A DNA stretch of 32,304 bases from Dehalococcoidia bacterium (GTDB lineage: Bacteria > Chloroflexota > Dehalococcoidia > Tepidiformales > Tepidiformaceae). The notes under the pieces were generated by a model. That model saw only the letters and a program-made list of their open reading frames with translations, was not told the DNA's origin and searched no databases. Position 1 is the first letter of the stretch. Each line of letters starts with the position of its first letter. Position numbers and translations under genes: made by a program. This document shows, piece after piece, positions 1-32,304 of this stretch. Where the stretch lies: NCBI GenBank assembly GCA_022827945.1, contig JAJEIT010000082.1:1-32304 (forward strand). Reading direction: 5' to 3'.

Positions 1-201
1 GTGCGCAATCGCGATCGTGATGCCGCGGGCGCGCTCCTCCGGCGCGTTGTCGATCGAGTCGAACTCCCGGTACTCCGCCTCGCCCTTCAGCCCCAGCACC
101 TTCGTGATCGCCGCCGTCAGCGTCGTCTTCCCGTGGTCCACATGCCCGATCGTCCCCACGTTTACGTGCGGCTTGTTCCGCTCAAACTTCTCCTTCGCCA
201 T
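1..201 (-). CDS. tuf: Elongation factor Tu, N-terminal part (runs off window)
   Basis: Translation GTPase that delivers aminoacyl-tRNA to the ribosome. Only the first 67 codons are present. They open [20 protein letters not shown] and contain the G1 P-loop GHVDHGKTT (about residues 19-27) and the start of the switch I region (EERARGITI). The ATG at 201 is preceded by GGAGG at a normal distance. A tRNA-Thr gene lies about 60 bases upstream on the same strand, the usual arrangement for bacterial tuf, so the two are probably co-transcribed. Identity is certain from the near-invariant N-terminus. The remainder lies outside the window. Confidence 0.97.
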
Positions 202-263
202 GGCGAATCCTCCGTGCGGGTAGTGGCGTCATCGGACCCCGATGGCTCGGGGCCGGCGCGCCC

Positions 264-339
264 TGGAGCCCTCATCCAGATTTGAACTGGAGACCTCGTT
301 CTTACCAAGAACGCGCTCTGCCAACTGAGCTATGAGGGC
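264..339 (-). tRNA. tRNA-Thr (anticodon GGT)
   Basis: The minus strand folds into a full cloverleaf. The acceptor stem is GCCCTCA/TGAGGGC, the D-arm GCTC...GAGC, the anticodon stem CGTTC/GAACG with loop TTGGTAA (anticodon GGT), and the T-arm TCCAG-TTCAAAT-CTGGA. The discriminator base is T at 267, followed by an encoded CCA (266-264). It sits directly before tuf, as thrT sits before tufB in E. coli. Confidence 0.96.
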
Positions 340-398
340 CTAGTCCGCGTGTGCGTTATTGATAGTAGCGGGATTTCCGTTGTGGGGGAGTGGGGGCC

Positions 399-418
399 GC
401 GGGGAGAAGCCTCCCCGC
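399..418. repeat. Short GC-rich hairpin between tRNA-Thr and vapBC
   Basis: GCGGGGA and TCCCCGC form a perfect 7-bp stem around a 6-base loop (GAAGCC). It lies between the divergent tRNA-Thr/tuf unit and the vapB promoter. There is no T tract, so it may only separate the two promoters. Function unknown. Confidence 0.4.
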
Positions 419-423
419 TACGT

Positions 424-458
424 GGCATGCTTGGAGCATGCCGTCATCATGCTAGAAT
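424..458 (+). promoter_or_regulatory. vapB promoter with inverted-repeat operator
   Basis: GGCATGC (424-430) and GCATGCC (436-442) form a perfect 7-bp inverted repeat with a 5-base centre. A -35-like TTGGAG (431-436) lies in it, then 16 bases, then a good -10 TAGAAT (453-458). The -10 ends 6 bases before the ATG at 465, so the transcript is probably leaderless. The inverted repeat overlapping the -35 is the expected place for VapB/VapBC autorepression. Confidence 0.6.
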
Positions 459-464
459 CATGCC

Positions 465-704
465 ATGGCGAACATCCAGGTGAAGAACGTCCCCGATGAG
501 CTGCACGAGCGCCTGCGGCGGCACGCCCGCAAGAAGAACTGCACGATGAGCGCCGCAGTGCTCGCCGCCATCGAGCGCGAGATCAAAATGGCCGAGTGGC
601 TTGAGCGCCTGGAGACCCGCCCCGTCGTCGACCTTGGGGTGCCAGCTGCCAGACTGGTGGAGGAAGCGCGGGCGGAGCGGGACAAAGAACTCGGACTCGA
701 GTGA
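465..704 (+). CDS. VapB/FitA-type antitoxin (ribbon-helix-helix)
   Basis: Small protein of 79 residues. The N-terminal 45 residues fit an Arc/FitA-like ribbon-helix-helix: a beta strand (IQVKNVPDELHERLRRHA) followed by two helices (MSAAVLAAIEREI). The C-terminal 35 residues are charged and would wrap the toxin. It should neutralise the PIN toxin encoded immediately downstream and repress the shared promoter. Its TGA (702-704) overlaps the toxin GTG (701), so the pair is translationally coupled. No Shine-Dalgarno sequence is visible, but a -10 hexamer sits 6 bases before the ATG. Confidence 0.85.
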   Translation: MANIQVKNVPDELHERLRRHARKKNCTMSAAVLAAIEREIKMAEWLERLETRPVVDLGVPAARLVEEARAERDKELGLE

Positions 705-1102
705 CGCAGTACATCGTTGATGCCTCCGTCGCCGTCGAGTGCGTGCTCAGGACGGAGGTTGGGCGATCCGTCCTGCAGGCACTCGGCGAGGTGCAGCTTG
801 CTGCCCCTGCCCTCCTAGACGCGGAAGTCCTCGCAGCGCTACGAAAGGGGGTACAGCAGGGACGGTACGATCTGCAACGCGCGGAACATGCCATCAGCGA
901 CCTGGTCGACTGGCCCATCCAACGGATCCCGAACAGGGACCTTCTCCGCCTAGCCTGGATCCACCGGCACAACGTCACGGCCTACGACGCGCTGTACGTC
1001 GCCCTCGCCAACTCCCTCGGTGTCCCTCTGCTGACCATTGATGGGCCACTGTCGCGAGCGCCGGGACTGGGCATCGTCGTGCAGAACGTGCGCCTCTCCT
1101 AG
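701..1102 (+). CDS. VapC-type PIN-domain ribonuclease toxin
   Basis: PIN-domain protein of 133 residues, the length typical of VapC toxins. Acidic residues at the expected metal-binding positions are D7 (YIVDAS), E42 (LLDAEVLAAL), D96 (AYDALYVALA) and D114 (LLTIDGP). The family cleaves tRNA or rRNA and is held inactive by its antitoxin. The GTG start overlaps the antitoxin stop by GTGA. The nearest downstream gene is convergent, so the operon is just these two genes. Which RNA is cut cannot be told from sequence. Confidence 0.88.
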   Translation: MTQYIVDASVAVECVLRTEVGRSVLQALGEVQLAAPALLDAEVLAALRKGVQQGRYDLQRAEHAISDLVDWPIQRIPNRDLLRLAWIHRHNVTAYDALYVALANSLGVPLLTIDGPLSRAPGLGIVVQNVRLS

Positions 1103-1135
1103 GCGCCCGCCTTCGCAGCCGACCCAGCTCCTTCC

Positions 1136-1714
1136 CTAGGCCAGACCGCGCTTCGCCAGCTCCTTCGGCATCCGCACGGCGTCGGCGCTGAGCAGGGGGC
1201 CGCGCTCCTCGTCGGTGAGCGTGCCCGCCGTGTCCTTCGCCATCTTGCCGCCGTCGAAGAGGATCCACTTCTCGGGAACGACCTCGAGGATGACGCGCAG
1301 GGGCGAGTCGAGGCGCTCGACGAAAGCGGCCGCGGCCTCCGCGTCGGGGCTGATCTTGTTGGCGAGAGCCGGGTAGAACCAGTCCTTCGTCTCCTGGTCG
1401 TCGTGGATGATGCAGCGGCCCTTGGCCGTAGCCTGCCCTCCCGGCGCGCCCGAGTCGGGGTCGCAGGCGGCGCTGCTCACGATGACCGACACGCGCGGGT
1501 CGCGGCGGATGGCGGCCACGCGGTGGCGGTGGACCGCACAGGTGATCCAGAAGCGCCCCTCATGCCAGACGTAGGCGTGGATGACGCCGACGGGCCAGCC
1601 GTCCTGCGTGCTCCAGTTGAGCGCGCACTCCCTGGCGTTTACGAGCAGCGATTCGAGCTGCTCCTCGTCGAGTGGGTAGCCGGAAACGGTTTCGTGGTCT
1701 TGCGCGCCCGCCAT
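1136..1714 (-). CDS. Pyridoxamine 5'-phosphate oxidase-family flavoprotein (PPOX split barrel)
   Basis: Protein of 192 residues with an FMN-binding split-barrel pattern: LNWSTQDGWPVGVIHAYVW, then GRFWITCAVHRHRVAAIRRDPRVSVIVSS, the strand-turn-strand plus K/R contacts seen in PPOX proteins. The C-terminal half (PLRVILEVVPEKWILFDGGKM) matches the family's last strands. It probably uses FMN or F420 to reduce an unidentified substrate; true PNPO activity is unlikely at this level of similarity. The ATG at 1714 is preceded by GGAGG with 7-base spacing. It stands alone, convergent with vapC and divergent from the ATPase gene. Confidence 0.75.
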   Translation of the reverse strand: MAGAQDHETVSGYPLDEEQLESLLVNARECALNWSTQDGWPVGVIHAYVWHEGRFWITCAVHRHRVAAIRRDPRVSVIVSSAACDPDSGAPGGQATAKGRCIIHDDQETKDWFYPALANKISPDAEAAAAFVERLDSPLRVILEVVPEKWILFDGGKMAKDTAGTLTDEERGPLLSADAVRMPKELAKRGLA

Positions 1715-1817
1715 CTGGAGCCTCCAAAGGTGTTGCTGGCCGCGTCGTGCGCGACGCCCCGAACCGTGGCAGAGCGCGGCGCGCGCGTCAACGGCTGGGC
1801 GCTATCCTCCAAGGACC

Positions 1818-2609
1818 ATGCGGCTGACTGCCCCTTCTCGCATCGAGGCGCCGGAAGACCTGGCATTCCTGAGCACCGCCCACCTGGCCGATGACTCCCT
1901 GGAGATCGACCTGACGGAGGTCGAGTGGATCTCGCCGCTCGGCGTCGTTGCCGCGCTGGCAACTTGTCTGCGGGCCGACAGGGAAGCGTTGGACGCGACT
2001 GTTTACCTGCCGGAGAGCCGTGAAGTGAGGACGTACCTGGCAGCCATCGGACTGCTTGAGGAAGTGGAGCGGCACGGCTGGTCACTACAACGCAACATCC
2101 CGGAGGAGCTGGTGGTGTTGCAGGTGCCTGGGACGGGGTGGTCGCAATCCCTCGACCTTGACATCGACCCGGAAGCCAACTTCGCCCCGCACCTGCCTGT
2201 CTCCGGGCTTTCCAGCGAGTCCGAAGTGGTGGAGGCCTCCTACCTGCTCGACGAGGCCCTTCATGCCGCCAGCCTCACCGGCGGCCTGTTCGACGATCTG
2301 ATCGATGTCGCGGATTTTGGCCTGGGATTCGCCAACACGCTTCAGGAGCACTATGGCGACATGACGAACAGCGAGGCGATCGTTCGCGCGTTCGAGGAGC
2401 AAGTCAGCGGTACAGGGGACAAGAAGCGCGGGTTTGGTCTAAGCCAGATAGCAGAGATTATCGACCTCGGTCCGGAGAATGCCCTGGACATCGTGTCGTG
2501 GTCCGGACACGTGAGGCGGTCTGGAGGACAAGTCCAGCCCCGCGAAGACGGAGGCGTACTCTTCCCGGGGACTGCGGCAGCGGTTTACGTGCCGTACTCC
2601 CTTCTATAA
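1818..2609 (+). CDS. STAS-like plus GHKL-type ATPase regulatory protein, possibly lacking the N-box
   Basis: Protein of 263 residues that appears to have two parts. Residues about 27-85 look like a STAS fold (LEIDLTEVEWISPLGVVAAL), as in anti-anti-sigma factors. Residues about 130-263 carry GHKL/HATPase motifs: G1-like DFGLGF (166-171), G2-like GTGDKKRGFGL (198-208) and a closing strand pair (GGVLFPGTAAAVYVPY). The N-box helix with its Asn and His should lie before DFGLGF. Instead FDDLI runs directly into DVADFGLGF, as if about 30-40 residues were deleted in frame. The next gene, 3 bases downstream, encodes a DUF4325 STAS-like protein, a known partner of such ATPases. TATCCT lies 9 bases before the ATG. 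Confidence 0.65.
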   Translation: MRLTAPSRIEAPEDLAFLSTAHLADDSLEIDLTEVEWISPLGVVAALATCLRADREALDATVYLPESREVRTYLAAIGLLEEVERHGWSLQRNIPEELVVLQVPGTGWSQSLDLDIDPEANFAPHLPVSGLSSESEVVEASYLLDEALHAASLTGGLFDDLIDVADFGLGFANTLQEHYGDMTNSEAIVRAFEEQVSGTGDKKRGFGLSQIAEIIDLGPENALDIVSWSGHVRRSGGQVQPREDGGVLFPGTAAAVYVPYSLL

Positions 2610-2612
2610 TCG

Positions 2613-2924
2613 ATGCGAAGGCTGGCGAACCTCATGACCATCATCCTTGCGGAGCACGGCACCATGTTTGCGACGCGCGGGCAGGCACGGGAACTCCCGT
2701 GCGATGGCGGCGACGCCGGCACGATTACAGTCGATGCGGCAGACGTGTACATGAGCCCGTCGTTCATCGCTGAACTGCTCGTGACGCTCGTGGAAAAGCG
2801 CGAATACGACCGCGTGCTGGTGCGCGGCGCTCGCGAGCGACCGGCACGTGTAGCCCTTCACCTGGCCGAAAAGTTCGGTTACGCCGATCGGGTCGAGGTC
2901 GAGCAACCACTCCCGACTACCTAG
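2613..2924 (+). CDS. STAS-like domain protein (DUF4325 family)
   Basis: Protein of 103 residues. It resembles the DUF4325 STAS-like domain: an N-terminal TRGQARELP segment, a strand-helix core TITVDAADVYMSPSFIAELL, and a helix-rich tail. DUF4325 proteins are usually encoded beside GHKL ATPases and are thought to be their binding partners or substrates. Here the gene begins 3 bases after the ATPase stop, so translation is coupled. ATG 2613 is used because of the coupling; ATG 2634, in frame, would give a shorter product starting MTIILAEHG and is also reasonable. Biochemical role unknown. Confidence 0.65.
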   Translation: MRRLANLMTIILAEHGTMFATRGQARELPCDGGDAGTITVDAADVYMSPSFIAELLVTLVEKREYDRVLVRGARERPARVALHLAEKFGYADRVEVEQPLPTT

Positions 2925-2956
2925 CGCACCCGCTTCCGCCTGCCGACCACACGGGC

Positions 2957-2962
2957 TACGCT
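2957..2962 (+). promoter_or_regulatory. Candidate -10 element of a leaderless transcript
   Basis: TACGCT lies exactly 6 bases before the GTG start at 2969, and no Shine-Dalgarno sequence is visible. The spacing equals that before the two VapB-type antitoxin genes at 465 and 23711. The -35 region (TTCCGC, 2934-2939) is weak. Confidence 0.35.
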
Positions 2963-2968
2963 CGCGCC

Positions 2969-4825
2969 GTGGGCATAGAGGCGCTTACGCACGACGACGA
3001 CGGCAACCTTGTCGTGCCGGAGACCCCCGAGGAGTGGGACCGGTGGGTTTCCGCGTCGAGGACGCGGAACCACGTGCTGGACAACCCCCTGCTCGACTGG
3101 CTCGATCGGTGGGGCGAGGAGCACGGCTACGAACGCGACCCCGTCGAGGAGGACACGGACTTCCTGACCTTCCTGTTCGGGAAGGGGAATGCATTCGAGG
3201 CGGCGGTCGTGGAACACCTGAGCGAGCTCGCCGAGGTGCGGATGGTGGAACCGGAGGGTGCGGAGCGAGAGGAGCTGCGCGAGCTGGCCGTGGCCGAGGC
3301 AACGTTCGCGGCGATGGCCGATGGAGCGGAGATCATCTGCCAGGCGTGGATGCGCAACCCCCAATCGCGCACCTACGGCGCCCCCGACCTGCTGGTCCGC
3401 AGTGACGTGCTCGCCAGGCTGTTCCCGGGGTCGATTTCCGACGAGGCGGCGGCCGTGCCCGCGCCCGACCTCGACATCGGTGACCGGCACTATCGCGTGA
3501 TCGACGTCAAGTTCTCGACGCTGCACCTGGCGGCGGGCGGAGAGCTGGGCAATTCGGGCTCGGCGCCGGCCTACAAGGCGCAGGTCTACCTCTACAACCG
3601 CGCCCTCGGACGGCTGCAGGGGTACCTGCCGCCGGAGGCGTTCGTGCTGGGGCGCGGGTGGGAACAGACACGGCGGGGCGAGACCTCACGGGGCGCGAGC
3701 TGCATGGACCGGATCGCGCCCGTCGCCAACGACTACGCCTCGTACGGGCGGGGACGGCTCTCCGACCAGGTCGACGAGGCGGTGGCATGGGTGCGACGGG
3801 TGCGGGCGGAGGGCGGCAACTGGCGCGCCCTCCCGGAGCCGTCGGTCGAGGAACTGCGCCCGAACGGGAAGGCCGATTCCGGGGAGTGGTCGAGCGCGGT
3901 CAAGGAGATCCTGGAGGAGGGCGAGGACCTGACCCGTCTCTGGTGGGTCGGTGTCGCGAAGCGCCGCGATGCGAACCGGCAGGGGCTGACGCGCTGGACC
4001 GACCCGCGCGTCACGCCGAAGGCCGTCGGCGTCGAGGGGCGCACGACGATGCCGAACCTGCAGGCCCTCCTGGACGTGAACCGCGAGCCCGGGCCCGACG
4101 TCCGGCCGGCTCGCATCGCCGAGGCGAGGGAGGATTGGATCGAGGAGGCGCCCGTCGAGTTCTACGTCGACTTCGAGACGGTCGGCGACCTCGACGACGA
4201 CTTCTCGGCGATCCCCGAGCGGGGCGGGCAGCCGCTCATCTTCATGGTCGGCTGCGGGCACCTGGAGGACGGGGACTGGCGGTTCGAGTGCTTCATTGCC
4301 GACCGGCTCGACGAGCGGTCGGAGGCGACGGTCATCGACGACTGGTTCGAGCACATGACCTCGGTTCGCGACCGGCTCGCACCGGGGGCGCACCCGAAGG
4401 TCATCCACTGGTCACCGCACGAGACAATCACACTGGAGACGGCGTTCGACGCGGCCGTGAAGCGTCACCAGGCGACGGGCTGGCGGCACACCAGGAAGCA
4501 GGAGCCGTGGCCCCACCCGAACTGGTTCGACTTCCTGAACAAGGTGATGAAGCGGGAGCCGGTGGTCGTGCGGGGGGCGCACGGGTTCGGGCTGAAGGCG
4601 GTCACGAACGCGATGCACGACCTCGGGTTGGTCGAGACCCGCTGGGATGAGGGCCCCGCCGACGGCCTCGGCGCGATGGTGGGCGCGTGGACGTGCAACC
4701 GGCGGGCGGTCGAGGACGGGTGCAGCATGCGCGACCTCGCGCTGATGAAGGGCATCGAGCGTTACAACGAGGTCGACTGCAAGGCGATGATGGAGCTCGT
4801 CCACTACCTGCGCCAGCACCACTAG
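2969..4825 (+). CDS. Two-domain nuclease: PD-(D/E)XK (RecB/TM0106-like) plus RNase H-like DEDD exonuclease
   Basis: Protein of 618 residues. The N-terminal half matches RecB-like nucleases of the TM0106 type: helix GNAFEAAVVEHL (about 73-84), GAPD (137-140), DVK (179-181) and the QVYLYN helix (Gln 205), all core residues of the PD-(D/E)XK fold. The C-terminal half is a predicted RNase H-like 3'-5' exonuclease: VDFET (Asp 401, Glu 403), a central HWSPHE segment, and the final YNEVDC helix with Asp 603. Such proteins are thought to process or degrade nucleic acid; substrate unknown. It starts 44 bases after the DUF4325 gene on the same strand. The GTG start lacks a Shine-Dalgarno sequence. Confidence 0.8.
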   Translation: MGIEALTHDDDGNLVVPETPEEWDRWVSASRTRNHVLDNPLLDWLDRWGEEHGYERDPVEEDTDFLTFLFGKGNAFEAAVVEHLSELAEVRMVEPEGAEREELRELAVAEATFAAMADGAEIICQAWMRNPQSRTYGAPDLLVRSDVLARLFPGSISDEAAAVPAPDLDIGDRHYRVIDVKFSTLHLAAGGELGNSGSAPAYKAQVYLYNRALGRLQGYLPPEAFVLGRGWEQTRRGETSRGASCMDRIAPVANDYASYGRGRLSDQVDEAVAWVRRVRAEGGNWRALPEPSVEELRPNGKADSGEWSSAVKEILEEGEDLTRLWWVGVAKRRDANRQGLTRWTDPRVTPKAVGVEGRTTMPNLQALLDVNREPGPDVRPARIAEAREDWIEEAPVEFYVDFETVGDLDDDFSAIPERGGQPLIFMVGCGHLEDGDWRFECFIADRLDERSEATVIDDWFEHMTSVRDRLAPGAHPKVIHWSPHETITLETAFDAAVKRHQATGWRHTRKQEPWPHPNWFDFLNKVMKREPVVVRGAHGFGLKAVTNAMHDLGLVETRWDEGPADGLGAMVGAWTCNRRAVEDGCSMRDLALMKGIERYNEVDCKAMMELVHYLRQHH

Positions 4826-4835
4826 AGGGCGGCGG

Positions 4836-5243
4836 CTAGCCCCCTTCGAAAGGATTCACCAGCTCCACGCCAAGCCGGTCGAAGTCCCGCGCGTTCCGCG
4901 TCGCGACCGTCAGGGAGTGAGCGACGGCGACCGCCGCGATCAGTGCGTCTTCCATGAGGGAATCCGGCTGCCGGTGCTTGAGACGGGCCCACTCCCGGAA
5001 GGCGGCCGCGTCGGCAGGAAGCACGCCGAAGGAGTTCAGCACCTGCCCGAGCCAGACCTCGAGCGCATTCGCCTTCGTCGCATCATGCTCGCGGGTGATC
5101 TCGATGCCCGCCTGTATCTCCCCGATGGTCACGGCGGAGACGAAGAGCTGATCCGCGGGAACCCGCCGAATCCACTCGAGGACCGCAGGATGGGGGCGCG
5201 GACGCCGCAACTCCGAGACGACGTTGGTATCGAGGAGGTACAC
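4836..5243 (-). CDS. VapC/FitB-type PIN-domain ribonuclease toxin
   Basis: PIN-domain protein of 135 residues. Metal-binding acids are D5 (YLLDTNVVSEL), E42 (TIGEIQAG) and D99 (MEDALIAAVA), and the ARDFDRLG motif is near the C-terminus. The N-terminus LLDTNVVSE is typical of FitB/VapC toxins of plasmid and chromosomal modules. GTG at 5243 follows the antitoxin stop by 3 bases, so the two are translated together. The gene is convergent with the nuclease gene, 10 bases away. Confidence 0.88.
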   Translation of the reverse strand: MYLLDTNVVSELRRPRPHPAVLEWIRRVPADQLFVSAVTIGEIQAGIEITREHDATKANALEVWLGQVLNSFGVLPADAAAFREWARLKHRQPDSLMEDALIAAVAVAHSLTVATRNARDFDRLGVELVNPFEGG

Positions 5244-5246
5244 CGG

Positions 5247-5507
5247 CTACTTGACGGCCGGAGGGGGCCGGTGGCGATGGGTGGGGCGCGGCGGCGTAAG
5301 TTCCTCCGTCCGGGCATCGGGACTGAGGAGCAGGTCCTTTAGCGTCGGCCTGTTCATCTCTTGCAGCTTCCGCCACTGGTCGATCGAGACGAGAACAGCC
5401 GCTTCAACGCCACGCCTGGTAACGATCTGGGGCCCATCACTCAGGCTGGCATCGAGCAGCTCGCTGAACTTCGCCTTCGCATCCTGAACCTGCCACGCCT
5501 TGCCCAC
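5247..5507 (-). CDS. Phd/YefM-type antitoxin
   Basis: Protein of 86 residues with the classic Phd/YefM N-terminus (WQVQDAKAKFSELLDASLSDGPQIVTRRG), followed by VLVSIDQWRKL and a disordered Pro-rich toxin-binding tail. It should neutralise the PIN toxin encoded 3 bases downstream and repress the operon. The start is GTG 5507; CAGGG upstream is a modest ribosome-binding site. Two direct repeats just upstream (5520-5542) are the likely operator. Confidence 0.88.
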   Translation of the reverse strand: MGKAWQVQDAKAKFSELLDASLSDGPQIVTRRGVEAAVLVSIDQWRKLQEMNRPTLKDLLLSPDARTEELTPPRPTHRHRPPPAVK

Positions 5508-5519
5508 ACAAACACCCTG

Positions 5520-5542
5520 CTGACTAGTCTCCTGACTAGTCT
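5520..5542 (-). promoter_or_regulatory. Tandem 11-bp operator repeats upstream of phd-vapC
   Basis: CTGACTAGTCT occurs twice, at 5520-5530 and 5532-5542, a 12-base period. Each copy contains the 8-bp palindrome GACTAGTC. Two palindromic sites at about one helical turn, 13 bases before the antitoxin start, fit cooperative binding of Phd dimers, as described for P1 Phd-Doc. Confidence 0.6.
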
Positions 5543-5707
5543 ACACGCCCTCAGGCCGGCCCGCGTACCCTGCGCCGATCAGCGAGTCGGTGAAGCTGAG
5601 GGAACGATCCGGCGGGTTGGCGCATATCTCTTTGCACGATGGTACTGGCGCATCCCGATGCGCGACGCGAACACTACCCCATCCGGCTGGTGGAAGGTGA
5701 GGGACGC

Positions 5708-6265
5708 ATGACCGACGACGAAGCCGTCCTGCGGTGTCAGGACGGCGACCGTGAAGCCTTCCGCCACCTGGTGGAGCAGTACAAGAACCCGCTCTACGGC
5801 ACCGCCTACCTGATGACGGGCAACGCCGCGCAGGCCGAGGAGCATGTGCAGGAGGCGTTCCTGCTGGCCTGGCGCGGCATCAAGTCGTTCCAGCGCGGGC
5901 GCCCGGTGAAGCCCTGGCTGATGCGCATCCTGGTGAACGCGGTGCTGGCGCAGCAGCGCAAGCGTTCCCTGACAACCGTGCCGCTGGAGGAAACGCTGCC
6001 CGTGGGCGCGCCCTCCAGCGGCGCCGACTCGATCGAGGCGAGCGAAGACCGCGAAGCCGTGCGCCAAGCCCTCGCCCAGCTAACCCCCGAACACCGCCAG
6101 GTCGTGGTGCTGCGCTACTTCGCCGACCTGACGGTTCCACAAGTCGCCCGTTCCGCCGGGGTGCGGGAGGGCACGGTCAAGTCGCGGCTCCATCGAGCGC
6201 TCCGCCAGATGCGGGAGCTCCTGGAGCAGTCGGGTGTGATGGAGGTGGCCGGCAATGGCGCGTAA
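5708..6265 (+). CDS. ECF-family RNA polymerase sigma factor
   Basis: Protein of 185 residues with sigma region 2 (EAFRHLVEQYKNPLYGTAYL...AEEHVQEAFLLAW) and region 4 (LTPEHRQVVVLRYFADLTVPQVARSAGVREGTVKSRLHRAL), joined by a short linker. There is no region 1 or 3, so it is an ECF sigma. ATG 5708 is chosen over the in-frame ATG 5639 because GAAGGTGAGG lies just before it and region 2 then starts at the usual distance. Its last 11 bases overlap the next gene, whose product has an anti-sigma-like N-terminus. The sigma factor is probably held at the membrane until a signal arrives. Targets unknown. Confidence 0.92.
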   Translation: MTDDEAVLRCQDGDREAFRHLVEQYKNPLYGTAYLMTGNAAQAEEHVQEAFLLAWRGIKSFQRGRPVKPWLMRILVNAVLAQQRKRSLTTVPLEETLPVGAPSSGADSIEASEDREAVRQALAQLTPEHRQVVVLRYFADLTVPQVARSAGVREGTVKSRLHRALRQMRELLEQSGVMEVAGNGA

Positions 6266-8537
6266 CGACATGCCAGATCAGGAGATGGAACGAAAGCTCC
6301 GCGAGCACTTCGCGGAAGAAGCCCCGGACCTGCAGGCTCCGGACGACCTCTGGGACCGGCTGGAGAGCCGCCTGGGAAAACAGGATCCGCCGCGCTTCGC
6401 CCTCTTGCGGGGTGGAGCCAGCGCCATCGGCTCAATGCCATGGATTCCGGCGGCGGCGGCGGCGGTACTGGTTGTGGGCCTGGGCGTGGGCGCCTGGGCC
6501 CTGGCCGGCGGGACCGGTGATAGCGGCGGCGACGAGATGGCCGCCGCCCCGGCCGCCACACAGGCTGCGGCGGCCGCTGAGGGAGAACCGGAGGCTGCTG
6601 CAGCGGCCACCGTCGCCCCGACGGAGGCCGTTGCCTATGAAGCGGCCGCCGAGGCAGAGCCGCCGGCAGCGGCTCCCGCGGCCACCGAGGCCGCCGCCAC
6701 AGCGGCCGCGGCCGCCCGCGCAGTCGAGCGGGAACCAGCTCCGGAAGCGACCCCCGAGGCCGTCTCGACTCCCGAGTCAACACCGGAACCGGCGCAGGCA
6801 CGCGAGGCGCAGGCCACCCAGGTCGCGGAGAGCGAGCCACCCGCCGACGACAGCAGCGAACCCGCCGAGGCCTCCGACGGAGCCGAGGAAGCCGCGGAAG
6901 AGCCTGCCGAGCCCTCCGACGTCGCCATGGATGACGACCTGTCCGACGAGGACATGGCTGAGGACATGGCCGACGAGGCCATGGACGACGCCATGGGCGA
7001 TTACGACGACATGGCGGACGGCGACATGGAGGCGGAAGCCGAAGACTCCGCGTCCTGGTCCGCGCGCGAAGCGGAGGAGGAGGAAGCGGCGCAACCGCGG
7101 CGTCCTTCCGATACGACGTTCGAGGACTACGAGCGCACGGCCTTCGTCTCGACCGACCTTGACGCTGTCTCGACCTTCAGCCTCGACACCGACCGCACCT
7201 CTTACTTCCTCGCCCTCACCTGGGTCCGCAACGGCTACCCCGTCGACCCCGACTCCGTGCGGGCGGAAGAGTGGATCAACGCCTTCGACTACGGGTACGC
7301 CCGGCCGGCCGGCGACGACCGTTTCGCCATCGTCAGCGACCTCGTACGGCACCCGATCGACGGGGACTGGCACCTCGCCCGCATCGCCATGCAGGCGCCC
7401 GACCTGCGCGACGACCGGCCGCTCAACGTGACGCTCGTGCTGGATGCCTCCGGCTCGATGTCGTGGGGCGACCGCGTCGCCATCGCGCGGGAGGCGGCGG
7501 AGACCATCCGCCAGAGCCTCGGCGCCGACGACCGAATCGCCGTCGTCCACTTCACCACCGACGTGCTCGACCGCTACACGGTCGCGCACAGCTCGCCCGA
7601 CGACGAGGACGTGGTCTGGTCGATCGGCAGGCTGGCGGCGCACGACAGCACGAACGTGCAGGCCGGCCTCAACCTCGGCGTGCAGCTGGCCGACCAGGCC
7701 CGGCAAGAGCGCCCGGACGCCTACAACTACATCATCCTGATGTCCGACGGCGTGGCGAACGTGGACGCGACCGACCCGTTCGCCATCCTCGAGGGGGCGC
7801 CCGACTCGGACAGCACGAACCCGCTGCGGCTCATCACCATCGGCGTGGGCATCGACAACTACAACGACGTGCTGCTGGAGCAGCTCGCCCAGCACGGGAA
7901 CGGCTGGTACCGCTACCTCGACGACACCGTCCAGGCGCGCGAGACGTTCAGCCGCGAGAACTGGCTGGCCCTCTCCACGCCCTTCGCCGACCAGGCCCGC
8001 GCCCAGGTGACCTGGGACCCGGCCGTGGTGAAGGAGTGGCGCATCGTCGGCTACGAGAACCGGGTCACGCCCGACCACACGTTCACGCAGAACCGCCGGG
8101 AGTTCGCCGAGCTTCCCGCCGGAACGGCCACCACCGTCTTCTACGAGCTCGTGCTGCACGAGGGCGTCAGCCTCTCGGCCGCGCTCGGGAGCGTGGAGGT
8201 GCGCTGGGTCGACCCGGCCACGGGCGACTCGGTCAGCCAGACCGCCGCGATCAGCGGCCAAACCGACGCCGGCTTCGACGACGCCGACCGCTTCCTGCGG
8301 CTGGGCGCAATCGTGGGGCTCGCGGCCGACCGCTACAGCAGCCTTTCGCCGCAGGTCGAGAACGCGGAGGTCGACTACGCCGGCATCCACGCCGACCTCT
8401 CGGCCCTGCAAAGCCGCTTCCGATCGCTTGAGGGAAGGCTCGGCTCCTCCCAGGCCTACCTGGACTTCAGCGCCCTTTTGGACGAGCTGACGGCCGCGGC
8501 CGCCGAGCTGGCGCCTTCCTCGGGCTACAGCCAGTGA
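6255..8537 (+). CDS. Membrane anti-sigma-like protein fused to an external VWA domain (YfbK-like)
   Basis: Protein of 760 residues. Residues 1-55 are cytoplasmic and charged, the position of an anti-sigma domain. Residues 63-86 form one membrane helix (PWIPAAAAAVLVVGLGVGAW). Residues 87-285 are an Ala/Glu/Pro-rich, then Asp/Met-rich linker. From about 290 follows a YfbK-type region (VSTFSLDTDRTSYF), then a VWA domain with the MIDAS motif DASGSMS (397-403) and a C-terminal DUF3520-like part ending SSGYSQ. The 11-base overlap with the ECF sigma gene supports control of that sigma factor. The ligand of the VWA domain is unknown. No zinc-binding ZAS motif (HxxxCxxC) is visible in the first 55 residues, so the anti-sigma role is inferred from position. 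Confidence 0.8.
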   Translation: MARNDMPDQEMERKLREHFAEEAPDLQAPDDLWDRLESRLGKQDPPRFALLRGGASAIGSMPWIPAAAAAVLVVGLGVGAWALAGGTGDSGGDEMAAAPAATQAAAAAEGEPEAAAAATVAPTEAVAYEAAAEAEPPAAAPAATEAAATAAAAARAVEREPAPEATPEAVSTPESTPEPAQAREAQATQVAESEPPADDSSEPAEASDGAEEAAEEPAEPSDVAMDDDLSDEDMAEDMADEAMDDAMGDYDDMADGDMEAEAEDSASWSAREAEEEEAAQPRRPSDTTFEDYERTAFVSTDLDAVSTFSLDTDRTSYFLALTWVRNGYPVDPDSVRAEEWINAFDYGYARPAGDDRFAIVSDLVRHPIDGDWHLARIAMQAPDLRDDRPLNVTLVLDASGSMSWGDRVAIAREAAETIRQSLGADDRIAVVHFTTDVLDRYTVAHSSPDDEDVVWSIGRLAAHDSTNVQAGLNLGVQLADQARQERPDAYNYIILMSDGVANVDATDPFAILEGAPDSDSTNPLRLITIGVGIDNYNDVLLEQLAQHGNGWYRYLDDTVQARETFSRENWLALSTPFADQARAQVTWDPAVVKEWRIVGYENRVTPDHTFTQNRREFAELPAGTATTVFYELVLHEGVSLSAALGSVEVRWVDPATGDSVSQTAAISGQTDAGFDDADRFLRLGAIVGLAADRYSSLSPQVENAEVDYAGIHADLSALQSRFRSLEGRLGSSQAYLDFSALLDELTAAAAELAPSSGYSQ

Positions 8538-8555
8538 CCTGGCTCGCCATCCGAC

Positions 8556-8575
8556 GGGGGCTCCGGCGCGCCCCC
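8556..8575. repeat. Short hairpin between the two VWA genes
   Basis: GGGGGC and GCCCCC pair perfectly (6 bp) around an 8-base loop, 18 bases after the first VWA gene. There is no T tract. It could protect or attenuate the message before the second gene. Confidence 0.35.
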
Positions 8576-8599
8576 ACGCACAGAGCAAAGGAGGCTCAG

Positions 8600-10405
8600 A
8601 TGCGATTCCCCGCACGGATGTACCGGATCCTCGCCGCGAGCGCCGCCGTGGCGCTCCTCACGCTCGCGGTCGCCGCCTGCGGCGACATCGACGGCGACGA
8701 CGACGACAGCGCCGCGCCGGCGGCGACGCAGGCGCCCAGCCGCGCCCAGCCGGCCCAGGAGGCCGCCGCCACCCAGGCGGCTGCCGAGGCGTACGAGCAC
8801 GCAGCGGCCGCCACGGAGGCAGCAGCCGCGTACGAGGCCGAAGCCGCGCAGGAGGAAGCAGCCGCAGACAGCGGTTCCTGCCCGAACTGTTGGTCCGCCG
8901 GCCGGCAGGGGTCCACGACCCAGGCAGCCGCCTCCGTCAGCGAACCCGCACCCCAGCGGCCCGCGCCCGGGGCGACGACCTTCCAGAACTACGGGCGCAC
9001 GCCGTACGTGAAGACCGCGACGGACGCCGTCTCCACCTTCAGCCTCGATACGGATCGCACGTCGTACTTCCTCGCCCTCGCCTGGGCGCAGAGCGGGTAC
9101 GCCGTCGAGCCCGACTCGGTGCGGGCGGAGGAGTGGGTGAACGCCTTCTCCTACGACTACGACGCGCCCCGGGACGACCGCAGCTTCGCCATCACCAGCG
9201 ACGTCGTGCAGCACCCGCTCGGCGGGGGACGCCACCTCGTCCGCCTGGCCTTCCAGGCCCCGCACGTGCGCGACGACGTGCCCCTGAACGTGACGCTCGT
9301 GCTGGACGCCTCCGGCTCGATGGCCGACGGCAACCGCGTCGCCATCGCGCGGGAGGCGGCGGAGGCCATCCGTAACAGCCTCGGCTCCGACGACCGCATC
9401 GCCGTCGTCCACTTCACCACCGAGGTGATCGACTGGTACACCGTCGAGCACAGCCGGCCCGGAGACGAGGACGTGGCCTGGTCGATCGGGCAGCTCGCCC
9501 CGCACAACTCGACGAACGTGCAGGCCGGGCTCGACCTCGGTGTGCGGCTCGCCGACCAGGCCCGGCGGGAGCGCCCGGGCGCCTACAACTACATCATCCT
9601 GATGTCGGACGGCGTCGCGAACGTGGACGCGACCAACCCCTTCGCCATCCTCGACTCCTCGCCCGACACCGACCACCGCAACCCGCTGCGCCTGATCACC
9701 GTCGGCGTGGGCATCGAGAACTACAACGACTACCTGCTCGAGCAGCTCGCCCAGCACGGCAACGGCTGGTACCGCTACCTCGACACGACCGCGCAGGCGC
9801 GCGAGACCTTCAGCCGCGAGAACTGGCTGGCCCTCTCCACGCCCTTCGCCGACCAGGCCCGCGCGCAGGTGACCTGGGACCCGACGCTGGTCAGCTCCTG
9901 GCGCATCGTCGGCTACGAGAACCGGATCACGCCGGACCACACCTTCGAGCAGAACCGGCGCGAGTTCGCCGAGCTGCCCTCGGGCGCGGCCACGACGGCG
10001 TTCTACGAGGTCGTCCTGCACGACGAGACGCGCCGCGGCCTGGCCACGCTGGGCGAGGTGGAGGTGCGCTGGGTGGACCCGCGCTCGGGCGACACCTACA
10101 GCCAGGCGGCGCGCCTGGAGGGCCGCACGGACGCCCCCTTCGACGCAGGCGACCGGCACCTCCGCTTCGGCGCCATCGTGGCGCTCGCCTCCGACCGCTA
10201 CAGCGCCCTGTCGGTGCAGCTCGAGGGGGCCAAGATCGACATCGCCGGCCTGGGCGCCGACATGACGGCGCTGCGGGCGGAGCTGGACTCGCTCTACGAG
10301 CGGATGAGCACCCTGCAGTCCTACCACGACTTCAGCTTCCTGCTGGAGCGAATGACGGCCCGGGTCGAGGAGCTCGGGGGCGGGAGTTCAGGCTACAGCC
10401 AGTGA
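8600..10405 (+). CDS. VWA-domain lipoprotein (YfbK-like), paralogue of the preceding gene
   Basis: Protein of 601 residues. A signal peptide ends in the lipobox LAVAAC (Cys 27), so the protein should be a surface lipoprotein. A low-complexity Ala/Glu/Gln stretch follows (about 35-105). Then comes the same YfbK N-region (VSTFSLDTDRTSYF), a VWA domain with DASGSMA (from Asp 236), and a DUF3520-like end that also finishes SSGYSQ. ATG 8600 is chosen because AAAGGAGG lies 5 bases before it and a signal peptide follows directly; the in-frame ATG at 8534 would put 22 residues in front of the signal peptide. Large parts are almost identical to the upstream gene even in DNA, so it is a tandem duplicate that kept the domain but exchanged its anchor. 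Confidence 0.88.
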   Translation: MRFPARMYRILAASAAVALLTLAVAACGDIDGDDDDSAAPAATQAPSRAQPAQEAAATQAAAEAYEHAAAATEAAAAYEAEAAQEEAAADSGSCPNCWSAGRQGSTTQAAASVSEPAPQRPAPGATTFQNYGRTPYVKTATDAVSTFSLDTDRTSYFLALAWAQSGYAVEPDSVRAEEWVNAFSYDYDAPRDDRSFAITSDVVQHPLGGGRHLVRLAFQAPHVRDDVPLNVTLVLDASGSMADGNRVAIAREAAEAIRNSLGSDDRIAVVHFTTEVIDWYTVEHSRPGDEDVAWSIGQLAPHNSTNVQAGLDLGVRLADQARRERPGAYNYIILMSDGVANVDATNPFAILDSSPDTDHRNPLRLITVGVGIENYNDYLLEQLAQHGNGWYRYLDTTAQARETFSRENWLALSTPFADQARAQVTWDPTLVSSWRIVGYENRITPDHTFEQNRREFAELPSGAATTAFYEVVLHDETRRGLATLGEVEVRWVDPRSGDTYSQAARLEGRTDAPFDAGDRHLRFGAIVALASDRYSALSVQLEGAKIDIAGLGADMTALRAELDSLYERMSTLQSYHDFSFLLERMTARVEELGGGSSGYSQ

Positions 10406-10444
10406 CGGCTCCCCTCGCACGACACCGGCTGTAACAGCGCGTTA

Positions 10445-10485
10445 CCGGCCGCGGCGGACAACACCCCACCACCCGCCGCGGCCGG
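10445..10485. terminator. Long perfect hairpin after the VWA genes (terminator-like, no T tract)
   Basis: CCGGCCGCGGCGG (10445-10457) and CCGCCGCGGCCGG (10473-10485) form a perfect 13-bp stem with a 15-base loop. It sits between the VWA gene and the convergent retropepsin gene, where a terminator is expected. It lacks a run of T on either side, so it may stop RNA polymerase only weakly or act as a 3' stabilising structure. Confidence 0.5.
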
Positions 10486-10562
10486 CGCGCGCACTTCAAG
10501 GTCTGATGAAACGGGGAAGCTGGTGGGCCCGCACCTCCTGTGCTGCGGAGTCGCCGGTTGGC

Positions 10563-10934
10563 TCAGGGCCAGGCCTCGATGACGACGCGCCCTCCCTCCT
10601 CTACTTCCAGATACACGCTGTGACTCTCGAGGAGGCGCATGCCGACCAACGGTGTGGTGTCGGCGGCGTCCGCCTCTACGTACCTCGTCCGCCCGTCCCA
10701 GAGCACGGCAATGCCGAAAGAAGAGAAGGTGACCTCACTGCCGTCCGCCAGGGTCGCCCGGCTGGTTCCCCGAAAGTCCAGTCCCAACTCCATCGCCAGC
10801 GCGGGCGCCACGGTCAGGAATCCCGTGAAACCGGTGTCGACTACCGCCTCGATCTGCCGTGCCTGTCCTGTCGGGCCGTACAGGGCAAGGGTCAGCACCG
10901 CCTCGTGGGCGGCGTTCACCATGCCTTCGATCAC
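10563..10934 (-). CDS. Retropepsin-like clan AA aspartic protease (DTGF type)
   Basis: Protein of 123 residues with a single aspartic protease motif VVDTGFTGFL (Asp 33), matching the bacterial and archaeal clan AA family with a DTGF signature. Retropepsins work as homodimers, each subunit giving one Asp. The strand FRGTSRATLADGSEV and the C-terminal LVGMRLLESHSVYLEVEEGG fit the fold's second half. Its GTG start (10934) overlaps the stop of the upstream 89-residue gene by GTGA, so the two are co-translated; ATG 10922 is an alternative start. Substrate unknown; the upstream protein is a candidate partner or target. Confidence 0.82.
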   Translation of the reverse strand: MIEGMVNAAHEAVLTLALYGPTGQARQIEAVVDTGFTGFLTVAPALAMELGLDFRGTSRATLADGSEVTFSSFGIAVLWDGRTRYVEADAADTTPLVGMRLLESHSVYLEVEEGGRVVIEAWP

Positions 10935-11200
10935 TCGGGGGTCCGCAGGGGACGACCGCCGAAGTGATGCAGTGCACGATGCCCGACGCGGAGGAGCCAG
11001 ACATCAACAGCATCCGGTCGCTGGGTACGGAGGCCATCCGTCGCGGCAATCACGTTGTCGCCGATGGCCCATCTGCCGCTGTCCACATCAATCGCAACGA
11101 CCGCTCCCTGATGGTCGGCTTCGACCTTCTGGCGAATGTCGCGTTCGTAGATCTCATCTCCGAGGCGGGCGGTCTCCTCAGACGTGCGACGGGTCACCAT
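10931..11200 (-). CDS. Small conserved protein paired with the retropepsin
   Basis: Protein of 89 residues. Recognisable features are an N-terminal ARLGDEIYERDIRQKVEADHQGAVVAID block, then a central acidic strand and a WLLRVGHRALHHFGGR motif near the end. Small proteins with this RLGxEIYERDIRxxVE...HHFGGR pattern are, to my recollection, common in cyanobacteria and Chloroflexota as hypothetical proteins next to DTGF aspartic proteases. GGAG lies 7 bases before ATG 11200. The overlap with the protease gene suggests a two-gene module, perhaps toxin-antitoxin-like. This is inference, and no biochemical function can be assigned. Confidence 0.7.
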   Translation of the reverse strand: MVTRRTSEETARLGDEIYERDIRQKVEADHQGAVVAIDVDSGRWAIGDNVIAATDGLRTQRPDAVDVWLLRVGHRALHHFGGRPLRTPE

Positions 11201-11353
11201 GTCGGTCTCCTGCGATACGGGCTCACACCTAGAAGATAGCGCCGACCGGCAACCGATCCAACCGGCAAACCACAGGGCGCGTCGCGTTGGCAGCCCCGAA
11301 CTCCCACAGGACAGCCCATGTCGCCGCCAACCTCCGACAACCTCCGATGGCGG

Positions 11354-11638
11354 CTACGTTGCCAGCTGGGCCAGGTCGATTCCGATAAGCGCCAGGCTGA
11401 GGCCGGTCCACATCGTGACGATGATCCAGTAGAGCCAGGGATTCTCGTCCCGGTGGATCGGCTCCACGAGGAAGGTCACGCCGGTCGCGAACGCGGGCAC
11501 GGCCCAGTACAGGAACAGCAGGCCCCAGAGCCACTGGAAGTTGAACACGACCGCGGTCACCACGATCGCGAGGGCGCCCAGCGTAAGCCAGCGAACACGG
11601 CCCCCCACCGCACGTCCCGGCCGCCGATCGAAGCTCAT
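11354..11638 (-). CDS. Small integral membrane protein
   Basis: Protein of 94 residues with a basic N-terminus and three hydrophobic segments at about 16-32 (WLTLGALAIVVTAVVF), 36-55 (WLWGLLFLYWAVPAFATGV) and 68-88 (WLYWIIVTMWTGLSLALIG). Its ATG overlaps the Rieske oxygenase stop (ATGA), so it is the second gene of that operon. I do not recognise a family. It may be an unrelated small membrane protein or an accessory to the oxygenase. Confidence 0.65.
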   Translation of the reverse strand: MSFDRRPGRAVGGRVRWLTLGALAIVVTAVVFNFQWLWGLLFLYWAVPAFATGVTFLVEPIHRDENPWLYWIIVTMWTGLSLALIGIDLAQLAT

Positions 11639-12804
11639 GCTTCCCGCTCGACGTATCTCGCCGGAGGGTCCTGGCCGGCCAGCCGCCAGGCGAGATAGTG
11701 ATGGAAGTCCACGACCACCCGCTCGAGGGGCACCAGCCGCCCTCCCCGGGAGAGCCTCGCCGCCATGCCCGCCTGGGCTCGCTCGCAGATGGCGCGGTCC
11801 TCTTCCAGGAACGCCGTCGCATAGCCGTCGGAGATGGCCTGCGTCACCTGGTCGGGAGCGGAACGCATCAGCGTTCCCTGGGACACCCGCGTCGACGTCG
11901 GGCTCACGGGATGGGCGATGATCCAGTCCCAGGAGTCCTGGGTCACGACACCCACGAACGAGGGCGGGATCGAGACGAGGACGTAGTGGTCACCGCCCGT
12001 GCCGCCGCCGAAGAGGCTCCCGAGCAGCTTCCCCACCACCCCGCCGTCGTCCTGGACGATCTCGCCGCCGGTCAGCGTCCATGGCGCCGAGCCCGCGATG
12101 TAGTACGCCCCCCGCGTCGGCGTGACCTTCTCGAGTGTCTTCTCGTGCACCTTGAACAGGTGGTAGCTCTCCATGCCGTTCTCGACGACCAGCTTCCAGT
12201 TCGCCTCCCAGACCTCGGGAGCGGTCAGCGGTCCCGGCGCCGCGAAGGACCCCATGTCGAACTCGGCCAGGCGCGGGGCGATGCCGGCGAGCCGCTCGGC
12301 GAGCGGAGGGGCGTCGGGCGAGAGGCACACGAACACGACGCCCATCCAGACCTCGACGCGGAAGGCGGGCAGTCTGTGCTCCTCGCGGTCGATCGTGACC
12401 CCGTGCGTGTACGGCGCGCCCCGGAAGGTTCCGGAGTCGCTGTAGCTCCAGGCGTGGTACGGGCACGTGATCGTGCCCCCGTCGAGACAATCCACGCCCG
12501 GTTCGAGCATGAGCGTGCCCCGATGGCGGCACACGTTCGAGAGCGCGCGCAGCTGCCCGTCGGCGCCGCGAACCAGCGCCAGGGGCTCGCCGGCGATGTC
12601 GATGGCGAGGTAGTCGCCCGGTTCCGCCAGCGCCGCCTCCGCGCAGACCGCCGCCCAATCGCTGCGAAACACGCGGTCCAGCTCCAGCGCGAAGAGGCCT
12701 TCGTCGCGGTAGGCGGCAAACGGCAGGGCCTGCGCTTCCTCCGCCGGGGCCGCCGCTGCTGCAAGCAAGTCGAGCGCGGCTTCGGTGTCGTGCCTGCTGG
12801 CCAT
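11635..12804 (-). CDS. Rieske-type aromatic-ring-hydroxylating oxygenase, alpha subunit
   Basis: Protein of 389 residues. The N-terminal Rieske [2Fe-2S] domain has C92-x-H94 (VCRHRG) and C114-x2-H117 (CPYHAW). The C-terminal catalytic domain has the mononuclear iron motif NWKLVVENGMESYHLFKVH (His 215, His 220) and a later acidic ligand region (LEEDRAICERAQ). Members hydroxylate or demethylate aromatic and quaternary-amine compounds using electrons from a reductase; none is encoded nearby. ATG 12804 is used because the reading frame upstream runs through tRNA-Tyr and cannot be coding, and the Rieske homology begins soon after. Substrate unknown. Confidence 0.92.
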   Translation of the reverse strand: MASRHDTEAALDLLAAAAAPAEEAQALPFAAYRDEGLFALELDRVFRSDWAAVCAEAALAEPGDYLAIDIAGEPLALVRGADGQLRALSNVCRHRGTLMLEPGVDCLDGGTITCPYHAWSYSDSGTFRGAPYTHGVTIDREEHRLPAFRVEVWMGVVFVCLSPDAPPLAERLAGIAPRLAEFDMGSFAAPGPLTAPEVWEANWKLVVENGMESYHLFKVHEKTLEKVTPTRGAYYIAGSAPWTLTGGEIVQDDGGVVGKLLGSLFGGGTGGDHYVLVSIPPSFVGVVTQDSWDWIIAHPVSPTSTRVSQGTLMRSAPDQVTQAISDGYATAFLEEDRAICERAQAGMAARLSRGGRLVPLERVVVDFHHYLAWRLAGQDPPARYVEREA

Positions 12805-12870
12805 CGCTACCCACGTGCCCCTTCCTGGCTCAAGCGCGAGCCGCAGTGCGGTTCGCCGGGGGAAAGCTGG

Positions 12871-12954
12871 TGGAGGGGGCAGGATTCGAACCTGCGTACC
12901 GCTCTGCGGGGCAGATTTACAGTCTGCTGCCTTTAACCACTCGGCCACCCCTCC
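12871..12954 (-). tRNA. tRNA-Tyr (anticodon GTA)
   Basis: The acceptor stem is GGAGGGG/CCCCTCC. The anticodon stem GCAGA/TCTGC closes the loop CTGTAAA with anticodon GTA. The long variable arm expected of tRNA-Tyr is present, and the T-loop is GTTCGAATC. The discriminator is A (12871), and CCA is encoded at 12870-12868. Confidence 0.96.
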
Positions 12955-12962
12955 ACCTGGTG

Positions 12963-13035
12963 AGCCCAGGAGGGGACTCGAACCCCTAACCTGCTGATTA
13001 CAAATCAGCCGCGCTGCCAGTTGCGCCACCTGGGC
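12963..13035 (-). tRNA. tRNA-Thr (anticodon TGT)
   Basis: The acceptor stem is GCCCAGG/CCTGGGC. The anticodon stem GCTGA/TCAGC closes the loop TTTGTAA with anticodon TGT. The T-arm is GGGG-TTCGAGT-CCCC and the discriminator T (12963). CCA is not encoded. It lies 8 bases upstream of tRNA-Tyr, so the two are one transcript. Confidence 0.96.
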
Positions 13036-13211
13036 AGGGGGTCGACCCCACCTGCCGGGGGCCGTGTGTCACCGCTTTGACGGCGGCGGCCCTGCGAGTA
13101 TCGCCCCGCTCCCCCTCATCCGCAAACAGCACCCCTCGGGCGACACGCGGCCCTTGGCGTTTCCGCGCCCCGCCTCCAGCCTCCCGCGAAACGCATTCGT
13201 GGAGGAACGCG

Positions 13212-13577
13212 ATGAGCGAGGAACCGGTAATCGGCGGCGAGGACACGTCGGACAGCGGCGATGGGGAACGGCCCGAGCCCGTGACCGGCGACGAGGCGGC
13301 CGAGGCGACACGGGGGGACGCGAGCGAGGCGGAGCTTGCCGGCCTGCTGCGCGAGACCCTGCTCGCTGCCCACGAAGACCTGAAGGCGGCCGACCTGCCG
13401 GGGGAGACCCCGGCCGAGGTGCGGGAGCGCTACGTCACCGCGCGCGAGCGGCTGGAGCGCGAGGCGCGCGAGGCAAGGGGGTCGCAGGTGCCGGCGGGCG
13501 CTCCCGGGCGGTTCGCCCCCGCGCCGGTGAGCGCCTTCGAGAAGATCCGCGAGGGGCTCACGCGCCTGAACGCCTGA
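13212..13577 (+). CDS. Small acidic protein of unknown function
   Basis: Protein of 121 residues opening MSEEPVIGGEDTSDSGDGER. The first 45 residues are acidic and probably disordered. The middle is helical (AELAGLLRETLLAAHEDLKA, then AEVRERYVTARERLEREAREA), and the end (FAPAPVSAFEKIREGLTRLNA) is basic to neutral. GGAGG lies 7 bases before ATG 13212, which fixes the start. I recognise no family. It precedes the TrkA-type gene by 56 bases on the same strand and may share its transcript. Confidence 0.55.
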   Translation: MSEEPVIGGEDTSDSGDGERPEPVTGDEAAEATRGDASEAELAGLLRETLLAAHEDLKAADLPGETPAEVRERYVTARERLEREAREARGSQVPAGAPGRFAPAPVSAFEKIREGLTRLNA

Positions 13578-13633
13578 CGCGAGCGGTCGACGGCTGGGAG
13601 GCGCGGGGCTAGCATCGGCGGCAGGGGGAGACG

Positions 13634-14278
13634 ATGAACGTTGCCATCCTCGGCCTTGGGCGCTTCGGGACACAGCTCGCGCGCGAGCTCGTCTCGCTCG
13701 GCGTCGACGTGCTCGGCGTCGACCGCGACGGCGCCCGCGTGAACGAGGTCGTCGAGACGATCCTGCTGGCCGCCGAGGGGAACGTCGAAGAGGTCGAGTT
13801 CCTCGAGTCGCTCTCGCTGCACAACTACGATTCGGTGGTCGTGGCGATCGGCAGCAACGTGGCCACGAGCGTGCTCGTGACGCTCACGCTGAAGCAGCGC
13901 CTGCGCCTGACCCACGTGGTCGCCAAGGCGAGCACGGACGAGCACACGCGCGCCCTGGAGCTGGCCGGGGCGGACGTGCTCGTGAACCCGGAGCGCGAGT
14001 CGGCGCAGCGGCTCGCGCACACGCTCGGCAGCAGCGACATCACGGACTACATGTCCCTGGGCGGGGCGCAGGGCATCGCCCGCGTGCGAGCGCCCTACTC
14101 GGCCACCGGCCACGCCATCGGCGACCTCGACATCGCGGGGCGCTACAACGTGTTCCTGCTGGCGCGCCTGCGCGACACCTCGGTCACGTTCAACCCGGAC
14201 CTGGAAGAGACGGTGCAGCAGGGCGACTTCTGGATCGTAGCGGGGCGCGACGACCATCTGCGCGACCTGCAGCAGTAG
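13634..14278 (+). CDS. TrkA/KtrA-type potassium-channel regulatory protein (RCK)
   Basis: Protein of 214 residues. The N-terminal RCK/TrkA-N Rossmann domain has the nucleotide motif GLGRFG (7-12) and the acidic VDRD at the end of the second strand. Later elements are DSVVVAIG and a helix-strand series ending VLVNPE. The C-terminal about 70 residues fit TrkA-C (IGDLDIAGRYNVFLLARLRD...GDFWIVAGRDDHL). These cytoplasmic rings bind NAD(H) or ATP and gate KtrB/TrkH potassium channels. No such membrane partner is encoded in the window, so it works with a distant gene. A strong terminator follows at 14300-14329. Confidence 0.9.
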   Translation: MNVAILGLGRFGTQLARELVSLGVDVLGVDRDGARVNEVVETILLAAEGNVEEVEFLESLSLHNYDSVVVAIGSNVATSVLVTLTLKQRLRLTHVVAKASTDEHTRALELAGADVLVNPERESAQRLAHTLGSSDITDYMSLGGAQGIARVRAPYSATGHAIGDLDIAGRYNVFLLARLRDTSVTFNPDLEETVQQGDFWIVAGRDDHLRDLQQ

Positions 14279-14299
14279 CGCCGGGCCCGCGGCGCATGA

Positions 14300-14329
14300 A
14301 AAACCGCCCGCGTTTCTGCGGGCGGTTTT
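14300..14329. terminator. Bidirectional Rho-independent terminator
   Basis: AAAACCGCCCGC (14300-14311) and GCGGGCGGTTTT (14318-14329) form a perfect 12-bp stem with a 6-base loop. The arms give T runs at the 3' end in both directions. It separates the plus-strand TrkA gene from the convergent small-protein gene at 14380. Confidence 0.9.
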
Positions 14330-14379
14330 GCTATCCCGGCGGAAAGGAGGAAACGCCGGGAATCTCGCTCCGGAGCGGC

Positions 14380-14571
14380 CTAGGCCGCCCGGGTCATGCG
14401 GTGCTCCTCGTTGGTGATGAAGTCACTCTCGGAGAGCCAGTTCTTGAACTCCTTCACGGCGCCACACTCGTAGCAGCGGCCGAGGCTGACAGGCCCCGAC
14501 GGCTCGTCGATGCGCCAGCGGTGGAAGTGCTGGGGCTTCGCTGCGGTGTGTTTGGTGCTGCGCTTGTTCAT
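14380..14571 (-). CDS. Small zinc-ribbon-like protein, 63 residues
   Basis: Protein of 63 residues with a basic N-terminus (MNKRSTKHTAAKPQHFHRW), a CYEC (C-x2-C) pair preceded by HFHRW, and EFKNW just after. The pattern H..W.ID.P.GP.S.G.C..CG..KEF.NW is, to my recollection, widespread in small uncharacterised proteins of Chloroflexota and other phyla. His and Cys could bind one zinc ion. ATG 14571 has GGAGG upstream at a good distance. It stands alone, divergent from the HxlR gene across an AT-richer spacer. Confidence 0.6.
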   Translation of the reverse strand: MNKRSTKHTAAKPQHFHRWRIDEPSGPVSLGRCYECGAVKEFKNWLSESDFITNEEHRMTRAA

Positions 14572-14629
14572 GACCGAACCTCCGTGGTTGACGTCGAAGG
14601 GCCCAGGCCCTACGCTCCTAAAGAAGAAC

Positions 14630-14675
14630 CTCCGCTACTATGTTTTCCGAAGTTCTGGTACAAGTGTAGCAGGAG
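14630..14675. promoter_or_regulatory. AT-richer divergent promoter region of the HxlR-type gene
   Basis: This stretch is clearly less GC-rich than its surroundings and lies between the divergent small-protein and HxlR-type genes. It holds an imperfect inverted repeat, CTACtaTGT (about 14634-14642) with ACAagtGTAG further along. On the minus strand TTGTAC is followed 17 bases later by TAGTAG, a plausible promoter for the 63-residue gene. HxlR regulators often bind such divergent spacers. Binding is not demonstrated. Confidence 0.35.
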
Positions 14676-14725
14676 CCCGGAAAGCGTCAAGTGGTGGTTC
14701 CCGAGGCCCTTCCCCGGGCCTTACC

Positions 14726-15436
14726 ATGGAGAAGAACGGTTCCATGGCCCGATCGAACGGCAACGGCACCTCCCGCAAGTACGGCCACGCGTGTCTCATC
14801 GCGCAATCCCTCGATGTGCTGGGCGATCGCTGGACGCTCCTGTTGCTGCGGGACCTGATGACCGGCCTGCGGCGCTACACCGACATCCTCCAGAACTGTC
14901 CGGGGCTCTCGCCCAACGTGCTCGCCGACCGGCTGAAGATGCTGGAGCGCGAGGGGCTCGTTCACCGTCACTACGAGCGCGGTCTTCCGCCGCGGGTCGA
15001 GTACACGCTTACCGAGAAAGGATGGTCCGTAAGGCCCATCCTTCTTTCGTTGGTGGAGTGGGGCATGACCTACGCCAACCGCTTCACCCGTGAATCCATC
15101 GGAGACACCGTCCCGACGGATTTTGCTGTCCGGATGGTGCCCACCTTCGCCTTCCAGCCGGAGCTGGCCCAGGGCGTGCACGTGTCCCTCATGCTCGAGA
15201 TCGACGACTGCGAGGGGTGCAGCGCCTGGACGTTCCAGATCGAGGACGGCCGGCTCATCCCCCAGCGCGGCGGCGCCCCCTCGGACCTGCACTTCCGCAC
15301 GGACACGAAGGGCTTCTTCCGTTTCTTCCGCGGGACCGAGCCCGGCGAGTGCGGGGAGCTGCGGGGCCCGGTCGAGCTGGCGAAGGCGTTCCAGGGCTGC
15401 TTCGAGCTCGCGCCCCCGGTCCCGGTGGGAGCGTAG
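14726..15436 (+). CDS. HxlR-type winged-helix regulator with C-terminal SCP2-like domain
   Basis: Protein of 236 residues, about twice the usual HxlR length. Residues 20-118 are the HxlR winged helix (DVLGDRWTLLLLRDLMTGLRRYTDI; LSPNVLADRLKMLEREGLVHR; VEYTLTEKGWSV). Residues about 125-236 resemble an SCP2/sterol-carrier-like fold (DLHFRTDTKGFFRFFRG), seen in longer regulators of this type. It is expected to bind DNA near its own gene and respond to a small hydrophobic ligand; that is inference. ATG 14726 and ATG 14744 are both possible; the latter has GGAG 12 bases upstream. Confidence 0.8.
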   Translation: MEKNGSMARSNGNGTSRKYGHACLIAQSLDVLGDRWTLLLLRDLMTGLRRYTDILQNCPGLSPNVLADRLKMLEREGLVHRHYERGLPPRVEYTLTEKGWSVRPILLSLVEWGMTYANRFTRESIGDTVPTDFAVRMVPTFAFQPELAQGVHVSLMLEIDDCEGCSAWTFQIEDGRLIPQRGGAPSDLHFRTDTKGFFRFFRGTEPGECGELRGPVELAKAFQGCFELAPPVPVGA

Positions 15437-15480
15437 GGCGATATCCAGTCCTTGATCACTTGTGTATCCGTAGCACAGCG

Positions 15481-15506
15481 TTGTAGAGTGCAAATGCACT
15501 CGACAA
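15481..15506 (+). promoter_or_regulatory. 26-bp near-perfect palindrome (operator candidate)
   Basis: TTGTaGAGTGCA and TGCACTCgACAA pair at 11 of 12 positions around a central AA. The perfect core is GAGTGCA/TGCACTC. It ends 27 bases before the ATG of the small DUF1640-like gene. Its size and symmetry fit a helix-turn-helix dimer such as the HigA-like protein encoded just downstream, or the HxlR-type regulator encoded upstream. Confidence 0.55.
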
Positions 15507-15533
15507 CTAAGGGGCTCCCACCGGGCGACCGCA

Positions 15534-15761
15534 ATGGCTGTGACGTTTGACACTCGAAGGGCCGTGAGAAAGCTGCGTAAGAAGGGCGGCTTCTCGGAAT
15601 CCGCAGCCGATGCCACGGTCGAAGTTGTGACCGATGCTACCCGCCTCCATGTCACCCGTGACGACCTGACCACGGCACTCCTCCGCGAGCGAATCTGGTC
15701 GATCAGTTCGCTGCTCGCCGTTGCTGCTGCGGCCGTGACGGCCGTTGAACTCCTGAGCTGA
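15534..15761 (+). CDS. Small DUF1640-like membrane protein
   Basis: Protein of 75 residues. The N-terminus MAVTFDTRRAVRKLRKKGGF and the following SESAADATVEVVTDATR resemble the start of DUF1640 (CCDC90-like) small proteins, which continue through a coiled coil to a C-terminal membrane helix. Here the coil is very short, and a hydrophobic segment (SISSLLAVAAAAVTAVELL) ends the protein. It may be a shortened member. The gene is 41 bases before the HigA-like gene and occupies the position where the toxin HigB is normally encoded, but it is not similar to HigB. Start ATG 15534; no clear Shine-Dalgarno sequence. Confidence 0.6.
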   Translation: MAVTFDTRRAVRKLRKKGGFSESAADATVEVVTDATRLHVTRDDLTTALLRERIWSISSLLAVAAAAVTAVELLS

Positions 15762-15802
15762 CAGCCCCCTGAGTCCGTAACGGCCGCGGATGTACAAACG
15801 CG

Positions 15803-16081
15803 ATGACCCCCTCCCACCCCGGCGACTTCCTTCGCACCGAGGTGCTTGGTGAGCTCGGCCTCAGCGTGACGCGTGCAGCCGAGGTGCTGGGCGTCCGCCG
15901 CGCGACGCTCTCGGCCCTGCTGAACGGCAATGCGTCGCTCTCGGCGGAGATGGCGCTGCGCATCGAGAAGGCCTTCGGCATCGACATGGACCTCCTGCTG
16001 CGGATGCAGGCCTGGCACGACGCCGCACGAATGCGCGCGCGGGAGCACGAGATCAGCGTTCAGCGCTACGAGCCCGCCTGA
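15803..16081 (+). CDS. HigA-type antitoxin / XRE-family addiction-module regulator
   Basis: Protein of 92 residues with the family opening HPGDFLRTEVLGELGLSVTRAAEVLGVRRATLSALLNG, a helix-turn-helix of the HigA/VapI type, and a C-terminal helix AMRMQAWHDAARMR-like segment (LLLRMQAWHDAARMRAREHEI). HigA normally follows HigB and neutralises it while repressing the operon. No HigB-like gene is found just upstream or downstream, so it looks like an orphan antitoxin or a repurposed repressor. The 26-bp palindrome at 15481 is a possible site for it. Confidence 0.88.
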   Translation: MTPSHPGDFLRTEVLGELGLSVTRAAEVLGVRRATLSALLNGNASLSAEMALRIEKAFGIDMDLLLRMQAWHDAARMRAREHEISVQRYEPA

Positions 16082-16099
16082 CCGCGAAAGCGCAACGCC

Positions 16100-16876
16100 C
16101 TACTCCGTCACCACCTCCAGGGTGGCGTGGCCGAAGAGGACGGCGAAGCGGCGGCACCAGACGACCGCGCTCTTGAACTCGTCGATGTCGATGTCGGAAG
16201 GGATCTCGTAGTTGAAGGCGCCGTCGGTGGCCTTCAGGTCGCCGAGGTTGATGGCCTCCTCCTCCCAGCCGTCGGGGTTGCGGGAGAGGTAGACGAACAG
16301 GTCGGGGCCGTTGCGCACGGAGAAGTTCTCGACGCGCAGGATGTAGACGCCCGGCTCGGTCTCGACGATGTAGGCGTCGCCGCGGGCGAAGTGGAAGTCG
16401 TCGGAGCCCTGCCACTGCCCGAAGGCGACGAGCTGCGCGCCCCCTTCGCTCTCGCCGTCCTCCGTCGGGGCCGCCGTCGCAGCGGCGGTGGCGGCGGGAG
16501 TGCTGGCGGCGGCGGTTTCCGCCGCGGAGGTAGGCGACGCTTCATCGGCAGAGTCGGGGGGCGACGTGGCGGTGGCGACGGGGGTGCTGGCGGCGGCGGC
16601 CGAGCGGTCGAACTCGGGGGCGGCCTCCTCGAGGAAGCTGCGCTCCCAGAGGGGCGACAGCAGGTACCAGCCGACGGGAATCGCGATCGCGAGCAGGGGA
16701 ATGCCGATGCCGGCGGTAATGTACTTGTGGTCGATCAGGGGGCGGTAGAGGCGCAGGCGCCAGGCGGCGGCAAGGGCGCCGGCGATGAGCACGACAATGA
16801 TCGGCAGGATGATCCAGCGGTTGGGGTAGATGAATTCAGAGCCGAAGCGTTCAAGTTCACCGAAAAATTCTTCCAT
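16100..16876 (-). CDS. Membrane-anchored DM13-domain protein
   Basis: Protein of 258 residues. Two N-terminal membrane helices (about 21-39 and 53-73) are followed by a Ser/Thr/Ala/Pro-rich linker (about 92-145) and a C-terminal DM13 domain (about 147-258). The domain shows YILRVENFSVRNGPDLFVYLSR, INLGDLKATDGAFNYEIP and SAVVWCRRFAVLFGHATL, including the single conserved Cys. DM13 is proposed to take part in extracellular redox chemistry, but this is unproven. The domain would lie outside the cell. The gene is alone on the minus strand between the HigA-like gene and the ferredoxin-P450 operon. Confidence 0.85.
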   Translation of the reverse strand: MEEFFGELERFGSEFIYPNRWIILPIIVVLIAGALAAAWRLRLYRPLIDHKYITAGIGIPLLAIAIPVGWYLLSPLWERSFLEEAAPEFDRSAAAASTPVATATSPPDSADEASPTSAAETAAASTPAATAAATAAPTEDGESEGGAQLVAFGQWQGSDDFHFARGDAYIVETEPGVYILRVENFSVRNGPDLFVYLSRNPDGWEEEAINLGDLKATDGAFNYEIPSDIDIDEFKSAVVWCRRFAVLFGHATLEVVTE

Positions 16877-16954
16877 CTCTCTATTCCTCGGCTTCCAGTC
16901 TAGCGGGGCGGCCGCGACGCCCCCCGTCGCGCGTCTTTACCTTGCCGGACGCCC

Positions 16955-16983
16955 TTGCCACGCGCTTTACGAACGCCTAGAAG
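16955..16983 (+). promoter_or_regulatory. Candidate promoter of the ferredoxin-P450 operon
   Basis: TTGCCA (16955-16960), a 17-base spacer and TAGAAG (16978-16983) fit a sigma-70-type promoter. A hairpin CCCGGC/GCCGGG (16992-16997 and 17005-17010) lies next to the GGGGG ribosome-binding site of the ferredoxin gene, so it could lower translation. Confidence 0.35.
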
Positions 16984-17018
16984 GGGGATGGCCCGGCGAT
17001 TCGGGCCGGGGGCACGCC

Positions 17019-17216
17019 ATGAAGCCGGTCGTCAACCACACCCTCTGCGAGGGCCACGCCCGCTGCGAGGAGACCGTGCCACAGGTCTTCCAGGTGGACG
17101 ACGACGACAAGAGCCAGGTGCTCGTGGAAGCCGTCTCCGAGGAGCTGCGCGACCGCGTCGAAGTGGCCGTGCGAGTCTGCCCGCGGCAGGCCATCAGCCT
17201 GGAGGAGGGGTCATGA
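17019..17216 (+). CDS. Small ferredoxin of the P450-redox-partner type, CxxHxxC variant
   Basis: Protein of 65 residues. The cluster motif is C10-EG-H13-AR-C16 ... C54-P, that is CxxHxxC...CP, where the second position is His rather than Cys. Such small [3Fe-4S] or variant ferredoxins occur beside P450 genes in mycobacteria and other actinobacteria and pass electrons to the P450. ATG 17019 is preceded by GGGGG at 6 bases. Its stop overlaps the P450 start (ATGA at 17213), so the two are translationally coupled. No ferredoxin reductase is present here. Confidence 0.9.
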   Translation: MKPVVNHTLCEGHARCEETVPQVFQVDDDDKSQVLVEAVSEELRDRVEVAVRVCPRQAISLEEGS

Positions 17217-18568
17217 CCAGCGGCGCGCCCGAGCACGACGGCGGGACCCTGAGCCTCGACACGCTCTCGATCACCGACACCCAGCGCTACGTCGACCGGG
17301 GCTACCCGTGGGCGGAGTGGGACCTGCTGCGCCGAGAGGCGCCGGTCTACTGGTACGACCGCCCCGACGTGGACCCGTTCTGGGCGCTGACCACCTACGA
17401 GGACACGCTCACGATCTCGAAGCGCTCCGACATCTTCATCAGCTCGGATCGGCTGCGCATCTTCCCGAGCACGCAGGAGGAGTTCTCCCGGCGGCGGAAG
17501 GAGGAGCTGATCGCGCGCTTCGGGCCGGAGCGGGCGCGGCGCCACTACACCCTCAGCTTCATCGACATGGACGACCCGGAGCACGCCGCCTACCGCAACC
17601 TGACGAACCGCAGCTTCACGCCCCGCGCCATGCGCCTGCTGGAGGACCACATCGCCGAGCTGGCGGAGGCCTACGTGAGCGGCTTCGCCCGGCACCTGGT
17701 GAACACCGTTGCCGAGCAGGGCGAGTGCGACTTCGTGCACGACCTCGCGGTGAAGCTGCCGATGGCCGCCATCTTCGAGATGCTGGGCTTCCCCCGCGAG
17801 GACTGGGACGAGCTGTTCGGCATCCGCGAGGTCCAGTTCGGCTCCGACCGCGAGCTGGCGCTCTCGGGGCTCACGCCCGAGGAGCTGCACGAGGAGCGGC
17901 AGAAGGCAAACAAGGCCGCGACCGAGTACGGCTTCGCCTTCATCGAGGCGCGCAAGGCGGCCGGCGCGCCCACCGACTCCCTCGTCGACGTGCTCCTGCG
18001 CGCGGAGTTGGACGGCCGCTCGCTCGAGGACGACGAGATCAACTCCTACATCAACCTGCTCGTCGCCGGCGGGCTGGAGACGACGCGCAACGCGACCACG
18101 GGCGGCGTGCTCGCCCTGATGGAACACCCCGAGGAGCGCGACCGGCTCGTGGCGAACCCGGAGCTCCTGCGAACGGCCGTGGAAGAGATCCTGCGCTGGA
18201 CCTCGCCGGTCATCCAGTTCGCGCGGGTGGCCACGGAGGACTTCGAGCTGCGCGGCCACACCATCCGCGCGGGCGAGACGGTGGCGATGTGGTACCCCTC
18301 GGCGAACCGCGACGAGACGGCCTGGGACGACCCGTACCGTTTCGACATCACGCGCGACCCGAATGACCACCTCTCCTTTGGCGGCTTCGGCGCACACTTC
18401 TGCCTGGGCGCGAACCTGGCTCGCTGGGAGCTGCGCGGCATCTTCAAGGAGCTGCTGCCGCTGCTGCCGGAGATGGAGCTCGACGGGCCGCCGTTCCGCC
18501 AGGACAGCCTGCACGTCGGCGGCATCGTGAAGATGCCGGTGCGCTACCGTCCCGTCCCCGCCGCCTGA
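17213..18568 (+). CDS. Cytochrome P450 with CYP125-like heme loop
   Basis: Monooxygenase of 451 residues. Landmarks are the I-helix LLVAGGLETTRNA (oxygen-activating region), the K-helix EEILR (ExxR), and the heme loop FGGFGAHFCLGANLAR with the proximal Cys 397. The loop has one residue more than the common FGxGxHxCxG form and matches the FGGTGAHYCIGANLAR form of CYP125-type lipid/sterol oxidases. Length is normal for a soluble bacterial P450. Electrons probably come from the ferredoxin encoded just upstream. A role in alkane, sterol or terpenoid breakdown is inference. Confidence 0.93.
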   Translation: MTSGAPEHDGGTLSLDTLSITDTQRYVDRGYPWAEWDLLRREAPVYWYDRPDVDPFWALTTYEDTLTISKRSDIFISSDRLRIFPSTQEEFSRRRKEELIARFGPERARRHYTLSFIDMDDPEHAAYRNLTNRSFTPRAMRLLEDHIAELAEAYVSGFARHLVNTVAEQGECDFVHDLAVKLPMAAIFEMLGFPREDWDELFGIREVQFGSDRELALSGLTPEELHEERQKANKAATEYGFAFIEARKAAGAPTDSLVDVLLRAELDGRSLEDDEINSYINLLVAGGLETTRNATTGGVLALMEHPEERDRLVANPELLRTAVEEILRWTSPVIQFARVATEDFELRGHTIRAGETVAMWYPSANRDETAWDDPYRFDITRDPNDHLSFGGFGAHFCLGANLARWELRGIFKELLPLLPEMELDGPPFRQDSLHVGGIVKMPVRYRPVPAA

Positions 18569-18570
18569 GC

Positions 18571-19128
18571 GTGACCGACCCGCCCGCCGAGTACACGTTC
18601 CGCGAGGTCGACGCGTCCCACTGGGACGACTTCGAGGCGGTGTTCGAGGCGCCGGGCGGCCCGAAGTACTGCTGGTGCATGGTCTTCCGCGCGCCGCCGG
18701 GCCGCTCGCACGCGCCCGACAAGGCCGCGAAGAGGGCGGAGATGCAGCGCCGCGTCCGAGCCGGCGAGCCTGTCGGCATCCTCGCCTACGCGGGGGATGA
18801 GCCGGTGGCCTGGTGCTCGATCGCGCCAGTCGGGACGTTCCAGCGAATCGGGAAGGCCGTGGACAAGGAGCGCGACGGCGTCTGGTCGCTGACCTGCTTC
18901 TTCGTACCGAGGCGGCTGCGGGGGCAGGGCCTCGCGCGCCGGCTCCTGCAGGCGGCCATCGACCACGCCCGCGCCCGCGGCGCCGACACGCTGGAGGCCT
19001 ACCCGGTCGACCCGGATTCCCCCAGCTACGGCTACCTGGGGCGCGTCCCCATGTTCCTGGCGGCGGGGTTCGAGGGGGTGGGGAGGCTGGGCACGCGGCG
19101 GCACGTCATGCGGCTCCCGCTCGCGTAG
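18571..19128 (+). CDS. GNAT-family N-acetyltransferase
   Basis: Protein of 185 residues. The acetyl-CoA site is CFFVPRRLRGQGLARRLLQAAIDHAR, with the R-x2-G-x-G/A pattern of GNAT motif A. An earlier GGPKYCWCMVF segment is typical of a subgroup of GNATs. The C-terminal PMFLAAGFEGVGRLGTRRHVMRLPL matches the end of the fold. GTG 18571 lies 2 bases after the P450 stop, so it is probably in the same operon. Acceptor unknown. Confidence 0.85.
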   Translation: MTDPPAEYTFREVDASHWDDFEAVFEAPGGPKYCWCMVFRAPPGRSHAPDKAAKRAEMQRRVRAGEPVGILAYAGDEPVAWCSIAPVGTFQRIGKAVDKERDGVWSLTCFFVPRRLRGQGLARRLLQAAIDHARARGADTLEAYPVDPDSPSYGYLGRVPMFLAAGFEGVGRLGTRRHVMRLPLA

Positions 19129-19137
19129 GGTTCCCGG

Positions 19138-19590
19138 GTGCGCGCCCCCTTCAACGTCCTCGTCATCCCCTTCTGCCGCGCGCCCGGTGCGGAGACGCTC
19201 TACTGCGTGCTCCGCCGTGCCGACGCAGGGTTCTGGCAGTGGGTGGCGGGCGGCGGGGAGGACTCGGAGACGCCGGTCGAGACCGCGATCCGCGAGACGC
19301 ACGAGGAGACGGGCATCGAGGGGCCGCTCTACGCCCTCCAGTCGCAGGCGCGGGTCCCGGTGTCGGCGTTCACGGCGCGCGACCAGTGGCCGGACGACCT
19401 CTACGTCATCCCCGAGCACCACTTCGCCGTCGAGGCGGCCGCGCCCGCCGCGCGCCTGTCGGCCGAGCACACGGCGTGCGAGTGGCTCCCCTACAACGCT
19501 GCGTTCGCGAGGCTGCGCTGGCAGAGCAACCAGACAGCGCTCCAGGAGCTGGCCGAGCGCCTGTCGCGTGACGACCTGCTGCGGGCGTGA
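19138..19590 (+). CDS. Nudix hydrolase (NudB-like)
   Basis: Protein of 150 residues with a complete Nudix box: G-x5-E-x7-RETHEETGI in WVAGGGEDSETPVETAIRE. The preceding FWQWVAGG and the family opening (FNVLVIPFCRAPG) resemble NudB dihydroneopterin-triphosphate pyrophosphatases and related nucleotide hydrolases. The substrate is a guess. The GTG start is 9 bases after the GNAT stop; it ends the plus-strand run. The next gene is convergent. Confidence 0.88.
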   Translation: MRAPFNVLVIPFCRAPGAETLYCVLRRADAGFWQWVAGGGEDSETPVETAIRETHEETGIEGPLYALQSQARVPVSAFTARDQWPDDLYVIPEHHFAVEAAAPAARLSAEHTACEWLPYNAAFARLRWQSNQTALQELAERLSRDDLLRA

Positions 19591-19597
19591 GGGCCGC

Positions 19598-20137
19598 CTA
19601 CTGATCGGCCAGCTCGGCAATGGCCTGCCGACGGACCACGTTGAAGAACCTGCCGGTTGGGCCTTCAACTTCCGCGGCGACAGTAGCTCTCTCTTGCGGC
19701 GGCAGACGTTCAAACCAACGGCGATAGGCACGGTCACTCCACCCCAAACGGAACGTACGCCGCTGGACGAAGTGGATGGACTCGTCCTTGCCGATGCTTC
19801 CATCAGCCACTCCCAACGCAAATGCTTCAGCCTCGTCAGGGTTGGCCAGCAACACCGCCTCATTGAGGAGCAGGAACGTCTCCATTGCGGTCAGTGCGAA
19901 TCGCTTGTTTCCGTCGGCGAATGGATGGTTCTTGTTGAGGCCGTAGTGAAGGATTCCCGCCTTGACGGGAAGCGTGCGGTAGTAGGGCCACCGGGCCTGA
20001 TCGAGGGCGCTCAGGAGCGCATGGCGTCCCTCTTCACCTCGGAGCTGGAACGCAGGCGAGCCGGGGAAAACCTGCTCCGTGAGGCTGATGACGACTTCCT
20101 GGGCGAGTTGCTCGTCGAGGTAATGAAGCCGCGGCAC
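19598..20137 (-). CDS. Doc-type Fic-fold toxin
   Basis: Protein of 179 residues with the Fic/Doc active-site motif HPFADGNKR (71-79) inside KNHPFADGNKRFALTAMETFLLL. Doc toxins of this type phosphorylate EF-Tu and stop translation. It is longer than P1 Doc (126 residues), with an extra C-terminal region of about 50 residues whose role is unknown. The GTG start at 20137 lies 3 bases after the stop of a 53-residue basic protein. That protein is unlike Phd, so the partner is unusual. Gene order (small partner first) fits a toxin-antitoxin module. Confidence 0.85.
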   Translation of the reverse strand: MPRLHYLDEQLAQEVVISLTEQVFPGSPAFQLRGEEGRHALLSALDQARWPYYRTLPVKAGILHYGLNKNHPFADGNKRFALTAMETFLLLNEAVLLANPDEAEAFALGVADGSIGKDESIHFVQRRTFRLGWSDRAYRRWFERLPPQERATVAAEVEGPTGRFFNVVRRQAIAELADQ

Positions 20138-20140
20138 GGG

Positions 20141-20302
20141 CTAACGCTTGGCGAGTTCCTCAAGGACTTCTCGCCGCCGTTCGATGACCTTCCTGGCAGC
20201 CTCGCGCACGCGGTCACGCTTGCGGCGGCTCGTCGCCTGCTTCCCAGCCGCACCCTCGGCCTGACCGTGCCGGCGCTTGTTGTTCGAGCGAAGGTTGGCC
20301 AT
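20141..20302 (-). CDS. Very small basic protein, candidate antitoxin of the Doc-like gene
   Basis: Protein of 53 residues, reading MANLRSNNKRRHGQAEGAAG followed by KQATSRRKRDRVREAARKVI and ERRREVLEELAKR. It is rich in Arg and Lys, with a helical acidic-basic C-terminus. ATG 20302 is preceded by GGAG at 6 bases and the stop is followed by the Doc GTG after 3 bases, so the two are coupled. No Phd/YefM similarity is visible. It may bind and block the toxin by its C-terminal helix; this is inference from position. Confidence 0.65.
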   Translation of the reverse strand: MANLRSNNKRRHGQAEGAAGKQATSRRKRDRVREAARKVIERRREVLEELAKR

Positions 20303-20384
20303 CGGGGTCTCCACCGCTGCCTCTCGGGCCCAACTACCGTATCACCCTTGCCCGTGCGGGGCGCAAGCCCTCACACCCCCGCCC

Positions 20385-21410
20385 CTAGAGCCCCTCGTTG
20401 ATCTCCGCGATGCCGATGTCGAAGTACTCGTTCAGGTTCGTGACCGTGCCGGCGAGGAGCAGGGCGCCGAGGGCGATCAGCATGGCCGCGCTCGCGACCT
20501 CCACGGCCGGCATGAAGCGCTGCATCTTGCGCACGGCCCGGGCGGCGTCGCCGACGGCGAGGCCGGCGAGCAGGAAGGGGATGCCCAGCCCGGCCGAGTA
20601 GAACGCCAGCAGGTACGTGCCCGTGACGGCGTCGCCGGAGGTGGCGGCCAGGGTCAGGATGAAGCCGAGGACCGGTCCCACGCAGGGCGACCAGCCGACG
20701 GCGAACCCGGCGCCCACCATTCCCGAGCGCGTGTAGCTGACGCTGCGGGCGCCGCCGAAGTCGGCCTTGAAGGTGCGCTGCAGCAGGTTGAACTGGATGT
20801 AACCCGAGTACTTGGCCCAGGCGACCAGCCCGGCGAGCCCGAGCAGCGCCATCCGCCAGGGCTCGTCGCGCAGCTCGGCGAACTCGACGATGCCGAAGAA
20901 GGCGGCGGCGGCGACCGCGAGGGCGATCGCGGCCACGGTCGGCGGCTTCCGGGAGAAAGACGGGATGAGGAGCGAGCCGAGCACGATGAGTAGCACGCCC
21001 GCGGCCGTCTCCATCTCGGGCTGGTAGGCGAGCAGGGCGAAGCCGAACAGGCCGGCGCTCGCGCCCAGGGCGATGAAGATGATGCTCAGGCCGATGACGA
21101 AGGCGAGCGAGTGGGTGAACGTCCTGCCCCGGCTGGCTCGGATGTCGCCGCCCTCGACCGTCGCGCCGGCGAGGTTGGTGATGTAGATGGGGACAATGGG
21201 CAGCACGCAGGGCGAGAGGAAGGAGAGGACGCCCGCGGAGAAGGCGATGAACGGGCCACCCGCCCCCTTCAGGGTCTCGCGGGGGTCTACTTCGACGCCG
21301 CCGACGGTGAAGACGAGGAACGGGGCCGCGATCAGGGCCGCAAAGGCCAAGTAGAGCACCCACGCGCGGCTCCCACGCCCCGCCGCCCCGAGCCTTGCCG
21401 TTTGCGCCAC
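20385..21410 (-). CDS. CcdA/DsbD-like thiol-transport membrane protein, enlarged
   Basis: Protein of 341 residues, against about 230 for ordinary CcdA. It has the two cysteine motifs SFLSPCVLPIVP and VGWSPCVGP that shuttle electrons from cytoplasmic thioredoxin across the membrane for cytochrome c or disulphide reduction. Additions are an extra N-terminal membrane segment (VLYLAFAALIAAPFLVF) and an insert of about 50 residues with two more hydrophobic segments between the two Cys-bearing halves. GTG 21410 is chosen because GGAGG (21417-21421) is 6 bases away; GTG 21416 abuts it. No thioredoxin partner gene is adjacent. Confidence 0.87.
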   Translation of the reverse strand: MAQTARLGAAGRGSRAWVLYLAFAALIAAPFLVFTVGGVEVDPRETLKGAGGPFIAFSAGVLSFLSPCVLPIVPIYITNLAGATVEGGDIRASRGRTFTHSLAFVIGLSIIFIALGASAGLFGFALLAYQPEMETAAGVLLIVLGSLLIPSFSRKPPTVAAIALAVAAAAFFGIVEFAELRDEPWRMALLGLAGLVAWAKYSGYIQFNLLQRTFKADFGGARSVSYTRSGMVGAGFAVGWSPCVGPVLGFILTLAATSGDAVTGTYLLAFYSAGLGIPFLLAGLAVGDAARAVRKMQRFMPAVEVASAAMLIALGALLLAGTVTNLNEYFDIGIAEINEGL

Positions 21411-21497
21411 CGTCACCCTCCGTCACGCCATTATCGCGGACCTCGTCTCGCCGGCCAGACGCTCAAGGTAAAGGCCGGAGAGGGTCGCCGTGCGGTG

Positions 21498-22754
21498 CTA
21501 CTCCCGCGCCGCCAGATCGACGGTCTCGGTGCTGAGGGTAACGGCGTTCCCACCGTTCTCCCACGTATGGATGCTGTAGACGGCGACCGTGGGATCGCCC
21601 TCCTTGCTCAGGTTGATCGGCCCGCTCACGCCGCTGTAGTCGATGTCCTTCCCCTCGTCGATGAGGGCGGCGCACTCGGCGTAGGTCGTACACGTCTCGC
21701 CCTCGTGGGTGAGGCCGGCGATGGCGGCCATCATGGCCTCGCCGTCGGTCGGGTCGCCGACGATGCGGGCGGCCAGAGCCAGCAGGATGACGCAGTCGTA
21801 AGCCTCGCCGCCGTAGGCGAGGTAATCGCCGGCTCGCTCGCCCAGGCGCGCCGCAAACTCTTCGTCCGTGGTCGCGGCCTGCGAGATGCCGAGCATCCCG
21901 TCGAGGACCGACGGGTTGGAGGCGTCCACGTCCTCCCAGAGCGTCGGGCTGTAGAGCCCGGTGGCGGCGAACTGCCGCTCGGGCCCGATGCCCGACTCGA
22001 TCAGCTGGCGGACGGTCTCCGAACCGTCGCTGCTGAAGCCCAGGTTGATGACGATATCGGGGTCGTAGTTCACGACCTGCGCCACCTCGGCGCTGTACGA
22101 AGCGGTCTCCGGGTCGTACAGGACGGAGAAGGTGTTCGCGCCGAGCCTGTCGAACTCCTCCACGAGCAGCGAATCAAGCGCGTTCCCCCAGGCGTCGGCG
22201 CGGCCGATGATGGCGATGCGGGTCAACCCTGCGGAGACGACCACGTCGGCGATGACGGGGGCCATGGCGGTGTCGGGCGGGATGGTGCGGAAGTAGTAGG
22301 CGGCGTTCTCCTGGCCGGTGAAGACGGGGGAGGTGTTCGAGGCGGAGCACTGCGGCACCTGTTCGTCGAACAAGGTCTGCACGAATGCCTGCGACACGGC
22401 CGACGCCCCCGCTCCGACGATGACGTGGGCGCCCTCGCCGAGCAGGCGGCGCGCCCCCTCGAGGCCGGTGGCGGGGTTGGTGGCGGAGTCGGCGAACGTG
22501 AGCGTCACCTCGCCGCCCTGCGCGTTCACGTCCTCCGCCGCCAGGCGTACGGCGGCGATCATCGGCACGCCGAGGAACGCCAGCGAGCCAGTCTCGGGAA
22601 GGACCGCGCCAATGTGCAGGGCGGCCGGGGCGGCCGCGGTGTCCGGCGCTTCGGTGGCGGGGGCGTCTTCCTCGCCGCCACCGCACGCCGCGACCACGAG
22701 GGCGACCAGCACTACTCCTGCGACGAAGGCCTGACCGCGCGCCCTGGTGCCCAT
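21498..22754 (-). CDS. Branched-chain-amino-acid-type ABC substrate-binding lipoprotein
   Basis: Protein of 418 residues. The signal peptide ends in the lipobox VVAAC (Cys 24), so it is anchored to the outer face of the membrane. The mature part has the LivJ-type periplasmic binding protein pattern: HIGAVLPETGSLAFLGVPMIAAVRLAAEDVNA at the start, then VIVGAGASAVSQAF and a hinge region. No LivH/LivM/LivG/LivF permease or ATPase genes are next to it, so it is an orphan binding protein. Ligand unknown. Confidence 0.9.
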   Translation of the reverse strand: MGTRARGQAFVAGVVLVALVVAACGGGEEDAPATEAPDTAAAPAALHIGAVLPETGSLAFLGVPMIAAVRLAAEDVNAQGGEVTLTFADSATNPATGLEGARRLLGEGAHVIVGAGASAVSQAFVQTLFDEQVPQCSASNTSPVFTGQENAAYYFRTIPPDTAMAPVIADVVVSAGLTRIAIIGRADAWGNALDSLLVEEFDRLGANTFSVLYDPETASYSAEVAQVVNYDPDIVINLGFSSDGSETVRQLIESGIGPERQFAATGLYSPTLWEDVDASNPSVLDGMLGISQAATTDEEFAARLGERAGDYLAYGGEAYDCVILLALAARIVGDPTDGEAMMAAIAGLTHEGETCTTYAECAALIDEGKDIDYSGVSGPINLSKEGDPTVAVYSIHTWENGGNAVTLSTETVDLAARE

Positions 22755-22871
22755 TCTCGACCCTCCCGTCTATCCGGCTATGTGTGAAAGCCCTACGCCA
22801 GGGACGATACCAGAGCGCTCCGGCCCGCCGGGAGCTTCTCCGCTAGACTGCGCGCCCAACGGAGGTGACGC

Positions 22872-23672
22872 GTGAACGAGTTTCGAGGCAAGACGGCGGT
22901 CGTGACGGGCGGGGCCGGTGGAATCGGCCGGGCCATGGCTCTCACGTTCGCCAGTGAGGGCATGAACGTCGTGATCGCCGACGTGGACATGGAGACGGCA
23001 GCGAAGACGGCCGCCGAGATCGAGGCGCAAGGGGTGCGCTGCATCACCGTGCAGACGGACGTCGCCGACCGCGCCTCGGTGGGCAACCTCGCCGACCGCG
23101 CGTTCGACGAGATGGGCGGCGTTCACGTGCTCTGCAACAACGCCGGCGTCGTCTCGATGGGCCCCGCCCACATGCTCAGCGACTCGGACTGGGACTGGGT
23201 CATCGGGGTCGACCTGCTCGGGGTGATCTACGGCATCCAGGCGTTCCTGAAGCGGATGGTCGACCAGGACGAGGAGTGCCACATCGTGAGCACGGCCTCG
23301 ATCGCGGGGCTCGTGGCCCACCAGGGCATCGCGCCCTACAACGTGGCGAAGTTCGGCGTGGTGGCGCTGACGGAGACGCTGCGGATCGACCTGCAGGACA
23401 CGAAGGTGAGCGCCTCGGTGCTCTGCCCCGGCGGTGTGCGCACGCGCATCATGGAGTCCGACCGCAACCGGCCGCAGGACATGGGCGGCCCCGGCGACTT
23501 CGAGGCTCGCGCCGGCGCGATGCCGCCGGCGCCCATCGACCCGATGATCGTGGGCGGGCGCGTGCTCGACGCGATCAAGGCGGACGCGCCCTACATCGTC
23601 ACGCACAAGGAACAGAAGGCGATGGTGGAGGGCCGGTTCAACCCGATCCTGGAGGCGTTCGACCGGCTGTAG
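22872..23672 (+). CDS. Short-chain dehydrogenase/reductase (SDR)
   Basis: Protein of 266 residues with the classical SDR pattern: TGGAGGIG (12-19) for NAD(P) binding, NNAG (89-92), catalytic Ser 143 (STASIAG), and Y156-N-V-A-K160. An acidic residue ends the second strand (IADVD), which favours NAD over NADP. It oxidises or reduces an unidentified alcohol or ketone. GTG 22872 is preceded by GGAGG with 6-base spacing. The gene is monocistronic. Confidence 0.93.
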   Translation: MNEFRGKTAVVTGGAGGIGRAMALTFASEGMNVVIADVDMETAAKTAAEIEAQGVRCITVQTDVADRASVGNLADRAFDEMGGVHVLCNNAGVVSMGPAHMLSDSDWDWVIGVDLLGVIYGIQAFLKRMVDQDEECHIVSTASIAGLVAHQGIAPYNVAKFGVVALTETLRIDLQDTKVSASVLCPGGVRTRIMESDRNRPQDMGGPGDFEARAGAMPPAPIDPMIVGGRVLDAIKADAPYIVTHKEQKAMVEGRFNPILEAFDRL

Positions 23673-23698
23673 GCGTACCGAGGACCCGTCCTTTGTTG

Positions 23699-23704
23699 TA
23701 GGCT
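23699..23704 (+). promoter_or_regulatory. Candidate -10 element of a leaderless transcript
   Basis: TAGGCT lies exactly 6 bases before the ATG at 23711. No Shine-Dalgarno sequence is visible. The -35 region is weak. The arrangement matches the element before the first vapB gene. Confidence 0.4.
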
Positions 23705-23710
23705 AACAGC

Positions 23711-23986
23711 ATGAGTCACCGGACCCACGTGACGCTAACCGACGAGCAGTACGCTCGCCTGTGCGAGGAATCGCGGCGCACGGGCCTCAGCCTCTCCGAG
23801 CTCGTCGGTCGCGCGATTGAGCGCACCTACGACCAGCCGCTCCCCGACTCAGCACGGCAAGCCCTCCTTGAGGAGCGCCGCGCCGCGCTCGCGCGAACCG
23901 CGGGCATCTGGAGTGACCGTGACTTCGACGGCAAAACGTACGTCGAGCGCATCCGCCGCGGCCTCGACCCCGATACCGGGGCTTGA
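23711..23986 (+). CDS. Ribbon-helix-helix antitoxin (VapB type)
   Basis: Protein of 91 residues. The N-terminal RTHVTLTDEQYARLCEESRRTGLSLSELVGRAIERTY is a ribbon-helix-helix DNA-binding unit. The C-terminal third (RAALARTAGIWSDRDFDGKTYVERIRRGL) is the toxin-binding part seen in many VapB-like antitoxins with D-G-x-x-Y-V. Its TGA overlaps the toxin ATG (TGATG at 23984-23988). Confidence 0.85.
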   Translation: MSHRTHVTLTDEQYARLCEESRRTGLSLSELVGRAIERTYDQPLPDSARQALLEERRAALARTAGIWSDRDFDGKTYVERIRRGLDPDTGA

Positions 23987-24366
23987 TGGCGCTCCTTCTC
24001 GATACCTCGGTGCTCATCGATCACCTTCGGAACCACCCCGGGGCGGTCGCTGCCATCGACCAGGCCGCCGCAACGGGGACTCGCGTGTGCGCGTCGGTTC
24101 TGACGAGGCTGGAAGTCCTGGCAGGGATGAGAGCCGGTGAGGAAGAGGCAATTGGTGACCTGTTCGAGCGCATCGACTGGATCGAGGTCGATGCGGACCT
24201 TGCTGATCGCGCAGGCGATCTGGCGAACAGGTACGTACGCTCCCACCCGGGCATCGGACCGATCGACTACGTGATCGCCGCGACCGCCGAGCACATCGGC
24301 GGCGACCTCTGGACTCACAACGTCAGGGACTTTCCGATGTTTCCGGACCTCCAGCCTCCGTACTAG
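23986..24366 (+). CDS. VapC-type PIN-domain ribonuclease toxin
   Basis: PIN-domain protein of 126 residues with D6 (LLDTSVLID), E43 (RLEVLAG), D94 (GPIDYVIAATA) and the terminal THNVRDFPMF motif. ATG 23986 is chosen over TTG 23983, since it overlaps the antitoxin TGA. Its TAG and the TAG of the convergent enoyl-CoA-hydratase-family gene share the palindrome CTAG at 24363-24366. Confidence 0.88.
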   Translation: MALLLDTSVLIDHLRNHPGAVAAIDQAAATGTRVCASVLTRLEVLAGMRAGEEEAIGDLFERIDWIEVDADLADRAGDLANRYVRSHPGIGPIDYVIAATAEHIGGDLWTHNVRDFPMFPDLQPPY

Positions 24367-25148
24367 CGCCCCTTGAACTCCGGCTCGCGACGCTCGACGA
24401 AGGCGGCGGCGGCGTTCTTGAAGTCGTCGGTCTTCGAGGCGGCGATCATGTTGCCCGCCTCGAAGGTGAGCGTCTCCGCGAAGGTGTGGGTCGAGCCGTA
24501 GGCGAAGTTGCGCTTCATGCGGGCGAAGGCGGCGGTCGGCCCCGCGGCGAGCCTGGCCGCGAGAGCCATCGCCTCGTCGCGCAGGGCGCCGTCGGGGACG
24601 ACGCGGTTGACGATGCCGAGGCGCAGGGCCGTGGCCGCGTCGATCTGGGAGCCTAGCAGGTAGAGCTCCTTCGCCTTCGCGACGCCCACGATGCGCTCCA
24701 GCTGCCAGCTCCCGCCGAAGTCCCCCGTGAGGCCGACGCGCCCGAAGGCCGTCACGAAGCGCGAGCTCGCCCCGGCGAGACGGATATCGGCGGCGAGCGC
24801 CAGGGAGAAGCCGGCGCCCGCGGCCGCGCCGTTGACGGCCGCGATCGTGGGTTTGGGCATCTCCGCGAGCAGGCGCGAGATCTCCTCGAAGCGGCGAAGC
24901 ACGGCGGTGCTGCCGAGCGGGTCGAGCCCGTCGCCGGCGCCGATGCTCTTGAGGTCGCCGCCCGAGCAGAAAGCGCGCCCCGCGCCCGTCACCACCACGC
25001 AGCGCACGGCCTCGTCGTCCGCCGCCTCCTGGCCGCGGGCGACGAGCGCATCGAGCAGCTCGCCGCTCATGGCGTTGAGGGCGTCGGGCCGGTTGAGGGT
25101 GATGACGCCGACGGCGCCGTCGGTCTCGTAGCGCACGGTCTCGGACAT
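24363..25148 (-). CDS. Enoyl-CoA hydratase/isomerase-family protein, isomerase-like
   Basis: Crotonase-fold protein of 261 residues. Oxyanion-hole segments are FCSGGDL (60-66) and GAAAGAG (108-113). The two catalytic glutamates of true hydratases are absent: the first position is Ser 115 (GFSLALAADI) and the second lies in a region with Phe 135. An Asp at 143 (GLTGDFGGSW) is in the place typical of PaaG-like isomerases. It is therefore more likely an isomerase than a hydratase. A GGAGG lies upstream of ATG 25148. Confidence 0.87.
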   Translation of the reverse strand: MSETVRYETDGAVGVITLNRPDALNAMSGELLDALVARGQEAADDEAVRCVVVTGAGRAFCSGGDLKSIGAGDGLDPLGSTAVLRRFEEISRLLAEMPKPTIAAVNGAAAGAGFSLALAADIRLAGASSRFVTAFGRVGLTGDFGGSWQLERIVGVAKAKELYLLGSQIDAATALRLGIVNRVVPDGALRDEAMALAARLAAGPTAAFARMKRNFAYGSTHTFAETLTFEAGNMIAASKTDDFKNAAAAFVERREPEFKGR

Positions 25149-25197
25149 GGGGAGGCCTCCTTGGGGCAGGGGAGGCCATTCTAGCGCGCGGGGCCGT

Positions 25198-26457
25198 TCA
25201 CTCCCGCCAGGCGATATCGACCTCGCCGAAGCGCACCGTGTCGCCCTCGGCGACGCCCTCGCGGCGCAGGGCGCGGGCCACGCCCCAGCGGGTCAGGCGG
25301 CGGTCGACCTCGTCGCGCGCGCCCTCCATCTCGAAGTCCATCATCTCGATGAAGGTCACGACACGCTGACCCTCGACCGCGAAAAGGCCGGGGCCCTTCC
25401 GCACGACCGTGAAGCGCTCCTCGGGCTGGGGGCGGACGACGGGCAGGACCTCGGGCGGCCGGGAGGCGGCGCGCTCACGCTCCTCGCTGACGAGCGCCAT
25501 GAGCTCCGCGACAAGCGCGTCCGTGCCCTGCCCCGCCTGCGCCGAGATGGTCGCCACGGGGGCGCCGATGTGGGCCTCGAGCGTGTCGGCGGCATCGCGC
25601 GCGATCTCCTCGTCCAGGTCCGATTTGGTGACGGCCACGACGCGGGGGATGTCCGCAAGCAGGTTGTCGTAGGTGCGCACCTCGGTCTCGATCAGCTCGT
25701 AGTCGGTCACCGGGTCGATGGAGCTGCAGTCAATCACGTGCAGGAGCACGCGGCAGCGGCGCACGTGCTTGAGGAACTCGAAGCCGAGACCGTAGCCCTC
25801 GCTCGCGCCCTCGATAAGCCCCGGCAGGTCGGCCAGGGTGAAGCGCTCGTAGCCGACGCTGACGACGCCGAGCATCGGTTCGAGTGTCGTGAAGGGGTAT
25901 TCGGCGATCTTCGGCCTGGCGTGCGAGACGGCCGCGAGGAGCGTGGACTTGCCCGCGTTCGGGAGGCCCAGCAGGCCGACATCCGCGAGCAGGCGCAGGT
26001 CGAGGCGGAGCGCGACGGATTCGCCGGCGTGGCCCCGCTGGGAGTAGTGCGGGGCCTGGTTCGTGCTGGTCGCGAAGCGCTTGTTCCCCCAACCACCGCG
26101 TCCACCCCAGGCGACGAGCGCCGTCGCCCCCGGCTCCGCGAGGTCGGCCAGGGGTTCGCCGGTCTCGTCCTCGAAGGCGATGGTCCCCGCTGGGACGTCG
26201 AGGGTGAGGTCGTCGCCCTGGGGCCCGGCCTTGAGCTTGGGTCCACCGGGGCCGCCGTTCCCGGCGCGGAAGCGTCTGCGGCTGCGGAACTGCTCCAGCG
26301 TGTACACGTCATCGACCGCGCGCAGGTAGACCCTGCCCCCGCGGCCGCCATCTCCGCCATCGGGTCCACCGAGGGGCACGAACTTCTCCCGGTGGAACGT
26401 GGCCGCGCCGTCCCCGCCTGTTCCGCCTTCCACCGTAATCAGGACGCTATCGAACAT
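25198..26457 (-). CDS. obg: GTPase Obg/CgtA, ribosome assembly
   Basis: Protein of 419 residues. The Gly-rich Obg fold (FDSVLITVEGGTGGDGAATF...GGPDGGDGGRGG) spans about 1-158. The GTPase domain has G1 GLPNAGKST (164-172), G3 DLPGLIEG (from 210) and G4 TKSD. A C-terminal OCT domain is present (RFTVVRKGPGLFAVEGQRVV...GEVDIAW). It acts in late 50S assembly and stress signalling. ATG 26457 is chosen because Obg homology begins at MFDSV; the frame extends further upstream without similarity. The usual rplU-rpmA genes are not upstream here. Confidence 0.95.
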   Translation of the reverse strand: MFDSVLITVEGGTGGDGAATFHREKFVPLGGPDGGDGGRGGRVYLRAVDDVYTLEQFRSRRRFRAGNGGPGGPKLKAGPQGDDLTLDVPAGTIAFEDETGEPLADLAEPGATALVAWGGRGGWGNKRFATSTNQAPHYSQRGHAGESVALRLDLRLLADVGLLGLPNAGKSTLLAAVSHARPKIAEYPFTTLEPMLGVVSVGYERFTLADLPGLIEGASEGYGLGFEFLKHVRRCRVLLHVIDCSSIDPVTDYELIETEVRTYDNLLADIPRVVAVTKSDLDEEIARDAADTLEAHIGAPVATISAQAGQGTDALVAELMALVSEERERAASRPPEVLPVVRPQPEERFTVVRKGPGLFAVEGQRVVTFIEMMDFEMEGARDEVDRRLTRWGVARALRREGVAEGDTVRFGEVDIAWRE

Positions 26458-26525
26458 CGGAACCGATCCTAGCCAAGGACGAGGGGAAGGGGACGATGGT
26501 GACGGTGAGCCGTTCGGGACCATGC

Positions 26526-26570
26526 GGGTTCGCGTGAGTCAGCCTGCCGGGGCGCGTCTGACGCGAACCC
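26526..26570. repeat. Inverted repeat in the ABC-obg spacer
   Basis: GGGTTCGCGT (26526-26535) and ACGCGAACCC (26561-26570) form a perfect 10-bp stem with a 25-base loop. It lies in the 246-base gap (26458-26703), the longest in the window, between the ABC operon and obg on the same strand. Apart from this repeat I see no gene in the gap. It may end the ABC transcript or structure the obg leader. Confidence 0.45.
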
Positions 26571-26703
26571 CGCCGGGTGTGGATTCTGCGCGGAACCGGG
26601 TGCGGCTCGGTGTGCGGGTGTGACGAGAGCAGATGCGGCGCGCGGCGAGCCATCGCGAGACGTCCAGGATTCCGCACGGGATGCGCCGGGTTTCCGAACG
26701 GGG

Positions 26704-28674
26704 CTACTTGCCGCCGGCGGGCTGCGGCGCGGCGTCGCCGAGGTCGCCCACATCCCCGCGGCGGCGGCGGATGACGGCCTCGTCCTCGCCGAGGGAGGCG
26801 TCCTGCTCCTGCTCGTACGTCATCTTGTAGAGGCGTGCGTAGACGCCGTCGCGGGCGAGCAGCTCGTCGTGCGTGCCGATCTCGACCATGCGTCCGTTCT
26901 CGAGGACGACGATGCGGCTGGCCTCGCGGATGGTGGAGAGGCGGTGGGCGATGACGAACGAGGTCCGGTTCTGGAGGAGGTTGCGCAGGGCGCGCTGGAT
27001 GATGACCTCGGTCTGCGTGTCCACGTAGGCGGTCGCCTCGTCGAGGATGAGGATGCGGGGCGCGGCGAGCACCGCGCGGGCGAAGCTGAGGAGCTGGCGC
27101 TGGCCCACGGAGATGTTCTGGCCGCGCTGGTGGAGCTCGTGGTTGTAGGCGCCGGGCAGGCGCGAGATGAAGTCGTGCGCGCCGACTGCCCTCGAGGCCT
27201 CCTCGATCTCGGCGTCGGTGGCGCCGGGCTTCCCGTACTCGATGTTCTCGCGGATGGTGCCGCTGAAGAGGTAGGGCTGCTGCAGCACCACGCCCATGAA
27301 CTGGGTGAGCGAGCGGCGCTTGATGTCGCGCACGTCGTGTCCGTCGATGCGGATGGAGCCGTCGGACACGTCGTAGCCGCGGCTGATGAGGGTGGTGATG
27401 GTGGTCTTGCCCGAGCCGGTGTGGCCCACGAGCGCGATCGTCTCGCCCGGCTCGACGTGCAGCTCGAAGTCCTGGAGCACGGGCACGCCCTCGACGTAGT
27501 GGAACTGGACGTCGTCGAAGTCGACGCGGCCCTCGACGTCGGTGAGCTCGATGGCGTCGTCGCGATCGCGGATGCGGGGGACGGTCTCGAGCACCTCGAA
27601 GATGCGCTGCCCGCCGGCCATGGCCCGCTGCAGCATCGTGTACTGCATGACCAGGTCACGAATGGGCTCGAAGAAGCGGAGGATGAGGAGGATGAAGAGG
27701 ACGATGGCGCCCACGATGGCGGCGGCTTCGTCCCGGTCGAGGGCGCCGGATGAGAGGGCGCGCCAGCCGGCGGCGATGAGCACGGCCGCCGTCGAGATGG
27801 CGATGCAGAGCTCGATCAGGGGCACCACCACCGCCGTGAGCGTGCCCGCCCAGATGTTGGCGTTGCGGTTCTCCTGGTTCATGACGTCGAAGCGCTTCGC
27901 GTTCTCGTCTTCCCGGTTGAGGGACTGCACGGTGCGTACGCCGGCCAGGCTCTCGCCGAGGTTCCCGTAGAGCTGGCTGATGCGGATGCGCACGTTGATG
28001 AAGGCCTCGCGCGCGTAGCGCGCCCAGATGGTCAGCACGAAGATGAGCGGCGGCACCACGGCCAGCGTGTAGAGGGCCAGCTCCCAGTCCGAGTTCATCA
28101 GCAGGGTGACGGCGATGGCGATGCCGACGATGTCGGCGGCGAACGTGAGCGAGCCCGTGCTGAGGAGCTCCTGCATGACCGTCACGTCGCTGGTGAGGCG
28201 CGAGATCATGCGGCCCACCTCCATCTCGTCGTAGAACGAGAGGGAGAGGCCCTGCATATGCTCGTACATCTCCGAGCGCAACTCGTAGAGGAGCTGCGTG
28301 CCGACGCGCGCCATGATGAGCTGCTGGAGCATCCCCGCGATCCACCCGAGCACGCCCAGCGCGGCGAGCGTGCCCGCCCAGATGGGGATGCGGCCGGCTT
28401 CGCCCGCGAGCGCGTCAGCGGTGGCTTCGGCGATGAAGAACGCGGGTACGTAGATGGAGACCGAGACCATGAGCATGCAGGCGAAGGCGAAGATCAGCGC
28501 CCGCCGCCGGTGCTTCAGGTAGGGGATCATCTTGCGGACGACTTCGGCGTCGTAGGGCTTGCCGAGGTACTCCTCGTCCCAGCCGTCGACGCCGCGGTTG
28601 CCGCGCATCATGCCGCGCTGGCCGCCGATGCCGGAGCTGTAGCCGCCGGCCCCGCCGCCGCCCCACATGCCCAT
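26704..28674 (-). CDS. ABC exporter half-transporter, catalytically competent partner
   Basis: Protein of 656 residues. A Gly-rich N-terminus (about 1-35) precedes a six-helix transmembrane domain and a nucleotide-binding domain. Walker A is GHTGSGKTT, the Walker B Glu is present (LILDEATA) and the H-loop is canonical (IAHRLST), but the signature is ISVGQ rather than LSGGQ. With its partner gene just upstream it forms a heterodimer like TM287/288 or BmrCD: it supplies the working Walker B/H-loop and the degenerate signature. The start overlaps the partner's stop by one base (TAATG). Substrate unknown; drugs or lipids are usual for this class. Confidence 0.93.
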   Translation of the reverse strand: MGMWGGGGAGGYSSGIGGQRGMMRGNRGVDGWDEEYLGKPYDAEVVRKMIPYLKHRRRALIFAFACMLMVSVSIYVPAFFIAEATADALAGEAGRIPIWAGTLAALGVLGWIAGMLQQLIMARVGTQLLYELRSEMYEHMQGLSLSFYDEMEVGRMISRLTSDVTVMQELLSTGSLTFAADIVGIAIAVTLLMNSDWELALYTLAVVPPLIFVLTIWARYAREAFINVRIRISQLYGNLGESLAGVRTVQSLNREDENAKRFDVMNQENRNANIWAGTLTAVVVPLIELCIAISTAAVLIAAGWRALSSGALDRDEAAAIVGAIVLFILLILRFFEPIRDLVMQYTMLQRAMAGGQRIFEVLETVPRIRDRDDAIELTDVEGRVDFDDVQFHYVEGVPVLQDFELHVEPGETIALVGHTGSGKTTITTLISRGYDVSDGSIRIDGHDVRDIKRRSLTQFMGVVLQQPYLFSGTIRENIEYGKPGATDAEIEEASRAVGAHDFISRLPGAYNHELHQRGQNISVGQRQLLSFARAVLAAPRILILDEATAYVDTQTEVIIQRALRNLLQNRTSFVIAHRLSTIREASRIVVLENGRMVEIGTHDELLARDGVYARLYKMTYEQEQDASLGEDEAVIRRRRGDVGDLGDAAPQPAGGK

Positions 28675-30545
28675 TAGGAAGCGCCTCCACTGCCGCCGGC
28701 GGGCTCGGCCAGCCCGGCGGGCTCCGGCTCGGACGCGGGTTCGGCGTCCTCCGCCGCGGCCGCGGTGGCGGCGATCTCGCCCAGCGCCTCTTCCTGGTCG
28801 CGCAGCTCGAGGTCGTAGATGGTGCGGTAGAGGCCCTCCTCCTCGAGCAGCTCGTCGTGCGTGCCGCGCTGGACGATCGCGCCCTTGTCGAGCACGAGAA
28901 TCTCATCGGCCCGCATCACGGTGCGGAGGCGCTGCGCGATGACGAACGTCGTGCGGCCCTCCATCAGCGTCGCCAGCGCCTGCTGGATGAGGAACTCGGT
29001 CTGCGTGTCCACGCTCGCCGTGGAGTCGTCGAAGATGAGGACGCGCGGGTCGAGCAGGAGCGTGCGGGCGATGGCGACGCGCTGGCGCTGGCCGCCGGAG
29101 AGGGTGACGCCGCGCTCGCCCACCCACTCGTCGTAGCCGTAGGGCAGGCTCATGATGAAGTCGTGGATGCGGGCGGCCTTGGCGGCCGTCTCGATCTCTT
29201 CCTGCGTGGCGCCGGGCGCGCCGTAGGCGATGTTGTCCCGGATCGTCCCGACGAACAGGAAGACGTCCTGCTGCACGGAGCCGATGCTCGCCCGCAGGGA
29301 GTCGAGCGTGAAGTTGCGAATGTCGACCCCGTCGATGGAGATGGAGCCCTCGGTCACGTCGTAGAAGCGGGGCAGCAGGTTCACGACGGTCGACTTGCCG
29401 CTGCCGGTGGGGCCGAGCAGGGCGATGATCTTTCCGGGCGGCGCATCGATCTCGATGTTGCTGAGGACGGCGCTGACGCTGTCGTAGCCGAAGGAGACGT
29501 CGCGGAAGCGGACATGGCCGCTGGGGGAGCTGAGGGGCGTGGCGCTGGGGCGCTCCTCGACGGCCGAGCGTGCGTCGAGCACCTCGAAGACGCGGGTGCC
29601 CGCGGCGATGGCGCGGGAGAAGGAGGTGATCATGAAGCCGAGCATCCGCACCGGCATCTGCAGGAGCTGCAGGGCCACGAGGAAGAGGATGAGCTCGCCC
29701 GCGGCGAGACTGCCCTGCGTGATGTACCAGGCGCCCACGCCCACCGTGGCCGCCACCTGGATGCCGGCCACGCCCTGCAGCATCGGCGCGTGGCGGGCCA
29801 TGAGCGTCGCCTGGGTGAGCTGGAGGTTGCGCTGCTCCTCGGCGGCCCGCCCGAACTTGGCCGCCTCGACGGGCTCGCGGCTGAAGGCCTTGACCACGCG
29901 GATGCCGCCCAGCCCCTCGTCGGCGACCTCGGTCATGCGCGCCTCGCTGGCCTGGATCTCGACCCAGAGGGGGCGCATGACGCGGTGGACGGCCCAGGAG
30001 CGCCAGGCGATGAAGGGCAGCGAGATGCAGCTCACGAGGGCGAGCTGCCAGTGGAAGAAGAACATCCCGCCCACGCCCACGATGATCATGAGGATGATCA
30101 TCAGGAGCCGCAGCGAGGCCATCGACATGAACATGCGGATGGCCTCCACGTCCTGCGTGGCGCGGGACATGATCTGGCCGGTCTGCACCTTGTCGTGGTA
30201 GGCGTAGCTGAGCCGCTGGACGGTGTCGTAGATCTGGTTGCGCAGGTCGTAGGCGATGCGCTGGCCGAGGCTCTCGCTGATGTACGTCTGCGCGAAGGCG
30301 GAGATGCCGCGCGCGATGGCGAAGCCGACCACGAGCAGCGCCGCCAGGATGAGCGTGCTGCGGTCGCCGGTGAAGGTGATGGACGCTCCCTCGCGCACCG
30401 GGTCGAGGCCGACGTCGACGGCTATCTGGGCGAGGAAGGCGGAGCCCATGCCGAAGAGGGCCGCTCCAAGCATGGAGACGAGGCCGATCGTGAGCATCTT
30501 CCAGTAGGGGATGGCGTAGCCCCAGAGGCGGAGGATGATGCGCAA
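28674..30545 (-). CDS. ABC exporter half-transporter with degenerate ATP site
   Basis: Protein of 623 residues with six membrane helices and a nucleotide-binding domain. Walker A GPTGSGKST and signature LSGGQ are canonical. Walker B is VLIFDDSTASVD, with Asp in place of the catalytic Glu, and the H-loop is IAQRLRT, with Gln for His. Hence one ATP site of the dimer is degenerate. TTG 30545 is chosen because AAGGGAG lies 6 bases before it and the transmembrane domain starts soon after; GTG 30566 and GTG 30578 are alternatives. It is followed directly by the second half-transporter. Confidence 0.9.
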   Translation of the reverse strand: MRIILRLWGYAIPYWKMLTIGLVSMLGAALFGMGSAFLAQIAVDVGLDPVREGASITFTGDRSTLILAALLVVGFAIARGISAFAQTYISESLGQRIAYDLRNQIYDTVQRLSYAYHDKVQTGQIMSRATQDVEAIRMFMSMASLRLLMIILMIIVGVGGMFFFHWQLALVSCISLPFIAWRSWAVHRVMRPLWVEIQASEARMTEVADEGLGGIRVVKAFSREPVEAAKFGRAAEEQRNLQLTQATLMARHAPMLQGVAGIQVAATVGVGAWYITQGSLAAGELILFLVALQLLQMPVRMLGFMITSFSRAIAAGTRVFEVLDARSAVEERPSATPLSSPSGHVRFRDVSFGYDSVSAVLSNIEIDAPPGKIIALLGPTGSGKSTVVNLLPRFYDVTEGSISIDGVDIRNFTLDSLRASIGSVQQDVFLFVGTIRDNIAYGAPGATQEEIETAAKAARIHDFIMSLPYGYDEWVGERGVTLSGGQRQRVAIARTLLLDPRVLIFDDSTASVDTQTEFLIQQALATLMEGRTTFVIAQRLRTVMRADEILVLDKGAIVQRGTHDELLEEEGLYRTIYDLELRDQEEALGEIAATAAAAEDAEPASEPEPAGLAEPAGGSGGAS

Positions 30546-30646
30546 GCCGGGCTCCCTTCGAAACACTGACGCTACCACACCCTCACGTATAGGTGAAATT
30601 TGGCCCGTCGGGGGCCACCGGCGAGGGGCGGGTGGCGCGGACCCGG

Positions 30647-30673
30647 CTAGCACTCTCGGCGGGAGAGTGCTAG
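30647..30673 (+). promoter_or_regulatory. CIRCE operator (HrcA binding site) of groESL
   Basis: CTAGCACTC-N9-GAGTGCTAG is a perfect inverted repeat. It differs from the consensus TTAGCACTC-N9-GAGTGCTAA only by the symmetric outer pair. It lies 45 bases before groES. HrcA binding here represses groESL until heat shock. A -10-like TAGCAT overlaps its right end (30671-30676). The hrcA gene is not in the window. Confidence 0.93.
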
Positions 30674-30718
30674 CATGCTCGGCACGCTCAATTTCAAAAC
30701 AGCGTTTGGAGGAAATCC

Positions 30719-31033
30719 GTGCCCGCAAAGACTGCAACCAAGACCGAGCTCGTGCCCCTGGCCGACCGCATCGTCGTGACCGCCCTCAAGCAGGAAGAAG
30801 AGACCGCCAGCGGCATCATCATTCCCGACACCGTGAAGGAGAAGCCGCAGCAGGCCGAGGTCATCGCCGTCGGCCCCGGCAAGCGCGATGAGCATGGCAC
30901 CCGCCAGGCCCTCGACCTCGCCCCCGGCGACCGCGTTCTCTACGCCAAGTACTCCGGTACGGACGTGAAGCTCGACGGCATCGACTACATCGTCCTCGAA
31001 GAGAAGAACATCCTCTGCAAGCTCGTCTCCTAA
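30719..31033 (+). CDS. groES: Co-chaperonin GroES
   Basis: Protein of 104 residues: [26 protein letters not shown], then [50 protein letters not shown], including the mobile loop ([10 protein letters not shown]). It caps the GroEL barrel. The N-terminus is extended by about 10 residues ([11 protein letters not shown]). GTG 30719 follows GGAGGA by 5 bases. It is the first gene of a CIRCE-controlled operon. Confidence 0.97.
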
Positions 31034-31060
31034 GGACGGCGCGAGAGAGAAGGAGCCTGA

Positions 31061-32304
<1,244 letters not shown>

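Follow-up and report, generated by a model that had tools for sequence, protein, structure and literature searches.

The window analysed here, a stretch of 32,304 nucleotides whose contig is part of a 2.85-Mb genome, encodes an ECF sigma factor together with a membrane protein that exposes a YfbK-type VWA module on the outside. We conclude that this protein is probably the membrane-bound anti-sigma factor of the sigma factor encoded with it, with the VWA module as sensor and an autoregulated envelope regulon as output. The architecture of the protein, the coupling of the two genes, their strict co-occurrence, and the conserved promoter with its other sites are established at the level of sequence.

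Such a function would offer the widespread YfbK-type VWA proteins a role that can be tested, and would add a kind of anti-sigma sensor that has no earlier description in the literature searched. With alpha-2-macroglobulin, LRR surface proteins, lipoproteins and methionine sulfoxide reductase as its predicted members, the regulon suggests a function in defence of the envelope or in remodelling of the surface. The hosts are uncultured Dehalococcoidia and related Chloroflexota, in which hardly any signalling system is known.

Gene arrangement and protein architecture

The sigma gene (5708..6265, +) encodes a protein of 185 aa with the regions 2 and 4 and the small size of an ECF sigma factor. Pfam matches were found to Sigma70_r2 (E 2e-15) and Sigma70_r4 (E 1.5e-15), and an NCBIfam match to TIGR02937 sigma70-ECF (101 bits, for a cut-off of 42.9); PDB sequence relatives are SigL, SigW, SigK and CnrH. 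The gene of the membrane VWA protein (6255..8537, +; 760 aa) begins within the final 11 bases of the sigma gene (6255..6265, +), an overlap already reported in a first-pass annotation of the sequence. Most homologous pairs likewise overlap by 11 bp, and others by 4 bp. Since the arrangement is kept across species and families in the homologous loci compared, it is not due to chance. ECF genes are typically encoded together with a membrane anti-sigma factor and are autoregulated.

The same annotation had described a cytoplasmic N-terminus, one membrane helix, a linker of about 200 residues and an outer YfbK-type VWA domain, and Pfam, topology and structural model all agree with this description. 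The cytoplasmic N-terminal part (residues 1-49; 6255..6401, +) is a predicted sigma-binding two-helix domain in which M1, N4, L15 and W33 are invariant (26 homologues); the consensus of the alignment (26 sequences) reads M.N....D.EMER.LREHFA.EA..L.AP..LW..LE.RL. AlphaFold places helices at residues 6-22, 32-41 and 49-59, followed by the transmembrane helix, with low confidence (pLDDT 60 for the N-terminal domain). The single membrane helix (residues about 63-85; 6441..6509, +) is predicted to be oriented N-in, the charge distribution being positive-inside in 41/41 homologues, with a cytoplasmic part of about 60 residues. The predicted cytoplasmic N-terminal domain and single N-in helix are what a membrane anti-sigma factor has.

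The N-terminal domain gave zero matches to the anti-sigma families of Pfam (zf-HC2, RskA_N, RseA_N, DUF4880 and others) up to E 10, and Foldseek returned no match with the low-confidence model. As no known anti-sigma domain was recognised, our functional claim is that the domain would work like an anti-sigma factor, not that it belongs to such a family. Its size and two-helix form are reminiscent of the short anti-sigma domains of class II, for instance that of CnrY.

Beyond the helix, an Ala/Pro/Glu/Asp low-complexity linker (6510..7103, +; pLDDT <50 for residues 82-274) leads to the YfbK-type ectodomain (7104..8516, +), made up of a vWF_A region, a VWA domain with an intact MIDAS, and a beta-sandwich and helical part. 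Pfam locates vWF_A (PF12450) at residues 286-374, VWA at 391-554 and a partial YfbK_C (PF12034) at 577-636, all three above the gathering score, with YfbK_C covering model positions 6-65 of 184 only. Among 20 homologues there is no variation at the MIDAS residues D397, S399, S401, T466 and D498. E. coli YfbK (PF12450-VWA-PF12034) shares vWF_A, VWA and part of YfbK_C with this ectodomain; the present protein differs from the YfbK family in that YfbK_C is partial, the end is GYS[RQ], and a transmembrane helix with a cytoplasmic, sigma-linked N-terminus is found instead of the lipoprotein or free periplasmic form.

The outer domain had initially been called 'adhesion-type', a label that the comparisons do not sustain. 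By sequence, its nearest solved relatives are inter-alpha-inhibitor heavy chains. Foldseek with the ectodomain model found ArnB/ArnA (Sec23/24 core), inter-alpha-inhibitor heavy chain 1 and the Catenulispora VWA protein 4fx5 (E 1e-15 to 1e-12), and VIA-align gave Z 12-13 over 307-350 residues but with an rmsd of 7-9, the VWA domain alone reaching a Z of up to 14. YfbK has been described as a module of VWA, beta-sandwich and helical parts (PMC12852372). Judged by the model, the ectodomain is such a module, and not specifically an adhesin. The ArnB and Sec23-Sec24 core, 4fx5 and inter-alpha-inhibitor heavy chain 1 have the same arrangement; this is a likeness of fold only, ArnB and Sec23/24 being cytoplasmic and without sigma link, unlike the membrane VWA protein.

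The protein ends in the conserved and probably flexible tail SSGYSQ (8517..8534, +; pLDDT <50 at residues 756-760). An end of the form GY[STN]x is present in 102/116 close homologues, and GYS[RQ] ends nearly all close VWA homologues, sigma-linked or not; the paralogues L028, L029, L030 and L033 have lost this tail and are likewise devoid of the lipobox Cys. A role of GYS[RQ] as a general sorting tag was rejected: in the window's genome it is found in-frame only in the two VWA proteins, and two further matches with a real stop terminate stretches unlike genes.

The second VWA protein is encoded by the next gene (8600..10405, +) and is, as had been recognised from the outset, a lipoprotein with the same VWA region. 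It is of the same family, 65% identical to the membrane VWA protein in the alignment, without the N-terminal sigma-linked domain and with the same tail SSGYSQ (10385-10402). Its start is ATG 8600 and not the mechanically assigned GTG 8534, and its lipobox is LAVAAC, with Cys27. The lipoprotein gene adjoins the pair mainly within this genus, in most of its members. A second VWA gene after the pair was also found in a few other genomes (L217, L222, L144), and none near other sigma-VWA loci, for example L068, L086 and L091. G004, a one-contig relative, has the sigma-VWA pair and a single vWF_A-domain protein genome-wide; as this genome is complete, the lipoprotein is not obligatory for the system. 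It may modulate it, but the suggestion that it is a built-in competitor or partner finds no support in this distribution.

Co-occurrence with the sigma gene and the candidate regulon

Four sources supplied the homologues: 40 relatives, some 290 genomes of the class, some 300 of the phylum, and 84,980 species genomes that were scanned. The presence of the N-terminal domain was then compared with that of an adjoining sigma gene of this family for the 112 Chloroflexota homologues with enough upstream sequence (one of them, L059, with a frameshift in the linker, was labelled by hand). Both were present in 39 cases and neither in 73, with 0 mixed cases; in a first count, the two had coincided in 33 cases and both been missing in 77, and the three exceptions were explained by contig ends (two) and a frameshift (one). 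Wherever the N-terminal domain occurs, the gene is immediately preceded by the sigma gene, in most cases with the 11-bp overlap seen here, and the pairing reaches other Chloroflexota families (f94, f108 and f141). Homologues without the domain are mostly lipoproteins or exported proteins with no such sigma gene near. The extended form is therefore consistently co-encoded with the sigma gene (39/39 compared to 0/73), as a membrane anti-sigma factor is.

On the tree, the state changes between sigma-linked and free at least 4-5 times on supported branches, a rough number given the quick method and the long branches. These changes indicate that one and the same ectodomain has alternated repeatedly between two forms, one extended at the N-terminus and linked to the sigma gene, the other free. 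Independent contrasts on supported branches agreed in 4/4 cases (sign test, P = 0.125, significance being out of reach with four pairs).

One could suppose that the membrane VWA protein is a downstream effector or adhesin merely sharing the operon, that its N-terminus anchors or targets it, and that control of the sigma factor is exerted by other means, such as its transcription. VWA lipoproteins of the same family are widespread without sigma genes, which implies that the ectodomain has a function of its own, and no known anti-sigma family was recognised in the N-terminus. However, the N-terminal domain follows the sigma gene through every state change, and an effector could do without a conserved two-helix domain in the cytoplasm in which L15 and W33 never vary, so that we hold this explanation to be unlikely. 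Of the original proposal that an external adhesion-type domain controls the sigma factor, we thus retain the membrane VWA protein as the probable regulator of the adjoining sigma factor, on the strength of the co-occurrence counts, and abandon 'adhesion-type'. The regular occurrence of the VWA pair without a sigma gene, which had been named as evidence against the proposal, is true of the lipoprotein form only, and not of the membrane form.

A predicted ECF-type autoregulatory promoter, GGGAAC-N15-CGCATA, lies upstream of the sigma gene (5600..5626, +). It emerged from a phylogenetic footprint of 13 loci, in which GGGAAC, a 15-bp spacer and CGC[AG]TA are invariant. As GGAAC-N15-[CG]GC[AG]TA, it is recognisable in 38/40 distinct sigma-VWA pairs across families, at -70 to -133, which by motif corresponds to an autoregulated promoter with a GGAAC-type -35. 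No strict match was found elsewhere in the 804 kb of loci, on both strands. The window's genome has only four sigma70_r2 genes, one of housekeeping length and three of ECF type, and neither of the remaining ECF-type loci has the motif, which can therefore plausibly be assigned to the sigma factor studied here.

The strict motif had 19 matches in nine genomes of the genus, compared to 0 for the reversed control. Seven of the 19 are sigma operons, and the other 12 all lie 0 to 108 bp upstream of a gene for a secreted protein or lipoprotein (by visual inspection of signal peptides and lipoboxes). These sites precede a YbaY/YscW-type lipoprotein (PF09619) with msrA downstream in G000, G002 and G005 (msrA by eye in G000 and G005), a small lipoprotein next to ResA/ResB-like genes, DUF4349 plus PKD lipoproteins, LRR surface proteins, and a bacterial alpha-2-macroglobulin in G005. 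A relaxed motif, whose search was noisier (18 matches compared to 3 in the control), is kept before an orthologous protein in G000, G003 and G006; this protein is an alpha-2-macroglobulin by Pfam in G003 and is interrupted by the contig end in G000. The relaxed matches L240, L248 and L253 were unconvincing and were left out of the count. Judged by motif and position, the secreted-protein and lipoprotein genes appear to be members of the regulon.

The alpha-2-macroglobulin-type proteins behind a sigma-type promoter (L257, 1-4077, -; L122, 1632-5500, +; L256, 1508-2794, +) have repeated N-terminal 'VDVRVWQ...IHISARP' modules. Such modules precede LRR proteins too, at other motif sites.

Proposed mechanism and related systems

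In the mechanism that we propose, the cytoplasmic two-helix domain of about 50 residues would bind the sigma factor and thereby keep it off RNA polymerase, while one helix would span the membrane and the long linker would hold the YfbK-type VWA module outside as a sensor. Gain or loss of a ligand by this module, metal-dependent through the MIDAS, would set the sigma factor free, most likely via regulated proteolysis of the anti-sigma factor. Site-2-type proteases are nearly universal, and those of the Peptidase_M50 family are encoded in the window's genome, so that regulated proteolysis is possible as the release step. The freed sigma factor would transcribe its own operon from GGAAC-N15-CGC[AG]TA, and also a small envelope regulon of alpha-2-macroglobulin-type and LRR surface proteins, the YbaY/YscW-type lipoprotein with msrA, and DUF4349 lipoproteins. 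In this scheme we infer sigma binding, the sign of control, the ligand or signal, the release step and the role of the lipoprotein.

Either sign of control would agree with the present data, and the N-terminal domain might act as a positive co-factor, delivering active sigma factor after cleavage, and not only as an inhibitor. FecR-type regulators work with a short N-terminal sigma-binding part, one transmembrane helix and an outer sensor, and the membrane VWA protein shares this layout. However, DUF4880, the N-terminal family of FecR, was not among the matches, and no TonB-dependent receptor was found among the scanned proteins beside the pair; we therefore give such a co-factor only a slim chance.

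As an anti-sigma factor, the membrane VWA protein would resemble the class I and II membrane anti-sigma factors of the RpoE-RseA, SigW-RsiW and CnrH-CnrY systems, with which it shares co-encoded overlapping genes, an autoregulated promoter of GGAAC type, short cytoplasmic N-terminal helices, one transmembrane helix and an outer domain. It differs from them in an N-terminal sequence unrelated to the Pfam anti-sigma families and in a YfbK-type VWA sensor placed behind a linker of about 200 residues.

The VWA force transducers, which are coupled to the proton motive force, also combine a transmembrane helix, a disordered linker and a YfbK-like VWA, and their first family has an SHLS motif in the transmembrane helix and adjacent motor genes (PMC12204202). 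That the membrane VWA protein is a transducer of this type with an incidental sigma neighbour is hardly credible and was rejected, the gross architecture being the same but the SHLS pattern occurring in 0/41 homologues and the transmembrane His in only one, with the sigma and VWA genes adjoining and neither motor genes nor a tolQ/tolR-like gene among the scanned neighbours.

The first-pass annotation had implied that the sigma-VWA pair was unique, but other such pairs exist. A transmembrane VWA protein like that of Rhizobium bangladeshense had matches in 113 Rhizobium plasmid records, and an overlapping 'RNA polymerase sigma factor' gene stands beside it in nearly all annotated records listed. 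In the record examined (J2J98_RS28845, J2J98_RS28850), an ECF sigma gene overlaps the VWA gene by 4 bp, and the VWA protein likewise has a cytoplasmic N-terminus, a transmembrane helix, a linker and a full YfbK module; the annotation of the two says no more than 'sigma factor' and 'VWA domain-containing protein'. This pair differs from ours in an N-terminus that does not match the profile, a distant sigma factor (E 4e-20) and a full YfbK_C. In another Chloroflexota family, L208 combines a different sigma factor with a VWA protein whose N-terminus, of the kind DARLTAYALGQLDG, has no match to the present N-terminal profile. As the N-termini of Rhizobium and of L208 both fall outside the profile, the coupling of a sigma factor to a VWA protein probably arose more than once.

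The open literature searched contained no paper on such a pair; the main ECF reclassification, which may describe one, lay outside the search. The terms 'Willebrand' and 'VWA' are both absent from PMC6180224 and PMC8103513. As far as this literature goes, a YfbK-like VWA as an anti-sigma sensor would be new within known ECF/anti-sigma systems.

A wider reading, which we consider doubtful when taken as a whole, would join these observations. YfbK-type VWA modules would have been recruited repeatedly as anti-sigma sensors: in the present lineage, in Rhizobium and, joined to a third kind of N-terminus, in L208. The GYS[RQ] tail, common to the membrane protein and the lipoprotein, would serve as a trigger handle, bound for example by a PDZ-type protease. 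Both VWA proteins would together form a pair in the manner of Sec23/Sec24 or ArnA/ArnB, which would detect attacks on the envelope and turn on a defence by alpha-2-macroglobulin.

Other features of the window

A PIN toxin and Phd/YefM antitoxin module (4836-5507, -) lies between an ORF of 618 aa (2969-4825, +) and the sigma promoter. In four relatives (L022, L023, L024 and L027), the sigma promoter is instead immediately preceded by the end of the ortholog of this ORF, so that the module looks like an insertion. The ORF itself has no Pfam match and is RecB/TM0106-nuclease-like by eye only.

A small ORF (10563-10934, -) has a weak match, below the cut-off, to retropepsin-like aspartyl proteases. 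Two tRNA genes (12871-12954 and 12963-13035, -) lie within the upstream part of the mechanically called ORF 11635-13029, which encodes a Rieske/ring-hydroxylating oxygenase; the true start of that gene must therefore be further downstream.
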